Shown here: piece after piece, positions 1 through 64,000 of the stretch
Numbering within the stretch: position 1 is the stretch's first letter
How the letters are laid out: each line of letters starts with the position of its first letter
From: Citricoccus zhacaiensis
GTDB taxonomy: Bacteria; Actinomycetota; Actinomycetes; Actinomycetales; Micrococcaceae
Length of the DNA: 64,000 nucleotides
Assembly (NCBI RefSeq): GCF_014645315.1
Contig: NZ_BMLQ01000001.1
Location: forward strand, 491,665-555,664
Reading direction: 5' to 3'
Made by a program: the position numbers and the translations under genes
Notes under the pieces: model-generated
Databases searched by the model: none
The model's input: the letters and a program-made list of their open reading frames with translations, nothing else
What the model was told of the DNA's origin: nothing

Positions 1-822
1 GGCTACGGCGATCCCGCAGTGCGCGGCCACTCCTTCGAGTTCCGCATCAACGGCGAGGACGCCGGCAAGAACTTCATGCCATCCCCCGGCACCCTGACCC
101 GCTTCCGCCTGCCCTCCGGCCCGGGCGTCCGCGTGGACACCGGCGTGGAGGAGGGCGAGACCATCACCGGCGCCTTCGACTCCATGGTGGCCAAGCTGAT
201 CGTCACCGGCGCCACCCGCGAGCAGGCCCTGCAGCGCTCCCGCCGCGCCCTGGCCGAGATGCAGGTCGCCGGCATGCCCACCGTCCTGCCGTTCCACCGC
301 GCCGTGGTCGCCGACCCGGCCTTCGCGCCGGAAGACGGAGCGCCGTTCACCGTGCACACCCGGTGGATCGAGACCGGCTTCGAAAACACCATCGCCCCGT
401 TCGCCGGGATCCCGGCGGCCGCCGGGGACGCCGAGGAGGAGCACGAGGACCGCCGCTCCGTGACCGTGGAGGTCAATGGCAAGCGGGTCGAGGTCACCCT
501 GCCCGCCATCCTGGGCGCCATCTCCACCGTGGCCACCGGCGCCAAGGCCGGCTCCCGCCGCCGGAAGTCGCGCGGCACCCGGGGCGCCACCGCCACCGGG
601 GCCAACGGGGATACCCTGACCTCGCCGATGCAGGGCACGATCGTCAAGGTCGCGGCCAGCGTCGGGGACACCGTGGCTGAAGGCGACCTGATCGTGGTGC
701 TCGAGGCGATGAAGATGGAGCAGCCGCTGACCGCGCACCAGTCCGGGACCATCACCGAGCTGAGCGCCGAGGTGGGCGCCACGGTCACCGCCGGTGCGGC
801 GATCGCCACCATCGCGGACTAG
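1..822 (+). CDS. Acetyl/propionyl-CoA carboxylase alpha chain, C-terminal part (partial)
   Basis: This is the 3' end of a biotin-dependent acyl-CoA carboxylase alpha subunit; the reading frame is open from base 1, so the start lies outside the window. The first ~110 residues match the biotin carboxylase C-terminal domain ([13 protein letters not shown], with the E-x-R-I-N-x-E signature). A Lys/Arg-rich linker follows, then a biotin carboxyl carrier domain ending in VLEAMKMEQ; the Lys encoded at 712-714 is the expected biotinylation site. Such fused BC-BCCP chains pair with a separate carboxyltransferase beta subunit to make malonyl- or methylmalonyl-CoA in actinobacteria. Substrate preference cannot be read from this fragment. 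No overlap with the next gene; 232 bases separate them. Confidence 0.93.
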
Positions 823-949
823 GACCACCCAGGGCCACGTCCACGCTGGGCTCGCCTCCCGGGGGCTCGCTCCTCCCGTGGCGTGGCAGGCGGCACGGCC
901 ACAGCCTGATAACCGCTGCGTGGCAAGGCCGTCTCACTATCTGGACCTG

Positions 950-980
950 TTGTCCGCATGGTGGCGCCCGCGCGTAGAGT
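950..980 (+). promoter_or_regulatory. Candidate promoter of the MHS transporter
   Basis: TTGTCC at 950-955 and TAGAGT at 975-980 are separated by 19 bases, about 75 bases before the transporter start. The spacing is long for a sigma-A promoter, so this is weak. Just before the ribosome binding site there is also a short triple repeat of TTGCA (about 1027-1042). Confidence 0.25.
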
Positions 981-1054
981 CGTCGGGTCGCATTTCGCGC
1001 CGGCCAGGAGCCGGCACACCATTGATCTTGCATTGCATTGCATGAGGAGCAACC

Positions 1055-2494
1055 ATGTCCACTGACCTGTCCCACGGCAGCTCAACCCCGGATCCCGGGG
1101 CCGGCGCGGTCGATGTCAAGGACGATGGCACCAAGGAACTGGGCGTCCCCCGGTCCCGCGTGGTGCTCGCGTCCCTGATGGGCACCACGATCGAGTTCTA
1201 CGACTTCTACGTCTACGCCACGGCGGCGGTCTCGGTCTTCCCGCTGATCTTCTTCGCGGCCGGTGACGAGGGCGCGGCCCTGCTGGCCTCCATGGCCACC
1301 TTCGGTGCGGCCTTCGTGGCCCGGCCCATCGGCTCGGTGGTGTTCGGCCACTTCGGTGACCGCATCGGCCGCAAGGCCACCCTGATCGGCTCCCTGCTCA
1401 CCATGGGCATCGCCACGTTCCTCATCGGCCTGCTGCCGACGTACTACCAGATCGGCCTGTGGGCTCCGGCCCTGCTGACCATCATGCGCTTCTGCCAAGG
1501 CCTCGGGCTCGGCGGCGAGTGGTCCGGCGCGGCCCTGCTGGCCACCGAGACCGCGGCCAAGGGCAAGCGCGCCTGGGCGGCGATGTGGCCCCAGCTCGGC
1601 GCCCCCATCGGCTTCCTGCTGGCCAACGGCCTCTTCCTGATCCTGACCCTGAGCTTCAACCACGACTCCACGAACCCGGACATGGACGGGGCCTTCCTCA
1701 CCTGGGTGTGGCGGCTGCCGTTCCTGCTGTCCCTGGTCATGGTGGCCGTGGGTCTCTACGTCCGCCTCCGCCTGCAGGAGACCCCGGTCTTCCAGCGCGC
1801 GGTGGACAATGACGAGCGCGTCAAGGCTCCCCTGGGCGAGGTCTTCCGGAAGAACTGGAAGGAGCTCATCCTGGGCACCTTCATCATGCTGGCCACCTAT
1901 GTGCTCTTCTACCTGATGACCACGTGGATCCTCTCCTACTCCATCAGCTCCCCCGAGGCCAGCGGCCTGGGCGTGCCCTACGCGGACTTCCTGGTGCTGC
2001 AGCTGATCGGCATCGTGTTCTTCGCCGCCTTCGTGCCCGTGGCCGGCTGGCTGGCGGACAAGTTCGGCCGCAAGCCCACCCTGATCGTGATCACCACCCT
2101 GCTGGTCCTCTTCGGCCTGACCTTCGGTTGGTGGCTCAGTGCCGGCTCGATCGGCCAGGGCAACGAGCTGAACACCACGCAGATGATGATCTTCCTGATG
2201 GTCGGCATGGCGCTCATGGGCCTGACCTTCGGCCCGATGTCCGCGGTGCTGCCCGAGCTGTTCCCCACGAACACGCGGTACACCGGCTCGGGCATCGCCT
2301 ACAACGTGTCCTCGATCCTCGGCGCCGCCCTGACCCCATTCGTGGCCCAGTGGCTCGTGTTGAACTTCTCCGTGGCCCACGTCGGCTACTACCTGTCCTT
2401 CGCCTCCGTGCTCACGCTGATCGCCCTGATCATCGCGCCCGAGACCAAGACGAAGTCCCTGGACACCGAAGCAGAGACGGTCACGCTGCCCTGA
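1055..2494 (+). CDS. MFS transporter, metabolite:H+ symporter (MHS) family
   Basis: A 479-residue integral membrane protein of the major facilitator superfamily, with about twelve hydrophobic segments. It carries the loop 2-3 signature GHFGDRIGRKATLIG and the second-half ADKFGRKPTL motif, both typical of MHS proteins such as ProP, ShiA and KgtP that co-transport osmolytes or organic acids with protons. The substrate is not predictable. ATG at 1055 is preceded by GAGGAG with good spacing. It stands alone: a strong terminator follows and the next gene converges. Confidence 0.88.
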   Translation: MSTDLSHGSSTPDPGAGAVDVKDDGTKELGVPRSRVVLASLMGTTIEFYDFYVYATAAVSVFPLIFFAAGDEGAALLASMATFGAAFVARPIGSVVFGHFGDRIGRKATLIGSLLTMGIATFLIGLLPTYYQIGLWAPALLTIMRFCQGLGLGGEWSGAALLATETAAKGKRAWAAMWPQLGAPIGFLLANGLFLILTLSFNHDSTNPDMDGAFLTWVWRLPFLLSLVMVAVGLYVRLRLQETPVFQRAVDNDERVKAPLGEVFRKNWKELILGTFIMLATYVLFYLMTTWILSYSISSPEASGLGVPYADFLVLQLIGIVFFAAFVPVAGWLADKFGRKPTLIVITTLLVLFGLTFGWWLSAGSIGQGNELNTTQMMIFLMVGMALMGLTFGPMSAVLPELFPTNTRYTGSGIAYNVSSILGAALTPFVAQWLVLNFSVAHVGYYLSFASVLTLIALIIAPETKTKSLDTEAETVTLP

Positions 2495-2536
2495 CGTTCG
2501 CTGACCTGAACTGACCGGCCACGCCGGTCGGAACGT

Positions 2537-2594
2537 ACGACGCCGGCCCGGCACCCCCGCGAGGACTCGCACCGGGGTGCCGGGCCGGCGTCGT
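2537..2594. terminator. Bidirectional hairpin terminator between convergent genes
   Basis: A perfect 21-bp inverted repeat (arms 2537-2557 and 2574-2594) with a 16-base loop lies between the stop codons of the MHS transporter and of lpdA. It can serve both convergent transcripts; no strong T-run is seen on either side. Confidence 0.8.
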
Positions 2595-2628
2595 TCCGGC
2601 TCCTGGTCTCCGCTGTGAGGGTGAGCGA

Positions 2629-4041
2629 TCAGAGGTGGACGTGGAGGCGGCGGGCAGCCTCGGAGATCGACCCGGAGATCGAGGGGTAGACCGTGTAGGT
2701 GTTGGCCAGATCGTCCACGTGCAGCTTGTGGCTCACCGCCAGCGCGATCGGGTAGATCAGCTCGGAGGCGCGCGGAGCCACCACCACGCCGCCGATCACG
2801 GTGCCGGAACCCTTGCGGGCGAAGATCTTCACGAAGCCGTGGGTCACGTTTTGCATCTTGGCCCGGGGATTGGTGCTCAGATCGAGCTTGAGGATGTCCG
2901 CCTGGTACTTGCCGGAGGCCACCTGCTCCTCCGTCACGCCGACCGTGGCGATCTCCGGGGAGGTGAAGATGTTCGAGGACACCAGGTGCGGCTGGAACGG
3001 TTTGACCGCGTCCCCCATCAGGTGCGCCACGGCGACGCGCCCCTGCATGGCGGCCACGGAGGCGAGGGCGAAGACCCCGGTGCAGTCGCCGGCGGCATAG
3101 ATGCCGGGCACCGTGGTGCGGGAGACCCCGTCCACGGCGATGTGGCCGGAGTCGGTCAGCCTGACGCCGGCCGCCTCCAGCCCGAGATCGGCCGTGTTGG
3201 GGATCCCGCCGACGGCCAGGAGGCAGTGGCTGCCCTCCAGCACGCGGCCACCGGAGAGGTGCACGAGCACTCCGGTGGCGGTGCGCTCCACGGACTCAGC
3301 GCGGGTCTTGCCGACCACGTTGACGCCGTCCTCCACGAAGGCATCCTCCAGCACGGCGGCGGCGTCCGGGTCCTCCCCCGGCAGGACACGGTCCCGCGAG
3401 GACACCAGGGAGACCTTGGCACCGAGCTGGTTGTAGGCCGAGGCGAACTCCGCGCCGGTGACGCCGGAGCCCACCACGATCAGGTGCTCGGGCACCTCCG
3501 TCAACGAGTAGACCTGGGTCCAGTTGAAGATCCGCTCCCCATCCGGCATAGCGGTCGGCAGTTCGCGCGGACTGGCCCCGGTGGCCAGGAGGATGTTCTC
3601 GGACTCGACCGTCTCGGTGCCGTCCTCGGTGGCCACCTCCACCGTGGTGGGCCCGGTCAGCCGCCCCCTGCCGATGACGATGCGCACGCCAGAGCGCTCC
3701 AGGGCCCGGCGGATGTCCCGGGATTGCTCGGAGGCCAGGTTCAGCAACCGCCGGTTAACCACGGTCATGTCCGCCCTCGCCGGCTCCTCACCCAGGGCCA
3801 CGCCCAGCCCGGGGGCCCGGCCGGCCCGGCGCATGGAGTCGGCCGTGGCGATGAGGGTCTTGGAGGGGACCACGTCCGTCAGCACGGCGGATCCGCCCAT
3901 GCCCTTGGACTCGACGACGGTCACCTGCGCCCCGAGCTTGGCGGCCACCATGGCCGCCTCATAGCCGCCGGGGCCGCCGCCGATGATGGTAAGGGAGGGA
4001 CGGGGACGCGAGTACATGGGGGTGGAAGTCACAGACACCAT
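2629..4041 (-). CDS. lpdA: NAD(P)H-quinone dehydrogenase LpdA (lipoamide dehydrogenase-like, no redox disulfide)
   Basis: A 470-residue flavoprotein of the pyridine nucleotide-disulfide oxidoreductase family. The FAD-binding GGGPGGYEAA motif is at residues 21-30, an NAD(P)-binding VVGSGVTGAEFAS motif is in the middle, and the dimerisation domain is at the C-terminus. The redox-active CxxxxC is absent: the equivalent segment is GGSAVLTDVVPSKT, with Ala52 and Val57 in the cysteine positions, and the C-terminal His-Glu dyad is also missing (VYPSISGSISEA). This matches the M. tuberculosis LpdA (Rv3303c) type, known as a quinone reductase rather than a lipoamide dehydrogenase. ATG 4041 has a GGTGGG stretch upstream; ATG 4017 is a weaker alternative. 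It is divergent from the PNP gene, as in mycobacteria. Confidence 0.88.
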   Translation of the reverse strand: MVSVTSTPMYSRPRPSLTIIGGGPGGYEAAMVAAKLGAQVTVVESKGMGGSAVLTDVVPSKTLIATADSMRRAGRAPGLGVALGEEPARADMTVVNRRLLNLASEQSRDIRRALERSGVRIVIGRGRLTGPTTVEVATEDGTETVESENILLATGASPRELPTAMPDGERIFNWTQVYSLTEVPEHLIVVGSGVTGAEFASAYNQLGAKVSLVSSRDRVLPGEDPDAAAVLEDAFVEDGVNVVGKTRAESVERTATGVLVHLSGGRVLEGSHCLLAVGGIPNTADLGLEAAGVRLTDSGHIAVDGVSRTTVPGIYAAGDCTGVFALASVAAMQGRVAVAHLMGDAVKPFQPHLVSSNIFTSPEIATVGVTEEQVASGKYQADILKLDLSTNPRAKMQNVTHGFVKIFARKGSGTVIGGVVVAPRASELIYPIALAVSHKLHVDDLANTYTVYPSISGSISEAARRLHVHL

Positions 4042-4112
4042 TGTGTCCCACCCCGCGGCATCACGCCGAATGCCGACCGGCCGCACCGCAGGCTGATTCC
4101 GCCGCTTCCCAC

Positions 4113-4126
4113 TAGGCTGACGGTCG
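4113..4126 (+). promoter_or_regulatory. -10 box of a leaderless PNP transcript
   Basis: TAGGCT at 4113-4118 ends exactly seven bases before the GTG start at 4126, and no Shine-Dalgarno sequence is visible. The distance fits transcription starting at the first base of the start codon. Confidence 0.6.
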
Positions 4127-5028
4127 TGACTGACGCAACCGCCTCCACCGGCTCCTCCCCCGCCCCCAGCTTCGACGACCCGTCCGGCCACTCGCCGCTG
4201 CAGGGCGACCACCCTGGGTTCTCCGAGGCCCGGCGTGCCGCCGCCGCGCTCGCCCAGGTGACGGGCGTGGCCCGGCACCGCATCGCGGTCGTACTGGGGT
4301 CCGGCTGGGGCGGTGCCGCCGAGCTGATCGGCGAGACCACCCACACCATCCCCACCGCCGAGCTGCCCGGCTTCGCCGCCCCCTCGGTGCCGGGCCACAA
4401 CCCGACCGTGCGCTCCGTGCGTCTGAACGGCGGCGGGGGCGAGGACAGTTCCGGCGCCGGGCACGCCCTGATCTTCGGCTCCCGCACGCACTACTACGAA
4501 CACCGCGACGCCGGCACCGTGGCCCACACCGTGCGCACCGCGGCCGCCGCCGGGGCCGAGATCGTGGTCCTGACCAACGGCTGCGGCTCCCTCGTGCCCG
4601 AGTGGGCCCCGGGCACCCCGGTGCTGGTGGCCGACCACATCAACCTCACGGGTGCCACCCCGCTGGTCGGGGCCAACTTCGTGGACCTCACCGACCTCTA
4701 CTCCCCCCGGATCCGCGAGATCGCCCGCGAGGTGGACTCGTCCCTGCCCGAGGGCGTCTACGTGCAGTTCTCCGGACCCCAGTACGAGACCCCGGCCGAG
4801 GTGCGCTACGCCAAGGCGATCGGCGGGGACCTGGTGGGCATGTCCACCGCCCTGGACGCGATCGCCGCCCGCCACGCCGGCCTCGAGGTGTTCGGCATGT
4901 CCTTGGTCACCAACGCCGCGGCCGGCTTCAGTGGTGAGCCCCTCAGCCACGCCGAGGTCGTGGAGGCCGGCCAGGCCGCCGGACCGCGCATCTCCGCCCT
5001 GCTGGCCGGCATCATCGACCGCCTCTGA
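4126..5028 (+). CDS. Purine nucleoside phosphorylase (trimeric PNP-I family)
   Basis: A 300-residue enzyme that splits purine (deoxy)nucleosides with phosphate to base and (deoxy)ribose-1-phosphate. Family hallmarks are visible in order: VVLGSGWGG (phosphate loop), GSRTHYYEHRD, LTNGCGSL, FSGPQYETPAE (purine-contacting Glu), GMSTALDAIAARH, and LVTNAAAG with the base-contacting Asn. The reading frame is open far upstream, but GTG 4126 is chosen because it sits seven bases behind a TAGGCT -10 box and fits the family N-terminus. The product feeds the phosphosugar mutase and DeoC encoded next, so the three genes form a nucleoside salvage block. Confidence 0.9.
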   Translation: MTDATASTGSSPAPSFDDPSGHSPLQGDHPGFSEARRAAAALAQVTGVARHRIAVVLGSGWGGAAELIGETTHTIPTAELPGFAAPSVPGHNPTVRSVRLNGGGGEDSSGAGHALIFGSRTHYYEHRDAGTVAHTVRTAAAAGAEIVVLTNGCGSLVPEWAPGTPVLVADHINLTGATPLVGANFVDLTDLYSPRIREIAREVDSSLPEGVYVQFSGPQYETPAEVRYAKAIGGDLVGMSTALDAIAARHAGLEVFGMSLVTNAAAGFSGEPLSHAEVVEAGQAAGPRISALLAGIIDRL

Positions 5029-5120
5029 GGCGTCGAGGCCACCTGGCCCGCCGGCTCCAGTCGATCCACCTGACGCACCTGACACACCTGGCTACTGATC
5101 AGAAACCCGAGGAATTTCCC

Positions 5121-6923
5121 GTGACCGCTGTTGACATCGATCCCGCACTGATCGCCGCCGCCGTGGAATGGGCCCGCCAGGACCCCGACGACGGCGACCG
5201 TGCGGTCCTCGAGGCCGAGATCGCCGCGGCGCAGGCCGGGGACGGCGCGGCGGTGGCGTCCCTCGCCTCACGCTTCGCCGGCCCGCTGGAGTTCGGCACC
5301 GCCGGGCTGCGTGCCGAGGAGGGCCCAGGCCCGGGACGCATGAACCGGGTGGTGGTGCGCCGGACGGCGGCCGGACTCGCGACCTACCTGCTCCAGCGCC
5401 TCGCGGCTATGGCCCCCGGGGAGTCTGCGGATGCCCCGGCTGGTGCCTCAGCGGATTCTGCTGTAGATGCCCCAGCGAATACCGCGGCCGGTCAGGAATC
5501 CCGCCCCCCGCGCGTCGTGGTGGGGTATGACGCCCGCCGCGGCTCGAAGACGTTCGCCCTGGACTCCGCCGCCGTGTTCGCCGCGGCCGGACTGGAGACG
5601 ATCCTGCTGCCCTCCGAGCTCCCGACGCCGGTGCTGGCCTTCGCTGTGCGGCATCTGGACGCCGATGCCGGTGTGATGGTCACGGCCAGCCACAACCCGC
5701 CCGCCGACAACGGTTACAAGGTGTACCTGGGCGGACGGATGACGGACGAGGCCGGCCGCGGCGCCCAGATCACCGCCCCCAGCGACCGGGACATCGCCGG
5801 CTGCATCGACCACGACGCCCCGGTGGACTCCATCCCGCTGGCCGCCGACGGCTGGACGGTGGCGGACCGTGGCATCGCGGCGTCCTACCGACTGGCGGCC
5901 TGCCGGGTCCTGGACCCCGAGCGCACCGGCCACCGCCGGCTCAACGTGGTCTACACACCCCTGCACGGGGTCGGCGGGGCCGTGCTGCCGGACCTGTTCG
6001 AGGACGCCGGCTTCGAGCGGCCGTACACGGTCCCGGAGCAGGCGGAGCCGGACCCCTCCTTCCCCACCGTGGCGTTCCCCAATCCGGAGGAGCCCGGCGC
6101 CATGGACCTCGCCCTGGCCGCGGCCCGGGACCGCGGCGCGGACCTGGTCATCGCCAATGACCCCGACGCCGACCGGTTGGCTCTCGCGGTGCCGGACCCG
6201 GCCGCTGGCTGGCGCATGCTCACCGGGGACGAGGTCGGGGTGTTGCTGGGCAGCCACCTGATGGCCGGGCTGCGGCCGGCGGGCGCCGTCGTCGGAAATT
6301 CCGTGGTGTCCTCTCGCCTGCTGTCCCGTGTGGCCGCGGACCGGGGCGTGCCGCACGAGACCACCCTGACCGGATTCAAGTGGATCGCGCGGGTGCCCGG
6401 CCTGGGCTTCGGCTACGAGGAGGCGCTCGGCTACTGCGTGGCGCCGGAGATGGTGCGGGACAAGGACGGCATGACGGCCGCCCTGGTGGCGGCCGAGCTC
6501 GCCGCTGAACTCGCGGACCAGGGCAGGACCCTGCTGGATGCGCTGGATGAGATCGCCCTGCACTTCGGGGTCGTCGCCACCGGCCAGCTCTCGGTGCGCG
6601 TGGCGGACCTGGCCCTGCTGGACGCCATGATGACCCGGTTGCGCCTGGCGCCGCCGGCCACCCTCGCCGGCCAGGACGTCGTCGAGACCGTGGACCTCAC
6701 TCAGGGCTACCGGGACCTGCCGGGCACCGACGCCCTGATGTACACCACCGCGGACGATTCCCGCGTGGTGGTGCGCCCTTCCGGTACCGAGCCCAAGCTC
6801 AAGTGCTACCTGGAGGTGGTCCGCCCCGTGGAGGCGGCCACGCAGCTGCCCGGGGCACGGGCCGAGGCGTCCGCCGCCCTGGCCGAGCTCTCCGCCTCCA
6901 TCGGCGCGGCCCTCGGGCAGTAG
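5121..6923 (+). CDS. Phospho-sugar mutase (phosphomannomutase/phosphoglucomutase family, possible phosphopentomutase)
   Basis: A 600-residue alpha-D-phosphohexomutase. The catalytic phosphoserine loop VTASHNPP gives Ser190; the Mg-binding NDPDADRL lies near residues 346-353; the sugar-binding GYEEALGY and the phosphate-binding PSGTEPKLK near the C-terminus are all intact. A low-complexity Ala/Pro/Ser insert sits near residues 100-125. GTG 5121 is preceded by GAGGA. The family members are annotated PmmB/ManB, but the position between PNP and deoC suggests that it may isomerise (deoxy)ribose-1-phosphate to the 5-phosphate; this is inference from context. The order lpdA-PNP-mutase resembles the mycobacterial region. 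Confidence 0.88.
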
Positions 6924-6939
6924 CCCCGCACGGCCACGG

Positions 6940-6953
6940 TAGGCTGGCTCGCA
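6940..6953 (+). promoter_or_regulatory. -10 box of a leaderless deoC transcript
   Basis: TAGGCT at 6940-6945, then seven bases, then the ATG at 6953. Hexamer and spacing are identical to those of the PNP gene, and no ribosome binding site is seen. Confidence 0.6.
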
Positions 6954-7660
6954 TGCAGAACGGCCCCGACTCCACCGCGTCCACCGGTACCTCCGCCGAG
7001 CTCACCACCGCGGAGCTCGCCCAGTTCATCGACCACACCCTGCTCAAGCCGCAGGCGTCCCGGGAGGACATCCTGGCGGTCTGCGCCGAGGCGTCCGCGG
7101 CGCAGGTGAAGAGCGTGTGCGTCAACCCCGTGTGGGTCCCCACTGTCACCGAGGCGCTGGCCGGGTCCGGAGTGCTGACCTGCACGGTGATCGGCTTCCC
7201 GCTGGGGGCCACCACCACCGCCGCCAAGGTCGGCGAGACCGCCGATGCGGTGGCCCACGGCGCGGACGAGGTGGACATGGTCATCGACATCGCGTCCGCC
7301 CTCGCCGGCGACCGCGCAGCGCTGGTTGCGGACATCGGTGCCGTGGCCCGTGCCGCCCATGACGGCGGGGCGATCCTCAAGGTCATCATCGAGACATGCC
7401 TGCTGGACGATGCCGCCAAGGAGCTGGTCTGCAGCGCCTCCGTTGAGGCCGGCGCGGACTTCGTCAAGACCTCCACCGGATTCTCCACCGGCGGCGCCAC
7501 CGTCGAGGACGTGGCCCTGATGCGCCGCGTGGTCGGCCCGGAGCTCGGGGTCAAGGCCTCCGGCGGGGTCCGCAGCCGCGAGGACGCCCTGGCCATGATC
7601 GAGGCCGGCGCAACCCGGATCGGAGCCAGCTCCGCCCTTGCTATCCTGAAGGCACGCTAG
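6953..7660 (+). CDS. deoC: Deoxyribose-phosphate aldolase
   Basis: A 235-residue class I aldolase that cleaves 2-deoxyribose-5-phosphate to glyceraldehyde-3-phosphate and acetaldehyde. The Schiff-base lysine is Lys172 in [12 protein letters not shown], the second catalytic lysine is Lys201 in GVKASGGVR, and VDMVIDI carries the conserved Asp. The N-terminal FIDHTLLKP motif is typical. The frame is open upstream inside the mutase gene, but ATG 6953 is preferred because it lies directly behind a TAGGCT box and gives the normal family length. It completes the salvage route begun by the PNP. Confidence 0.93.
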
Positions 7661-7721
7661 TTTTTCGCACCATCGGCACCCGGCGACGCCGCCGGTCCAC
7701 GCCACCGCATGAGGAGACATT

Positions 7722-7994
7722 GTGATCGTTAACGGCAAGCCGAAGGACCACTCGGGGCAGGGCCATTTCTGGGGCAACCTGCTGATGACCGTGGTGTGCT
7801 TCCTGATCTTCGCTGGCTGCGTCTACGCCATGGGCTGGTGGTCGCTCGAGGACGTCTGGATTCCGGGCGGCATCGCCATGGTCCTGGCCGTGCTGGCCTA
7901 CCTCATCCCGCAGCAGCTGCTCGGCCGCAGCGACTCGGTGGACCACGAGTCCATCCACGTGGAGGACCCGAACGCCCACCACGCGAGCCACTGA
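7722..7994 (+). CDS. Small two-pass membrane protein of unknown function
   Basis: A 90-residue protein with GTG start at 7722 behind a perfect GAGGAG (7711-7716). A short polar N-terminus is followed by two hydrophobic helices (about residues 17-38 and 46-62), then an acidic, His-rich tail (HESIHVEDPNAHHASH). I do not recognise a named family. It follows deoC by 61 bases on the same strand and probably shares its transcript. The His-rich tail might bind metal, but nothing else supports this. Confidence 0.7.
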   Translation: MIVNGKPKDHSGQGHFWGNLLMTVVCFLIFAGCVYAMGWWSLEDVWIPGGIAMVLAVLAYLIPQQLLGRSDSVDHESIHVEDPNAHHASH

Positions 7995-8047
7995 CCCGGA
8001 GGGCCGTATCCCTCTAGCGCAGACCCCCGCAGCACCGCTGCCGACTC

Positions 8048-8079
8048 AACGTCCACGCCGGAACACCGGCGTGGACGTT
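8048..8079 (+). terminator. Perfect 14-bp hairpin overlapping the next start codon
   Basis: Arms 8048-8061 and 8066-8079 are perfectly complementary, with a four-base loop (AACA). It lies 54 bases after the small membrane protein and would act as a terminator, but its 3' arm contains GTG 8071, the only start-like codon for the following acyltransferase frame other than CTG. There is no T-run. Confidence 0.6.
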
Positions 8080-9054
8080 CTGCGTATCGTCTCCATCGTC
8101 GCCGTGGTGGCGGGCCATTCCTACGGGCCCCGCCTGGTCGGAGGCGAATACCTGGAGATCTGGCGGATGCCGCTGTTCTTCTTCCTCACCGGCTACTTCT
8201 GGACCCGTGGCCGGCCCTTCGTGTACGAGCTCCAGGCCCGGTGGCGGACCCTGGCAGTACCGTATCTGATCTGGGCGGTCATCATGAGCCTGGCCGCCTG
8301 GGCCTGGACCCGGGACACCCCTGGCGAGTTCTGGCCGCTGATGGCCAACGGCTGGTACGGGGGCTCCGATCAGACCCCGCCGTGGTGGGCCTTCTGGTTC
8401 ATCTCCGTGCTGTTCTTCGTGACCCTGCTGCGGCGCATCCTCGAACGGTTTCCCGTGCTCGTGGCGTGGGGGGTCGCCGTGCTCGGCCTGGCCCTGTCCA
8501 TGCTGCCGGACAGCCTGCTCGGCCGCACTCCGCTGGGTCTCGGCCTGGCGCTGCCCTGCCTGTTCTTCGTGCTGGCCGGGGAACTGTTCCGCTACGAGAT
8601 CCAACCCCGGATCAAGCGGAACCGCGCGTTGACCGGGGCGGTGCTCATCGCCGCCGGGCTCCTCGCCGTGACGCTGGGCGTGGAACCCCTCAACATCAAG
8701 TTCTCCGGCTTCGGCCAGTTCCTGATCACCCCCGTGGTGGGGGCGATCACGGCAGCCGGCTTCGTGCTGGTCTTCGGCACCGTGGTGAACCGACTGGTGC
8801 AGGGCGCCGCCCGGCCGGTCAACGCCCTCGTGCGGACCGGCACGGTGGTGGTGCTCTTCCACGGCTGGCTGCTGCAGACCCTCGTGGACGTGGGCATCCT
8901 GGACGACGGCGCCAAGTTCGTCCTGACCGTGCTCATCAGCTGGGCCGTGGGCCTGGTCATCAACGCGACACCGCTGTCCCCCTGGCTGGCCGGGGTGCCG
9001 ATGCCGGACTGGTGGGTCAGGTGGCAGGGGCGTCGGGGAGAAAGATCGCCTTGA
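8071..9054 (+). CDS. Acyltransferase 3 family membrane protein
   Basis: About 327 residues with roughly ten hydrophobic segments, of the acyltransferase-3 (OafA/WecH/OpgC-like) family that O-acylates surface glycans or lipids at the membrane. The N-terminus DVLRIVSIVAVVAGHSY carries the expected Asp-xx-Arg and the catalytic-type His; WRMPLFFFLTGYFW follows. The start is doubtful: GTG 8071 has no ribosome binding site and lies inside a strong hairpin. The frame stays open upstream with no ATG, GTG or TTG, so a CTG start (8038) or an upstream fusion is possible. The 3' end overlaps the convergent mfd gene by 38 bases. Confidence 0.8.
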   Translation: MDVLRIVSIVAVVAGHSYGPRLVGGEYLEIWRMPLFFFLTGYFWTRGRPFVYELQARWRTLAVPYLIWAVIMSLAAWAWTRDTPGEFWPLMANGWYGGSDQTPPWWAFWFISVLFFVTLLRRILERFPVLVAWGVAVLGLALSMLPDSLLGRTPLGLGLALPCLFFVLAGELFRYEIQPRIKRNRALTGAVLIAAGLLAVTLGVEPLNIKFSGFGQFLITPVVGAITAAGFVLVFGTVVNRLVQGAARPVNALVRTGTVVVLFHGWLLQTLVDVGILDDGAKFVLTVLISWAVGLVINATPLSPWLAGVPMPDWWVRWQGRRGERSP

Positions 9055-12000
9055 GCACCTGGGCCGCCCAGTCCAGCAGGGGCAGGTCCGTGAGGTCCTT
9101 GCCGCCCACCGGCGCCGTCTTGGGGCGCGGGATCATGACGGCGTTGAGCGCCGGCTTGACGGCAGCACCCTTGTACATGCGCTTGAGCCGCATCTCGCGG
9201 GACTCGGGCAGGTCCGCCGGGCCGAACTTCACGTTCTGGCCCATCAGCATGACCTCGGTGACGCCGGCGGCACGGGCGGCGTTGCGGAAGCGGGCCACCG
9301 CCACCAGGTTCTCGGCGGCGTCCGGCAGGTCCCCGTAGCGGTCTTTCAGTTCCTCCACCACGGCGTCCACAGCGGCGTCGTCGTTGGCCTGGGCCAGATT
9401 GCGGTAGGCCTCCAGGCGCAGCCGCTCCCCCGGCACGTAGTCGTGCGGCAGGTGCGCGTTGATGGGCAACTCCACCTTGACCTCGGCCGGGGTGGTGTCC
9501 TCGCCGCCCTTGAAGTCTGCCACGGCCTCGCCCACCATCCGCAGGTAGAGGTCGAAGCCGACTCCGGCGATGTGCCCAGACTGCTCCCCGCCGAGCAGGT
9601 TGCCGGCGCCACGGATCTCGAGGTCCTTCATGGCCAGCTGCATGCCGGAGCCGAGCTCGTTGTGCGCGGCCACCGCCTTGAGCCGTTCCAGGGCCGTCTC
9701 GTTGAGCGACTTCTCCGGGTCGTACAGGAAGTACGCGTAGGCGCGGTCCCGGCCGCGGCCCACGCGCCCACGCAGCTGGTGCAGCTGGGACAGCCCGTAG
9801 GCGTCGGCCCGGTCGATGATCAGGGTGTTCGCGTTGGCGATGTCCAGGCCGGTCTCGATGATGGTGGTGGACACGAGCACGTCGAACTTCCGCTCCCAGA
9901 AGTCCTCCATGACCCGCTCCAGCCGGGCCTCGCCCATCTTGCCGTGGGCCACCACCACGCGGGCCTCCGGGATGAGCTCACGGATCTCCCCGGCCACCTT
10001 GTCGATCGAGGACACCCGGTTGTGCACGAAGAAGACCTGGCCCTCACGCATCAGTTCGCGGCGGATGGCGGCGGTGATCTGCTGGTTGGTCTTCGGGCCC
10101 ACGTAGGTCAGCACCGGGTGGCGTTCCTCCGGGGCCGTGGCCAGGGTGGAGGTCTCACGGATGCCGGTCAGGGACATCTCCAGGGTGCGCGGGATGGGGG
10201 TGGCGGACATGGAGAGCACATCCACGTTGGTGCGCATGGTCTTGAGCACCTCCTTGTGCTCCACGCCGAAGCGCTGCTCCTCGTCCACGATCACCAGGCC
10301 GAGGTCCTTGAACTGGACTTCCTTGGACAGCAGCCGGTGGGTGCCGATGACCACGTCCACGGTGCCCTCCGCCATCCCATCCAGCGTCTCCTTGGACTCC
10401 TTGACGTTCTGGAACCGGGACAGCGGCTTGACCTTCACGGGGAACCCCGCGAAGCGCTCGGTGAAGGTCTCGTGGTGCTGGCGCGCCAGCAGCGTGGTCG
10501 GCACCAGCACGGCCACCTGCTTGCCGTCCTGGACGGCCTTGAAGGCGGCCCGGACAGCGACCTCGGTCTTGCCGAAGCCGACGTCGCCGGAGATCAACCG
10601 GTCCATGGGCACGGTCGATTCCATGTCCTTCTTGACCTCGTTGATGGTGGTCAGCTGGTCCGGGGTCTCAATGAACGGGAAGGATTCCTCCAGCTCGCGT
10701 TGCCAGGGACTGTCCGGGGCGAACGTGTGGCCCCGGGAGGCCATGCGGGCCGAGTACAGGCGGATCAGCTCGCCGGCGATCTGCTTCGTCGCCTTCTTCG
10801 CCTTGGATTTCGTGGACGCCCAGTCGGAGCCGCCCATCTTGGACAGGCTCGGTGCCTCCCCGCCCACGTAGCGGCTGACCTGGTCGAGCTGGTCCGTCGG
10901 GACGAACAGCCGGTCCCCCGGCGCCCCGCGCTTGGACGGCGCATACTCCAACACCAGGTACTCGCGGTACGAGTCGGCACTCCCGCCGGCGCTGGCACCG
11001 GCACCCGCACCACCGGCGCCCACCGTCCCGGAGGCGACCTTGCGGCGCTGCAGCTCCACGAACCGGGCGATGCCGTGCTGGGTGTGAACCACATAGTCGC
11101 CCTCGGTCAGGGTCAGCGGGTCCACGGCGTTGCGGCGCTTGCGCGCCAGCGTCTTGGTGCCGCCCCGGGCCCCGGCCGCCCGGTTGCGGCCGAACAGGTC
11201 CTGCTCGGTCAGCAGCGCCACCTTGGCCACGGGCACGGCGAAACCGGAACCGGCGACGGCGGTGGTGATGGTCACCTGCCCCGGTTGCGGCTCGGAGGGC
11301 ACGGCATCCACCACGACGGCGGCCAGGCCGGCCTCCCCGAACAGTTCCGCCAGGCGGCGGGCCGGACCCGGACCGTCCGTGGCGACGACGGCCTGCCAGC
11401 CGTCCCTGCAGCGCTCGGCCACGTGCCGGGTCATGGCCTCCACGTCCCCGGCGAAGCCCTGCGGCTCGGCCAGGGAGGTGCGCAGGGCGGCGGCGTCCGG
11501 CAGCAGCTCGACGTCCGTGCCGAGGCTGGTGAGTTGCCACCAGCCCTGGAACCGGTCCAGGGCTGCGGTGCGGGTCTCGGCGAGGGTGGCGAAGCCGCCG
11601 GCGTCCGCCTGGCCCCCCGGCCCGGAGCCCGGTCCGGGGCCGGGCGCCCCGGAGCCGATGTCCACGGGAGCGACTCCGCCCATCGCGGCGGTGGCCCAGG
11701 CGGCCTGCAGGAACTCCTCGTTGGTGCTCAGCAGGTCATCGGCGCGGTGGCGGATCTTCTCCGGCTCCACGAGCACGGTCAGGGAGCCCTCGGGCAGCAG
11801 GTCCACCAGTGGGACCATTCCCTCGGCCAGGATCGGCGCGAGGGACTCCATGCCCTCCACGGCCATGCCCTCGGAGATCCTCTCGAGCATGTCCACGGCG
11901 CCGGGAAGCTGCGGCATGAGCTCCTTGGCCCGGCGCCGGACCGCGTCCGTCAGCAGCAGCTCGCGGCAGGGTGGGGCATACAGGGTGGTGGGGTGGCCGG

Positions 12001-12748
12001 TGCCGTCCCCGCTGGTGTCCTCCAGGGAGCGCTGGTCCGCCACGGAGAAGTAGCGCAGCTGCTCCACCTCGTCCCCGAAGAACTCGATGCGCAGCGGATG
12101 GGACTCGGTGGGCGGGAACACGTCCAGCAGGCCGCCGCGGACCGCGTACTCGCCGCGGCGGGAGACCATGTCCACCCGGGAGTAGGCGGCGTCCGCGAGA
12201 GCCTGGACCACGCCGTCGAAGTCGTGGTCCTCCCCCACGGAGATCCGCACCGGCTCCAGGTCGCCCAGGCCGGTGACCATGGGCTGCAGCACTGAACGGA
12301 TCGGAGCGGTGACCACGGCCAGTGGAGCCCGGCCGTCCTCCCCGGGGTGGGCCAGCCGGCGCAGCACCGCCAGCCGTGTGCCGACCGTGTCCGAGCGCGG
12401 GGACAGCCGCTCGTGCGGCAGGGTCTCCCAGGACGGGAAGTGGGCCACGGTGTCCGGGTCCATCCAGCCGGCCAGGTCGGCGGCGAGGTCCTCGGACTCC
12501 CGGGAGGTGGCGGTGACGAGCAGGACGGTGGCGGGGCGGGACAGGCCGGAGGCCTCGGCTCCGGCGACCTCAGCCGCAGCGCCGGCGAGCAGGGCCACCA
12601 GGGGTGGCCGGGCGCCGTCGGGAAGGCTGATCTCCAGGTCCTCAGTGCGGTCGGTACCGGTGCGGGCAGCGGAGATGGAGGCCGCGGCGATGGCCTCGTC
12701 CTGCAGCAGGGCGGGGAACATCCCTGCCAGAGGGTGGGGAGTGGTCAT
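9017..12748 (-). CDS. mfd: Transcription-repair coupling factor Mfd
   Basis: A 1243-residue DNA translocase that removes stalled RNA polymerase and recruits UvrA. The N-terminal third shows UvrB-like homology (SWETLPHERLSPRSD). The RNA polymerase-interacting domain lies near residues 540-640 (DYVVHTQHGIARFVEL), then the RecG-like motor with Walker A DVGFGKTE (near residue 716), DEEQ box VDEEQRFG (near 821), and the C-terminal TRCF domain. The RID contains an Ala/Gly-rich insert, and another Gly/Pro-rich insert lies near residues 365-380. ATG 12748 has no Shine-Dalgarno but sits seven bases behind TATGCT, so translation is probably leaderless. Confidence 0.96.
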   Translation of the reverse strand: MTTPHPLAGMFPALLQDEAIAAASISAARTGTDRTEDLEISLPDGARPPLVALLAGAAAEVAGAEASGLSRPATVLLVTATSRESEDLAADLAGWMDPDTVAHFPSWETLPHERLSPRSDTVGTRLAVLRRLAHPGEDGRAPLAVVTAPIRSVLQPMVTGLGDLEPVRISVGEDHDFDGVVQALADAAYSRVDMVSRRGEYAVRGGLLDVFPPTESHPLRIEFFGDEVEQLRYFSVADQRSLEDTSGDGTGHPTTLYAPPCRELLLTDAVRRRAKELMPQLPGAVDMLERISEGMAVEGMESLAPILAEGMVPLVDLLPEGSLTVLVEPEKIRHRADDLLSTNEEFLQAAWATAAMGGVAPVDIGSGAPGPGPGSGPGGQADAGGFATLAETRTAALDRFQGWWQLTSLGTDVELLPDAAALRTSLAEPQGFAGDVEAMTRHVAERCRDGWQAVVATDGPGPARRLAELFGEAGLAAVVVDAVPSEPQPGQVTITTAVAGSGFAVPVAKVALLTEQDLFGRNRAAGARGGTKTLARKRRNAVDPLTLTEGDYVVHTQHGIARFVELQRRKVASGTVGAGGAGAGASAGGSADSYREYLVLEYAPSKRGAPGDRLFVPTDQLDQVSRYVGGEAPSLSKMGGSDWASTKSKAKKATKQIAGELIRLYSARMASRGHTFAPDSPWQRELEESFPFIETPDQLTTINEVKKDMESTVPMDRLISGDVGFGKTEVAVRAAFKAVQDGKQVAVLVPTTLLARQHHETFTERFAGFPVKVKPLSRFQNVKESKETLDGMAEGTVDVVIGTHRLLSKEVQFKDLGLVIVDEEQRFGVEHKEVLKTMRTNVDVLSMSATPIPRTLEMSLTGIRETSTLATAPEERHPVLTYVGPKTNQQITAAIRRELMREGQVFFVHNRVSSIDKVAGEIRELIPEARVVVAHGKMGEARLERVMEDFWERKFDVLVSTTIIETGLDIANANTLIIDRADAYGLSQLHQLRGRVGRGRDRAYAYFLYDPEKSLNETALERLKAVAAHNELGSGMQLAMKDLEIRGAGNLLGGEQSGHIAGVGFDLYLRMVGEAVADFKGGEDTTPAEVKVELPINAHLPHDYVPGERLRLEAYRNLAQANDDAAVDAVVEELKDRYGDLPDAAENLVAVARFRNAARAAGVTEVMLMGQNVKFGPADLPESREMRLKRMYKGAAVKPALNAVMIPRPKTAPVGGKDLTDLPLLDWAAQVLKAIFLPDAPAT

Positions 12749-12761
12749 TCATCCCAGCATA
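12746..12761 (-). promoter_or_regulatory. -10 box of a leaderless mfd transcript
   Basis: On the minus strand TATGCT (12761-12756) is followed by seven bases and then the ATG of mfd. The plus-strand promoter of the DUF2505 gene lies only 11 bases away. Confidence 0.55.
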
Positions 12762-12772
12762 GTTGGTCGATA

Positions 12773-12785
12773 TAGGCTCTTCGCG
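12773..12785 (+). promoter_or_regulatory. -10 box for the DUF2505 gene
   Basis: TAGGCT at 12773-12778 (within TATAGGCT) would start transcription near 12785 and give a leader of about 55 bases before the ATG at 12841, which has its own AGGAGG. Its -35 region falls inside the mfd promoter and start codon region. Confidence 0.45.
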
Positions 12786-12840
12786 TGGTGTCCGCCGCAG
12801 GCGGAGACACCGGAACAGACCGAACCCCCAGGAGGACCTC

Positions 12841-13347
12841 ATGGCGTTCAAGGAATCAACCACCATTGCCCACCCGCCGGCCGACGTGTTCGCGGCCCTG
12901 GTCGACGAGGACTTCAACCGCAAGGTCACCGAAGGCCTCGGCGGAGCGCTCGTCGCCTTTGAGCGTCAGGGCGAGCTCACCGGGCCGGTGAGCGTCACCA
13001 TGGTGCGCTCCGTGCCCGTCAACAAGCTGCCGGACGCCGTGCAGAAGGTCGCCGGGAAGTTCCTCGGAGACAAGCTGAGCGTGGAGCAGCAGGAGACCTG
13101 GTCCGCCCCGGCCGCCGACGGCTCCCGCACCGGACAGCTGGTCGTCACCGTGGGCGCCGCCAAGACCACGGCGACCGCCGAGCAGCTGCTGCTGCCCACG
13201 GATGACGGGACCGAGGTGCGCGTCACGGGGACCCTGGAGTGCAGGATCCCGCTGCTGGGAAAGAAGATCGGCCAGGCCGCCGAGCCCCGGGTCGGGCAGG
13301 TGCTGGGACGTCAGGCCCGCGAGGTGGCCACCTGGTTGAAGCGGTAA
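12841..13347 (+). CDS. DUF2505 family protein (SRPBCC-like fold)
   Basis: A 168-residue protein of a family common in actinobacteria, with the N-terminus KESTTIAHPPADVFAALVDE typical of polyketide cyclase/START-like (SRPBCC) ligand-binding proteins. No biochemical role is established. The start is ATG 12841 with AGGAGG eight bases upstream; the frame is open from 12763 but that stretch lies in the promoter region. It is divergent from mfd and convergent with prs, so it is transcribed alone. Confidence 0.85.
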   Translation: MAFKESTTIAHPPADVFAALVDEDFNRKVTEGLGGALVAFERQGELTGPVSVTMVRSVPVNKLPDAVQKVAGKFLGDKLSVEQQETWSAPAADGSRTGQLVVTVGAAKTTATAEQLLLPTDDGTEVRVTGTLECRIPLLGKKIGQAAEPRVGQVLGRQAREVATWLKR

Positions 13348-13379
13348 CCGTTCAGGCCGGCCAGACGGGCTAGCGACCA

Positions 13380-13426
13380 CGAGATGACATTGCCCCGATG
13401 GATCCCACCGGGGCAATGTCATCTCG
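13380..13426. terminator. Bidirectional hairpin terminator between DUF2505 and prs
   Basis: A perfect 18-bp inverted repeat (arms 13380-13397 and 13409-13426) with an 11-base loop. It begins two bases after the prs stop codon and 32 bases after the DUF2505 stop, so it can end both convergent transcripts. Confidence 0.85.
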
Positions 13427-13427
13427 C

Positions 13428-14408
13428 TCAGGCGTTGCCGTCGAACAGGCTGGTCACCGAGCCGTCCTCGAATACCTCGCGGATGGCACGGGCCAGCAGC
13501 GGGGCGATGGACAGCACGGTCAGAGAGGCGAACTGCTTCTCCTCCGGGATCGGCAGGGTGTTGGTCACCACGACCTCCCGGGCGCCGGACTCGGCCAGGC
13601 GCTGCGCGGCCGGGTCCGAGAACACGGCATGGGTTGCGGCGATGATGACGTCCTTGGCGCCGGCCTCCTTGAGCACGCGCACGGCGCCGGCGATGGTGCC
13701 GCCGGTATCGATCATGTCGTCGATCAGCACGCAGGTGCGTCCCTCGACCTGGCCGACGACCTGCTTGGACACGGCCTGGTTCGGGACGGTGAGGTCACGG
13801 GACTTGTGCACGAAGGCCAGCGGGGCTCCGCCGAGGCGCTCGGCCCACTGCTCGGCCACCCGCACGCGGCCGGTGTCCGGGGAGACCACGGTGAGGTCCT
13901 CCCCCTCGGTCTTGGTGCGGATGTAGTCGCTCAGCAGCGGCACCGCGAACAGGTGGTCCACCGGGCCGTCGAAGAAGCCCTGGATCTGGGCCGTGTGCAG
14001 GTCCACACTCATGATGCGGTCAGCGCCGGCGGTGCGGTACATATCCGCGACCAGTCGGGCGGAGATGGGCTCGCGGCCGCGGCCCTTCTTGTCCTGCCGC
14101 GCGTAGGGGTAGAACGGCGAGATGGCGGTGATGCGCTTGGCGGAGGCGCGCTTGAACGAGTCCAGCATGAGCAGCTGTTCCATGAGGTGGTTGTTCAGCG
14201 GCGCCGGGTGTGACTGCATCACGAAGATGTCCTTGCCGCGCACGGATTCACCCGAGCGGACGTAGATCTCCCCGTTCGCGAAGTCGTAGGCGCTCATCGG
14301 CAGCAGTTCGGTGCCGAGCTCCTCGGCCACCTGTGCCGCCAGCTCGGGGTGGGCCCGGCCTGCTGCCAGAACCAGCTTCTTCTCGCTGTGCTGGGTAATC
14401 TCGTTCAT
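13428..14408 (-). CDS. prs: Ribose-phosphate pyrophosphokinase (PRPP synthetase)
   Basis: A 326-residue cytosolic enzyme that makes PRPP from ribose-5-phosphate and ATP for nucleotide, His and Trp synthesis. Visible motifs are the ATP-binding YARQDKKGRGREPISA, the metal-binding SVDLHTAQIQGFF, the flexible loop KSRD, and the PRPP-binding CVLIDDMIDTGGTIAGA. ATG 14408 is preceded by AGGAAG. It follows glmU by 57 bases on the same strand, an arrangement conserved in actinobacteria, and the two are probably co-transcribed. Confidence 0.96.
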   Translation of the reverse strand: MNEITQHSEKKLVLAAGRAHPELAAQVAEELGTELLPMSAYDFANGEIYVRSGESVRGKDIFVMQSHPAPLNNHLMEQLLMLDSFKRASAKRITAISPFYPYARQDKKGRGREPISARLVADMYRTAGADRIMSVDLHTAQIQGFFDGPVDHLFAVPLLSDYIRTKTEGEDLTVVSPDTGRVRVAEQWAERLGGAPLAFVHKSRDLTVPNQAVSKQVVGQVEGRTCVLIDDMIDTGGTIAGAVRVLKEAGAKDVIIAATHAVFSDPAAQRLAESGAREVVVTNTLPIPEEKQFASLTVLSIAPLLARAIREVFEDGSVTSLFDGNA

Positions 14409-14465
14409 CGCTGTGTACTTCCTGATTCTGACTGGGGGTGGCCGGCCGGTGGTATGTGGGGTGGT

Positions 14466-15974
14466 CTAGTCGGTGGGCTGCGCCGGACGCGTCCGCGCCT
14501 CAGCTGCGGCCTCCGCAGCCGGCGAGCCGGGGCGGCGGTCCTCGACCCAGCCCTCGCTGTTGCGCTGCGGGGCAACCGTCAGGGCGAGCGCGCCGGCCGG
14601 GACGTCCTTGCGGACCACGGCGCCGGCACCGGTGTAGGCGCCATCGCCCACGGTCACGGGGGCGATGAACACGGTGTTGGACGAGGTCCGCACATGGTTG
14701 CCGATCACGGTGCGGTGCTTGTTCACGCCGTCATAGTTGGCGGTGATGTTGCCACAGCCGATGTTCGTGTACTCCCCGATCTCCGCGTCCCCCGCATAGC
14801 CGAGGTGGGAGAGCTTGGAGCCGCGGCCGATCACCGCGTTCTTGGTCTCGTAGAACGCTCCGATCTTGCCCTGCTCACCGAGCACCGTGCCTGGGCGGAG
14901 ATACGTGAAGGGCCCGACGGCGGCGCGGTCACCGATCACCGCACCGCTCGCCTGGGTACGGGTCACGGTGGCCCCGATGCCCACGGTGGTGTCCACGAGC
15001 GTGGTGTCCGGGCCGACCACGGCGTCCTCGGAGAGGTGCGTGGTGCCCTGCAGATGGGTGTTCGGCAGGATGGTGGTGTCCGGTTCCAGCGTCACGGTGG
15101 AGTCGATCCACGTGGTGGACGGGTCCTGAATGGAGGTTCCGGCGCGCATGTGCCGCTGGAGGGTGCGGCGGTTCATCTCCGCGCCGAGGGCCTGCAACTG
15201 CACGCGGTCATTGGCGCCCTCCACCTGCCACTGATCCGTGGTGGTCACCGCCGCCACGCGGCCGCCGGCGGCGCGGGCGATCTGCAGGACATCGGTCAGG
15301 TACATCTCGCCCTGGGCGTTGTCCGTGGTGACCTGAGACAGAGCGGTGTCCAGCACGGCGCCTTCGAAGGCGTAGATGCCGGAGTTGACCTCGTTGATCT
15401 GCCTCTGGGCGTCCGTGGCGTCCTTGTGCTCCACGATCCCCGCCACCGAGCCGTCGGTATCCCGCAGGATGCGGCCGTAGCCGGTGGGGTCCTCGAGCAG
15501 GGCGGTCAGCACGGTGACCGCGTTGGACTCGGATTCATGGGTGGCCACGAGTTCGCCGAGGAGTTCCGTGGTCAGCAGCGGGACGTCACCGTAGGTGACC
15601 ACGACGGTTCCGGAGATGCCGCTGGCACCGGCCTGGCCGGCGTCGGGCGCGGCGGCCGTGAGAGCCTCGAGGCCGCACTGGACGGCGCGGCCGGTGCCCG
15701 GGACCTCGTCCTGATCCGCGATGACCGGGACGGTGCCGAGAATCTCCGCCAGGGCCAGGATGTGATCGGCCACCAGGTCACGCTGGTGGCGGACCACGGC
15801 GACCAGCTCACGCGGGTTCAACCCCGCTGCGGCGGTGAGGGCGTGACCGATCATGGACCGGCCCCCGATCGGGTGCAGGATCTTGGGGGTTTTGGACTTC
15901 ATCCGGGTTCCCGCCCCTGCGGCGAGGACGATGACGGCTGCCGGCGTTGCGGGCGCCACGGTGGATTCGGTCAA
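14466..15974 (-). CDS. glmU: Bifunctional UDP-GlcNAc pyrophosphorylase / GlcN-1-P acetyltransferase
   Basis: A 502-residue cytosolic enzyme that acetylates GlcN-1-P and then uridylylates it to UDP-GlcNAc, the precursor of peptidoglycan and of the surface glycans built by the locus at 28-50 kb. The N-terminal nucleotidyltransferase motif is AAGAGTRMKSKTPKILHPI; the C-terminal left-handed beta-helix carries the hexapeptide repeats and the catalytic stretch ITANYDGVNKHRT. A poorly conserved Ala/Arg/Pro tail follows. The start is TTG 15974, preceded by CAGGAG at nine bases. Confidence 0.95.
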   Translation of the reverse strand: MTESTVAPATPAAVIVLAAGAGTRMKSKTPKILHPIGGRSMIGHALTAAAGLNPRELVAVVRHQRDLVADHILALAEILGTVPVIADQDEVPGTGRAVQCGLEALTAAAPDAGQAGASGISGTVVVTYGDVPLLTTELLGELVATHESESNAVTVLTALLEDPTGYGRILRDTDGSVAGIVEHKDATDAQRQINEVNSGIYAFEGAVLDTALSQVTTDNAQGEMYLTDVLQIARAAGGRVAAVTTTDQWQVEGANDRVQLQALGAEMNRRTLQRHMRAGTSIQDPSTTWIDSTVTLEPDTTILPNTHLQGTTHLSEDAVVGPDTTLVDTTVGIGATVTRTQASGAVIGDRAAVGPFTYLRPGTVLGEQGKIGAFYETKNAVIGRGSKLSHLGYAGDAEIGEYTNIGCGNITANYDGVNKHRTVIGNHVRTSSNTVFIAPVTVGDGAYTGAGAVVRKDVPAGALALTVAPQRNSEGWVEDRRPGSPAAEAAAEARTRPAQPTD

Positions 15975-16178
15975 GGATCTGCACTCCTGCTTCGATGGTC
16001 CAGTGCTGGTTGACTGCCGCCGGCCAGTCTAGACCGTCGCGTGCGAGGGCTCCGAACCGAGCGGGCAAGTTCCGGCCGCTACTCGGATTCGATGATCCAG
16101 GGATCCGGAGCCCGCGTTGGCCTACCCGTTCACCGCGTGGACGGGCCGGTTCCCATGTCCTGAGGGGCAAGAGGTTTC

Positions 16179-16191
16179 TAATCTGGCCCAA
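16179..16191 (+). promoter_or_regulatory. -10 box of a leaderless transcript for the S-layer-type protein
   Basis: TAATCT at 16179-16184 is followed by six bases and the ATG at 16191. No clear Shine-Dalgarno sequence is present at the right distance. Confidence 0.5.
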
Positions 16192-19100
16192 TGCACCCAG
16201 TCTCGCCCGCATCCCCGCCACCGGTCACTGTCCACCGCCACCACGCGCGCCTGCGCCGTTGGTGGCCGTCCCTTGCCATCGTGTTCGTCGCCACCGTGTC
16301 CCTCATCCTGCCCTTCGGATGGGCGCCTCTCGTGTCCGCCGCGGAGAACTGCGGGCCGGGCGCCAACCGCATCGTGTGTGAGAACTCCAAGCCGGGTTCG
16401 CCCTATACCGAATGGGAGATCGAGGGCGCGGGCGACGAGTCCATCCAGGGCTTCGCCACGGACATCAGCGTCAACGCGGGGAACCGGATCGATTTCAAGG
16501 TCGACACCGATGCCGCCGACTACGACATCGACATCTACCGGACCGGGTACTACGGGGGGCTGGGTGCACGCCAGGTGGGCTCCGTGGATCCCGGTGCCGC
16601 CCTGCCGCAGAAGCAGCCCGAGTGCCTCTGGGACGCCTCCACGGAACTGACCGACTGCGGTAACTGGGCCGTGTCCGCCGGCTGGGACGTACCGGCCGAC
16701 GCCGTCTCAGGCGTCTATCTGGCCAAGCTGACCCGCAAGGACACCGGCGGCGCCAGCCACATCACCTTCGTGGTGCGCAACGACGGCGTGAAGTCCGACG
16801 TCCTGTTCCAGACTTCCGACACCACATGGCACGCCTACAACAACTACGGCGGCTCGAACTTCTACCAAGGCGGGGCCAATACCCGCGCGTACAAGATCAG
16901 CTACAACCGTCCGTTCGCCACCCGCGGCGGGATCGAGGCCCGGGACTTCTACTTCGGTGCCGAGTACCCGATGGTGCGCTTCATGGAGCGCAACGGCTAT
17001 GACGTCACCTACTTCTCCAACGTCGACACCCACCGCCACGGTGACCAGTTGACCAACCACAAGACGTTCCTCTCCGTGGGCCACGACGAGTACTGGTCCG
17101 GCCAGCAGCGCGAGAACGTGGAGAAGGCGCGCGACGCCGGCGTGAACCTCCAGTTTCTCACCGGCAACGAGGCCTACTGGCGGGTCCGCTACGAGAAGTC
17201 CCCGGCGGACCCCGCCGGCAACGACTACCGCACCCTGGTGAGCTACAAGGAGACGTGGTCCGACCGGAAGATCGACCCGGCCGCCGAATGGACGGGCACG
17301 TGGCGTGACCCGCGCTTCGCCTCCCCGGCCAACGGCGGCGGCAAGCCGGAGAACGCGTTGTCCGGAACCGCCTATGTGGTGAACTTCGGCGACCTTCCGG
17401 TGACGGTCAACGACCGTGAGGGCGACCTGAGGCTCTGGCGCGGCACCAACCTCACCAACCTGGCCGCCGGAGCCGAGGAGCCACTGGCCCCGCACACGGT
17501 CGGTTACGAGTCGAATGAGGACCTGGACAACGGCTTCCGCCCCGCGGGCCTGATCCACCTGTCCACCACCACGGGACAGGTGCCCGAATACCTGCAGGAC
17601 TTCGGAAACGTGGTGGCACCGGGCGAGACGACCCACCACCTCACCCTGTACAAGGCCGCCAGTGGCGCGCTCGTGTTCTCCGCGGGCAGCATCCAGTGGA
17701 CGTGGGGCCTCGACGACTGGCACGACGGTGACGGCGCAGCCCCGGACCCGCGCATGCAACAGGCCCAGGTCAACCTCTTCGCTGACATGGGCGTACAACC
17801 CGGCACGCTCCAGCCAGGCCTGGTGGCCGCTCAGGCGTCCCAGGACTCCACCCCGCCCACCGTGGCGGTCACCTCCAAGCCCTCCGCTGCGGTGGCCCAC
17901 GGCCAGAAGGTGACCATCAAGGGCACCGCCTCGGACGGTTCCGGTTCCACTGCCGGCAAGGTGGCCGGGGTCGAGTACTCGCTCGATGCCGGTGCGACCT
18001 GGAGCCTGGCCGAGGGCACCACGAGCTGGTCCTTCACCTACGTCCAACAGGGCATGGGGCAGAACACCGTGCTGGTCCGGGGCATTGACGACAGCGCCAA
18101 CTACCCCGCCTCCGGTACGCCCATCACCGTGGATGTGACGGGTCCCTACAGCGTCTTCGGCACCAATACGCCGGAGACGGCCGACGCCGGGACCCGGAGC
18201 CAGTCGAATTGGGATTGCGGTTCACCCCCACCACCGACGGCCTGGTGACCGGCGCCCGGTTCTATCTCGGCGGCGCCAACTCCGGCCCGCACACCGGATC
18301 CCTGTGGTCCTCGGACGGCACCCGTCTGGCCACGGCCAGCTTCCCCAGCGGCGGGTCCGACGGCTGGCAGACCACGGAGTTCAATGAGCCTGTGGCGGTG
18401 GAGGCCGGCAGCACCTACGTGGTGTCCTACTCCGCGCCGAACGGCCACTACGCCGCCGACCCGTACTACTTCTCCTACCGTGGCATCGCGGCTGCTCCGC
18501 TGACCGTCGCCGGCGGCTTCGGAGTCTCCCAAGGCGGTGTCTACGACACCAACGGCGGCTTCCCCGCCTCGAGCTACAACAGCACGAACTACTACGTGGA
18601 TGCGGTGTTCGAAGCCGGTGACGAGGCAGCGTTGTCGGCAGGGACCCCCCGGCCAGCCCACACGGCCAACTCCGTGCCGGTGGACACAGCCGTCAGCGCG
18701 GTGCTGTCCCGGGACGTGGTCCCCTCCAGCGTCTCCATCACCGTCAAGGCCGGGGCGGGTGACCGCGATCCCGGCGCCCCCGCCGCCGGGACGGCGGTGG
18801 CGGGTACCACGGCCTACGACGCGGCCACGCGGACGGCGACCTTCACCCCGGCGAAGGCCCTGGCGAACGGAACCCCCTACACCGTGACGCTGGCCGCCCG
18901 CGATGCGGCCGGTGAGGTGGTCAGCCGAGGCAACACCTGGAGCTTCAGAACGGTGTCCGCCGTATCGGAAAGCGGCCCCTTCGGGTTGCTCGCCGAAACC
19001 GTGGTCCCCACGACGTCCCTGGTGGACGACGGCGAGCCCGTGACCCTGGGCACGGCCTTCTCCACCACGGAGCCGGGCACGGTCACCGGGCTCGAGTTCT

Positions 19101-20140
19101 ACAAGGCCGCCGGGAACCCCGGTCCGCACGTCGGCGCCCTCCATGCCTCGGACGGCACCCTGCTGGGCGAGGTCACCTTCGGCACGGGATCCGCCTCGGG
19201 GTGGCAGTACGCTGCCCTGAACACTCCGGTGAAGCTCGAGACGGGCAAGGAGTATGTGGTGTCCTACCGGACCACTCAGTACTCCGCCGAGCTGGGCCAA
19301 TGGGCGGAGCCGACCATCTCGGGACCGCTGCGGACCCCGGCCGACGCGGGCCGGTACATCTACGGCGGCACGTTCCCGGACACGGCGACCTCCACCAACT
19401 ACCTCGTGGACGTCCGTTTCACCCCGGATTCGGTTGAGCCGACTCCGACCCCGACTCCGACCCCCGAACCGAGCCCAACCCCGACGCCCACCCCCACACC
19501 CGAACCGAGCCCCACCCCGACGCCGACGCCGACCCCTGAGCCGACGCCGACTCCGACGCCTACTACCGGGCCGACGCCAACGCCCACTCCCGGATCGGCG
19601 ACATGTGACGCCCCCGATTTCACGGACAACGCCTTCGGGTCGCGACTCTACGAACACGTCCGCTGGCTGCAGTGTGAGGCCATCACGAACGGCTACGCGA
19701 ACAATTACTACGGCAAGAACAAGGCCATCTCCCGTGGCGAGTCCGTGGCCTTCATCTACCGGTACTTGGATGAGTCCTCCGCCGGAACCGCTCAGGCGTT
19801 CCCTGACGTTCCGAAGAGCCACACGCACTTCGCCCCGATTTCCTGGGCCGTGGAGAGCGGGGTCACGACGGGGTACGCCGACAAATCGTTCAAGCCGGGC
19901 AGGGAAGTGACCCGTGGCGAATTCGCCTCATTCCTCTACCGGGCCGTCAAACCCACCCAGGAAGGGACGGCGACGTTCTCGGACGTGAAGAAGTCCAGCG
20001 CCCACTACAAGGCCATCTCCTGGATGGCGTCCGAGGAGATCTCCATCGGCTACGAGGACCAGACCTTCCGGCCCGGCCGGCCCATCAGCCGTGGTGAGGT
20101 GGCCGCGCTCCTGCACCGCTACGACCTGACCGTCGATTGA
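16191..20140 (+). pseudogene. Giant secreted surface protein: dimethylformamidase-beta-like, DUF4082, Ig-like and SLH domains; split by one frameshift
   Basis: Two abutting frames, 16191-18248 and about 18191-20140, together encode one 1316-residue secreted protein. Order: signal peptide (residues ~25-52, cut near LVSAAE); N,N-dimethylformamidase beta-subunit-like catalytic region (~60-545, with SVGHDEYWSG and SYNRPFATRGG); an Ig-like stretch (~550-660); a first DUF4082-like domain ([20 protein letters not shown]); an SbsA-like Ig domain; a second DUF4082-like domain; a Pro-Thr linker; three SLH repeats for cell-wall attachment. The break is at the G-run 18189-18191: adding one G restores [14 protein letters not shown] in the middle of a domain. 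As written, the first part stops 19 codons later and loses its wall anchor. A sequencing error, a true mutation, or slippage are all possible, so the pseudogene label is provisional. Confidence 0.75.
19439..19591 (+). repeat. Pro-Thr/Glu-Pro coding repeat (spacer before SLH domains)
   Basis: Degenerate tandem CCGACN-type units encode alternating Pro-Thr with periodic Pro-Glu-Pro, including two near-identical blocks of [11 protein letters not shown]. It forms an extended wall-spanning linker between the DUF4082 and SLH domains. Confidence 0.85.
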
Positions 20141-20167
20141 ACGGATAGCACGTCACAGTAGGAAGGC

Positions 20168-20211
20168 AACCGCCCCGGTCCCCGTGGAATCCCACGGGGA
20201 CCGGGGCGGTT
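20168..20211 (+). terminator. Strong terminator after the S-layer-type protein
   Basis: A perfect 20-bp stem (20168-20187 and 20192-20211) with a four-base loop, followed by the T-rich sequence TCCGTTGTTGTTCT. It lies 27 bases after the stop codon. Confidence 0.9.
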
Positions 20212-20325
20212 CCGTTGTTGTTCTGAGCTGTGCACGGACCATGTCCGCGTCCCCACACAACGCCGGCATGGCCGCCGCGTCCTGCGGCATGGCAGCCCGC
20301 AGGGAGGCCTTGTCCGTTAAACACC

Positions 20326-20358
20326 TGAGAGGCGGTGGCATAGCCACCGCCTCTCAGC
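20326..20358. other. Perfect 15-bp hairpin of unknown role
   Basis: Arms 20326-20340 and 20344-20358 are perfectly complementary around a three-base loop (ATA). It is not followed by a T-run and lies beyond the terminator at 20168, so it belongs to neither flanking gene obviously. Confidence 0.65.
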
Positions 20359-20461
20359 GGATATTGGATTGGTGGGCCCGTATCCCCCCGGGCTAGTTCC
20401 ACCGTCCGATCCGTGTGCACCGTCTCATGGGGCCCTTTGAGCTTAAGGTGCGCTCGGCAGC

Positions 20462-20492
20462 GTCTGGTAGTGGACCTTTGTCCAGACTTTTC
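20462..20492 (+). terminator. Terminator-like hairpin with T tail, orphan
   Basis: TGGAC-CTTT-GTCCA (20471-20484) nested within GTCTGG/CCAGAC, then TTTTCTT. It has the shape of an intrinsic terminator on the plus strand, but no gene precedes it closely. Confidence 0.4.
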
Positions 20493-20553
20493 TTACCTGG
20501 GGGTCTCTCACGTCTCCGGGAAGTTGCCTGGTGGATGGGCAACGACCGCCGGC

Positions 20554-20745
20554 TCAGTCACCCACGGGGGACGGCGACCAGGCAAGCTCGATGACGGTCC
20601 GCTCGCCACTGGCCTCGTCCATGGAGGCGACGTCCCAGTGCACGCTGCTGGGAACCGACCATGCCCCCGTCGTTTTCACGGCGGACCTTGAAGGCCACCG
20701 TGCGCGGTCGCGTAGGAGTGCCCGGTGACGAACGCGGTGGTGTGT
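20554..20745 (-). pseudogene. Decayed fragment of a TolB-like gene, paralogue of 25655-26734
   Basis: Three pieces of the intact TolB-like protein are recognisable in different frames on the minus strand: TTAFVTGHSYA, then VAFKVRRENDGGMVGS, then VHWDVASMDEASGERTVIEL ending in AWSPSPVGD and a TGA at 20554-20556. The intact copy reads TTAFVTGHSYA, VAFKVRRDSGGDMVGG, VHWDVAVLDLASGERTVIEL. About 90 codons between the first two pieces are deleted and at least two frameshifts are present; the 5' part is missing. Bases 20710-20742 are identical to 26223-26255 (33 of 33). Confidence 0.8.
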
Positions 20746-20885
20746 CCACGTTCGTCACCATCACCTCAGAGTGCCGATCCCGTCGTGGATGTCCAGGGTC
20801 TGGGACCTCCGGAGGTCCGGCCTGGGTGCCGCGGCGTAGGTGTTCGTGTCCGTCCCGCCGCGACGGTGGCGGTGGAGGCGACCGA

Positions 20886-21620
20886 CTACCGGACTTCGAA
20901 GGATCCGGATACCGACAGGTCCACCTTGCCGGCAGGCGACAACGATGCGGTGACGGTCAGCTCATCCGGGCCGAAGCCACACTGGACCTGCGGTGTTCCG
21001 TCGTCCAACGTAAGACGATTGGCTGGCCACGCAAGTGATTCGCAATGCCGGACGTAGTAGTCGAGGAGTGCGTCCGGGTTGGCGTTGCTGAGGGCATTCA
21101 CGCCGACGAAGACACGCTGGCCTTGGGTGGCCACGGAGGAGGACTGGATGTCGGCGTCGTCGGGGACCGGAACCACATGCTCGGGGAATCCCGCCGTGAG
21201 TTCGTGCTTGGCCGCCGCGGCATCGGGGACCTCGGTCAGGGCCGGTTGCCGTTCTGGGGAGTCGGGCAGCCGGTAGGGCTCGACCCCAAGACCGTTGGGC
21301 ACCTTGGGTTCCTGGTCGGCGCCGTCCGGGGCGTCGGCCGCAGGGTTCCACGTGGGGCGGTCACCAGAAGCGGCAGGGTCCTCGGCAGCTGCATCCGGGG
21401 AGGCAGTGGAGGAGGCTCCAGTGCCGGTGCTATCTGCGGCGCCGTCGGTTCCGGAGGCAGCCGTCGGGGTCTGCGTGGTCGGCGTCGGCGATGCCGCATG
21501 CCCCTTGTAGTCGTCAGCCGCCACCGGTTGGGATGCAGTAGCGAAATGGACAATCAGGACGGCCAGCATGGCCAGGACGACCAGGACGGCGGCGCCGGTG
21601 GCCCATCGGCGGACGGTCAT
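20886..21620 (-). CDS. Membrane-anchored extracytoplasmic protein of unknown function
   Basis: A 244-residue protein. The N-terminus is one basic stretch plus a transmembrane or uncleaved signal helix (about residues 8-30), followed by a long Ala/Ser/Thr/Asp-rich linker to about residue 110 and then a compact C-terminal domain (ELTAGFPEHVVPVPDDADIQSSSVATQ onward) with two Cys that could form a disulfide. I do not recognise a named family. ATG 21620 is chosen because AGGAGT lies five bases upstream; the frame continues to 21668 without a better start. It lies outside the cell by topology. Confidence 0.75.
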   Translation of the reverse strand: MTVRRWATGAAVLVVLAMLAVLIVHFATASQPVAADDYKGHAASPTPTTQTPTAASGTDGAADSTGTGASSTASPDAAAEDPAASGDRPTWNPAADAPDGADQEPKVPNGLGVEPYRLPDSPERQPALTEVPDAAAAKHELTAGFPEHVVPVPDDADIQSSSVATQGQRVFVGVNALSNANPDALLDYYVRHCESLAWPANRLTLDDGTPQVQCGFGPDELTVTASLSPAGKVDLSVSGSFEVR

Positions 21621-21960
21621 GGGGACTCCTGGACGGTTGAGACGGACGGTCAAGCAGTGTCCTCCCACCGTTGGGTACTGTCACCGGACGGAGGCTCGGA
21701 GGACCTGGGGATCCTGCTCTGACGCCAGACTAGAGCGGTCCGCCAGGCCCTCCCAGAGTGAGCCACCCTTGCTTTGGCCCAGGAACTGACCGGCCATCAC
21801 GTGATCCGCACAACGCCCTACTCGGGCCCCCCGCATACGGTGTGCAGCGGTACTCGTTCTCTGCGCGGATCACCGTATTCGTGGGCACTCCCCGTTGCCT
21901 TCGTCCGCGACGTGACCACCCTGAACTGACATTCGGAGCCGATCCGGAGAAAACGGGTAG
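21621..21960. other. 340-base gap with overlapping inverted repeats
   Basis: No gene is seen. The gap separates two minus-strand genes and contains the palindrome ATCACGTGAT (21796-21805) and two longer inverted repeats: GTGATCCGC (21801-21809) with its complement at 21865-21873, and ATACGGTG (21835-21842) with its complement at 21871-21878. The two right arms share three bases, so the stems compete. No convincing promoter was found. Confidence 0.5.
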
Positions 21961-23421
21961 TCAAGCGCGCTGCGGCCCCTTGATGAACGGGGCACAGAGG
22001 ACGGCGATCGTCGCGAGGATCCCTCCGACGATGAATGCGAAGTGGGCGCCGTGGAACAACCCGTCGACCAGGGCCGAGCCGGCACCGGTCTCGGCGGCCG
22101 CCACGGCGCTCATGACAGTCACGAAGATCGTGGTTCCAATGGCGCCACCGAGCTGCTGGCCGGTGTTGAAGATGGCCGAGCCGTGACCGTAGAGCTGTTG
22201 TGGGACACCACTCAGTGCTGCGGAGAGCAGCCCGGTCATCAACATGGCCAGGCCGATGCAGAAGATCGTGTGGAAGGCGACGATCAGGCCGAGCTCGGTG
22301 CCCGGGTGGATGGTGGTGAACAACCACTGGCCCAGCGCCAGCATCAGTGCGCCGGGGATCAACACCGGTCGGGGGCCATGGCGGTCGAAGACGCGGCCGA
22401 AGATCGGGCCCACGGCGATCTGCACCAGCCCACCGGGCAGCAGCATCATGCCGATGGTCATGGTGCTCAGACCACTGCCGTTCTGCAGGAAGATCGGCAG
22501 GATCACCACGGTGCCCAGCAGCGTGCCCATGGCGATCATGATCATGACGATGCTGAGCGAGAAGGTGCGGTTCTTGAAAGGCCGCAGGTTCAGCAGTTCG
22601 CGATCGGTGCGGGTCAGGCGAACCTGGCGGGTGAAGAACAGGGCCAGCGCGGCCACGCCGATCACGCCGCTGACGAGGGGAAGGGTGGGGTTCTCCAGTG
22701 CGCCGCCGATCGTGGACAGTGCGTAGACCAGACCGCCGAAGGCCAGAGCCGAGAGGATCACGGAGAGAACATCGACCGGTAGCCTGCGTGTGACCGAGGG
22801 CACCTTGATGAAGAGGATGCCCAGCACCAGGATGAGGACGACGAGCGGAGTCATGAGGCCGAAGATCCAGTGCCAGGACAGCGAGTTGACGATGATCCCG
22901 GACACGGTGGGTCCGATGGCCGGGCCGACCGAGATCACGATCGAGTTCAGGCCCATGACCATCCCTCGGTGCTGGGACGGCACGAGCGTCAGGGTGGTGT
23001 TCATGAGCAGCGGCATCACGATGGCGGTGCCGACGGCTTGGATGACGCGGGCGGCCAGCAGGACACTGAAGGACGGCGCGATGATGGCCAGGACGGTGCC
23101 GACCAAGAAGCTGCACAGCGCGAAGACGAACAGTCCGCGCAAGGTATACCGCTGCAGCAGGTAGCCCGTCAGAGGGATGACCACGGCCATCGTGAGCAGA
23201 AATCCGGTGGTGAGCCACTGGCCCGCTGCTGCGGAGACCCCGTAGTCGGCCATGATCGACGGCAGTGCCACGGTGAGCACAGTTTCGTTGAGGATCATCA
23301 CGAAGGCACCGAGGGCCAGTGCGCCGATGATGCCGGTCAGTTGTTTCCTCGACAGGACTGGTGGTGCCTGGTGAGCGGGGGCGGCCGGTGGAGAAATCGT
23401 GTCTTCGGCGGCGTTGACCAT
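21961..23421 (-). CDS. DHA2-family multidrug efflux MFS transporter (EmrB/QacA type)
   Basis: A 486-residue, 14-helix drug:H+ antiporter. The N-terminal half has LNETVLTVALPSIMADYG (motif D1-like) and the QWLTTGFLLTMAVVIPLTGYL and GLNSIVISVGPAIGPTVSGI stretches characteristic of DHA2 exporters; motif C (GPAIGPTVSG) marks an antiporter. It would pump hydrophobic cations or other toxic compounds out. ATG 23421 is preceded by GAAGAGG. It is divergent from a TetR regulator across 161 bases that contain palindromes, the classical layout of a self-regulated efflux pair. Confidence 0.9.
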   Translation of the reverse strand: MVNAAEDTISPPAAPAHQAPPVLSRKQLTGIIGALALGAFVMILNETVLTVALPSIMADYGVSAAAGQWLTTGFLLTMAVVIPLTGYLLQRYTLRGLFVFALCSFLVGTVLAIIAPSFSVLLAARVIQAVGTAIVMPLLMNTTLTLVPSQHRGMVMGLNSIVISVGPAIGPTVSGIIVNSLSWHWIFGLMTPLVVLILVLGILFIKVPSVTRRLPVDVLSVILSALAFGGLVYALSTIGGALENPTLPLVSGVIGVAALALFFTRQVRLTRTDRELLNLRPFKNRTFSLSIVMIMIAMGTLLGTVVILPIFLQNGSGLSTMTIGMMLLPGGLVQIAVGPIFGRVFDRHGPRPVLIPGALMLALGQWLFTTIHPGTELGLIVAFHTIFCIGLAMLMTGLLSAALSGVPQQLYGHGSAIFNTGQQLGGAIGTTIFVTVMSAVAAAETGAGSALVDGLFHGAHFAFIVGGILATIAVLCAPFIKGPQRA

Positions 23422-23456
23422 CGGGGTTTACCTCTTCTGTAAGATTCGAACTGATG

Positions 23457-23481
23457 AATCATGTCATGGCCTGACATCATT
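23457..23481. promoter_or_regulatory. Candidate TetR operator
   Basis: An imperfect inverted repeat, AATCATGTCA-TGGCC-TGACATCATT, with nine of ten positions symmetrical and a five-base centre. It lies between the divergent efflux pump and TetR genes, 36 bases before the pump start. Confidence 0.6.
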
Positions 23482-23495
23482 TGGCGGCCAAAACC

Positions 23496-23508
23496 GTCAG
23501 ACTCTGAC
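23496..23508. promoter_or_regulatory. Second small palindrome in the efflux/TetR gap
   Basis: GTCAGA-C-TCTGAC, a perfect 6-bp inverted repeat. It could be a second operator half or part of the TetR promoter control. Confidence 0.35.
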
Positions 23509-23582
23509 ACAATAGATAGTGCCGGTGAGCCTCACGGCTGGCCGGGCCTCCCTCTCTTCCACTCCCCGAAACGAGCTGAGCA

Positions 23583-24167
23583 TTGGGTATCCGTGAAGAA
23601 CACCGCGTCCGCATGCTGCAGGACATCCAACGTGCCGCGCTGGACCTGGTGGAGGAGCAGGGCCTGGAGGCCACGACGGTGGGAGACATCGCCGCTCGCG
23701 TGGGCGTCTCCGAGCGCACGGTCTTCCGCTACTACCCCTCCAAGGAGCACGCGCTCATGCCCGGCCAGCAGGGGCTGATTGACGCCCTGGTGTCCAGTGA
23801 GAGCGCGCACCACACTCCCTCCGGAATCCTGGAAGACCTCTTGGCCGTGTGTCGCGAGCTCTTTTCCCACGAGGTCGAACAGCGCGATTTCCGTAGGATC
23901 TCCCGCCTACTGGTCCAGGAGCCGGAAATGCTGCGGGTCGTCACTCGGCAGGAGCGAAGCCTGGTCGAGGCGCTCAGCTCAGCGCTGGTCCACCGCGGCG
24001 TCCTGGGGACCCTCCAGTCACTCCTGATTGCGGAGATCGTCACGGCGTGCTGGCGGGTCGCCTGGCAGTCCTTCGCCCGGTACGAGGTCGACGGGATGGA
24101 CTCCGACCCGGTGTCTCTCTTCGACCAAACCGTGCGTGAGCTGGGCCAGTTGTTTCCCAGCACGTGA
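23583..24167 (+). CDS. TetR/AcrR family repressor of the efflux pump
   Basis: A 194-residue regulator. The N-terminal helix-turn-helix is clear (EATTVGDIAARVGVSERTVFRYYPSKEHAL, about residues 26-55, here quoted in part: TVGDIAARVGVSERTVFRYY); the rest is the variable ligand-binding domain. The start is TTG 23583, immediately after an in-frame stop at 23577; a later ATG at 23613 would remove part of helix 1. It probably represses the divergent DHA2 exporter and itself through the palindromes between them. Confidence 0.85.
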   Translation: MGIREEHRVRMLQDIQRAALDLVEEQGLEATTVGDIAARVGVSERTVFRYYPSKEHALMPGQQGLIDALVSSESAHHTPSGILEDLLAVCRELFSHEVEQRDFRRISRLLVQEPEMLRVVTRQERSLVEALSSALVHRGVLGTLQSLLIAEIVTACWRVAWQSFARYEVDGMDSDPVSLFDQTVRELGQLFPST

Positions 24168-24187
24168 AATCCCGGGGCAATCCTTGC

Positions 24188-24200
24188 CATGATGGCGTCA
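24188..24200 (+). promoter_or_regulatory. Possible -10 box of a leaderless transcript
   Basis: CATGAT at 24188-24193 followed by six bases and ATG 24200, with no ribosome binding site. The hexamer is a weaker match than in the other cases. Confidence 0.35.
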
Positions 24201-24670
24201 TGTCCGAACACGTTGGAGATCATCGTCCTTCACAAGCCGGCCCCGACGCGGCGCACCGGCGGCCCCCAGGAGTCAGCGACGCGACAGTCGAAGCCCTCGG
24301 CAAGCTGTCCGAAGCGCTGGAGGTCGTGGAGCACGCCCGCGGCCTGCTCTACGGGTTCCACCGGCTGACGGGGACCGCGGACCTGGCCCTCGACGACGCC
24401 GTAAGCCTGCTCCGCAGCGCCGGCCATGCGGACCTCGCCGAGCGAGTCGAGCAGGAGATCATCGGCCGCAACGTCATCCACGGCCGGTGGACGTTCCAGA
24501 TCGTGGAAGACTACGACGATCACTACTACTCGGCCTTCAAAGATCTGGAACGGCAGGCCAGGGATGAGTTGGCCGGTGGTAAGCGCCATCTGTTCGAGGC
24601 GGAGATGAAGGAAAGCCGCCGCTCGGACGGCCGCCCTCACCACGAGGCCCTTCCGACTAGTGCAGACTGA
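24200..24670 (+). CDS. Conserved hypothetical helical protein
   Basis: A 156-residue soluble protein. After a polar N-terminus, two predicted amphipathic helices (SDATVEALGKLSEALEVVEH and the stretch around DLALDDAVSLLRSAGHADLAE) are followed by a conserved-looking core, IGRNVIHGRWTFQIVEDYDD, rich in His, Trp and Asp. Similar proteins occur in other actinobacteria, but I know of no assigned function. ATG 24200 is chosen over the in-frame GTG 24164, which overlaps the TetR stop. It precedes the small acidic protein by 28 bases. Confidence 0.7.
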   Translation: MSEHVGDHRPSQAGPDAAHRRPPGVSDATVEALGKLSEALEVVEHARGLLYGFHRLTGTADLALDDAVSLLRSAGHADLAERVEQEIIGRNVIHGRWTFQIVEDYDDHYYSAFKDLERQARDELAGGKRHLFEAEMKESRRSDGRPHHEALPTSAD

Positions 24671-24698
24671 AGCTCCGACCAATTCTCAGGAGGACACG

Positions 24699-24863
24699 AT
24701 GAGCACTGATCCCCTCAACCCGGCTGCTGCCGAAGAGGAACGCCGCGACGAGACCCGATCCACCGAGGACGCCCGGTCCACGAACGGCCCGGACACGGAG
24801 CAGGAGTTGGACGAACAGGTCGAGGAATCGTTCCCCGCCTCTGACCCGCCAGCCAACTACTGA
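24699..24863 (+). CDS. Small acidic protein with C-terminal ESFPASDPP motif
   Basis: A 54-residue, very acidic protein with ATG 24699 behind CAGGAGGA. Its C-terminus, DEQVEESFPASDPPANY, contains the ESFPASDPP motif that recurs at the end of many small bacterial proteins of unknown role, often near stress genes. The remainder looks disordered. It is probably co-transcribed with the preceding hypothetical gene; a terminator follows immediately. Confidence 0.75.
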   Translation: MSTDPLNPAAAEEERRDETRSTEDARSTNGPDTEQELDEQVEESFPASDPPANY

Positions 24864-24871
24864 GTCCACGG

Positions 24872-24913
24872 AAGGGCCCCGGAGACCTCGTGACGGTCTT
24901 CTGGGGCCCTTTT
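24872..24913 (+). terminator. Intrinsic terminator after the ESFPASDPP gene
   Basis: AAGGGCCCC and its complement GGGGCCCTT enclose a second GGAGACC/GGTCTTC stem with a small bulge, ending in TTTT at 24910-24913. It starts nine bases after the stop codon. Confidence 0.85.
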
Positions 24914-25070
24914 CGGTGTCCGAGGTACCCGTTGACCACTTTTCGTGGAGTTGACCGCGTCACCGGCGTCGTTCGCTGGCGTCAATCGAGGAGCCGAAGG
25001 CAGGAGGGCATGGTTAGAGTGCGGACCGAGACGCTCGACCGCTCTGCTCGGCACTTTTACCACTCCTCGG

Positions 25071-25083
25071 TATTCTTGCAATA
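25071..25083 (+). promoter_or_regulatory. -10 box of a leaderless antitoxin transcript
   Basis: TATTCT at 25071-25076, six bases, then ATG 25083. TCGGCA lies 17 bases further upstream as a partial -35 match. No ribosome binding site is visible. Confidence 0.5.
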
Positions 25084-25316
25084 TGGCTCAGAACACTTCG
25101 ATTAGCCTGGACGACCACTTCTCGGACTTCCTCGCCCGGGAAGTCTCCTCGGGCCGCTACCGGTCCGCCAGCGAGGTCATCCGCGCCGGCCTCCGGCTTC
25201 TGGAGGACCAGGAGACGCAGCTGGCCGCGCTGCGGGTCGCACTCGTCGAGGGTGAGGACAGCGGCCCGCCGGTGCCCTTCGACTTCGACGCCTTCGTCGC
25301 GGCGAAGAAGGCGTGA
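25083..25316 (+). CDS. ParD-like ribbon-helix-helix antitoxin
   Basis: A 77-residue protein of the CC2985/ParD antitoxin type. The N-terminal ribbon and helices (NTSISLDDHFSDFLAREVSS, then GRYRSASEVIRAGLRLLED) bind DNA as a dimer and the acidic C-terminus should wrap the toxin. The frame is open to 24945, but ATG 25083 gives the family length and lies directly behind a -10 box. The stop overlaps the toxin start by four bases. It should repress its own promoter, probably together with the toxin. Confidence 0.9.
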   Translation: MAQNTSISLDDHFSDFLAREVSSGRYRSASEVIRAGLRLLEDQETQLAALRVALVEGEDSGPPVPFDFDAFVAAKKA

Positions 25317-25603
25317 GCCGGTACAGGCTCACCCCGGCCGCGCAGCGCGATCTCTCGTCGATCTGGGACTTCACCGAGGAGCGCTGGGACGTCAATCAGG
25401 CCGAGATCTACATCGCCGAGATCAGGGCCGCAGTCGAGCGAGTGGCCGACGATCCCCGCCGCGGCCGCGCCTGCGACGAGATCCGCGACGGGTATCGCCA
25501 GTACGGCATCGCCAGCCACCTGCTCTTCTACGTCGAGAGCGCCGAGGGTGTCGACGTGGTGCGGATCCTGCACCAGCGGATGGACCCGACGCGGCACCTC
25601 TGA
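25313..25603 (+). CDS. ParE/RelE-superfamily toxin
   Basis: A 96-residue toxin of the ParE branch, identified by YRLTPAAQRDLSSIWDFTEERW at its N-terminus and the terminal VVRILHQRMDPTRHL. Characterised ParE proteins poison DNA gyrase, but the target here is untested. GTG 25313 overlaps the antitoxin stop in a GTGA junction, so translation is coupled. It forms a two-gene type II toxin-antitoxin module inside the accessory segment. Confidence 0.9.
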   Translation: MSRYRLTPAAQRDLSSIWDFTEERWDVNQAEIYIAEIRAAVERVADDPRRGRACDEIRDGYRQYGIASHLLFYVESAEGVDVVRILHQRMDPTRHL

Positions 25604-25654
25604 GTGCACTCAGAACAGCGCGGACCGAGCCGGTCCCGCTCCAGCAGGCAACGA

Positions 25655-26734
25655 CTACCGGACCACCGAGGGCGACCAGGCGTGCTCGATGAACAGCTCG
25701 GGTTCGGCCTCCGCCTCGGCCTCAAGTGCGAACACGTCGGCGTCCCAGCCGGCCTCCTCGCGGGGCAGCCCGTAGAGCAGGGTGTCCTCATCCAGCCATT
25801 CCAGCTGATCGTCGATGCCGCGCTCGAGCTCGATCACGGTCCGCTCCCCCGAGGCCAGGTCCAGTACGGCAACGTCCCAGTGCACGCCCGATCCGCCGAC
25901 CATGTCCCCGCCGGAGTCCCGGCGGACCTTGAACGCCACCCGGCTGCCGTCCGGGGACACCGAGGGGCATTCAGCCTCGGTCGCCACGGAGGCCATGGTC
26001 CGCGCCGCAAGATCTCCCTCCATGAGCCAGGTCGTCCCGCCCGAGGCCACCGTGGCGAAGAAGCGGTCACCGCCGGCGAAGCTCACGCCCCACACGTTGC
26101 GGTCGATCGCGGTCAGCGGTTCACCGTCCACGGTGATCTCGAAGTCCTGCAGGTTGCCGTAGTCCCGGCCATCCGGATCTCCGGCCCCCTTCACGGTCGT
26201 CTCGGTGGAGAAGGAGTCCGCGGCGTAGGAGTGCCCGGTGACGAACGCGGTGGTGGCGACCAGTCCGTCGTCGGACACCCGGGTCCGGCTGGGGATCCCG
26301 GCCAGCGGCCACGTGGTGACCGGGCTAATGCCGAGGTCCTGGCCATAGTCGTAGACCTGCGTCTCGAACGTGGTGGGGATCCCGCGCAGGGTCCGCAGGC
26401 AGGACAGGTACTCCCCCGCCACGTCCACCCGGTCACAGGCCTGGCCACTGACCTGCCGGGCCCCGCCCGGATCTGCCAGGGAAACCGAGGACACCATGCC
26501 GTACCCCTCGCCGGAGGCGGTGTTCCGGAACGTGATGTGCGGGCCGTCCGGGAGGGAGGCAGCGAGTTCTGCGGCCGAGGCGCCCGTGGTTCGCTCCTGG
26601 TGGTCCTGCAGGGCCTGGACACCGTAGACGCCCACGGCACCGATGGACATGGCGGCCACGCCCCCCAGCGCCCACCACCGCGCGCGCCGGGACAGCCCTC
26701 CCCGTACTCCTCCCCGCTCCTGCACCGGCTTCAC
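25655..26734 (-). CDS. TolB-like beta-propeller protein, membrane anchored
   Basis: A 359-residue protein with one N-terminal transmembrane helix (about residues 15-36) and an extracytoplasmic domain built of WD40/TolB-like repeats; CPSVSPDGSRVAFKVRRDSG is the clearest blade. The C-terminus is acidic. Function unknown. GTG 26734 overlaps the stop of the upstream MFS gene by four bases, so the two are translationally coupled and may act together. A decayed copy of the same gene lies at 20554-20745 in the same orientation. The region between the two is the accessory segment. Confidence 0.75.
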   Translation of the reverse strand: MKPVQERGGVRGGLSRRARWWALGGVAAMSIGAVGVYGVQALQDHQERTTGASAAELAASLPDGPHITFRNTASGEGYGMVSSVSLADPGGARQVSGQACDRVDVAGEYLSCLRTLRGIPTTFETQVYDYGQDLGISPVTTWPLAGIPSRTRVSDDGLVATTAFVTGHSYAADSFSTETTVKGAGDPDGRDYGNLQDFEITVDGEPLTAIDRNVWGVSFAGGDRFFATVASGGTTWLMEGDLAARTMASVATEAECPSVSPDGSRVAFKVRRDSGGDMVGGSGVHWDVAVLDLASGERTVIELERGIDDQLEWLDEDTLLYGLPREEAGWDADVFALEAEAEAEPELFIEHAWSPSVVR

Positions 26735-28140
26735 CGGCGGACCACCAGCCACCACGCCAGCGGCAACACCAACACCAGCACGACGGCGGCGCCCACCATG
26801 GTGGGCACGGCACCGAACAGCACCCACAGCGCCCCGAAACCGGTGGAGGCCACGAGCCGGGTGACCGCGACGACGGTCTGGGCGGCCCCGATGCCCGTGG
26901 CCGTCCGGCCCTGTGGGGACAACTGACCGGCGAGCGCGGCGAGGACGCCGTCCGTGGCGGCATAGAAGATGCCCAGCATCAGCAGCGCCAGCCCGAGCGC
27001 GATCCAGCTCCCGCCCATCGCCGCGGCCAGGTAGGCCCCGGCCAGGAATAGGTGCCCGCCGATCAGGACCGCGGCGCGCGAGGTCCGGTCGGCGATGCGG
27101 CCCACGGGGATGGCGAGCAGCAGGAAGACGCCGTTGGTGCCGACGAAGAGCAGGGGGAACCACAGTGGATCGAGGTGTCCGTGGGACATGATGGCCAGGT
27201 AGATGAACCCGTCCCCCACGGTGAGCAGGCCGAGGACGCCCGCGGCTACCAGGAGCCGCTTGAGGGGACCGTCCAGCGTGCGCCAACGCTGGCGCCGGGG
27301 TGAACCGGACCGGGATGCGCGGGACCGGAGCGTGCGGGGCCGGACCGCCGGCGACGTCTCGGCGGCCTCCGGGACCGGTGCGGCCGGCGTCGTGGTGGAG
27401 GTGGGGGTGGTGGCTCTGCTGAACCGGACGTTGGGGACGAAGAGGATGAGGGCCGCCACGCCGATCAGTGCGGCGGCGAGGGAGACGGCGAAGACCACGC
27501 GGTAGCCCTCGGGGACCAGCAGCAGCACCACGAAGGCCAGCAGCGGGCCGATGGTGGCGCCGATGGTGTCCAGCATGCGGTGGACCCCGAAGGAGCGGGC
27601 GAGGTGCTGGGGTTGGGAGACCTCCTGGATCATGGCGTCCCGCGGGGCGGTGCGGATGCCCTTGCCGACCCGGTCGATCCCCACCAGCACGGCGATGCCC
27701 ACGAATCCCTGCACGATGAGCAACCCTGCACGTGTGAGCATGGACAGGCCGTAGCCGGCCACCGCGATGGCCTTGGGCCGGTCGGTCCGGTCCGCGGCGT
27801 AGCCGGCGGCGATCCTCACCACGGCGCTCACGCCCTGGTGGAGTCCCTCGAGGAATCCGTAGGCCACCATGGACAGCCCGAGCGCGCCGGTGACGTAGAG
27901 CGGCAGGACCGCCGCGACGGATTCGGAGGAGACATCCGTCAGCAGGCTGACCATCCCGAGCGCGACGACGGTCGGGGCCACCCGGAAGGCGACGGTCCGG
28001 CCGGAGCGCGGACCGGGGTGAGGGGTGGCATGGTCGGGACCGGGAGCGGAGTCCGCGCGGTCTGGGCTGGCATGATCAGGGCCGGCTTGGTCAGGGCTGG
28101 CATGATCGGGGCCGCGGAAGCCGGCCAGGGAGATGTACAT
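26731..28140 (-). CDS. MFS transporter of unknown substrate
   Basis: A 469-residue major facilitator protein with about twelve helices. The family marks are SLLTDVSSESVAAVLPLY near helix 1 and RVGKGIRTAPRDAMIQE in the first half, a pattern of MFS exporters without a defined substrate. The N-terminal ~50 residues are a duplicated, Asp/Pro/His-rich sequence (DHASPDQAGPDHASPDRAD). A charged loop of about 60 residues separates the halves. ATG 28140 follows AAGGATC; the frame is open to 28353, but that part lies in the intergenic region. It is coupled to the TolB-like gene. Confidence 0.8.
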   Translation of the reverse strand: MYISLAGFRGPDHASPDQAGPDHASPDRADSAPGPDHATPHPGPRSGRTVAFRVAPTVVALGMVSLLTDVSSESVAAVLPLYVTGALGLSMVAYGFLEGLHQGVSAVVRIAAGYAADRTDRPKAIAVAGYGLSMLTRAGLLIVQGFVGIAVLVGIDRVGKGIRTAPRDAMIQEVSQPQHLARSFGVHRMLDTIGATIGPLLAFVVLLLVPEGYRVVFAVSLAAALIGVAALILFVPNVRFSRATTPTSTTTPAAPVPEAAETSPAVRPRTLRSRASRSGSPRRQRWRTLDGPLKRLLVAAGVLGLLTVGDGFIYLAIMSHGHLDPLWFPLLFVGTNGVFLLLAIPVGRIADRTSRAAVLIGGHLFLAGAYLAAAMGGSWIALGLALLMLGIFYAATDGVLAALAGQLSPQGRTATGIGAAQTVVAVTRLVASTGFGALWVLFGAVPTMVGAAVVLVLVLPLAWWLVVRR

Positions 28141-28545
28141 GGGGATCCTTCGGAGTGCTGGTCTGACGCCGTGATGCTGAGTCGGTCCTGGCCGAATCCG
28201 CGGTCCAGGCGACCGGTCGCAGAGGCCGGTGTGGATTCTCAGAGCCAGACTATGGCCGTCCGCCCTGGCCTTACAGCGAGATGCATGCCTGTATCCGGGG
28301 GCGAGGTCGGCGGCGATCGGGTGGTCTACGCACGCATGGTTCCGGCCCTCCACGTGGGAGCTGGCACCGGCTACTCGTTCCCTTCTCGATTCGTCCCCGG
28401 CCTCCCGTGGTGACGTTGTCCACCGCTGGCTGGCTTCCTACGCTGAACGCCAACGTCCGGCATCCGGCCCACCCTCCGGCTGGAGGCCATGGACGTATCC
28501 CACCCGAATCGCGGTTGGGGCATGCGTACCGTCCGGGAGCAAGTG
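28141..28545. other. Divergent 405-base intergenic region
   Basis: No gene. It holds the promoter at 28416-28444 for the plus-strand glycan genes. On the minus strand TAGTCT (28252-28247) is a possible -10 for the MFS gene with a poor -35 (TGTAAG) 17 bases away. Confidence 0.5.
28416..28444 (+). promoter_or_regulatory. Promoter of the plus-strand glycan operon
   Basis: TTGTCC (28416-28421), a 17-base spacer, then TACGCT (28439-28444). Transcription would begin near 28451 and give a leader of about 95 bases before ATG 28546. Confidence 0.5.
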
Positions 28546-29217
28546 ATGACAGTACTGAATGAAGAGTCGCCTGCGGTGGACCCCTGCTTCCAGAAGTCGG
28601 CGGACGTGGACCCGGGTGCCCGGATCGGCCAGGGTGTCCGGGTCTGGCACCTGGCCCAGATTCGCGAGGAAGCGGTCGTCGGTGACGGGTGCCAGATCGG
28701 GCGCGGCGCCTACATCGGCCCCGGGGTGGTGATGGGCCGGAACTGCAAGCTGCAGAACCACGCCCTGGTCTACGAGCCGGCACGCCTGGCTGACGGTGTC
28801 TTCGTCGGCCCGGCAGCAGTGCTGACCAATGACGAGTTTCCCCGTGCGGTGACCCCGGACGGAGTCCTGAAGCGGAATGATGACTGGTTCCAGGTCGGAG
28901 TCACTGTCGGGACCGGGGCCGCCATCGGCGCCCGAGCCGTCTGCGTGGCCCCTCTGGTGATCGGCGCCTGGGCCATGATCGCCGCCGGTGCCGTGGTCAC
29001 GCGTGACGTTCCGGACTATGCGGTGGTCGCCGGCGTTCCCGCACGGCACCTGGGCTGGGTCGGGGAAGCCGGCCGCCGTCTCGAAGCCGTGGAGCTGGAC
29101 GGCCCCCAGGCGTCCACCGGTGCCACCGCACCGGGCAGCCTCTGGCGCTGCCCTGCCACGGGGCAGCTCTACCGGGAGACCGAGGCCCGCCTGGAGAAAC
29201 TGGAGGCTCGCTCATGA
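28546..29217 (+). CDS. WbpD/WlbB-like UDP-sugar N-acetyltransferase
   Basis: A 223-residue left-handed beta-helix acyltransferase, with hexapeptide repeats from DPGARIGQGVRVWHLAQI through PDYAVVAGVPARHLGWV. This arrangement matches enzymes that N-acetylate the 3-amino group of UDP-2-acetamido-3-amino-2,3-dideoxy-glucuronate or -glucose. Its partners would be the Gfo/Idh dehydrogenase (47754-48872) and one DegT aminotransferase (42383-43627) in the opposing operon. ATG 28546 has GGGAG upstream; ATG 28522 and 28489 are in frame but lack good sites. The stop overlaps the VanZ-like gene by four bases. Confidence 0.82.
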   Translation: MTVLNEESPAVDPCFQKSADVDPGARIGQGVRVWHLAQIREEAVVGDGCQIGRGAYIGPGVVMGRNCKLQNHALVYEPARLADGVFVGPAAVLTNDEFPRAVTPDGVLKRNDDWFQVGVTVGTGAAIGARAVCVAPLVIGAWAMIAAGAVVTRDVPDYAVVAGVPARHLGWVGEAGRRLEAVELDGPQASTGATAPGSLWRCPATGQLYRETEARLEKLEARS

Positions 29218-29771
29218 CGGCCCTCCAGGGCAGCCCTGTCTCACGCCGCGACATCACCCCGGAGAACGAGCAGGTATCCGCACCACCGCGCTCGGAGCAC
29301 CGACGGTGGGCCGGGTGGAGTCTGCTTGCCTATCTGGTTCCGGTGTCAGCTCTCGTCCTCTCGGCACGCCTCGGCGACCAGGGCATTCCCCCGGCCGCCG
29401 ATTCGCTCTTGCAGTGGTTCAGTGAGACCCGCTGGTTCTCCGAGATCCGGTTCGGCCATCTCGAGGCGGCAGCCAACGTCCTGCTCTTCGTTCCCATCGG
29501 CTTCCTGTTCGCCGGGCTCTGGGGCCGCCGCACTCGCACGCGCACTCGAGCCCTGAGGATCCCTCGATCGGGTCTGCCGGATGTCGTGGTGTGGTTCCTG
29601 GCCGTCCTCCTGTCAGCGGGGATCGAGCTGGCCCAGATGTTCCTCCTCGCGGAACGCTCGGGCACCTTCCGTGACCTCCTCTGCAATGCCACCGGTGCCC
29701 TCGCCGGAGTCCTGGCCTTCCGACTCGTCCAGATGGCCCGTAGCCGGGCCTCCCGAAGGAACACACCATGA
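29214..29771 (+). CDS. VanZ-like membrane protein
   Basis: A 185-residue membrane protein with about four hydrophobic segments and the VanZ-like pattern NVLLFVPIGFLFAGLWG and SAGIELAQMFLLAERSGTFRDLLCNATGA, where I quote the ends only as key marks: IELAQ, RSGTFRDLLCN. VanZ-like proteins are frequent in glycan loci, with no settled function. ATG overlaps the preceding stop (ATGA), and its own stop overlaps the fused glycosyltransferase start, so the three genes form one coupled operon. Confidence 0.85.
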   Translation: MTALQGSPVSRRDITPENEQVSAPPRSEHRRWAGWSLLAYLVPVSALVLSARLGDQGIPPAADSLLQWFSETRWFSEIRFGHLEAAANVLLFVPIGFLFAGLWGRRTRTRTRALRIPRSGLPDVVVWFLAVLLSAGIELAQMFLLAERSGTFRDLLCNATGALAGVLAFRLVQMARSRASRRNTP

Positions 29772-32617
29772 TCCCCCCGCATCCCCGCGTAGACCTGGCC
29801 GGAATCGTCGTCGACCTGATGGACGAGCGGGCAGCCATCGATGCCCTCGTCAATCGGCCGACCGATGGCAACCCGCTGGCCGTCATCTCGGCCAATCTGG
29901 ACCACATCGTCCAATTCGGGCACGGTGGCCGCTGGCGCCGCACCCTGGGCGATTCCCTGCACCCGACCCACACCGACGCCGATGGCCAGTCCCGCCCCCT
30001 GGAGTGGCTGACCCTGCTGGACGGTGCACCCCTGGTAGCCCAGGCTGACCGGCTCACGGGTGCTTCCTGGCCCCGCTTGGCCGGCAGTGACCTCGTGGGT
30101 CCGTTGCTGGACGCGGCTGAGAAGGCGGGCCTGTCAGTGGGTTTTCTGGGTGGGTCCTATCTGATCCAGCGCCTCCTGTCCCGTCGGCTCATCGCGACCC
30201 GGCCAGGGCTGGTGATCGCCGGGATGTGGTCACCGGACCGCAGTGAACTGGCGGACGAGCAGTCCTCCCTGAAGCTGGCCGAGGACATCGCCGCGGCCGC
30301 TCCCGAACTGCTGATCGTCGGGCTGGGCAAGCCCCGCCAGGAACTCTGGATCTCCAAGTATGGACCCGCCACCGGGGCAACAGTCCTGTTGGCCTTCGGT
30401 GCTGTGGTCGATTTCCTGGCCGACGCGATCCAACGGGCTCCGGCTGTGGCGAGCGACCACGGTCTGGAATGGGCTTGGCGCCTGGCCCGGGAACCACGCC
30501 GGCTGGCCAAGCGATACCTCCTGGACGATCCGCCTGGACTGGTCCAGCTCAGGCGCCACAGCAGTCTGTTGTCAGCGGACGCCGCTGTCTCGCCACCGCC
30601 TGCCGTTGGCCGTACGATCGGTCCCCCGCGCCGGTCGCATCCATCCAGCGGGACCGGCCATGATCCAGCACTGGCCGCCGTGCCCCACCACGGGAGATCC
30701 GGACAATTTGCCGCACTGGGCCGTCCGGTGGACGTAGCCGTCCTGGTGGTGACCTACAACAACGAGGACCATCTGGGAGCCCTCATCGCCAGCCTCCGTC
30801 AAGAGGCCCATGCACTCCGGATCCGGGTGGTGATAGCGGACAACGATTCCACGGACGGCACCCTCACTGAACTCAACAGGCACCCGGATATCCTGCAGGT
30901 CCAGACCGGCGGCAATCTCGGTTATGCGGCGGGAGTCAACGCCGCCCGGCGAAAGGCTGGAGAGACCGAGGCGATCCTGGTGCTGAATCCAGACCTCGAG
31001 GTCCTCCCCGGTGCCATCTCGGCGATGCTGGCGGTGCTGCACTCGGGTGAGGCCGACGTCGTGGTCCCCCGCATCGTGGACGGGGATGGGAACCTCACTC
31101 CGTCCCTCCGCCGTGAGCCAAGCCTGGGCACGGTCTTCGGCGATGCCCTCTTCGGTGGCCACTGGCCGCAGCGTCCCGCGGTGCTGGCCGAACAGGACTC
31201 CGCGCCCGAGAGCTATCAGTACGGCCATGAGGTCGATTGGGCCACCGGGGCAGCCGTCATGACGAGCGCAGACGTGGACCGCCGGATCGGCGCATGGGAT
31301 GAACGCTTCTTCCTCTACTCCGAGGAGACGGACTACTTCCGTCGCGCCCGAGAGTCCGGTGCCCGGATCTGGTACGAACCAGCGGCCACCGTGGCCCATG
31401 CCGAGAACGGCTCCGGCTCCTCCGTGCAGTTGCAGGCCCTGATGGCCGTCAACCGGGTCCGCTATATCCGGAAACACCACACCGACGTCACGGCCGAGGT
31501 ATTCCGCTGCGGCGTGGTCCTGCACGAGCTGCTGCGCTCCTTCAACCGAGACCACCGCAGGACCCTGGCCATCGTGGCGGACGAGGCCCGGTGGGACGCC
31601 CTGCCCGGGCCGTCAGCCACCCGGTACCCGGCCAAGGTCCTCGGTGGGTTCCCCGCCGGATCCGTCATCATCCCGGCCCACAATGAGGCGGCCGTCATCG
31701 GACGGACCCTCGACTCCCTTGAACCTGTGCTGCGGACCGGCCGGGTGGAGGTGATCGTGGTGTGCAACGGATGCACGGACAATACGGCTGCGCTGGCGGC
31801 CGCCGTGCCGGGGGTCCAGGTGATCGAGGCGCCGGTGGCCTCGAAGACGGCCGCCCTGAATGCCGGGGACAGGGTGGCCACCCAATGGCCTCGGGTCTAC
31901 CTGGACGCCGACACCGTCCTCAGCCCCACCGCCCTGCGCCGCGTGCTGGAGACCCTGTCCGAGTCACCGGTGCTGGCCGCACGCCCGGCGTTCCGCTACG
32001 ACGACTCGGGGGCCACCTGGCCGGTGCGGGCTTACTACCGCGCCCGGCGCCGCCTGGCGAGCACCCAGCAGGCCCTGTGGGGTGCCGGCGTCTTCGCCCT
32101 GTCCCGCGAGGGGCACGAGCGCCTCGGCTCCTTCCCGGACGTCACCGCCGACGACTATTTCGTGGACCGGCTCTTCTCTGACGAGGAGAAGACCGTCGTC
32201 CCCACGCCGCCGGTCCCCGTCCAGACCCCCCGTGAGACCAGGTCGCTGCTCAACGTCCTGACGCGCAACATCAGGGGCCCGGCGGAACAGCGTTCTGCGC
32301 CGGCACCGGCGGACGCCACGCCCCAGGGACCGCCGTTCCACTCGGATGCCGCCGGACCCGCTCCACGGCAGACGGCAGTCGGGCGCACCGCTGATACGCC
32401 GGCTGATGCCGCCGTCTCCTCCGCCTCGTCAACGGCCTGGGAACTGTTCAGGTCCATCAGAGGCCCCCGCAGCGCCGTCGATGCCCTCTCGTACTCCGGC
32501 TTGGCCGCCACACCACGGTTGGCCCGGCTCCGCCAAGCGGGCGCAGGAACCCCTTCCGCGCCCATCGCCTGGGAACGCGACGACAGCAGCCGCCGTCCGG
32601 AAGGACTGCCACGCTGA
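29768..32617 (+). CDS. Three-domain glycosyltransferase fusion (WecG/TagA + two GT2)
   Basis: A 949-residue cytoplasmic or membrane-associated enzyme. Residues ~1-275 are a WecG/TagA/CpsF (GT26) transferase, with VISANLDHI, LLIVGLGKPRQELWI and LLAFGAVVDFLADAIQRAP. Residues ~320-600 are a GT2 domain of the rhamnosyltransferase type (VAVLVVTYNN, NPDLEVLPG, a WATGAAVMTS acceptor stretch). Residues ~628-830 are a second GT2 domain (SVIIPAHNEAAVIG, YLDADT). The last ~120 residues are low complexity. Separate genes usually encode these activities; here three successive sugar additions may be made by one chain. The gene converges on the large operon, 22 bases apart. Confidence 0.85.
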   Translation: MIPPHPRVDLAGIVVDLMDERAAIDALVNRPTDGNPLAVISANLDHIVQFGHGGRWRRTLGDSLHPTHTDADGQSRPLEWLTLLDGAPLVAQADRLTGASWPRLAGSDLVGPLLDAAEKAGLSVGFLGGSYLIQRLLSRRLIATRPGLVIAGMWSPDRSELADEQSSLKLAEDIAAAAPELLIVGLGKPRQELWISKYGPATGATVLLAFGAVVDFLADAIQRAPAVASDHGLEWAWRLAREPRRLAKRYLLDDPPGLVQLRRHSSLLSADAAVSPPPAVGRTIGPPRRSHPSSGTGHDPALAAVPHHGRSGQFAALGRPVDVAVLVVTYNNEDHLGALIASLRQEAHALRIRVVIADNDSTDGTLTELNRHPDILQVQTGGNLGYAAGVNAARRKAGETEAILVLNPDLEVLPGAISAMLAVLHSGEADVVVPRIVDGDGNLTPSLRREPSLGTVFGDALFGGHWPQRPAVLAEQDSAPESYQYGHEVDWATGAAVMTSADVDRRIGAWDERFFLYSEETDYFRRARESGARIWYEPAATVAHAENGSGSSVQLQALMAVNRVRYIRKHHTDVTAEVFRCGVVLHELLRSFNRDHRRTLAIVADEARWDALPGPSATRYPAKVLGGFPAGSVIIPAHNEAAVIGRTLDSLEPVLRTGRVEVIVVCNGCTDNTAALAAAVPGVQVIEAPVASKTAALNAGDRVATQWPRVYLDADTVLSPTALRRVLETLSESPVLAARPAFRYDDSGATWPVRAYYRARRRLASTQQALWGAGVFALSREGHERLGSFPDVTADDYFVDRLFSDEEKTVVPTPPVPVQTPRETRSLLNVLTRNIRGPAEQRSAPAPADATPQGPPFHSDAAGPAPRQTAVGRTADTPADAAVSSASSTAWELFRSIRGPRSAVDALSYSGLAATPRLARLRQAGAGTPSAPIAWERDDSSRRPEGLPR

Positions 32618-32639
32618 AGGACAGCCATACTGAGGGCCC

Positions 32640-34004
32640 TCACAGTCCGCAGTCGTTGCCAGTGAACCGGTAGAGGTGGACTGCGTTGGCATCGGCGAAG
32701 GTATCGGTGAAACGGCCCGCGTGCACGGGAACGGTACGGCCCTCCCCCACCACGGCGGCCCCTTCAGGCTCGGGTGCCGCGCCACCATCCTCCCCGTCCG
32801 AGGCCCGGACACAGTCCAGGCGGAAGGACACCTCCCCCGGCGCCGGCGAGGCCGCGGTGGCCAGGACATAGAGGTCACCCTCGTGCAACTTCACCACGGC
32901 GTCAGCAGCACCCTCCACGGTGAGTGCGCCCCGCAGGGAGGGAGAGTTGAGCACCGGGGCCAGATCCTTCACTTCGGCGTTGATCTCCGCGATCCCGTCG
33001 GCGAGCTCGTCCCCGCAGTCACGCAACACGTGGAAGCTCGGGCACGGCCCACCGAAGCTGTGGCCGAAGTACACGATGCCCCGGGCTCCATGGATCAGGC
33101 TGGACCAGACCGCTGCCCGGATCTGCGCCGCCTCAGGCGGGTCCAGTGTGCCGAGATCCCAGGGCTGCCCCACCTCCACGAACGCCCAGACCGGCTTCGA
33201 ACCGTGTGGATCCACGAGGGAGCGGACCCGCTCCACCGTCCACCCGTAGTTGGCTGGCAGGCGGCACTGCGCATCAGACAGGTCCCGGGGCTCCGCCAGC
33301 ATGGTCCCCCCTTCCTGGGCACCACAGATGTTCGGGTCCGTGAACCAGTAATTGTCCGCGGACACCACATCATGGGCGCCGTTGACGAACCCGGCAGCCT
33401 CCGCATCCGTCTGCCAGAACGTCACGCCCTTGCCAAGATTGGAGTAGGTCATGGTGTGTGGGGGAACGTTCGCCGCCAGGTCGTCCTGCACCGAGTATCC
33501 GCAGTCTGTTCCCGGAACGGCGCATATCTCGCCCTGGCCGGGGAAGTTTCCCGTCCACGCCCCGTGGCCGGGGCCCGCCCACATGTCCACTTCGTCCCCC
33601 AGAACGGTCCCCCGGGCCGCCGGATCGGGCCACGAGGTCAGCGCGTATTGGCCCTCACCCAGGAATCCCAGTCCGGAATCCACGGACAGGTCCACGTACA
33701 GGTTCAGTCCAAGCCGCCGTTCTTCGAGCGCCTCCTCGGAGGAGGTCACGGATCCGAGCCACAAGCCGATCGGGATGTACTCCGGCCCGGACGGCAGCCC
33801 GTTCTCAAACGCCGTGAAGAAGTCGGTACCGCCATCGGGCTCCTCCAGCGAGACACCCTCCGGAAGGTGCGGACCGCCGGTGGTACCGGACCCGGCACCC
33901 GGTTCAGATCCAGTGGGAAGGCACGCCGTGACCACGATGATGAGGGCCATCGCCGTGGCCATGGCCCTCATCCGTCTCCCAGCGTGCCTCACGGTCACGA
34001 CCAC
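32640..34004 (-). CDS. Lipoprotein with glycoside-hydrolase-like barrel
   Basis: A 454-residue exported lipoprotein: the N-terminus ends in the lipobox VVTAC (Cys about residue 28). The mature part resembles TIM-barrel glycosidase-like proteins (YIPIGLWLGSV, GWTVERVRSLVD, KPVWAFVEVGQPW, SLIHGARGIVYFGHSFGGP), so it may trim or process the polysaccharide outside the cell; no catalytic pair is assigned with confidence. It is the last gene of the 15-gene operon, 21 bases after the Wzz-like gene. GTG 34004 is a possible start, but ATG 33971, with GGGAG upstream, is a good alternative. Confidence 0.7.
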   Translation of the reverse strand: MVVTVRHAGRRMRAMATAMALIIVVTACLPTGSEPGAGSGTTGGPHLPEGVSLEEPDGGTDFFTAFENGLPSGPEYIPIGLWLGSVTSSEEALEERRLGLNLYVDLSVDSGLGFLGEGQYALTSWPDPAARGTVLGDEVDMWAGPGHGAWTGNFPGQGEICAVPGTDCGYSVQDDLAANVPPHTMTYSNLGKGVTFWQTDAEAAGFVNGAHDVVSADNYWFTDPNICGAQEGGTMLAEPRDLSDAQCRLPANYGWTVERVRSLVDPHGSKPVWAFVEVGQPWDLGTLDPPEAAQIRAAVWSSLIHGARGIVYFGHSFGGPCPSFHVLRDCGDELADGIAEINAEVKDLAPVLNSPSLRGALTVEGAADAVVKLHEGDLYVLATAASPAPGEVSFRLDCVRASDGEDGGAAPEPEGAAVVGEGRTVPVHAGRFTDTFADANAVHLYRFTGNDCGL

Positions 34005-34025
34005 GCTCCGTGGAGCCCCGCTCGC

Positions 34026-34811
34026 CTAGCGGCTGACAATGTGCGGACCCGAGATGGCGTCCGCCAGGACTCGGTCCTCCCGAGGCGATCGATAGCCCGG
34101 GACGGCATCGATGATCGGGCCGTCAGGCAGGAAATCATGACGGTCCGCAGCCGAGTCTGCAGGGGCAGACCGAGTCCGGCGGCGGCTCGCCGCAATCGAC
34201 TCCGCCAGCGAGACCGCCCCGAACAGGAGCACCATCCCGGCAACGCCCAGGACCGCCGTGAAGCGAAGCCGGCTGGAGAAGACCTCCTGCGCCGGTGCCG
34301 CGCCGCTGATGGGCAGCGCCTCGATCAGATACAGGTCATCGGCCCCGTTGACCTTCTGCACCTCACGCATGATCCGGGTGAACTCCTCGCTCAGGAATGT
34401 CACGGTCTCCGTGGCCACTTCCGGCGATGCCCCCTCCACAGTCAGGTTCATCAGGCCCGAGGAGGTACCGTCCGGAGGCATCAACTCGAAATCGGAGGCC
34501 AAGCCCCGTTCGTCAAGCTTTTCAACCACCTCGTTGGAGTTCACCCGGGCGATCACCACCTGGGCCAGCAGGGAGGTGTCCCGCCACCGCAGGTACGGAT
34601 TGTCCGCGTTCTTGGCGGCGAGCTCCGGATCGGCCTGCAATTGTTCCTCGCTGGGCACTGACGGCATGGCCAGCGCGAAGGTGGCCTTGGATTCATAACT
34701 CCGTGGAGCCCACAGCATTCCGTAGGCACAGGCCAGAACCGTGAGCAGCACCAGGGGGATGGTGACCCATTTGTGCGTCCACATGGTCTTGAGAACTGTC
34801 AGCGGATCCAT
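34026..34811 (-). CDS. Wzz-like chain-length determinant / polysaccharide co-polymerase
   Basis: A 261-residue membrane protein with a transmembrane helix near residues 17-36, an extracytoplasmic helical domain, and a second helix near residues 185-205, followed by an Arg-rich cytoplasmic tail without a kinase domain. This is the Wzz/KpsE-like topology that controls glycan chain length with Wzy. ATG 34811 has GGAGGT upstream and lies within the 3' end of the Wzy-like gene (13-base overlap). Confidence 0.8.
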   Translation of the reverse strand: MDPLTVLKTMWTHKWVTIPLVLLTVLACAYGMLWAPRSYESKATFALAMPSVPSEEQLQADPELAAKNADNPYLRWRDTSLLAQVVIARVNSNEVVEKLDERGLASDFELMPPDGTSSGLMNLTVEGASPEVATETVTFLSEEFTRIMREVQKVNGADDLYLIEALPISGAAPAQEVFSSRLRFTAVLGVAGMVLLFGAVSLAESIAASRRRTRSAPADSAADRHDFLPDGPIIDAVPGYRSPREDRVLADAISGPHIVSR

Positions 34812-36199
34812 GGTCGACCTCCGTATTTCTTGCGGGTTGCGTGGTTTCCAGTGGATCGTTCGATCCCCGGGGTCTGATTGAGCTGTTGCAGGACGAGAAG
34901 CCAGACGGTGCCCGCCAGGCCGACGAAGATCGGCACCAGGAGGGCAAAGGACTTGAAGGACATCGAATCGAACGCAGCCGAGGAGGCGAGGGCCACGAAC
35001 ATGGCAGCGGCTACGCTCCCCGCCAGCAGCCGCAGTTCGGGGTCCGGGGCGTGGCGGGCCGCCAGCATCGACGACAGCGCGGGCACCAGCAGGTAGATCA
35101 CCAGTCCAGCGAGTCCCACGACGCCCATGGTGACGGCCGTGAAGAGGTATTCGTTGTCAAAGATGTCCATGGCGTTGACGGGCATCCAGGTTCCGGGCCC
35201 GTGGCCGAAGACCGGCAGCTGGACCAAGAGCGTCCACGCCAGTGGGTAGTCATCGGTCCTGGCCGTGATGGACGGGTCTGAGCTGCCCGCGGTGGCGGTG
35301 CCGAACAGTGTGGACACCATCCCCGGGATGGCCACGAACAGCACGATCAGGAACGCCGGGCCAGCCACCAGGGCCCACCGTCGCGCGGTCCTGGGAAGGT
35401 ACGGGATCATCACCGCAGCGCTGACGAACAGGCCCAGCATGGCTGATCGGGAGACGGTGGCGACGCAGCAGATCGCCAACATGACGGCCGGGACCCACCG
35501 CCGCCAGGCCTTGGACCAGGTGGAGAACAGCCCCCACCAGATCGACAGTGGCAGCAGCATGCTGCTCACCACACCGAGTTCGATGGGGTGCATGGTCATG
35601 CCGGCCACCCGGGTGAAAGACCCGCGCGGCTGGAACGGCGTGCCGGACCCGTTGTCCTGGAAACCCGGCAGCAACGTGGCAAGCCAGTCGACGGGATTCG
35701 TCAGGGTCGTGAACTGCAACGCCGCCACCAGGCCGGACACGCTGGCCCCGGCCAGCATCCAGCCCACTGCCCGCCGGACGTCCTCGCGGGTCAGCAGGCA
35801 CTGGGTGATGGACAGGGTCAGTCCGATCCCGGCCATCAACAGCAGCAGCCATCGGTCAGCAGCCGCCCGTTCCGCCACCGTCGAGGTTCCGCTCATTCCC
35901 GCCATCAGCGCGGCGTAGCTCAGCAGCGAGACCAGGAGCCAGACCATCATGCCCACGCGGGCCGGATGCCGGAACTCCCAGACGGAGAACCGTCCGAACA
36001 CCGCCGATGCCAGCCAGAGTCCGAGCAGGGCGAGGGCGAGAAGCTGGGCCACTCCGCCCGATGCCCCGGCCGGCTCCCAGACCAGATAGGCCGGGAATCC
36101 CACCGCCAGGAACATCGTCCAGCGCAGCACCAAGGGACCGCCCACCGGGCGGCCAGGCCGCTGGACGGTCTTCGCGGGGGCTGTGCTGAGGGCGGTCAT
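34799..36199 (-). CDS. O-antigen polymerase/ligase (Wzy/WaaL-like)
   Basis: A 466-residue membrane protein with about twelve hydrophobic segments and one large periplasmic-side loop, which contains the GHGPGTWMPVNAMD stretch typical of Wzy_C (O-antigen ligase) proteins. It would polymerise lipid-linked repeat units exported by the Wzx protein encoded upstream. Start ATG 36199 overlaps the DUF6492 stop by four bases. Confidence 0.85.
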   Translation of the reverse strand: MTALSTAPAKTVQRPGRPVGGPLVLRWTMFLAVGFPAYLVWEPAGASGGVAQLLALALLGLWLASAVFGRFSVWEFRHPARVGMMVWLLVSLLSYAALMAGMSGTSTVAERAAADRWLLLLMAGIGLTLSITQCLLTREDVRRAVGWMLAGASVSGLVAALQFTTLTNPVDWLATLLPGFQDNGSGTPFQPRGSFTRVAGMTMHPIELGVVSSMLLPLSIWWGLFSTWSKAWRRWVPAVMLAICCVATVSRSAMLGLFVSAAVMIPYLPRTARRWALVAGPAFLIVLFVAIPGMVSTLFGTATAGSSDPSITARTDDYPLAWTLLVQLPVFGHGPGTWMPVNAMDIFDNEYLFTAVTMGVVGLAGLVIYLLVPALSSMLAARHAPDPELRLLAGSVAAAMFVALASSAAFDSMSFKSFALLVPIFVGLAGTVWLLVLQQLNQTPGIERSTGNHATRKKYGGRPWIR

Positions 36200-37116
36200 C
36201 GTGGTGATGCTCCGCTCAGACGCTCGACGACGGCGCTGAAGACCCGATCATCCGTATCCGTGTTGGACTGGATGTGGACGGCGCAGTCCTCGTCCTTGAA
36301 CTCGGCGACGAAGCATTCCACCTGGTCAGCGGCCATGGCCTCCGTCTCCCAGTAGCTGTGGCATAGGGTCGTGTCCCGCTGGAAGCGCAGGTCCTGCTCG
36401 GATCCGAAGGCGCGTACGAAAGTGCCGTAGAGGATGTCCTCGCTGAAGCGCAGTCGCTCCGCGATCGCTGGGCCCCATGGCATCCCGGACACCTCTTTGA
36501 CACGGTCCAGGCAGGCCCGCAACAGGCGAGGGTCCCAGGACACCAGGCCGGCGATGTGGTCCGGGTAGCTGTCCTCCTGTTCAAACGGCAGCCCCAGTAA
36601 CTCGTGGGCGGTCTCGGCCCACTGGTAGTGCCGCATGCCCGGGCCGATGGATTCCTCCCGGGTATAGAGGCGGACAGTACCGCCGTGGACCACATGCTCC
36701 GGGCCGAGGCGCCGGACCAGGACGACATCCGAGTCGATGTTGACGAAGACGTCGCCCTCCACGTGATCGACCAGGCACATCTTGACGATCTGCTGCAGCA
36801 CCCAGCCCCGCACCGGCTTCCAGGGCCGTCGCCAATTGATGGCGGCACAGTTGAACGACGCCGGCAGGCCGGGGACCCTCCTCGTCGCCGCGGCGAGCCG
36901 GTCGGTGGGGGTGAGACCGGCGGGGAGCACGTCCTGATAGGTCCAGACCACGAGACGATCGCTCCCGATGCCCCGGTACAGGGGTGCGTCCCGTCCGGGC
37001 ACGATCACATGGTGCTTCACGTCAGCGTCCGTATGGCGACGGACCGAGGCGTGCAGTCTGCGGAATCCGGCCAGGTCCGGACGGTATGAGGGAGTGATGA
37101 CGGCCATGGTGGTCAT
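36196..37116 (-). CDS. DUF6492 family protein, probable glycosyltransferase
   Basis: A 306-residue cytoplasmic protein that begins MTTMAVITPSYRPDLAGFRRL and contains VEGDVFVNIDSDVVLVRRL, a DxD-type metal and nucleotide-sugar motif, plus SWDPRLLRACLDRV. These match DUF6492, a family with a GT-A-like fold found in glycan clusters; activity is inferred. ATG 37116 overlaps the stop of the preceding gene (ATGA) and has GGAAGGG upstream. Confidence 0.75.
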   Translation of the reverse strand: MTTMAVITPSYRPDLAGFRRLHASVRRHTDADVKHHVIVPGRDAPLYRGIGSDRLVVWTYQDVLPAGLTPTDRLAAATRRVPGLPASFNCAAINWRRPWKPVRGWVLQQIVKMCLVDHVEGDVFVNIDSDVVLVRRLGPEHVVHGGTVRLYTREESIGPGMRHYQWAETAHELLGLPFEQEDSYPDHIAGLVSWDPRLLRACLDRVKEVSGMPWGPAIAERLRFSEDILYGTFVRAFGSEQDLRFQRDTTLCHSYWETEAMAADQVECFVAEFKDEDCAVHIQSNTDTDDRVFSAVVERLSGASPR

Positions 37117-38423
37117 GAGATGTCCCTTCCGGGGGTGCGGAATCCTGCCCGATCGCTTGAGCTCCGGGCCGGCTCTGGTGGCGGGCGGTACTCGCCGGGC
37201 TGCGGGACGGTGCCGCGCCGTACTGTGTCCTCGATGAAATCCGCGGTCATCGACTGGGCCACCGCCCAGGACGGCCGCGGACACAGGGCCAGGCGCCGAG
37301 CGCGACTGGCGATGCTCGCAGCGTCTGATCGCACCACCTCGGCGAGCGCTGAGGCCAGGGCGTCCGGACGTCCCGGGACCCACACGGCGTCCGGCGAGTC
37401 CAGATCAAGGCGGGGCCCGGGCAGGTCATTGAGGACCGGGACGTTGCCCGCGGCCAGCAGTTCGCCGGGAACCAGCGACACGTTGGTGAAGGACATGGCC
37501 AGAGAGGCGATCGTGCGGTTGTACAACTGGTTCAGTTCAGCGGGAGGAACGGATCCGTGCTGCTCCACGGGGATGTCCCAGCCGCGCACCACGTCCCCGA
37601 CGATATGGATCGGCTGGTCCGGGCACAGCTGATGGAAACGCTCCAAGGTCTCCTTGGCCAACAGATAGCCCCGCCGGTCCACGGTCCTCTTGGCGTAGTA
37701 GACGATGCCGCGCCGGGGTTCTGGGGACTCCAGTAATCGATAGGTGGCGGTGTCGCAGCCGAACGGCACCAACAGGGCCGGTTCCAGGTCCCGCTGGCGG
37801 CGCATCTCGGTGGCCACCATGCCGCCCAGTGCGATGTTCTGCAGGCCGAGGGTGTAACTGGACTCCGCCAGGTCGTACACATACCCATGGGGGAAGAAGA
37901 AGGGCTCATAGTCCTGGATGAAGTAGAAGCCGATCGCGGTCCGGTTCCTGCTGGCGACCACGTGGGCGGTCTCCCACGAGCTGGCCACCACGGCGTCGTA
38001 GCTGCCGAAGCCGTCGTCCACGCTGGCGATGTCCGCTTCCAGGTCCGGCCAGGCACGGCGGATCACCGGCTCGTGACGGCCCACGCCCCCCGCGAGGGGA
38101 TCGTAGAACACCAGGGTGCAGTGATGTCCTCGTTCCTCGAGGGCGCGGACCATCCGGAACAGAGTCGTATGCCCTCCCGAACCGGCGCTGGGAGGGAAAC
38201 AGACGATTCCCACGCGCAGGCGGTCCACCGTGCGTCCCGGCTGGGCGGGGACCGGGCCGGCGTCGTAGATGTCCTCCGCTGCCAAGGGCAGCGAGGGCTC
38301 GTCCCAGGCCAGACGACGGCCGGCGAGTTCGCCGGCCTTCCGGGAGGCAGACCGTGCTGCGCTGGCCCAGCCGTCACGCTGGATCCGTTCGCCCAGGGTC
38401 CTGATGACCGTGCTCGTGCTCAT
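37113..38423 (-). CDS. WsaF-like rhamnosyltransferase (GT4 type)
   Basis: A 436-residue GT-B glycosyltransferase. The N-terminal domain has VGIVCFPPSAGSGGHTTLFR and the middle FYFIQDYEPFFFPHG, both hallmarks of WsaF-type beta-1,2-rhamnosyltransferases; the C-terminal domain holds the nucleotide-sugar region (VYYAKRTVDRRGY, IHIVGDVVRGW). It suggests that the glycan contains rhamnose, although no dTDP-rhamnose genes lie in this window. Start ATG 38423 overlaps the GT2 stop by four bases. Confidence 0.8.
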   Translation of the reverse strand: MSTSTVIRTLGERIQRDGWASAARSASRKAGELAGRRLAWDEPSLPLAAEDIYDAGPVPAQPGRTVDRLRVGIVCFPPSAGSGGHTTLFRMVRALEERGHHCTLVFYDPLAGGVGRHEPVIRRAWPDLEADIASVDDGFGSYDAVVASSWETAHVVASRNRTAIGFYFIQDYEPFFFPHGYVYDLAESSYTLGLQNIALGGMVATEMRRQRDLEPALLVPFGCDTATYRLLESPEPRRGIVYYAKRTVDRRGYLLAKETLERFHQLCPDQPIHIVGDVVRGWDIPVEQHGSVPPAELNQLYNRTIASLAMSFTNVSLVPGELLAAGNVPVLNDLPGPRLDLDSPDAVWVPGRPDALASALAEVVRSDAASIASRARRLALCPRPSWAVAQSMTADFIEDTVRRGTVPQPGEYRPPPEPARSSSDRAGFRTPGRDIS

Positions 38424-39574
38424 CTGGAGTACACCCCGTTCTGGTGCCAGTTGCGGAACTCCCGTTCCCGCCGGAACCGGGCGACGGCCCGCCGGCTCAG
38501 GGACATTGCCCGGTCGGCTGGACCGCGGGAGCGTGCGGCGCGGCGCAGGATGCGATCACGCGAGGTCAGGTTCCGCCGGGTGGGTGTCAGTTCCAGTTCG
38601 AGCAGACGGGCGAACACCGGAGAGCTCCCGCCGTTGGCGTCCACCTCGTGTGAGAGCGATTCCAGTGTTTCCCGGTCCAACCGGTCCCTCACCGTCCGGC
38701 ACGCCTCCGCGGCCCAGGGGAGGCTGCCGACTGCCCCAGCGAACAGCGTGCTGAAGGCCAGCCGGCGTTCTGCCAGGTCCACGGCGATGTCCACCTCACG
38801 GGCGGAAAGACTGGCCGGGTGGTCCCGATGCCACGCCTGGTCCGCCCCGTGGACGTACCCGACGTCGCTGAACGAGGCCAGCCGAAGCCACATTTCCATG
38901 TCATGGGTGTGCGCCAGATCCCGTTGGCCTCCCACACGGTCCACCACCGAGCGGCGCATCAGCACCTCGGCCGAGGTGATGACATTGCGACCGTCCGCAC
39001 AACGCTCCTGCACCCAGCTGGCCCCGGGCCACACGGTCCAGGAGGTTGCTCTGTCCCGGGCCGGGGGCAGCTGCTGCCCGTCCATGAAGTGCACCGGGTG
39101 GCCATACACCAGGCCCACGGAGGGAAAACGGCGGGCCAGGCGGACGGCCCGGGCCAGCGAACCCGGGGTCAGCAGGTCGTCAGCGTCCAGCCGCACGAGG
39201 AATTCGCCCCTCGCCTCTGCCAAGCCGTCATTGAAGGTCTGCACGGCGCCCAGGTTCCTCGCATGGCGCACCACCCGGACACGATCGTCGGCCGCAGCGA
39301 GGCCTTCGGCGACCTGGACGCTGTCATCCGTGGAGCAGTCATCCACGACCACCACGTCCACCTCGACCTCGTCCTGGGACAGCACGCTGGTGACGGCACC
39401 GTGCAGGAATCGGGCGTAGTTGAAGCACGGGATCACCACGGTGACCGTGCCGATGACTTCGGTGGTCTCCGCAGGGGCGGCGAGGGGGCGCTCGGTGCCG
39501 GGAAGCGCGGCCGCGTTCCGGTGGGTGGGCAGGGAGAGCGTGCGGTGGTAGATCACGGCGGTCTCAGTGCTCAA
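38420..39574 (-). CDS. GT2 family glycosyltransferase
   Basis: A 384-residue inverting GT-A transferase with VTVVIPCFNYARFL, VVVDDCSTDDS and LVRLDADDLLTPG (the DxD motif), followed by a helical C-terminal half rich in Arg. The start is TTG 39574, seven bases behind GGAGG, in a TTGA overlap with the Wzx stop. Acceptor and sugar are unknown. Confidence 0.85.
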   Translation of the reverse strand: MSTETAVIYHRTLSLPTHRNAAALPGTERPLAAPAETTEVIGTVTVVIPCFNYARFLHGAVTSVLSQDEVEVDVVVVDDCSTDDSVQVAEGLAAADDRVRVVRHARNLGAVQTFNDGLAEARGEFLVRLDADDLLTPGSLARAVRLARRFPSVGLVYGHPVHFMDGQQLPPARDRATSWTVWPGASWVQERCADGRNVITSAEVLMRRSVVDRVGGQRDLAHTHDMEMWLRLASFSDVGYVHGADQAWHRDHPASLSAREVDIAVDLAERRLAFSTLFAGAVGSLPWAAEACRTVRDRLDRETLESLSHEVDANGGSSPVFARLLELELTPTRRNLTSRDRILRRAARSRGPADRAMSLSRRAVARFRREREFRNWHQNGVYSR

Positions 39575-41220
39575 GTGGTGGCCTCCGATGTGGTTGCAGG
39601 ATGGTGGACTGAAGGGTGCTGGACGGCAGGATGGTGGACTGAAGGGTGCTGGACGGCAGGGTGCTGGATATCAGGGTCGGTGGTCTTCACGGTGACTGGC
39701 CGGGCGGTGGGGACGGCGGTGTCAGGCTCCTCCTCGAGGACCTCGTCCGCTCCCAGAACCCGTGCTTCGGAGAGCCGTTGGCGCATCCACCGATACAGGA
39801 CCATCCCGTAGACGGCGGTGCCGGCGGCACCTCCACCCATCAGGTCCACGAGGGGATTCGGGCCGGCCAGCGTGACGAGCCAGGTGGCGAGGGCGGCTGG
39901 GATGACCGCGAGCAGCGGCGGCCAGAACACGGCCCAGACGGCGGCGATGTCTGCCCCGACCACGGCCAGGGAGCGCGCGTACAGCGCGAGCAGGACGATG
40001 CTGGACACCACATGGCCCACGGCGGCACCGAGGCCACTGCCGGTGAGGGTGCCGGCCACCAGCAGGGGCAGCAGCACCACCATCCAGGCGAGCTGCAATC
40101 GCAGCACCCGGCCGGACTCACCGCGTGCCAGCAGGTAGGAGGTGGACAGGTCCAGGACGGTGCGCAGTGCCCCGAAGGCGGCCAGCACCATCAACAGGGG
40201 TGCGGCGGCCAACCAGCGGCCGCCGTAGACCAACTCGATGACCGGCCCCGCCAGGAACACCAGCATGCCTCCCACCAGTACCGAGACGGCCCACACGGGG
40301 GCCAGCGCTGTGGCCAGTGAGCGGTCCTTCGGACCGGTGGCAACGCGTGAGAAGGCCGGCAGGGAGACCGAGCGGACCACCTGCCCGAGCACGCTCATCG
40401 GCCAGTTGGAGATGTTGAACGCCAGGAAGTAGAACCCGAGTACGGAGGCACCGGCCAGGGAGGAGACGAGGACCTTGTCCGCCCCGAGCAGCACCCAGGA
40501 CAACAGGTTGGCCCCGGCCACCGGCAGCCCGAAGAGCCAGACGCCCTTGGCGAGGGAGCGGTTGAAGCCGTAGCGGGGACGTTCCCCCGAGAGGACGAAC
40601 TGCAGGATGACGGCCACGAGTTGGGCGATCACGCGGGACACGGCGAGGGCCATGACTCCCCAGCCGCCGAGCACCAGGGCCACCAACAGGACGGTGCCGA
40701 CCACGAAGTCGACCACCGCGATGACGAAGACCTGCTTCTGCCGGAAGGTCCTCTGCAGGGTGGCGTAGGGAACCACACCGATGCCGGCGATCAACAGGGT
40801 CAGTGACATCACCGCCAGGACCGGCCCCGTTCCGGGCGCGCCCAGCACGTCCGCCAGCCAACCCGACCCGGCGGCCATGGCCCCGGTAAGGACCGCCGAG
40901 ATGAGCAGGCCCATGGTGGCCACGGTGGGTGCCTTGGCGCGGTGGTTGGCGGAGCGGATCAGGTCCGAGCTCAACCCGAAGTCCGCCAGCGTCATCATCA
41001 CCGTCTGCACCGTCAGCACCACGGCGTACAGCCCGAATTGCTCCGGGGTGAACATCCGGGCCAGGAAGATGCCCACGGAGAATGTCCCCAGGCGGAGCAC
41101 CATGCTGCTGACGGTGCTCCAGGCGAGGCCGCGCCGGATGCCGGCACTGACGGTGGTGTGGACCTCCGTCGTGGCGAGGTGCCCCCGCCTACCGGTGGCC
41201 CGCACGGTCCGGATGCTCAT
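39571..41220 (-). CDS. Wzx-like lipid-linked oligosaccharide flippase
   Basis: A 549-residue membrane protein of the MOP (polysaccharide exporter) superfamily with about 12-14 helices; ARMFTPEQFGLYAVVLTVQ and TLQRTFRQKQVF are typical of the Wzx/RfbX group. It would flip undecaprenyl-linked repeat units for the Wzy-like polymerase. The C-terminal ~60 residues are a hydrophilic tail with a tandem HPAVQHPSVH repeat, encoded by an exact 30-bp DNA duplication. ATG 41220 overlaps the preceding stop (ATGA); the frame is open further upstream. Confidence 0.87.
   Translation of the reverse strand: MSIRTVRATGRRGHLATTEVHTTVSAGIRRGLAWSTVSSMVLRLGTFSVGIFLARMFTPEQFGLYAVVLTVQTVMMTLADFGLSSDLIRSANHRAKAPTVATMGLLISAVLTGAMAAGSGWLADVLGAPGTGPVLAVMSLTLLIAGIGVVPYATLQRTFRQKQVFVIAVVDFVVGTVLLVALVLGGWGVMALAVSRVIAQLVAVILQFVLSGERPRYGFNRSLAKGVWLFGLPVAGANLLSWVLLGADKVLVSSLAGASVLGFYFLAFNISNWPMSVLGQVVRSVSLPAFSRVATGPKDRSLATALAPVWAVSVLVGGMLVFLAGPVIELVYGGRWLAAAPLLMVLAAFGALRTVLDLSTSYLLARGESGRVLRLQLAWMVVLLPLLVAGTLTGSGLGAAVGHVVSSIVLLALYARSLAVVGADIAAVWAVFWPPLLAVIPAALATWLVTLAGPNPLVDLMGGGAAGTAVYGMVLYRWMRQRLSEARVLGADEVLEEEPDTAVPTARPVTVKTTDPDIQHPAVQHPSVHHPAVQHPSVHHPATTSEATT
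39601..39660 (-). repeat. Perfect 30-bp tandem duplication in the wzx 3' end
   Basis: Bases 39601-39630 and 39631-39660 are identical, followed by a partial third copy (GTGCTGGA). In the coding frame each copy gives ten residues (HPAVQHPSVH). Confidence 0.95.
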
Positions 41221-42386
41221 GCCGCGGCGCTCCCGTCCAGGATCCGACCGGCCAGGAAGGATCCGAGCCCGGCGGCCGAGCGGGCCAGCGAGGCCGTCCG
41301 TCCGGCCACACCGCTGCGGCGTTCCCGGGCGTTGCCGTAGATGTTCTCGAGGAGCAGTGCGGCCCGGCGCAGGCTGTGATGGTCCTCCACCACAGAGCGG
41401 GACCACTCGCCGCGGCGGCGACGCTCGGCGGCATCACGGGCGAGCTCGGTCAGGGGCGCCAACAGTGGGTACTCCCCTCCGTCGCCGATGCCGTAGAAGC
41501 CCTGCCAGTCGAAGGCGCTCAGTGTCTGAGCTGTGACCGGCTCGCAGAAGCCGTCGGCCCCGAGCACGATCGCCGGCTTCGCGAAGGCCATGCCGCGCAG
41601 GACCGAGCTGCCCATGCCGAGCACGATGTCCGCCGCGGCATAGGCCGGGACCGGGTCGGCGAGGCTGCCCGGGGCCAGGACCACGCGGCGGCCGTGCCGG
41701 GTGTTGACCCGGTTGGCCACGGCCCGGATGCGTGGCAGCTCCGGCCCGTCGCCGGCGAGCAGCAGGACAGCGGGCTCCCGTGCCGCCAGGCGATCCACGG
41801 CGGCGATGGCCGCGATGACGCCACCGGACTTGTCCAGATCGGAGGTCATCCGCCCGACGAGGGAGATCACCAGGTCCTCCGGAGAGATCCCGAAGAGCTG
41901 CCGGGCGGGCCACGGGTCCGAGGGCGTATTGGCGACCGTGTCGATGGGCGGTTCCATCAGGTGCCGGTGGGGGTGCTCCGCGGCGGCAGACCACAGTTGC
42001 CGCGTCCCGACGACCAGGTCCAGGTGCCGCGGCAGGAACCGCGGCACCTCCATGGACAGCACCGTCATGACCTGCGGGACGCCGAAGAGGCCGTGAGCCC
42101 CGAAGGATGCCCCGATGGACGGAGCCCACTCATAGGTGTGCACCACGTCTGCCCGCCACGAGCGCGCCAGCCGCACCAGCCCGGCCGCCCAGCCCGCTGA
42201 AAGGCGCAAACCGGTGTTGGACAGGGTCAGATCCAGGCCCAGGACGTGTGCCCGGTCCATCAGGGGCCCGGGTGCGGCGTACAGCATGACGTGGTGGCCG
42301 CGGTCCCGGACCGCTGCCGCCAGGTCAAGGGCATTGAGCTGACTGCCCCCCATGCCCATGTCATGCGGGCAGACGATGATCCTCAT
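41217..42386 (-). CDS. GT4-like glycosyltransferase (copy 2)
   Basis: A 389-residue GT-B transferase. It begins MRIIVCPHDMGMGGSQLNALDLA and has VVHTYEWAPS, EVPRFLPRHLDLVVG, LLLAGDGPELPRIRAV and IVLGMGSSVLRGMAFAKPAIV, the last being the nucleotide-sugar region. It is a paralogue of 43624-44820 over its whole length (same motifs in the same order). ATG 42386 overlaps the aminotransferase stop; the longer open frame upstream is a shadow. Confidence 0.82.
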   Translation of the reverse strand: MRIIVCPHDMGMGGSQLNALDLAAAVRDRGHHVMLYAAPGPLMDRAHVLGLDLTLSNTGLRLSAGWAAGLVRLARSWRADVVHTYEWAPSIGASFGAHGLFGVPQVMTVLSMEVPRFLPRHLDLVVGTRQLWSAAAEHPHRHLMEPPIDTVANTPSDPWPARQLFGISPEDLVISLVGRMTSDLDKSGGVIAAIAAVDRLAAREPAVLLLAGDGPELPRIRAVANRVNTRHGRRVVLAPGSLADPVPAYAAADIVLGMGSSVLRGMAFAKPAIVLGADGFCEPVTAQTLSAFDWQGFYGIGDGGEYPLLAPLTELARDAAERRRRGEWSRSVVEDHHSLRRAALLLENIYGNARERRSGVAGRTASLARSAAGLGSFLAGRILDGSAAA

Positions 42387-43627
42387 GGTGTCGCCACGGA
42401 CCTCGATCGGCTTCGGCCGATGGCCCGGTCCAGGGCCACCACGGCGCGCTCCTGCTGCTCCGCCGTGATGTGGGGGAAGATCGGCAGGGAGAGCAGCCGG
42501 TCCGCCGCGGCCTCCGTGACGGGAAACGCTCCCCGAGTCAGGCCCAGGTGCTCGTAGGCGCCGGTGAGGTGCACCGGAACGGGGTAGTGCACCCCGGCCC
42601 CGATCCCCGCCGCGCGCAGGGCCTCCAGCACGGCGTCCCGGTTCTCGAGCTGCACGGTGTAGAGGTGCCACACGTGATAGTTGCCCTGGGCGGCAGCGGG
42701 CAGCCACACGTCACCGGAATCGGCCAGGGGCCGCAGCAACTCCGCGTACCGGTCCGCAGCGGCCCGGCGGCCCTCGTTCCACCGTTCCAGCCGGGCCAGT
42801 TTGGCCCGCAGCACCACGGCCTGGACCGTGTCCAGCCGCGAGTTCATGCCGACCGTGCTGTGCTGGTACTTGGACGGGCTCCCATGCTCGCCCAGCACCC
42901 GCACACGGGCCGCGAGCTCGGGGTCGTTGGTCATCACGGCGCCGGCGTCCCCGGCGGCTCCGAGGTTCTTCCCCGGATAGAAGCTGGTGCCGGCCGCCAG
43001 CCCCAGGCTGCCGGCCATCCGACCGTGCCGGAATGCCCCCTGAGACTGCGCCGCGTCCTCGATGACCGCGACGCCGGCCCGCTCGGCCTGCGGACGGATC
43101 CGCTCGACGAACGCCGTCTGGCCGTAGAGGTGGACCGGCATGATGGCCTGCGTGCGCGCCGTCAGGGCGGCGAGCGCCGCTTCGGGATCGATCAGCAGGA
43201 ACTGCGGGTCCACGTCCACCAGCACGGGCACGGCGCCGATCCGGCTGACGGCCTCGGCGGTGGCGATGAAGGTGTTCGCCGGGAGGATGACCTCTCCCCC
43301 GGGCTCCACCCCGGCGGCCCGCAGTGCCAGCTCGAGGGCGTCCGTGCCGTTGCCGACGCCCACGCAGTCGGAGACCTCGATGAAGGCGGCGTATTCCCTC
43401 TCGAACGCCTGGACATCCGGCCCGCCGATGAAGGCCGTCGTGTCGAAGACGCGGCGCAGGCCGGCCTGGACCTCGGCGTCGATCTCGCGCTGCTGGGCGC
43501 CGAGGTCCACGAAGGGGACCGGTTCGGGGGCGTCGGCCTCCAACCGGTCTGTCTGGTCGGCCTGGGCGGACTGGGCGGACTGGGGGGCCGACTGGGCGGC
43601 CGACGTCGGCGGTGTGAGGGTGGTCAT
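42383..43627 (-). CDS. DegT/DnrJ/EryC1 aminotransferase (WbpE/GnnB-like)
   Basis: A 414-residue PLP enzyme that aminates a keto-sugar nucleotide. Marks: VPFVDLGAQQREI at the start of the fold, FIGGPDVQAFEREYA, GVGNGTDALELAL, VIEDAAQSQGA, and the PLP-lysine in SFYPGKNLGAAGDAG. It resembles WbpE/WlbC and GnnB, which work with a Gfo/Idh dehydrogenase and an acetyltransferase on C3 of UDP-GlcNAc(A); those two partners are present here. The first ~40 residues are Gln/Ser/Ala-rich. ATG 43627 has AGGAG upstream. Confidence 0.88.
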   Translation of the reverse strand: MTTLTPPTSAAQSAPQSAQSAQADQTDRLEADAPEPVPFVDLGAQQREIDAEVQAGLRRVFDTTAFIGGPDVQAFEREYAAFIEVSDCVGVGNGTDALELALRAAGVEPGGEVILPANTFIATAEAVSRIGAVPVLVDVDPQFLLIDPEAALAALTARTQAIMPVHLYGQTAFVERIRPQAERAGVAVIEDAAQSQGAFRHGRMAGSLGLAAGTSFYPGKNLGAAGDAGAVMTNDPELAARVRVLGEHGSPSKYQHSTVGMNSRLDTVQAVVLRAKLARLERWNEGRRAAADRYAELLRPLADSGDVWLPAAAQGNYHVWHLYTVQLENRDAVLEALRAAGIGAGVHYPVPVHLTGAYEHLGLTRGAFPVTEAAADRLLSLPIFPHITAEQQERAVVALDRAIGRSRSRSVATP

Positions 43628-44820
43628 GCGATGGCTCCTTCCCGGGCCCACTGTTCGCGGTCCACCACGGACCCGAAGCGCATGGAGGTGAAGTACCGGG
43701 CGCTGGTGGCCGCGGAACGTGCGAGGGACCGGGCCACAGCCGCTCGGGGCGGCCGGCCCAGGGCCGTGTCCACGTACAGGGCGGCCAGGTGCTCGGCGGC
43801 CCGGTCGAAGTCATAGCGCGTGGCCACGAGGTCTCTGCCGAAGGCGCCCAGCTGCCGGCGCCGCGCGGACGACTCCGCCAGGGGATCCAACGCCCCGGCC
43901 AGGTCGCGGATGCCGGCCCCGCCCCGGCCGTACCAGCCGCTGTGCAGGAAGCCTGCCGCGGTGGTCTCGTCCAGGGTCCGCCAGAATCCGGCCTCGCCGT
44001 GGACCACGAGCGGCTTGGCGTGGGCCAGTCCCTTGATGGCGGAGGATCCCATGCCCAGCACGATGTCCGCTGCCTCGTAGGCCGGGGAGGCGTCCAGCTG
44101 GAAGCCCACCGGTTGAACCACGGTCCAGCCGTGGTGGGCGTTGACGGCGGCCGCCCGCCGCTGAACGGCCTGCAGGCCCTCTCCGTCCCCGGCGATGAGG
44201 AGGCGCACCGGACGCGTTGCCGCCATCCGGTCCACCACGCGGATGGCCTCCAGCACGCCTTGGAGTTTCTCCAGGGCCGTGGTGAGCATCGAGACGATCG
44301 AGATCACCAGGGCGCCCTCCGGGATGCCGAACCGGGCGCGGGCGGCGGCGATGTCCGTGGTCCGGTACCGGTCCATGTCCACTGGCGGTTCCAGCAGGTG
44401 CGCCCGGCGGCCCTGGTCCAGCATCCGCTGGTGGAGTTCCGGGGTCCCGACGACGAGGGGCACGTGGGTGGGCAGGAACCGGGGCACGTCCATGGACATG
44501 ACGGACATCAGCAGGGGAAGTTGCCGCCCCGCGCCGAAGGCCGCCTGCAGGCAGGGCCGCCACTCGTAGGCGTGGATCAGCCCGATGCGGTGCTCCCGGA
44601 CGATCTCCTCCAACCGCCGGGACCATCCCAGTCCCGGAACGTCCGGGCCGGGGGCCTCGGCCCACTCGAGGCCACTGTCCCGCAGCAGCTCCGTGAGAAC
44701 TCCGGGAGCTGAGTAGATCATCGGCTCGTAGCCGTAGTGCCGCATGGCCGAGGCCATCTCGATCGCATGCAGCTGGCTTCCGCCCATGCCGAGCTGGTGG
44801 GGGCAGATGAGAATCCTCAT
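43624..44820 (-). CDS. GT4-like glycosyltransferase (copy 1)
   Basis: A 398-residue GT-B transferase starting MRILICPHQLGMGGSQLHAIEMA, with LIHAYEWRP, MDVPRFLPTHVPLVVGTPE, LLIAGDGEGLQAVQ and ADIVLGMGSSAIKGLAHAKP. It is paralogous to 41217-42386 and the two flank the aminotransferase, so one may have arisen by duplication. ATG 44820 overlaps the preceding stop by four bases. Confidence 0.82.
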   Translation of the reverse strand: MRILICPHQLGMGGSQLHAIEMASAMRHYGYEPMIYSAPGVLTELLRDSGLEWAEAPGPDVPGLGWSRRLEEIVREHRIGLIHAYEWRPCLQAAFGAGRQLPLLMSVMSMDVPRFLPTHVPLVVGTPELHQRMLDQGRRAHLLEPPVDMDRYRTTDIAAARARFGIPEGALVISIVSMLTTALEKLQGVLEAIRVVDRMAATRPVRLLIAGDGEGLQAVQRRAAAVNAHHGWTVVQPVGFQLDASPAYEAADIVLGMGSSAIKGLAHAKPLVVHGEAGFWRTLDETTAAGFLHSGWYGRGGAGIRDLAGALDPLAESSARRRQLGAFGRDLVATRYDFDRAAEHLAALYVDTALGRPPRAAVARSLARSAATSARYFTSMRFGSVVDREQWAREGAIA

Positions 44821-45521
44821 GACGCGGTTCCCTTCAGGGTGCGGAGACTGGCGTGGGCGCCCGGGCCCTGGCCCACGACGCCGGCCGGTTCCGTTCTGCG
44901 GAGCGGTTCGGCCGGGTTTCCGGCCCAGGTCTGGGCGTCCGGCACGTCCTGCAGCACCACGGCCCCCATCCCGATGACGGCGTCCTCCCCCACCCGGACG
45001 TCCTGCCGGACGGAGGCCTGCATGCCGAGATAGGCGCGGGAACCCACGTGCACCCGGCCGGCCAGCGTGGTGCCGGCCGCACAGGTGACGTGGTGGCCGA
45101 GGACGTCATCATGCGTGAGCACGGTGCGCGGCATCAGCACCGTGTGGCGGCCCAGGGTGACATCACTGGTCAGCACGCAACCGGCCAGGAGGATGGACCC
45201 CGCTCCGATCCGGCTGCCACCGCCGATCACCACCGAGGGGTGCACATGGGTGGCATAGCGCCCCACCTCCACGCCGAGCCCGGTCAACCGGGTCTCGATG
45301 GCGGCGCGACTGCGGCCCTGGCCGGCGCACAGCAGCAGCTTCTCCCGGCCTCCGACCGCCGCGTCCAGGCCCCCAAGCACGGGGACACCGTCCAGGACGG
45401 TGCCGTGCAGTGCCTCGTCGTCATCGAGGAAGCCGACCACTGTGTCCCGGCCCGAGGACCGGATGGACGCCAGCGTCTCGCGCGCCAGGCCACTGGCGGC
45501 CACGAGCAGGATGCGTGTCAT
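44817..45521 (-). CDS. PglD-like sugar O/N-acetyltransferase
   Basis: A 234-residue enzyme with an N-terminal Rossmann-like part (ILLVAASGLARETLASIRS, VVGFLDDDE) and a C-terminal left-handed beta-helix (HVHPSVVIGGGSRIGAGSIL, where the His and hexapeptides are characteristic). This is the PglD/NeuD family that acetylates a UDP-4-amino-4,6-dideoxy sugar. It follows a PglE-like aminotransferase by two bases, which supports that reaction order. ATG 45521 has GGGGAG upstream. Confidence 0.85.
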   Translation of the reverse strand: MTRILLVAASGLARETLASIRSSGRDTVVGFLDDDEALHGTVLDGVPVLGGLDAAVGGREKLLLCAGQGRSRAAIETRLTGLGVEVGRYATHVHPSVVIGGGSRIGAGSILLAGCVLTSDVTLGRHTVLMPRTVLTHDDVLGHHVTCAAGTTLAGRVHVGSRAYLGMQASVRQDVRVGEDAVIGMGAVVLQDVPDAQTWAGNPAEPLRRTEPAGVVGQGPGAHASLRTLKGTAS

Positions 45522-45523
45522 GG

Positions 45524-46708
45524 CTATCGACTCCCCGTGCTGGTGGAGCGGTGGCGGTTGTTGCGCGGCGATTCCGCGGCGGCCCTGAGGCTCGAGGTCA
45601 CCCGGCGGTGCTCGTCCTCGGTCATGGAGTGGAACACCGGCAGGATCAGCGTGTTGTCGGTGAGCCTCTCGGTCATGGGCAGGGGTATGACCAGGCCCGA
45701 GTGTCCGGCATAGGCGCCTTGGCGGTGGGCCGCCATGATCCCCCGCCGGGCGGAGATCCCGTCCGCCGCCAGCCACTCGAGCAGTTCCTCGCGGTTCAGC
45801 GGGAAGTCGGGCATGACCTCGATCCAGAAGGACTGGAAATTGGAGGTGCCGTACTCCGGGTCCGTCACGTAACGCAGCCCGGCCACGGTGGACAGCACGG
45901 CCCGGTAGTCATCTGCCAGGGCACGGCGCCGGCGGACCATCTCCGGGAGCTTGCCCAGCTGGACCAGGCCCATGGCAGCCTGCAGGTCCGTCATCCGGAA
46001 GTTGAACCCCACTTCGGGGTAGCCCTCCTGGACGGGCAGCACGGAGGTGTGCCGCTCGGCCGCGGACACGTCCATGGAGTGCTCCCGCAGCCGCCGTGCG
46101 CGGGCGGCCCACTCGGGATTGTCCGTGGTGAGCATGCCGCCCTCGCCAGTGGTGAGCAGCTTGCGCGGGTGGAAGGACCAGGCGGTCACATCGGCCCCCA
46201 CACCCACGGGGTATCCGCGGTAGGTGGAGCCCGCACCGCAGGCTGCGTCCTCGACCAGCGCCAGGGAATGCCGGTCGCACAGGGTCCGGATCGGGTCCAG
46301 GTCCACGGGGACGCCGCCCTGGTCCACGGCGATCACAGCAGTGGTCCGGGGGGTCAGCACGGCGTCCAGGGTCTCGGCGGTCACGTTGCCCGTCATCAGG
46401 TCCACGTCCGCGAACACGGGACGGGCTCCCACGTAGGTCACCGCATTGGCCGTGGCGATGAAGGAGAAGGAGGGGACGATGACATCGTCGCCGGGCTGCA
46501 CCCCCGCCACGAGCAGGGCCAGGTGCAGTGCGGTGGTGCAGGAGGACGTGGCCACGCCGTGGGACACCCCGTGGGCCGTGCTGAAGGCCCGTTCGAACTC
46601 GACGGTCCGGGGCCCCTGGGCGACCCAGCCCGAGGCGATGACCCGGGAGACGGCTTCGGTCTCCTCCGGGCCCAGCCAGGGCTTCATCACATCAATCCGG
46701 TTGCTCAC
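45524..46708 (-). CDS. DegT/DnrJ/EryC1 aminotransferase (PglE-like)
   Basis: A 394-residue PLP aminotransferase that probably makes a 4-amino-4,6-dideoxy sugar nucleotide. Marks: KPWLGPEETEAVSRVIASGW, ATSSCTTALHLAL, VEDAACGAGSTYRG, and the PLP lysine in SFHPRKLLTTGEGG. It pairs with the PglD-like acetyltransferase just downstream and receives substrate from the dehydratase/epimerase just upstream. GTG 46708 in a GTGA overlap is preferred; ATG 46687 is an alternative. Confidence 0.87.
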   Translation of the reverse strand: MSNRIDVMKPWLGPEETEAVSRVIASGWVAQGPRTVEFERAFSTAHGVSHGVATSSCTTALHLALLVAGVQPGDDVIVPSFSFIATANAVTYVGARPVFADVDLMTGNVTAETLDAVLTPRTTAVIAVDQGGVPVDLDPIRTLCDRHSLALVEDAACGAGSTYRGYPVGVGADVTAWSFHPRKLLTTGEGGMLTTDNPEWAARARRLREHSMDVSAAERHTSVLPVQEGYPEVGFNFRMTDLQAAMGLVQLGKLPEMVRRRRALADDYRAVLSTVAGLRYVTDPEYGTSNFQSFWIEVMPDFPLNREELLEWLAADGISARRGIMAAHRQGAYAGHSGLVIPLPMTERLTDNTLILPVFHSMTEDEHRRVTSSLRAAAESPRNNRHRSTSTGSR

Positions 46709-47757
46709 GTCGGCACCGACTCCCCAGACCAGTTCGTTGCGGAGACTTGGTCCAGCAGCTCGTCCGGACTCTTGCCGCAGGTGCGGAACCACTCGACCAG
46801 ATCGCTGATCCCAGCCGAGAAGTCCTGGGTGGGGCGCCATCCGGTCAACTCGGTCATCCGTCGGTTGTCCACGATGAGCCGCCGAACATCACCAGGGCGA
46901 TCCGGCAGCACCTCGGGCACCAGATCGGAGCGTCCCACGGCCTCCGAGATGAGCTCGCACAGGGATCGCATACTGACCTCCTGCCCCGTGCCGAGATTCA
47001 CGGTCTCGCCCACCGCATTTCCGCACTCGGCCAAGGCCATCAGACCGGCAGCTGTATCGAGTACATGCATGAAATCCCGGGTCTGCTCCCCGTTGCCGAA
47101 CAGCACCGGAGCCGTTCCTCCCAGGAGCCGGACGATCGTGCGTGGGATGATCTCGCCACTGTCACCCTCGTGGTGGCTGCGTGGCCCATAGGTGTTGAAG
47201 GGGCGGGCCACGATGGTCGGTACACCGTATGTTCGGTACATCGCCCGGGAATTCGCCTCACCGGCGAGCTTGCCTGCCCCGTAGACGGTCTCCGGCCAGG
47301 TCGGATGGCGTTCATCCATGGGCGCGTACTGGGCTGTGCCGAAGACCTCACTGCTGCTGACGTGAACGAGGAGTCGAACCCCGGCGTCACGGGCAGCCAA
47401 GCCGACGGTCAGGGACCCCTCAGCGTTGACTGCATGGTTCTCCTCAGGGGAATGGAGACTGTGCCGAACGCCCAGGCAGGCGAGGTGGAAGATGACGTCG
47501 GCATCAGTACAGACCGCATCCATCGCCTCTCTGTCCCGGACATCGGCAACCTTCAGCGCGAATCTCTCATCGCCATGCCAGTGCTGCACGTTGTCCTCTG
47601 AACCGTTGGCGAGATTGTCAACCACCGTGACGGCGGCCGGAGTCCGGTCTCTCAGGAGCGCATCCACGAGGTGGCTTCCGATGAAGCCGGCTCCGCCGGT
47701 GACGACAATCCGGGCACCGTCAAGGGTGCTGCTGTCAGTGGACGGGACAGTTTTCAC
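46705..47757 (-). CDS. Extended SDR: NAD-dependent nucleotide-sugar epimerase/dehydratase
   Basis: A 350-residue Rossmann enzyme with VVTGGAGFIGSHLVDALL (NAD-binding GxxGxxG), HVSSSEVFGTAQY, the catalytic VYGAGK (YxxxK) and RPFNTYGPRSH. It could be a 4,6-dehydratase or a 4-epimerase; pairing with a PglE-like aminotransferase favours a 4-keto sugar product. The DNA is visibly lower in GC than its neighbours (two sampled 60-base lines give 58 and 60 percent, against 75 percent in the adjacent Gfo/Idh gene), which suggests separate acquisition. GTG 47757 overlaps the preceding stop. Confidence 0.85.
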   Translation of the reverse strand: MKTVPSTDSSTLDGARIVVTGGAGFIGSHLVDALLRDRTPAAVTVVDNLANGSEDNVQHWHGDERFALKVADVRDREAMDAVCTDADVIFHLACLGVRHSLHSPEENHAVNAEGSLTVGLAARDAGVRLLVHVSSSEVFGTAQYAPMDERHPTWPETVYGAGKLAGEANSRAMYRTYGVPTIVARPFNTYGPRSHHEGDSGEIIPRTIVRLLGGTAPVLFGNGEQTRDFMHVLDTAAGLMALAECGNAVGETVNLGTGQEVSMRSLCELISEAVGRSDLVPEVLPDRPGDVRRLIVDNRRMTELTGWRPTQDFSAGISDLVEWFRTCGKSPDELLDQVSATNWSGESVPT

Positions 47758-48872
47758 AGTGCAGACTCCATCGATGTGTTCTTGGCGGCACCAGAGGAGA
47801 TGCCCCCGCCCATCAGGGTCTTCGCCCCGCCAGCGGCCAGGGAGGCGCTGGCGGCCTCCAGCACGGAGAGCACCCGCAACGCGGAACTGCCGTCAGTGGG
47901 CGCCGGCTGGTCCTTGCGGATGGCCTCGGCGAAGGAGGTGACCATCAGGCCCAGGGGCTCGAACTCGGACAGTGCCGGGGACCAGGTGTCCCCCAGGCGG
48001 TAGGAGATGGCCGCGCCCTTGCGCGAGGCCGCGTCCCCGAAGACCTGTTCCTGGCGGCCCAGGTCCACGCCGCGGTCGAAGACGCTCAGCCGCTGCTGCG
48101 GGTTCAGGTCGTCCCAGACCAGGGTCTTCTTGCTCCCGCCGATCACCATCTGCCGGATCTTGGTCGGGGACAGCCAATTGACGTGGACGTGGGCCAGGGC
48201 ACCGTTGGCCAGCGGCAGGGTCAGGTAGCCCACGCAGGACTTCCCGGAGCGCAGCGGGTCAGCCCCCTGGGCCGAGACGGACACCGGTTCCAGGCCGCCC
48301 GGGAGGATGAAGTCCAGGATGGAGAGGTCATGCGGGGCCAGGTCCCAGAAGACGTCCACGTCCGGCTGGACCAGGCCCAGGTTGATGCGGACGGAGTCCA
48401 CGTAGAGGATCTCACCCAGCTCGCCGGCGGCGATGAGCTCACGGATCTTGAGCACGGCCGGGGTGTAGCAGTAGGTGTGGTCGGCCATCAATACGGTCCC
48501 GGCGGCACGGGCGGCCTCCACCATCTCGCGGCCGCGCTTGGTGGTGTCCGCCAGGGGCTTCTCCACCACCACGTGCTTGCCGGCGGCGATCGCCTGCATG
48601 GCGATCGCGTGATGGGTGCGGGCCGGCGTCGCGATGGCCACGGCGTCCACCTCGTGCTCGGCGAGCAGCTCGTCCACGGAGGTGACCACGGCCGGCTCGC
48701 CGGTCTTCCGGGCCAGCTCCTCGGCCCGCTCGCGGTCCATGTCACAGATGGCGACCAGTTCCCAGTCCGAGCTCATGGCGAAGTTCCGGGCCAGGTTGGG
48801 GCCCCAGTAGCCGGCGCCGACGACGGCGACGCGGAGGGCGGGGTTGACGGTGGAATCGGCGGCGATACTCAT
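47754..48872 (-). CDS. Gfo/Idh/MocA family UDP-sugar 3-dehydrogenase (WbpB/GnnA-like)
   Basis: A 372-residue NAD-dependent oxidoreductase. The Rossmann motif is VAVVGAGYWGPNLARNF, the catalytic lysine is in VVVEKPLAD, and WDLAPHDLSILDF supplies the active-site His. Proteins of this kind in glycan loci oxidise C3 of UDP-GlcNAc or UDP-GlcNAcA before transamination and acetylation, functions also encoded here (42383-43627 and 28546-29217). ATG 48872 shares a TGATG junction with the preceding gene. Confidence 0.87.
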   Translation of the reverse strand: MSIAADSTVNPALRVAVVGAGYWGPNLARNFAMSSDWELVAICDMDRERAEELARKTGEPAVVTSVDELLAEHEVDAVAIATPARTHHAIAMQAIAAGKHVVVEKPLADTTKRGREMVEAARAAGTVLMADHTYCYTPAVLKIRELIAAGELGEILYVDSVRINLGLVQPDVDVFWDLAPHDLSILDFILPGGLEPVSVSAQGADPLRSGKSCVGYLTLPLANGALAHVHVNWLSPTKIRQMVIGGSKKTLVWDDLNPQQRLSVFDRGVDLGRQEQVFGDAASRKGAAISYRLGDTWSPALSEFEPLGLMVTSFAEAIRKDQPAPTDGSSALRVLSVLEAASASLAAGGAKTLMGGGISSGAAKNTSMESAL

Positions 48873-50503
48873 CAGTACGCTCCTTCGGGTTGGATCATGA
48901 CCTTGAAGGTGCGCCACATGATCTGAAGATCGCCCGTGACGGACCAGTTCTCGACGTAGTAGAGATCGAGGCGGACGCTTTCGTCCCACCCCAGGTTGGA
49001 ACGGCCGTTGATCTGCCACAGACCGGTGAGTCCGGGCTTGATGAACAGCCGGCGGCCCTCGTGGCCGGCATACGCAGCCACCTCGTCCGGCAGCGGGGGC
49101 CGGGGGCCGACGAGTGACATGTCCCCCTTGAGCACATTCCAGAACTGCGGCAGCTCGTCCAGCGAATGGTGCCGGAGCCGGGTGCCGATCCGGGTGACCC
49201 GGGGGTCGTCCTTCAGCTTGAACAGCGGTCCGGCTCCCTCATTGGCGAGGACGAGCGCGGCCTTCTGCTGCTCGGCGTCCGCCCTCATGGTGCGGAACTT
49301 GTACATCCGAAACGGCATTCCGCGGCGTCCGGTGCGGGTCTGGGCGAAGAGCACCCCTCCGGGAGAGTCCCGGTGGATCATCAACGCGAGGGCCCCGAAG
49401 AGGGGCAGCATCAGCAGCAGCGCCACGGCGGAGACAGTGATGTCCATGGTGCGCTTGACCAGGTGGCGCCCCCCGTCGAAGGTGGGTTGCGCCACGTGCA
49501 TCAGCGGCAGTCCCTCCACGGGGCGGACGCTGATCCGTGGGCCGGCCACGTTGGTCAGGGAGGACACCAGGATCAGCTCGGCCCGGGATTCCTCCAGGGA
49601 CCAGCCGAGATCACGGATGGCCTGGTTCCCACCGGTCAGCGCCCCGGCCACGATCACGGCGTCGGCCTGCAGGCGTGCCACGGCGGAGGTGACGTGGTGG
49701 ACGCCGAGGAAACTGGGGGCGTGGCGGGAGGCGAGGGAGGTCGCCTCCTCGTCCTCCGACGTGGCCTCTCCGTCCAGGACCACCCCGACCACGCGGTAGG
49801 CGCCACCGGACTTCCGCTCGATCTGACGCAGCACGTACTGCACGTCGGCCGGTTGGCCGACCACCACGACGTCGGACAGCGCGCAGCCGTGGATGCGCCG
49901 CCGATGCAGCCACACACGCCAGAGCCACCGCCCCGTCAGCAGTCCGGCCAGCCCGGCCGGGAAGGCGATGAGCAGGAAGTACCGACCGCCAGTTCCGCCC
50001 ACCAGCAGGGCCAGGATCGCGTAGAGGCCAGCGGTCGCCGCAGTGGCGTCGAGGACCCGCTTGTACTCGGTCGCCCCCACGGCCATGCTCCGTGCCGAGC
50101 GTGTCCGGAACAGTTGCAGCATGCCCACCCACAGCAGTGCCACGAGGCCGGCCACCACCACGGCGGGCCGGTCCGGGTCCGTGAAGGACAGTGCGGAGAC
50201 ATGACCGCCCACAGCCGTGGCCAGGACGACCAGGACCACGTCGGTCACGAGCACACTGCGCCGGTAGCGGTCCCGCCAGTAGGTCGCCGGGACGGTGCCG
50301 GTCAGTTGGAGCGTGGCCGGTCCGTTCACGGTGCCGCCGGGGGCGGCGATGCTGTGTCTGCCGGCAGTCCCGATTCCCCAGAGCGTGCGGAAGGGGCGGA
50401 TGGCGCGAACGGCGTTCCGCAGGGATGAGCGCCGAGAGGACCCCGGTGCCGTGCCGGCGGCGAGGTGGTGCGGTGTGATCACGCGTTCGGTGGCGTGGGA
50501 CAT
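48872..50503 (-). CDS. Polyprenyl-phosphate sugar-phosphate transferase (WbaP/CpsE-like), initiating enzyme
   Basis: A 543-residue membrane enzyme that starts glycan assembly by moving a sugar-1-phosphate onto undecaprenyl phosphate. The N-terminal third has four to five transmembrane helices and a CoA-binding-like domain; the C-terminal ~200 residues are the bacterial sugar transferase domain with KRTMDITVSAVALLLMLPLF, YKFRTM, DELPQFWNVLKGDMSLVGPRP (quoted at limit: ELPQFWNVLKGDMSLVGPRP) and LTGLWQINGRS. It is the first gene of the 15-gene operon. ATG 50503 is chosen; a GTG six bases upstream is equally possible. Confidence 0.9.
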   Translation of the reverse strand: MSHATERVITPHHLAAGTAPGSSRRSSLRNAVRAIRPFRTLWGIGTAGRHSIAAPGGTVNGPATLQLTGTVPATYWRDRYRRSVLVTDVVLVVLATAVGGHVSALSFTDPDRPAVVVAGLVALLWVGMLQLFRTRSARSMAVGATEYKRVLDATAATAGLYAILALLVGGTGGRYFLLIAFPAGLAGLLTGRWLWRVWLHRRRIHGCALSDVVVVGQPADVQYVLRQIERKSGGAYRVVGVVLDGEATSEDEEATSLASRHAPSFLGVHHVTSAVARLQADAVIVAGALTGGNQAIRDLGWSLEESRAELILVSSLTNVAGPRISVRPVEGLPLMHVAQPTFDGGRHLVKRTMDITVSAVALLLMLPLFGALALMIHRDSPGGVLFAQTRTGRRGMPFRMYKFRTMRADAEQQKAALVLANEGAGPLFKLKDDPRVTRIGTRLRHHSLDELPQFWNVLKGDMSLVGPRPPLPDEVAAYAGHEGRRLFIKPGLTGLWQINGRSNLGWDESVRLDLYYVENWSVTGDLQIMWRTFKVMIQPEGAY

Positions 50504-50878
50504 GATCACATCCCAAACCCATGCCGGCGCGCGGCGGCAACGAAGTACTGCATCGGATCTCCCACCGGGGGTTGGTGCGGGAGCCACCCATGAGCGTGGC
50601 GACGGACAGTGACCGTTCTGGCGGGTCGGGGGGATGGCCTGCCGTTCGGACACCTTGAGCGTAGGTTCGGGGACCCCTGTCCCACACCCGTAGCGGCCTA
50701 CTCGATTCGCTTCCGTGGACCGCGTGCGGGACACCTGCCCGCTCCCTACGAGTACCCGGCCCCCACGTGGAAAGACGCCGGCCACACTGGTCCGGCCGTC
50801 AACGCGAGAGGCACCCTCCCCTCAGGTGGGGGCGGGTGCCTCAGGTGGTCCGGAATCCGGACATGCTCGTGCTGCGAT
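50504..50878. other. 375-base gap between the regulators and the glycan operon
   Basis: No gene is seen. It contains the terminator of the downstream LuxR gene (50808-50842) and should hold the promoter of the 15-gene operon, but I found no good -10/-35 pair on the minus strand. A GGGGACCCCTGTCCC inverted repeat lies near 50670-50683 and might be a regulator site. Confidence 0.5.
50808..50842 (-). terminator. Terminator after the LuxR pair
   Basis: GAGGCACCC (50808-50816) pairs perfectly with GGGTGCCTC (50834-50842), with an inner CCC/GGG extension across a bulge. It begins 36 bases after the stop of the second regulator. Confidence 0.6.
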
Positions 50879-53539
50879 TCAGAACTGGAGGTCCCGCAGC
50901 TCGGATCGGTCGGCGATGCCCAGCTTGGTGAACACCCGGTACAGGTGTCCTTCCACGGTCCGTTGGGAGACGAAGAGCTTCTCTGCCACGGCGGCGTTGC
51001 TCAGTCCCTGGGCGGCCAGGTCCACGATCTCCTGTTCGCGTGTGGTCAGCTCGCCCAGAGCCAGGGCCCCGGCGATGTATGGGGGGAAGTCGAGGCCGGA
51101 CCGGACCTGCAGATGCTTGAGCCGCCGGAGTGCCTCCCCCCGGCGGCGCAGGTCGCCGGCCCGGTGGTGGAGCAGGATCAGCCGGGACCAGCAGAGGGCG
51201 GCCGGCAGGACCTCCCCGGAGGCAGCCGTCTCCTCAGCGGCCTCAGCCAGTCCACGCGGGTCCCGCGCCAGGGAGGGGTCCAGAGCCCGGGCGATCCCCG
51301 TTGAACGCGGTCCCTGCGTGACCGTGGCGATGCCGTGCAATTCCTCGAGCAGGGCCTCGTCCAGGTCCACGGGGTCCCGCAGCAGGATGAGGCTGAACAG
51401 GATCTCCTGCCGGATGACAGGGTCCTGCTTCAGCCGCGGGTCATCGAGGATCCGGCGCCACAGCGGTGGTCCCTCGTCCGCGGCATCGGGATTGCGGTCC
51501 TCAGCGATGCTGAACAGGGCCAGGGACATCAGCCACCGGCTCTCCGGGCCGCAGGGCGTTCCCGCCGCACGCTCCTCGGCGGTGGGACTGGGCAGGCCCA
51601 CGGTCACGGCGGCCCGCTGCGGTGCCAGCAGGGCCTCGGCGAGCGGGAGCATCTGGACGGGATCGTGATGGCGCAGCTCAACCACGGCGTCCTCCAGCCA
51701 CGCGGAGGCCTGCACCGGCACCCCGTCGCCGGTCTCGACCAGGTGGTGCAGGATCAGGACGGTGCCGGACCGCTCATGCCACTGGCGTGGTTCCAGGCCC
51801 CGCTGGCCCTGCAGGACGGCCCTGGCCCGGTCTGTGTATCCGGCCGCAGTGTAGGCGAGCACCAGGTACACCAGGGCGTCCAGTCCGAACCGGGCTGAGA
51901 AGACCGGGACCGTGGCCGCCAGCTCGAAGGCCCGCTCCGCGGCCGGGATGGCCGCATCCGGCTTTCCGGCCATGGCGAGGGCATCGGCCTGCATGAGCAG
52001 CATGATGGCCCGGGTGAAGTCCGTGGTCTGCGGGTCGTCCACCAGGCGCTGGGCCTGCTCCAGCAGTTCGGGCCGGTGCAGGTGGACGGCGTCATGGACC
52101 AGCATGTCCACCAGCGTGGCCAGTGACGGCGGGGTGGCGGTGTGCTGCGGCAACCGCTCCCTGAGCTCGGTCATCAAAGCCGGCAGGGCAGCCCAGGGGT
52201 TGGCCGCATCCCCGGTCCGCACCCGGTTCAGGGCCATCAGGCTGAGAGCCTCCAACCTGAGGTTCGGATCCGTGGTCCGGACCGTCAGTTCCTCGAGCTC
52301 CGTGCTGGCCGCCCAGGTCCGTCCGCCCACGAGCATGAGCTCGGACACGAGCAGGGCCGCCCGTGGATCCTGTGACTCGGACAGGAGGGGGGCCATGGCG
52401 CGGGCGGTGGGCCAGTCCTGGGCCTGCAGGGCGCGGTAGCCGGCGTCCATGATCTCGCTGAGCGGCACGGGCTGTCCGCATTCCAGCGCCCAGAGGACGC
52501 TGCGGGCGGTCCGGTGCTCTGCTGCATTGCCGCCCGCGGCCTGCCACCTCTTGTACAACTCGTAACTGCGTCCCGGCGGGATGCGGGTCCGCAGCACCTC
52601 GGCATGGATGGCCGCGGCCGGGCCCACCGTGTTCGGGGAATCTCCCTCGCGGAGGAAGCCGGCGTCGAGCAGGTCGTGGACGTGCTCCCCCGCGACCGTC
52701 CGCAGGAGGGACCTCGGCGCCCATCCGGCCAGGGCCACCAGATCGAGGGTCTCGCGTTCGCCCGGCAGCAGGGAATCGTGCATGGCCTCCACCGTGTCGA
52801 TGAGCCGTCCGTCCGGATCCGGTGCCGCCCGCAGCAGCATCCACGGTGCTTGCCTCCCCGGGAGCGCTGCCCCCTTCGGAGTCCGCACGAGAATCCCCTG
52901 GTCATGGGCGGAGGCCAGGTAGGCGTTGATCAGCCGGGGGTTGCCACCGGTCATCCCGTGGATGGTCCGCACGGCGGCCTCGGTCAGGGGCCCGTCAAGC
53001 ACGCCCGTGCACTGCCGCCGGACCTGGTTCAGATCTGCGGGTTCCAGGTGGATGGTGCTCAGCACGCCGGTGTCTGCCAAGGCGGCGATGCCTGATTCGC
53101 GGCTCAGCGATCCGGTCCCGATCGTCAGCAGCGTTGCGGCCCGGTTCTGCACCAGCTGCGCCAGCACGAAGGCACTGGCAGCGTCGAGGTGCTGGACGTC
53201 CACCACCACGATGACGGGGTCCTGCCCGAACTGCTGCAGGGCGCGCAGCACCTCCACGGGCGTGGTGAGCTCTGGCAGCGCGGCGAGCAGCGGTGTCAGG
53301 GCGCCGTACGGCACCTCGCGCAGGTTGGGACTGCATTGGACGGTCTGCACGTCCGCCGTGCGTCCGCTGATCTCCAGTGCGGTCTGGACGAGGGACGACT
53401 TGCCCATGCCGGGCCCGCCGAGGATCACGGCACCGGCGAAGCGGTCGCCCTGCAGGATGTCCACCAGGATCTCGACTTCCCGCGTCCTGCGCGGCAGCGT
53501 CCGCGGAGGGACCCGCCGCCCCGGCGCCGCTGCCGTCAT
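50879..53539 (-). CDS. Large LuxR-family ATPase regulator (LAL type), intact Walker A
   Basis: An 886-residue transcription regulator: N-terminal AAA/STAND-like ATPase (VILGGPGMGKSSLVQTAL, residues ~37-54; Walker B-like VIVVVDVQHLD), a long helical TPR-like middle, and a C-terminal LuxR helix-turn-helix (LTTREQEIVDLAAQGLSNAA through VEGHLYRVFTKLGI, last ~65 residues). Such proteins sense a ligand and ATP and activate nearby operons. It follows the sister regulator with a 4-base overlap and directly precedes the glycan operon, so that operon is its likeliest target. Confidence 0.88.
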   Translation of the reverse strand: MTAAAPGRRVPPRTLPRRTREVEILVDILQGDRFAGAVILGGPGMGKSSLVQTALEISGRTADVQTVQCSPNLREVPYGALTPLLAALPELTTPVEVLRALQQFGQDPVIVVVDVQHLDAASAFVLAQLVQNRAATLLTIGTGSLSRESGIAALADTGVLSTIHLEPADLNQVRRQCTGVLDGPLTEAAVRTIHGMTGGNPRLINAYLASAHDQGILVRTPKGAALPGRQAPWMLLRAAPDPDGRLIDTVEAMHDSLLPGERETLDLVALAGWAPRSLLRTVAGEHVHDLLDAGFLREGDSPNTVGPAAAIHAEVLRTRIPPGRSYELYKRWQAAGGNAAEHRTARSVLWALECGQPVPLSEIMDAGYRALQAQDWPTARAMAPLLSESQDPRAALLVSELMLVGGRTWAASTELEELTVRTTDPNLRLEALSLMALNRVRTGDAANPWAALPALMTELRERLPQHTATPPSLATLVDMLVHDAVHLHRPELLEQAQRLVDDPQTTDFTRAIMLLMQADALAMAGKPDAAIPAAERAFELAATVPVFSARFGLDALVYLVLAYTAAGYTDRARAVLQGQRGLEPRQWHERSGTVLILHHLVETGDGVPVQASAWLEDAVVELRHHDPVQMLPLAEALLAPQRAAVTVGLPSPTAEERAAGTPCGPESRWLMSLALFSIAEDRNPDAADEGPPLWRRILDDPRLKQDPVIRQEILFSLILLRDPVDLDEALLEELHGIATVTQGPRSTGIARALDPSLARDPRGLAEAAEETAASGEVLPAALCWSRLILLHHRAGDLRRRGEALRRLKHLQVRSGLDFPPYIAGALALGELTTREQEIVDLAAQGLSNAAVAEKLFVSQRTVEGHLYRVFTKLGIADRSELRDLQF

Positions 53540-56250
53540 GATGCGTTCCGCTGCGGCGCGTGCGCGGCAGCCAGGCGGGTCAGTTCGGCCCGGCCTTTGA
53601 GCTGGAGCTTGGCGTAGATCTGGTACAGGTGTCCTTCCACCGTCCGGATGGAGATACCGCTGATCCGGGCGATCATGGCATTGCTCTTGCCTGCCACCAC
53701 GAGCCGCGAGATCTCCTTCTCCCGGCGGGTCAGCTCGACCATCCAGTCCGGCTCTCCCTCCGGGTCCTCAGTCTCCGCGCCGCCCCTGCGCCCTGCGGCG
53801 GCCGCGGTCTCAGCCAGCCGCCGCATCTGGGCCTGCGGCAGGTCCTTCAGCAAGGGCGAGCTGATTCGTTCGAGGTGCGCCGCGTACCCCGCCGCCGCCA
53901 GCTGCTCCAGGGACCGGTACAGCAGGTCCTGATCGTCCTCGAGTACCGAGCCGGCCATCAGCAGACTCGACCCGGAGGTCCTCGTCTGGGTGCTGGCAGC
54001 CGTCTCGGCGAGCCGCGGTGCCAGCCAGGTCTCGCCGAACTGGAAGGCGCTGGCCACCGCGTAGAACTCCACGGCGTAGAGCCCGTCCGCGGCGGCGCGG
54101 TCCGCCAGTGCCAGGATCCTCGCTGTCCGCGCCCGGGTGGAGTGGATCTCGCCCGTAGACCAGGCCAGGAACAGTTCGGCCAACCAACCGAGCCGTCCCA
54201 AGGATGAGGCTGCCGCCGCACGAGGATGCCCCTCCGCCCGGGCGTCCAGCAGCCGCGAGGCGTCCACTCCGGACGGGTCGTTCCGGTCCGAGGCGCAGTA
54301 GGCCTGGATCGCCAGCGCCAACTGGAGGTCCTGGGGTCGGCCGGTCACCTCCAGTTGGGCCGCGGCGTGTGAGGCCCCCAGTGCGGCTCGATCACGGAAA
54401 CCGGTCATGGCATCCAGGGCGGCGATGACGAGGTCGGCATACAACACCGCATGGGGGTTTCCATGCCTGCCGGCCAGGATGGCCTCGGCCAGTTCCCGGC
54501 ACCGCTGGGTCTGGTCGCAGGTCAACAGCACGGTCAGCATGGAGTCCGCCACCACTGCCCGGTCGTAGGGGCTGAGCACGTCATTGATGATCCCGAGAGT
54601 CCGGAATGCGGTGAGTTCCCGGTCCAGCGAGACCACCAGGTCGAGGGCACCTGCCTGGTCGTCTGCCATGGCCAGCGCTTCGGCACGCACGGACCTGGCG
54701 CGGAAGTGGACGGCCTCGCCCGTGAAGTACGCCCCGCCGGCGTCGAGCAGCTCCGGACGGTGGTCGGCGGAGATCGTCTCCAAGCGGGACAAGGCCTCAC
54801 GGAGGTCTCCGCGGGCCACGGACAGTGCCGCGGCCTGGACACCGAGCACGGCGGAGGACTGTTCCGGGGATCGGCGGATCACGGCTTCGGCGCCGTCCAG
54901 GTCTCCCACCACGGCCCGTGCCTGTGACTCTGCCCAGGCCAGGTGGATTCTGCCCGTCGCCAAGGAGGCCCGCGGGCGGCTGTCCGAGGCTCGGCCGACT
55001 TCGGAGAAGAGCGAGATGGCACCCTCGGCGTCACCGATGGCCACCAGGTCCTGGGCCGCACGGAGCACGCTGAGGTACCCGGGGTCGAGGGCCTCGAGCG
55101 TGCTGGACAGTTCGCGGTGACGGTCCGGCTCGATGGCTGCCAGGATCTCAGCCGCCTGGACGGAGGTCACCAGGGCCAACCGACCGCTGTGGTCATTCCT
55201 GATCTCGAGCACCCCGTCGTCCTCGAGGTCGTCCAATTCGGCGGCGAAACCCGTGTGGACGAGGTCAGCGACACGCATGGGCCCGCAGATCGCGAGCATC
55301 TCCAGCAGAGCTCGGTGGCGCACCGGCAGGTCACGCAGCACCGCGGTCGATGCCCCTCCGGAGGTGGAGCGGGGCAGCGGTCCCGGGGCGAGGACCCAGC
55401 TGGAGTCGATACGCCGCAGCTTCCCGGAGACCACGCAGTCCCGGGCCAGCTGCCGCAATCGATGGACGGATCCCGAGCTGTGTTGCCACAGCACCGTCGA
55501 GGCGAAGCGGGACACGGTTCCCCCGAGTACCTCTTCGAGCAGACCGTGGCTGGCCGTAGGGGTCAGCGGCCAGACCGTGATCCCGGTCAGGGCCCCCAAG
55601 CGGCGCAGGGCCGCCAGGTCAACGGGGACCTCCGTCGGCCGGTCACAGTGCACGATCAGGGTGATGCGGTTGATCTGGGACAGCTGGGCCAGGACGGTGA
55701 TGGTGTCCGGGTCGATCTGATCCGCCTGGGACACGATCACGATGGCCGGCTGCTCTCCGGGCGAGCGCAGGTACTCGGCCAGCGCCCGGACCATGCCGTG
55801 GATCTGGGCCGGGGGTGCCTCGTTCAATCCCGAGAGCAGGATGGCCAGGGCTCCGTACGGGGTGGTCGCCGCGAAGGGGCTGCCATGGAGCCGGAAGACC
55901 GCCCGGTCCGGGCTGACCCCCGAAAGCGCCGATTCGATGGTCTCGCGGCGATCACCGAGTTCGCCGGTCACGATCGCCCCACCGGCACCGTGGCCGGTCA
56001 GGATCCTGCCGAGGGCCAAGGCCGCCTCGTCCGGGGACTCCATCCAGCGGCCGTCTGCTCCCGGGTCGAGCCAGGAGAGGTCGAGCGGTGCCAGGTCGGG
56101 GATGGCCGCGGCAACGGACGCCGACCGTCCGGTGAGGTTGATTCCCGGGGTGGGGCCGGGACGTCGGGGCTGGTCTTGCTCGTCTGAAGGGGGTTCGGTG
56201 ACGAGCCGTTCGGGCGCGATGGACGGGGACGGGGTTGGAGACGGTTGCAT
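53536..56250 (-). CDS. Large LuxR-family regulator with degenerate Walker A
   Basis: A 904-residue sister of the preceding regulator: ATPase-like region (~90-300), helical middle, and C-terminal LuxR domain (LTRREKEISRLVVAGKSNAM through VEGHLYQIYAKLQL). The P-loop position reads IVTGELGDRRETIESAL, lacking the GK[ST] of a functional Walker A, so nucleotide binding is probably lost. The Walker B region IVIVSQADQID is also changed. It may work as a non-catalytic partner of the downstream protein. ATG 56250 has GGAAGC upstream; ATG 56280 lacks one. Confidence 0.85.
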   Translation of the reverse strand: MQPSPTPSPSIAPERLVTEPPSDEQDQPRRPGPTPGINLTGRSASVAAAIPDLAPLDLSWLDPGADGRWMESPDEAALALGRILTGHGAGGAIVTGELGDRRETIESALSGVSPDRAVFRLHGSPFAATTPYGALAILLSGLNEAPPAQIHGMVRALAEYLRSPGEQPAIVIVSQADQIDPDTITVLAQLSQINRITLIVHCDRPTEVPVDLAALRRLGALTGITVWPLTPTASHGLLEEVLGGTVSRFASTVLWQHSSGSVHRLRQLARDCVVSGKLRRIDSSWVLAPGPLPRSTSGGASTAVLRDLPVRHRALLEMLAICGPMRVADLVHTGFAAELDDLEDDGVLEIRNDHSGRLALVTSVQAAEILAAIEPDRHRELSSTLEALDPGYLSVLRAAQDLVAIGDAEGAISLFSEVGRASDSRPRASLATGRIHLAWAESQARAVVGDLDGAEAVIRRSPEQSSAVLGVQAAALSVARGDLREALSRLETISADHRPELLDAGGAYFTGEAVHFRARSVRAEALAMADDQAGALDLVVSLDRELTAFRTLGIINDVLSPYDRAVVADSMLTVLLTCDQTQRCRELAEAILAGRHGNPHAVLYADLVIAALDAMTGFRDRAALGASHAAAQLEVTGRPQDLQLALAIQAYCASDRNDPSGVDASRLLDARAEGHPRAAAASSLGRLGWLAELFLAWSTGEIHSTRARTARILALADRAAADGLYAVEFYAVASAFQFGETWLAPRLAETAASTQTRTSGSSLLMAGSVLEDDQDLLYRSLEQLAAAGYAAHLERISSPLLKDLPQAQMRRLAETAAAAGRRGGAETEDPEGEPDWMVELTRREKEISRLVVAGKSNAMIARISGISIRTVEGHLYQIYAKLQLKGRAELTRLAAAHAPQRNAS

Positions 56251-56349
56251 GCTGTGAGCTTCCGGTTCAGAACAGTCCATCCGGAGGGGGATCCGGACTG
56301 ACCGCCGGGTGAACGGTGGTCCAGGGGCGGGGATGCCTCTAGCCACCAC

Positions 56350-56378
56350 ATACTATGGAGCACCGGAATGGAGCGGAA
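56350..56378 (-). promoter_or_regulatory. Candidate promoter of the LuxR pair
   Basis: On the minus strand TTCCGC (56378-56373), a 17-base spacer and TAGTAT (56355-56350). It would give a leader of about 90 bases before ATG 56250. Confidence 0.4.
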
Positions 56379-56529
56379 GGTTCGACCACGGGAATCCGGT
56401 CTGCCGAGGTGAATTCAACCCTCAAACTTAACCCTTGACATCGAGCCGGAACGATGCATCGGCCAGTCTTCCGAGGCTTCTCCCGCTGACGAAGAGGCGG
56501 GCGTCCGCGCCGGGGGGCACGGCGCCGCG

Positions 56530-56604
56530 TGGTTCCGCCCATAGGATTCGAACCTATACTGCACAGCTCCAAAGGCTGGCGTGCTGCCGTTACACCAGGG
56601 CGGA
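56530..56604 (-). tRNA. tRNA-Gln (UUG)
   Basis: The minus strand folds as a tRNA: acceptor TCCGCCC (56604-56598) pairs with GGGCGGA, T-arm TATAGGTTCGAATCCTATG, anticodon loop CTTTGGA with anticodon TTG, discriminator A and an encoded CCA (56532-56530). The outermost anticodon-stem pair is C-T, a mismatch; the other four pair. It lies between the LuxR pair and the UGSC operon. Confidence 0.93.
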
Positions 56605-56693
56605 AGGGTCGGCGTCGAACGGTCGTCGCGGACCGGCAACCTATTCTTCCACAGAGTCCGGACCTGCGCAGACGACGATCGCACACGCGGGTC

Positions 56694-56708
56694 TTCCATC
56701 GCTTGGAA
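56694..56708. promoter_or_regulatory. Palindrome TTCCA-N5-TGGAA upstream of the UGSC operon (candidate IclR site)
   Basis: TTCCA (56694-56698), five bases, TGGAA (56704-56708), 79 bases before the UGSC start. The same palindrome occurs at 60586-60600 before the ABC operon; the IclR gene lies between the two operons. Confidence 0.6.
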
Positions 56709-56787
56709 TCCACCCCGCCGAGAGCCTCCACCCCGGTCATAGTGGCCAGACGAGACTGCGGCAGCTGCCGCGAGGATGGAGGAAACC

Positions 56788-57351
56788 ATGACGGCCGGGA
56801 TCCTTGACCCCACCATCAGCAGTACCAGCAGGAGAGACAGGCCCGGCGGCCCGGTCCCCACCACGCAGTCGGTCGCGGCGCCTCAGCTGGGTACCCTTCG
56901 GGGCAGACGCGTGGGCCTGCTGGAGAACACGAAACGCAACGCCGCTGCCCTCCTGGATGCCCTGGGCGCCGTGCTGACGAACACGGACCACGTCGACCTG
57001 GTCCGGATGACGAAGCAGGATTTCGCCATGCCTCTGACCGAGGACGTGGTGGACGGGATCATCCGTGACTGCGATGTGGTGGTGATCGGCGTCGGTGACT
57101 GCGGGTCCTGCAGCGCCGCCGCGGTCGCTGACGGCATCGCATTGGAGCAGCGGGGAGTGCCCGTAGCGGTCCTGTGCACCGAGGCCTTCGAGGTCACCTC
57201 ACGTGCCATGGCCGGACTCAAGGGGCGGCCGGACTTCCCGGTGCTCCTCATGCCGCATCCGATCGCCAATCTGACGGCCCGGGATCTGGCCGAACGCGGC
57301 CAGACGTTGGCGTCCCGGGTGCGCAGCCACTTCCTCGGCCCGGCCGCATGA
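56788..57351 (+). CDS. UGSC-family protein (cysteine form)
   Basis: A 187-residue soluble protein. The core VIGVGDCGSCSAAAVADGIA carries the family motif, here Cys105-Gly-Ser-Cys108; in some relatives the first Cys is selenocysteine, which gave the UGSC name. A further Cys130 lies in VAVLCTEAF. The motif implies thiol redox chemistry, but no reaction is established. The first ~35 residues are polar. ATG 56788 is behind GGAGGAA; ATG 56776 is in frame but lacks proper spacing. The stop overlaps the next gene by four bases, so both are made together and probably form a complex. Confidence 0.82.
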   Translation: MTAGILDPTISSTSRRDRPGGPVPTTQSVAAPQLGTLRGRRVGLLENTKRNAAALLDALGAVLTNTDHVDLVRMTKQDFAMPLTEDVVDGIIRDCDVVVIGVGDCGSCSAAAVADGIALEQRGVPVAVLCTEAFEVTSRAMAGLKGRPDFPVLLMPHPIANLTARDLAERGQTLASRVRSHFLGPAA

Positions 57352-58421
57352 GCCCGGACCTGGAGGAGCAGGCCGCTCAGGCGGGCACCACCGTCTCGGA
57401 GTCCCGGCTGGATCCGACCGCCTCCCGTGCCATGGCCGAGTACCTGTTCGACCGCGGGTGGTCGGACGGCCTGCCCGTGCTGCCGGCCACGCAGGAGGTG
57501 GTCGAGGAGTTCCTGCTCCACACCGACCGGGACCCGGACGAGATCCTGGCCGGACTGCCCCAGCTGGACCGCCACGCCACCGTCCGGGACATCGCCCTGC
57601 ACGCCGCCATGGCCGGGTGCCGTCCGGAGTACCTGCCCGTTGTGCTGACTGCCTGGGAGGCCCTGTCCCATGAACGGGCCGCCCGAGGTGGCGGCTGGCA
57701 GTCCACCAGCGGACCGGCTCCCCTCGTGATCGTCAACGGCCCGATCCGCCACCGGCTGGGTGTCAACTCCACCGGAGGGGTGTTCGGTCCGGGGTTCCGG
57801 GCGAACATGACCATCCCACGTGCCCTGGGCCTGACCGTGCGCAATGGCTTCGGCGTGGTCCCGCAGCAATTGGAACAGGCGACCCAGGGGGTCCCGGGCC
57901 GCTGGTTCCACTGCGTGGGTGAGGATGAGGAATCCAGCCCCTGGGCCCCGCACAGCGCCGAGACCGGGGTGCCGGCCGGGCAGGATGCCGTCAGCGTGGT
58001 CCTGACCCGGACTAGCGAGTTCATCGACAACCGGTCCTTCCACAGCGCCGGGGAGTTCCTGCGGGACGTCGCGGACACCCTGCAGAGGATGGGCCCCTGG
58101 ATCTTCCGCAGCAGTTCGGCCGTCCTCGTCCTGAACCCGGCCCATGCCCAGGCCCTCGACGACGAGGGCCTGTCGAAGCAGGACGTCCGCCGGTGGCTCG
58201 TCGAGCAGGCCGGTCACACCGAGGCAGATCTGGCCGCCGCGGGCAAGGGCCTGAGTGACCGACCCTTCGGGCCCTTCGCCCCGGACCACTTTCACCCGGC
58301 CATCACCGACGCCACCCCGGCCTCCCTGCCGATCCTGGTGGCCGGCTCCCCCAACGCGGCGATCTCCATGGTCGTCCGGGTGTTCAGCACCTGGTCGGGA
58401 CAGTCCTTCCCGGTGCACTGA
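57348..58421 (+). CDS. Uncharacterised partner of the UGSC protein
   Basis: A 357-residue soluble protein, translationally coupled (ATGA) to the UGSC gene. Features: DRGWSDGLPVLPATQEVVEEFL near residue 37, ATVRDIALHAAMAGCRPEYLPVV, a LVIVNGPIRHRLGVNSTGGVFGPG segment with conserved-looking Gly, Asn and His, and TIPRALGLTVRNGF; it contains few Cys (one in AGCRPEY, one in FHCVGED). No transmembrane or signal sequence. I know similar proteins only as neighbours of UGSC genes, with unknown function. The obligate pairing suggests a heteromeric enzyme in which this chain may bind the substrate; this is inference. Confidence 0.75.
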   Translation: MSPDLEEQAAQAGTTVSESRLDPTASRAMAEYLFDRGWSDGLPVLPATQEVVEEFLLHTDRDPDEILAGLPQLDRHATVRDIALHAAMAGCRPEYLPVVLTAWEALSHERAARGGGWQSTSGPAPLVIVNGPIRHRLGVNSTGGVFGPGFRANMTIPRALGLTVRNGFGVVPQQLEQATQGVPGRWFHCVGEDEESSPWAPHSAETGVPAGQDAVSVVLTRTSEFIDNRSFHSAGEFLRDVADTLQRMGPWIFRSSSAVLVLNPAHAQALDDEGLSKQDVRRWLVEQAGHTEADLAAAGKGLSDRPFGPFAPDHFHPAITDATPASLPILVAGSPNAAISMVVRVFSTWSGQSFPVH

Positions 58422-58524
58422 ACCACAGACCCCACGCACCCGCAGATCTCCCATCCCCGTCATCTCGCTCGCAGCCCGTTCACCCCATTCGCCCCACTCA
58501 CCCCGAACCCAGGAGCGCCACACC

Positions 58525-59412
58525 GTGTCCACCACCGCCCCCAGCACCACCAGCAGCACCAGCACCGGCACCCAAGCGGACGTCTGGTCCGCAGCCGTCC
58601 AGGACGAGATCGCCCAGGCGGAGCACACCCCCTGGCTCGCCGGCAAGACCGCCGTCGTCGCCGGCGGCGGCCTGAGCGGGCCCGAGGGTGGCGTGGGTTT
58701 CGCCATGGCCTGGCTCTTCTCTCGGGCCGGCGCCCGCATCGCGGTGCTGGACCGGGACCAGGAGGCGGCACAGCGGACCGTGGACGCCATCCGGGAGGCC
58801 GGCGGCCAGGCCAGCCGCTTCGCCGTGGACCTCACCGATGAGGCGGACGTCTTGGCCACCGTGGACCGGGTGCTGGCCGAGTACGGACCCATCGACGTGG
58901 TGGGCAATTCTGTGGGCGGCGGCGGCATCACCGGCATCTTCGAGACCTCCCTGGAGGACTACCAGCGCGCCTTCGACGTCAATCTGGGCACCGCGCTGCT
59001 GCTGATGCGCGCCGTGCAGCCCCACATGGCCGCCGGCGGGGCCATCATCCACGTGTCCTCCGGGGCGGTGGAGGGCCGTGGCCCCGGGCTGCCCTACACC
59101 CTGGCCAAGACGGCCCTCGAGAAACTGTGCGTCGGCGCGGCCGCCACCCTGGCCCCGCGGGGCATCCGCGTGAACTGCATCCGGGTGGGCATGATCTGGG
59201 GCGCCTTCGCCGCGCGCGGCATGACCCAGGAGCGCCGCGAGCTGAGGGCCCGCAGCGTGGCCCTGGGCACCGAGGGCACCGTCTGGGACATCGCCTCCGC
59301 CGCGCATTTCCTGTGCACCCCCGCCGCCCGGTGGATCACCGGCCAGGTCCTCCCCGTGGACGGTGGCGGGACGGTGGCCCCGAGCGCGGGCCAGGCCGGC
59401 TCCACATCCTGA
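58525..59412 (+). CDS. Short-chain dehydrogenase/reductase
   Basis: A 295-residue classical SDR. The cofactor loop AGGGLSGPEGGVGFAMA (~47-62) is longer than usual, followed by VLDRD (acidic residue favouring NAD), NSVGGGG, catalytic Ser179/180 in HVSSG, Tyr191 and Lys195 (YTLAK). The C-terminus WITGQVLPVDGG is typical. The first ~40 residues are a Ser/Thr-rich extension. GTG 58525 is chosen with AGGAGCG upstream; the frame is open to 58255 inside the preceding gene. It probably oxidises or reduces an intermediate of the pathway and is co-transcribed with the UGSC pair (103-base gap). Confidence 0.88.
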   Translation: MSTTAPSTTSSTSTGTQADVWSAAVQDEIAQAEHTPWLAGKTAVVAGGGLSGPEGGVGFAMAWLFSRAGARIAVLDRDQEAAQRTVDAIREAGGQASRFAVDLTDEADVLATVDRVLAEYGPIDVVGNSVGGGGITGIFETSLEDYQRAFDVNLGTALLLMRAVQPHMAAGGAIIHVSSGAVEGRGPGLPYTLAKTALEKLCVGAAATLAPRGIRVNCIRVGMIWGAFAARGMTQERRELRARSVALGTEGTVWDIASAAHFLCTPAARWITGQVLPVDGGGTVAPSAGQAGSTS

Positions 59413-59427
59413 GCGTCCCTGCCGGTC

Positions 59428-59468
59428 GGCACCGGTCCGCACCGGTTGGCACCGGTCTGCACCGGCCC
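59428..59468. repeat. Short direct repeats after the SDR gene
   Basis: GGCACCGGTCCGCACCGGTT followed at once by GGCACCGGTCTGCACCGGCC: two ~20-base units, each made of two CACCGG cores. They can also fold because CCGG is self-complementary. Confidence 0.7.
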
Positions 59469-59688
59469 GCTCCTGCCTCTCTGAACCTCTCTGGCTTCTG
59501 GCTTTCACCCGGCGGAAACCGGCCGGTAGGCTCTGCGCCGGCCCCTAACCTGGGCCACACCCACCACCGGTGCGCCCCGCGCCTCGCGAGCGCTGCCTCG
59601 CGGTCGCCACTGCGATCTTCCGGCATCCGCCGATCCGTTCCCGTCCACGGCGCACCGCAACCGGGTGGGCACCGGAGGACTGACCGCG

Positions 59689-60549
59689 ATGAATCAGAAG
59701 CAACCCGTCGATATCCAGAGCGTGCGCGACCGGCTCCGCGACACCGCTCCCGGACACCCGAAGCGCACGGCCGCCGCCCGCGTCCTGTCCCTGTTGGACG
59801 CGTTCGCCCACCGGGGTGAACCGCTGACGCTCTCCGAGATCGCCCGCCGCGCCGACCTGAGCCTGACCACCACCCACCGCCTCGCCCACGAGGTGCGGGA
59901 ATGGGGTGGCCTGGACCTGGACGATGAGGGCCGGTACTGCCTCAGCCGCAAGATCCTGGAATTGGCGAGCGCCTCCACGGAGGAGCTGCGAATCCGCGAG
60001 CTGGCCCTGCCGCACCTGGTGGACCTGCATCGCCGGACCGGAATCACCGTCAACCTCTCCGTGCGCGAGGGCGATGACGTCATGTACTTGGAGGCCCTGC
60101 GCGCCCATCCCAATTACACGGGTCAGAATCGCATGGGCGGCCGGCTCCCCCTCCACGTCACGGCCACCGGACTGGTCCTGCTGGCGTTCTCCAGCCGGCA
60201 GGACCAGGAGGAGTATCTGGCCACCCCCCTCAAGCGGTACACCCGGTTCACCAAGACCCGGCCCGACGAGTTGCACGAGACCATGGACAACACCCGGCGC
60301 GAGGGCATCCTCCGGCTGGACGGCGCCGTGGCCGCCGGGGCCGGTTCCATCGCGGCGCCGGTGCCCGATGCCCTGGGTCAGGTCGATGTGGCCGTGGGCG
60401 CCATCTACGCACACCGGAACCCGGAACCCCACGGGTTACCGGACCTGGTCCTCGCCACCGCCCGCCGGATCGCCCGGGCACGCTCCGAGCGTCCCGTCCT
60501 GGACCCCCGCACCATCGCCTTCAACCGGAGCCAGGCCGGCCTGGGCTGA
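59689..60549 (+). CDS. IclR-family transcription regulator
   Basis: A 286-residue regulator with an N-terminal winged helix (RVLSLLDAFAHRGEPLTLSE then IARRADLSLTTTHRLAHEV) and a C-terminal IclR effector domain (YLEALRAHPNYTGQ, LPLHVTATGLVLLAF, REGILRLDGAVAAGAGSIAAP). IclR proteins commonly control catabolic operons next to them in response to a pathway metabolite. ATG 59689 follows GGAGGA; GTG 59665 is in frame. Palindromes of identical type upstream of the UGSC operon and the ABC operon are its probable binding sites. Confidence 0.92.
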   Translation: MNQKQPVDIQSVRDRLRDTAPGHPKRTAAARVLSLLDAFAHRGEPLTLSEIARRADLSLTTTHRLAHEVREWGGLDLDDEGRYCLSRKILELASASTEELRIRELALPHLVDLHRRTGITVNLSVREGDDVMYLEALRAHPNYTGQNRMGGRLPLHVTATGLVLLAFSSRQDQEEYLATPLKRYTRFTKTRPDELHETMDNTRREGILRLDGAVAAGAGSIAAPVPDALGQVDVAVGAIYAHRNPEPHGLPDLVLATARRIARARSERPVLDPRTIAFNRSQAGLG

Positions 60550-60582
60550 CGACGCCGGCCGAGTCGCTCCACTTTCCGGCGC

Positions 60583-60603
60583 GCCTTCCAACGCGTGGAA
60601 GGC
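60583..60603. promoter_or_regulatory. Palindrome GCCTTCCA-N5-TGGAAGGC upstream of the ABC operon (candidate IclR site)
   Basis: A perfect 8-bp inverted repeat with a five-base centre, containing TTCCA-N5-TGGAA (60586-60600) exactly as at 56694-56708. It lies 34 bases after the iclR stop and 155 before the first permease. Confidence 0.65.
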
Positions 60604-60607
60604 CGCC

Positions 60608-60623
60608 TGTGGCCCATATCACA
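60608..60623. promoter_or_regulatory. CRP/GlxR-like site upstream of the ABC operon
   Basis: TGTGG-CCCATA-TCACA matches the CRP/GlxR consensus TGTGA-N6-TCACA in nine of ten fixed positions. It is five bases after the IclR-type palindrome, suggesting carbon-status control of import. Confidence 0.5.
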
Positions 60624-60757
60624 GCCACCGCAGACTGTGGGGAAACCCGGTCCGGACGGTCCCGGTCCACCTCCCCGGCCTCGCCGCCGGGGCAACGGAC
60701 CCCGGTGCACTCGCACCCGCCTCCCAGGCCGGATCCCCCACCGCCGAGGAGGTGCCG

Positions 60758-61780
60758 GTGAAGGCCCGATTGATTCACTACGGCAGATTGTTGTTGTCGT
60801 CCCTCATCCTGTTCATCGCCGTGATCACGGTGCTGTTCTTCCTGCTGGAGTTGGCCCCGGGGGATCCCATCCAGACACTGGTCGGGGACGTTCCCCTCTC
60901 CGAAGCCTTCCGGGCGCAGATCACCGCCGCATATGGCTTGGACAAGCCGGTCTGGGAGCGGTATGTGCTCTACCTCGGCAACGTCTTCACCGGAAACCTC
61001 GGGTTCTCCTTCGGCACGAACAATGAACCGGTGCTGGACCTGATCCTCAGCCGGGCCGGGAACACCCTGGCCCTGGCAGTCCCCGCCTTCCTGATCTCCA
61101 CCATCGGCGGCATCATCCTCGGTTCGATCGCGGCCCGGACCCGCAGGCGGTGGCTGGACGGCGGTATCTCCGGCGGCGCCGTGGCCCTCTTCTCGGTCCC
61201 CAACTTCTGGTTCGGCATGCTGCTGATCATGGTGTTCTCGATCTGGCTGGGATGGTTCCCCACCCAGGGCAAGAGCCCCTACGGGCAGCCGGGCATCGGG
61301 CTCGAGTACCTGGTCCTGCCCGTGATCACCATGGCCACCAGCGAGCTGGCGTACAAGACCCGCATCATGCGCTCGTCCATGATCGAGTCCCTGGGCCAGG
61401 ACTTCGTGGACACGGCCCGCTCCAAGGGTCTCTCCTCCTCCCACGTGCTCTGGCGCCATGCCCTGCCCAACGCCCTGTTGCCCATGGTCACGGTCTCCGG
61501 TTACAGCCTCGGTTACATCCTGGCCGGGTCCGTGCTGGTGGAGCGGGTGTTCGGTTGGCCCGGGATGGGCCTGCTGTTCATCGACGCCATCAACCGCCAG
61601 AACAACATGGTCATCCTGGGCGTGGTGATCGTCCTGACCGTCGTGATCATCCTCGTCAACATCCTCACGGACGTGGTGTACGGGCTGGTCGATCCACGGT
61701 TGCGAGCCCAGTTCTCCCCCCAACGCACCCTGCCGCCCGAGGGCCGGCAGGACCGGCAGAGTGACGAGGTAGCGGCATGA
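60758..61780 (+). CDS. ABC transporter permease, DppB/OppB type
   Basis: A 340-residue inner-membrane permease of the peptide/nickel/opine importer family with six helices. The N-terminus RLIHYGRLLLSSLILFIAVI and the ELAPGDPIQTLVG motif are typical, and the EAA loop (ARSKGLSSSHVLWRHALPNAL) contacts the ATPases. GTG 60758 is preferred with GAGGAGG upstream; the frame is open far upstream but within the iclR gene in another frame. The stop overlaps the second permease by four bases. No substrate-binding protein is encoded upstream. Confidence 0.9.
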   Translation: MKARLIHYGRLLLSSLILFIAVITVLFFLLELAPGDPIQTLVGDVPLSEAFRAQITAAYGLDKPVWERYVLYLGNVFTGNLGFSFGTNNEPVLDLILSRAGNTLALAVPAFLISTIGGIILGSIAARTRRRWLDGGISGGAVALFSVPNFWFGMLLIMVFSIWLGWFPTQGKSPYGQPGIGLEYLVLPVITMATSELAYKTRIMRSSMIESLGQDFVDTARSKGLSSSHVLWRHALPNALLPMVTVSGYSLGYILAGSVLVERVFGWPGMGLLFIDAINRQNNMVILGVVIVLTVVIILVNILTDVVYGLVDPRLRAQFSPQRTLPPEGRQDRQSDEVAA

Positions 61781-62802
61781 CCCAGCAGGAAACCCACATG
61801 GTCCCCCCACCGGAGACCGGCCCGACGGCGAACGCCGTCACGGAGGCGGCCAACCGCCCCGGCCTCGCCGGCGCAGCCGGCACCACGGCGCCCCCCGACG
61901 GTGCCGGTACCCCGCCACCGGCACAGCCGGACACCCCCGCCGGAGCCGCCGGCCGGCGTCGTCCCCCGGGCACCGAACGGTCCCCCTGGCGCGTGTTCCT
62001 GCGCAAGCCCAGCACCATGGTGTTCCTGCCGCTGCTGGGGCTGTTCGTCCTCATCGCGGCCCTCGGTCCGCTCCTGGTGGGCGATCCCTCCGCGACCGGG
62101 AACGCCGAACTGCTCGCGCCCAGCGCCGCCCACCCGCTGGGCACCGACCACCTGGGACGGGACTACCTGGCCCGGGTGGTCAACGGCGGCCAGATATCCC
62201 TCCTGGTGGGCTTCACGGTGGCGGTGCTCTGCATGACCATCGGCCTGGTCGTCGGCGGACTCGCCGGTTACCACGGCGGCTGGATGGACACCCTGATGGT
62301 CAAGCTGGCGGAGTTCTTCCAGGTGCTGCCAGGGATCGTGCTGGCCCTGGTGGCGGCGGCCCTGTTGGGGGCCAACGTCTTCATCATCGTGGCCATCCTC
62401 TCCATCACCATGTGGCCGGCGGTGGCCAGGATCGTGCGGGCCGAGGCCATGCGCATCTCCCAACTGGGCTATGTGGAGTCCGCCCGCGCCGCCGGATTCC
62501 GGTCCGGGCGCATCATCTGGTCCGATGTGCTGCCCAACGCCCTGCCGCCCGTGCTGGTGGCCACGTCCATGACGGTGGGCCGGGCCATCCTCATCGAGTC
62601 GGGCCTGGCCTACCTGGGCATCGGCGACCCGTCCCACCCCTCGTGGGGTGCCCTGCTGAACTCCGCCCAGGCCTATATGCGGGACGGCTGGTGGCTGGCC
62701 GTGGCACCGGGCCTGTGCATCTTCCTGGTGGTGCTCGCCGTCAACATGCTCGGCGACGCCCTCAACGACGCCTACAACCCCACGGTCGGGAGGGTGAAAT
62801 GA
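61777..62802 (+). CDS. ABC transporter permease, DppC/OppC type
   Basis: A 341-residue permease, partner of the DppB-like protein. The first ~70 residues are a long Ala/Pro-rich cytoplasmic extension, longer than in most relatives. Then come the first helix (TMVFLPLLGLFVLIAALGPL), GTDHLGRDYLARVVNGGQIS, typical of OppC proteins, and the EAA loop SARAAGFRSGRIIWSDVLPN. Start ATG 61777 overlaps the previous stop; its stop overlaps the ATPase start. Confidence 0.9.
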   Translation: MTQQETHMVPPPETGPTANAVTEAANRPGLAGAAGTTAPPDGAGTPPPAQPDTPAGAAGRRRPPGTERSPWRVFLRKPSTMVFLPLLGLFVLIAALGPLLVGDPSATGNAELLAPSAAHPLGTDHLGRDYLARVVNGGQISLLVGFTVAVLCMTIGLVVGGLAGYHGGWMDTLMVKLAEFFQVLPGIVLALVAAALLGANVFIIVAILSITMWPAVARIVRAEAMRISQLGYVESARAAGFRSGRIIWSDVLPNALPPVLVATSMTVGRAILIESGLAYLGIGDPSHPSWGALLNSAQAYMRDGWWLAVAPGLCIFLVVLAVNMLGDALNDAYNPTVGRVK

Positions 62803-63716
62803 CCATCGCAGAGAACCAACCGGCCGCGGGCGCCCCGCTGATCGAGCTCACCGGCCTGAACGTGGTGCTGCCGACCGGGGAACGCAGCGAGGTGGAGGCG
62901 GTGAAGTCGGTGGACCTGGTGGTCCACGACGGCGAACGCGTCGGCCTGGTCGGCGAGTCCGGCTCCGGCAAGTCCGTCACCGGCCGGTCCATCGCAGGCC
63001 TGCTGCCCACCTCCCCCCGGGTGCGCGTGAGCGGCTCCATCCGCATCCGTGGCCAGGAGATGGTCGGCGCCCCGGCCCGGACCTGGGATGACGTCCGGCG
63101 CAAGACCGTGGGCATGATCTTCCAGGACCCACTGACGTTCCTGAACCCGACAATGCGGGTGGGGCGGCAGGTGGCCGAGTCGATTCCCGACCGGCGGCCA
63201 GTGCGCTCCGGGGCGGGCGGCGACCGCACGGCGAGGGACCGGGCCGTGTTCCGATTCCTGCGGCAGGCCGGGTTGCCGGACGCCGAGCAGGTCGCCGCGT
63301 CCTTCCCCCACGAGCTCTCCGGCGGCATGCGCCAGCGGGTGCTGATTGCCATCGCCATCGCCAAGGAGCCGTCCCTGGTCCTGGCCGATGAGCCGACCAC
63401 GGCCCTGGACGCCACCGTGCAGCAACACGTGCTGCGCACCCTGGACGAGACCGTGACCGAGCTGGGGACCTCCCTCATGCTCATCTCCCACGATCTCGCG
63501 GTGGTGGCGGGGATGACCGACCGGGTCTACGTCATGTACGCGGGTCGGATCGTGGAGGAAGGTCCCACCGCCCGGGTGCTCGCCGAGCCCCGCCACGAGT
63601 ACACCCAGGCCCTGCTGCGCAGTGTCCGCAGCCTCACCGACCGGGACACCGACCTGTATTCCATTCCCCTGGCCCTGCGCCAGCGGTTCGCGGAGGAGCC
63701 GACCCATGTTGCTTGA
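62799..63716 (+). CDS. ABC transporter ATPase, DppD/OppD type
   Basis: A 305-residue ATP-binding subunit: Walker A VGESGSGKSVTG (near residues 52-63), Q-loop MIFQDPLTFLNP, signature LSGGMRQR, Walker B LVLADEPTTALDA, switch His in LISHDLAV. It pairs with the DppF-like ATPase encoded next. The C-terminal zone lacks the Cys-rich oligopeptide/iron-sulfur motif seen in some OppD proteins and seems short. ATG 62799 has GGGAGGGTG upstream and overlaps the permease stop. Confidence 0.92.
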   Translation: MTIAENQPAAGAPLIELTGLNVVLPTGERSEVEAVKSVDLVVHDGERVGLVGESGSGKSVTGRSIAGLLPTSPRVRVSGSIRIRGQEMVGAPARTWDDVRRKTVGMIFQDPLTFLNPTMRVGRQVAESIPDRRPVRSGAGGDRTARDRAVFRFLRQAGLPDAEQVAASFPHELSGGMRQRVLIAIAIAKEPSLVLADEPTTALDATVQQHVLRTLDETVTELGTSLMLISHDLAVVAGMTDRVYVMYAGRIVEEGPTARVLAEPRHEYTQALLRSVRSLTDRDTDLYSIPLALRQRFAEEPTHVA

Positions 63717-64000
63717 GGCCATCGACGTCTCCAAGACGTTCCGTTCCCGGCGCTCATCGGCGCCGGTCCATGCGGTGCAGAACGCCACCCTGCAGGCCAG
63801 GCCGGGCGAGTTCGTGGCGATCGTGGGTGAGTCCGGCTCCGGCAAGTCCACCCTGGCCCGTCTCCTGCTGGACCTGCTCGATCCCACCGAGGGCTCGATC
63901 CGGCTGGACGGACGCGAGGTCGGCTCCATGGACCGCACCGAGCGCCGGGCGTACCGCCGCAGCGTCCAGGCGGTGCTGCAGGACCCCGCCGGGTCCCTGA
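63706..64000 (+). CDS. ABC transporter ATPase, DppF/OppF type (partial)
   Basis: The first 98 codons of the second ATPase; the gene runs off the window. MLLEAIDVSKTF opens the domain, followed by Walker A VGESGSGKSTLARLLL and the Q-loop region VQAVLQDPAGSL. ATG 63706 lies behind GGAGGAG and overlaps the end of the DppD-like gene by 11 bases. Substrate-binding protein and any further catabolic genes may lie beyond 64000. Confidence 0.9.
   Translation, partial: MLLEAIDVSKTFRSRRSSAPVHAVQNATLQARPGEFVAIVGESGSGKSTLARLLLDLLDPTEGSIRLDGREVGSMDRTERRAYRRSVQAVLQDPAGSL

Follow-up and report, generated by a model that had tools for sequence, protein, structure and literature searches.

A UGSC-family protein of Citricoccus zhacaiensis, its near-obligate partner and a possible thiol-driven, GrdB-like role in catabolism

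The window, a stretch of 64,000 nucleotides from contig NZ_BMLQ01000001.1 of Citricoccus zhacaiensis, carries the following genes in its last part.

56788..57351, + strand, UGSC-family protein with a Cys-type CGSC motif (PF24696, NF041046)
57348..58421, + strand, partner protein, 357 aa (open reading frame; AlphaFold2 model, pLDDT 92)
58525..59412, + strand, SDR oxidoreductase, 295 aa, GTG start, long glycine loop (Pfam, NCBIfam)
59689..60549, + strand, IclR-type regulator, 286 aa from ATG 59689 (IclR domains; PF01614, 100.8 bits)
60758..61780 (start approximate), + strand, DppB-type permease (open reading frame; similarity cluster with L006 and the permeases of other loci)
61777..62802, + strand, DppC-type permease (PF00528, 90.5 bits; NCBIfam OppC-type)
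62799..63716, + strand, DppD-type ATPase (PF00005, 96.9 bits; NCBIfam)
63706..64000, leaving the window, + strand, 5' part of a DppF-type ATPase (open reading frame; ATPase similarity cluster)

The UGSC gene opens at ATG 56788, with GGAGG at 56778-56782 as the Shine-Dalgarno sequence, and not at 56694, where the preliminary description had the unit begin. The product has 187 residues from this ATG, which matches the earlier numbering of the motif (Cys105-Gly-Ser-Cys108), and 191 residues from ATG 56776, in which numbering the motif is Cys109-Gly-Ser-Cys112; it is invariant in 78 aligned sequences. The protein has the [U/C]GSC motif and passes both curated cut-offs of the UGSC family, with 189 bits against 25 for PF24696 in the Pfam scan and 137 bits against 125 for NF041046 in the NCBIfam scan. 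The partner gene starts at 57348, inside the UGSC stop codon (ATGA). The 4-bp overlap noted earlier is thus present and would allow translational coupling, but it does not make the two genes translationally fused, as had been claimed. The partner has the expected 357 residues and is indeed uncharacterised: it has no match in the Pfam and NCBIfam scans and belongs to no described family. Its Cys91 is invariant across 78 aligned sequences.

Open reading frames, Pfam, NCBIfam and similarity clusters place an SDR with a long glycine loop, an IclR regulator and DppBCDF-type genes downstream, in the order first described. The closest solved chains of the SDR in the PDB are 7-alpha-hydroxysteroid dehydrogenases, and its long glycine loop (GGGLSGPEGGVG) occurs also in roughly one third of 41 other SDRs from related loci; SDRs next to the partner do not have this loop to themselves. 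The top NCBIfam match of the regulator is the PcaR/PcaU/PobR subfamily (TIGR02431), to which it was not assigned because the score (121 bits) does not reach the cut-off (284.75 bits). The dppC gene overlaps dppB by ATGA, and dppF ends at window coordinate 64482, as read in locus L004. The binding-protein gene, which had been reported as absent inside the window, begins 561 bp past its end (L004 8726-10327, window coordinates 64561-66162). Its phmmer matches are peptide/nickel-type binding proteins, and its PDB relatives are too diverse for a ligand to be named. The Dpp/Opp importer set is therefore complete, with two permeases, two ATPases and a binding protein, DppB and DppF being assigned by similarity cluster only. 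Downstream of the overlapping pair, the intergenic distance is 103 bp between partner and SDR, 276 bp between SDR and IclR, and about 208 bp between IclR and DppB, whose start is approximate, so the layout alone does not define one regulon.

In the aligned relatives, identity to the window protein is mostly in the low fifties per cent for the partner and in the low forties for UGSC. The genes were compared among 80 named loci (79 from Actinomycetota and one from Burkholderiales). The partner is present in 79 of these loci, the 80th being cut by a contig end, and is adjacent to the UGSC gene in 77; both genes were found in 22 of the 296 genomes of the phylum. UGSC and its partner are a near-obligate pair and a genuine unit, as the preliminary description had supposed. 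A fusion of UGSC with Unknown_1 had already been described in 2008 (PMC2398784). The other genes recur less regularly: an SDR gene was counted in at least 44 loci, IclR in at least 43, a Dpp-type ATPase in at least 35, dppB in at least 33 and a binding protein in at least 26, all of which are lower bounds because many loci end at contig ends and the genes were chosen by a simple rule. In many related loci the IclR gene is on the opposite strand or missing, and joint regulation of the whole set by this single IclR protein is not supported. The order NDMA-ADH, ALDH, NDMA-ADH, UGSC, partner, SDR, ZnADH, ACMSD, SBP, dpp recurs, in whole or in part, across genera and families (for example, in L022, L036, L056, L068, L069 and L078).

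It could be argued that the neighbours are a generic catabolic island and that UGSC and the partner have a function that has nothing to do with the SDR, IclR or Dpp genes, since UGSC relatives in the phylum set have other, varied neighbours and SDR, IclR and dppB were each detected in no more than 41-55% of the 80 loci. However, the recurrence of the order from NDMA-ADH to dpp across genera and families makes this explanation very improbable in our view. The expected co-occurrence of SDR, IclR and importer genes with UGSC thus holds in part, for at least 26 to 44 of the 80 loci, but is not supported for the phylum-set relatives. Given the pairing and the recurring neighbours, the earlier reading of the layout as import, a thiol-dependent transformation and a redox step is a fair one for this clade.

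The genome of C. zhacaiensis contains three UGSC units, that is, two paralogous to that of the window, and two separate Dpp importer sets lie beside them. One paralogue (L006) is flanked by genes that we take to be of the SsuABC type. The binding-protein cluster of L006 is present in only 6 of the 80 loci, and an organosulfur substrate is not supported; in place of the organosulfur or organonitrogen compounds first suggested, the recurring neighbours indicate alcohols, aldehydes and methoxy-aromatics.

Profile comparison relates UGSC to the selenoprotein GrdB. In local hhalign runs against the C-terminal domain of GRDB (15 frames, picked with a pattern that requires Sec), the probability was 71-91% for the Cys-type set, 89-94% for the merged set and 94-95% for 23 phylum-search sequences (19 Sec, 4 Cys), with P from 3.7e-5 to 1.9e-8. 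Reversed profiles did not exceed 1.1%, and two sets of control families stayed within 1.6% (17 families) and 4.5% (16 families). With Sec masked, the probability was 64-90% and the displayed Cys-type alignment shifted by three columns; hence the exact Cys-on-Sec register leans on the Sec column. These profiles make UGSC a remote homologue, standing alone, of the GrdB/PrdB selenocysteine domain, a relation that is new here. None of the passages on UGSC that we consulted in the selenoprotein literature connects the family with GrdB.

The UGSC pair resembles GrdB/PrdB (PF07355) with GrdE/PrdA (PF09338) in the remote homology of the catalytic domain, the Sec/Cys position, the two-gene plan and thioredoxin as the likely reductant. 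GRDB likewise has a partner gene: homologues of its neighbour in locus L132, a PF09338 protein (327 bits), occur in 12 of 30 GRDB loci. In contrast to GrdB/PrdB, UGSC is without the N-terminal GrdB region, its partner is not a GrdE by profile (probability about 1% against a GrdE-like profile), it lies in aerobic-type catabolic islands, and Cys replaces Sec in this genome. The Pfam scan of the window protein gave the UGSC family only and no match to PF07355. This family was also unmatched in the whole genome, with silent controls, in a search that matched 63 of the 296 genomes of the phylum.

A thioredoxin domain is attached to the partner in 13 of 30 relatives' loci (counted by eye), and UGSC and the partner are read in one frame through TGA in L183-L185. 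A profile of seven thioredoxin-bearing partners matches thioredoxins in the PDB (E 7.8e-7), with the match beginning at the first Cys of CxTC; this search named the N-terminal domain, which Pfam left unnamed in the two such partners scanned. None of the three partners of C. zhacaiensis has the domain. The fusions may give indirect support to a reductive cleavage driven by a dithiol. They would also fit a UGSC that acts as a protective thiol-disulfide oxidoreductase or peroxidase during catabolism, with the partner as its docking subunit and the carbon substrate left untouched; the CxxC/UxxC motif agrees with such a role, as does the thioredoxin-like fold guessed for UGSC in the 2008 survey (PMC2398784). 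However, the AlphaFold2 model of UGSC (pLDDT 90) is Rossmann-like, with no thioredoxin among the 50 PDB matches listed of 1769 at E up to 10, and thus does not support a thioredoxin fold; the remote homology of UGSC points to GrdB, and a housekeeping redox role would sit oddly with a genome in which three UGSC units are accompanied by two separate Dpp importer sets. We consider this role unlikely. Neither UGSC nor the partner has significant sequence relatives in the PDB.

The partner is more conserved than UGSC, which may suggest that it supplies most of the active site of a non-redox lyase, hydratase or hydrolase in which the Cys serves as nucleophile or binds a metal. The fold of its model has weak matches in class I fumarase (E 1.7e-3) and, at E about 0.02, in cyclic-amide hydrolases. 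However, TM of about 0.2 and rmsd of at least 11 led us to reject both folds, and the use of Sec and the fusion to thioredoxin point to redox chemistry; we regard a non-redox enzyme as doubtful.

The association with methoxy-aromatic catabolism is seen at the genome and locus level. LigM (vanillate demethylase) is above the cut-off in 38 of 46 genomes with Cys-type UGSC, a count that ignores kinship and habitat, as compared with 9 of 296 genomes of the phylum and 13 of 218 genomes of the order, both UGSC genomes of the latter included (p 0.003). The phylum set has 23 further genomes with UGSC, 17 of which carry TGA genes, and none of them has LigM at E 1e-100. LigM/DesA-type genes occur in 6 of the 80 loci, including 4 of the 8 nearest. 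Locus L008 has DesA, LigK and LigB-type genes, and L009 has, within 10 kb, LigM together with formyl-transferase and MTHFR-like genes. The C. zhacaiensis genome has nine LigM-profile matches, none on the contig of the window, and the shortest distance between such a match and a UGSC gene is 12 kb, at another paralogue. The substrate of the Cys-type clade is probably a lignin-type (methoxy-)aromatic compound.

From the computed pair, remote homology, thioredoxin fusions and gene association we infer a reaction, a role for each Cys, an order of steps and a kind of substrate. UGSC and the partner may form one two-subunit, thiol-driven enzyme that works like glycine reductase protein B (GrdB with GrdE), a proposal that we hold with about even confidence. 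The Dpp system would bring the substrate into the cell, and the SDR could plausibly make the activating ketone. In CGSC, the first Cys, which many relatives have as Sec, would attack a carbon beside an electron-withdrawing group, usually a carbonyl, and the leaving group would be expelled. The second Cys would then resolve either the thioether or the oxidised pair that results, and the dithiol would be restored by thioredoxin, which in some relatives is a fused part of the partner. The product might be degraded by the nicotinoprotein alcohol dehydrogenase, aldehyde dehydrogenase, CoA transferase and ACMSD-like amidohydrolase of paralogous or related units, and the pair would supply a catabolic pathway of the aerobic kind, probably one for lignin-type aromatics. 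GrdB-type enzymes cleave C-N bonds, and for one of them cleavage of C-F has been proposed (PMC10298544, PMC10838667). This proposed fluoroacetate reductase, FarEB, is similar in that a GrdB-type attack beside a carboxyl is suggested to expel a leaving group other than an amine, but it is described as GrdB/GrdE-like proteins of an anaerobe (PMC10838667).

The boldest substrate candidate is a beta-aryl ether. After import of a lignin dimer, the SDR would oxidise its alpha-carbon, giving a ketone, and the UGSC Cys (Sec in relatives) would attack the beta-carbon, expel the phenol and be re-reduced. UGSC and the partner would then be a glutathione-independent, thioredoxin-driven reductive aryl etherase descended from a glycine-reductase domain, which we rate as quite unlikely. 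The beta-aryl ether pathway of Sphingobium proceeds by alpha-carbon oxidation, followed by glutathione etherases and thioether reduction (PMC8861056). The likeness is one of logic only (ketone formation, thiol attack on the next carbon, thioether reduction); UGSC and the partner match no glutathione S-transferase profile in Pfam, and the chemistry proposed here is conjectural. No report combining a selenoprotein, thioredoxin-dependent reductive cleavage, an etherase and lignin was found in our search, from which subscription journals were mostly absent. If the substrate is a lignin ether, Actinomycetota would gain a glutathione-free route to lignin dimers, and if the etherase exists, organisms without glutathione would own a counterpart of the Sphingobium route.

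With 255 Sec sequences in the GOS survey of 2008 (PMC2398784), UGSC ranks among the selenoprotein families that are comparatively abundant in metagenomes from oceans and fresh water, and a 2026 review still lists it as largely uncharacterised (PMC13188914). To this family, previously without a function, which the window protein joins by sequence, motif and Cys/Sec alternation, our results add a near-obligate partner, the GrdB relation and a catabolic setting. The GrdB domain, the partner, the thioredoxin fusions and methoxy-aromatic catabolism together make an orphan family specifically and cheaply testable.

As for the Sec and Cys forms, tRNA-Sec does not fully separate Sec from Cys UGSC genomes: all 17 genomes that have TGA genes pass its cut-off, as do 4 of the 7 that have none (G000, G136, G183 and G294) and 5 of 14 control genomes. 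The SECIS folding energy does not separate the genes either (mean z -1.2 for Sec and -1.0 for Cys). The position of a shared hairpin does, being found in 18 of 22 TGA genes (by eye) and in none of 4 Cys genes, with one stray pattern match in L171 left out of the count.

The gene for the UGSC protein most likely starts at ATG 56788, with GGAGG upstream, a start that reproduces the Cys105/Cys108 numbering of the preliminary description. Its product matches PF24696 (189 bits, cut-off 25) and NF041046 (137 bits, cut-off 125), and the window unit is a member of an already known orphan family. The partner, which starts at 57348 within the sequence ATGA, matched nothing in Pfam or NCBIfam and nothing significant among PDB sequences. 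Among named organisms, those with the closest relatives of the window's UGSC gene belong to Actinomycetota. What is new here are testable inferences on three points: that the UGSC unit is remotely related to GrdB, where its electrons come from and which class of substrate it takes. The partner is followed by these genes, the last two lines being seen in L004, the own-genome stretch that runs past the window end:

58525, GTG start: SDR, downstream of the partner
59689, ATG start: IclR regulator, after the SDR
after IclR: DppB, DppC, DppD and part of DppF, which is incomplete in the window
64482, just beyond the window: end of DppF
64561, just beyond the window: start of a peptide/nickel-type binding protein

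The layout described earlier was confirmed. The importer had been said to lack a substrate-binding protein inside the window; the gene starts just beyond it, and because the end of DppF is also found there, the importer is complete. On the minus strand, divergent from the UGSC unit, two large adjoining open reading frames (886 and 937 aa, 50879-56349) overlap by 4 bases and look LuxR-like at their C-terminal ends; a tRNA-Gln (56530-56604, minus strand) adjoins them.

Three UGSC genes are present in the own genome, and each overlaps by 4 bp with a partner gene directly downstream. The other two units are:

C3:279614: NDMA-ADH, ALDH, NDMA-ADH, UGSC, partner, SDR, Zn-ADH, ACMSD-like amidohydrolase
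C3:292777: Dpp-type system with two binding-protein genes, then UGSC and partner

Two importer sets therefore stand beside the three units, one at the window unit and one at C3:292777; the genes downstream of the latter pair are presumably SsuABC-type. Since the NDMA-ADHs (515 and 506 bits against TIGR03989, cut-off 440) and MftC (635 bits, cut-off 265) exceed their cut-offs, mycofactocin-linked alcohol oxidation is available to this genome; the link between these dehydrogenases and mycofactocin follows PMC3023750.

The pairing recurs elsewhere. With the three UGSC proteins of this genome as queries, 80 loci were taken (the best 80 of 149), and BLAST found the partner in 78 of them; L033, clipped by a contig end, opens with the partner in frame, and in L083 the contig stops inside the UGSC gene. 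The two genes adjoin in 77 of 79 loci: 64 and L033 have the 4-bp stop/start overlap, ten have the partner downstream without overlap, and two have it upstream, one of which (L008) has a second partner downstream. In the two Nesterenkonia loci L024 and L039 the partner lies about 6 kb away on the opposite strand. Among 296 genomes of the phylum, UGSC was found in 24 (22 over the cut-off), the partner in 23 and both in 22, both UGSC-only genomes being sub-cut-off matches. Outside the own genome, 30 of 35 UGSC places have an adjoining partner match; of the other five (G046:C612, G102:C23, G156:C68 and two sub-cut-off matches), several are fragments or close to a contig end. The partner comes first in most of these distant relatives and UGSC in the 80 loci; the adjacency survives this change of order. 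One genome, G183, has no UGSC match and carries two divergent frames (L187, G183:C272) of two tandem partner domains each, going by which the partner may function without UGSC.

An AlphaFold2 model of the UGSC protein is Rossmann-like and confident (pLDDT 90); in it, CGSC opens the helix that comes after strand three. The one remote relative tested by hhalign was the Sec domain of GrdB/PrdB (PF07355), represented by 15 of 30 phylum loci with the frame found by its Sec pattern. The probability was 71-91% with the Cys-type alignment, 89-94% with the merged one and 94-95% with the 23 UGSC proteins from the phylum genomes; across these alignments P, as single comparisons, ranged from 3.7e-5 to 1.9e-8. 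With Sec masked the probability was still 64-90%. Among the controls, reversed alignments did not exceed 1.1%, and two sets of 17 and 16 unrelated neighbour families stayed at or below 1.6% and 4.5%, respectively. The unmasked alignments displayed place the first Cys/Sec of UGSC on the GrdB Sec; the masked Cys-type alignment shifts it three columns off. Because the Pfam scan of the window protein did not reach PF07355, we do not class it as GrdB. Many phylum genomes also have proteins matching the C-terminal half of PF07355 alone (L143-L156, positions ~212-345), some with UxxC; judged by sequence, these may make up another family in which a GrdB-like domain stands alone.

One in-frame TGA occurs in 25 of 38 UGSC places (phylum search including the own genome), at the first motif position in all 23 inspected. 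A tRNA-Sec exceeded the cut-off in 17/17 genomes with TGA genes, but also in 4/7 without. By eye, a hairpin at a shared position follows the TGA in 18/22 genes versus 0/4 Cys genes; folding energies did not differ between the two. Although a tRNA-Sec match lies in the own genome (C4:222208-222298, 78 bits, cut-off 47), its three UGSC genes all encode Cys. With Sec taken as Cys, Lys53, Lys80, Asp108, Cys109, Gly110, Cys112, Asp119, Phe138, His161 and Pro162 (191-aa numbering) are invariant in 101 aligned UGSC proteins. Invariant in 108 partners are Ala83, Ala89, Gly90, Gly131, Arg158 and Glu192, and Cys91 is kept in 106. In a one-frame UGSC-partner fusion (L186, G136:C25; L107) the motif is MGTS, with neither Cys nor Sec, and this UGSC domain is possibly inactive or repurposed.

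In glycine reductase, glycine is bound by protein B, which drives out its amine, and thioredoxin re-reduces the system (PMC10298544). Fluoroacetate reduction has been proposed for a pair of GrdB/GrdE-like proteins, with Sec attacking the carbon (PMC10838667). In 13 of 30 phylum-set loci the partner carries, by eye, an N-terminal domain with CxTC, and a profile of seven such domains matched thioredoxins (E 7.8e-7) from the first Cys onward. UGSC and partner form one frame through TGA in L183, L184 and L185 (motifs U-GSC, U-DGC and U-PGC). These thioredoxin domains and one-frame pairs fit GrdB-type chemistry for UGSC. Already in 2008 UGSC was reported fused to a protein called Unknown_1, which may be the partner (PMC2398784). 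GrdB, like UGSC, has an adjoining partner gene (12 of 30 GrdB loci have a homologue of the L132 gene that belongs to PF09338), but the UGSC partner is unrelated to it by profile (probability about 1%). Some partners with no thioredoxin domain have a Cys pair (CGPDGC, CSDGAC, CEDGAC and the like) resembling a redox tail, C-terminal in L168, L174, L176 and L157 and N-terminal in L164.

The commonest neighbours in the 80 loci were SDR (44), IclR (43), NDMA-ADH (42), Dpp ATPase (35), Zn-ADH (35), dppB (33), ACMSD-like amidohydrolase (30), ALDH (29) and binding protein (26). By a simple pattern, 22 of 27 SDRs adjoining the partner (two of them own) have a glycine loop spacing of at least 7, L036 among them being mis-started; four lack the pattern and one is shorter. 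The long loop also occurs in many other SDRs of these loci. Among the eight loci nearest the window unit (L007-L014), L008 has within 10 kb DesA syringate demethylase (854, cut-off 800), LigK aldolase (309, cut-off 304.5) and a LigB-type dioxygenase (PF02900, 203 bits), and L009 has, within the same distance, LigM (866, cut-off 580) together with a formyl-transferase and a gene matching MTHFR weakly (35, cut-off 24); L011 and L012 contain genes of the same LigM cluster. LigM exceeded the cut-off in 38/46 Cys-type UGSC genomes, in 13/218 genomes of the order, including both with UGSC (p 0.003), and in 9/296 phylum genomes. Fisher's test of 38/46 versus 11/216 gave 6e-28, a value that ignores phylogeny and habitat. 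At E 1e-100, LigM was found in none of the remaining 23 UGSC genomes among the phylum genomes (17 with TGA genes), which places the link in the clade of the 80 loci. None of the own genome's nine LigM-profile matches lies on the window contig (C1, where the window spans 491665-555664). Two further LigM-like genes, C3:41142-42503 and C3:355164-356501, fall below the cut-off, with matches crossing one or two in-frame stops, and are possible pseudogenes or frame ends.

The preliminary interpretation, import plus a thiol-dependent transformation and a redox step under one regulator, is supported in part. We consider improbable the boldest reading, in which the GrdB-like pair performs a beta-etherase-type route: the SDR would oxidise to a ketone, the thiol would attack the neighbouring carbon, and a phenol would be expelled before the thiol is re-reduced. 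The same logic underlies the glutathione-dependent beta-etherase route (PMC8861056). A Rhodococcus tested with lignin compounds, which may or may not carry UGSC, failed to grow on guaiacylglycerol-beta-guaiacyl ether (PMC9618137). Another UGSC setting is seen in Amycolatopsis (L043, L048, L050, L051, L063 and L085), where a ~200-aa unknown protein (cluster 30), whose representative had no Pfam match, is encoded ~1-2 kb upstream of UGSC.
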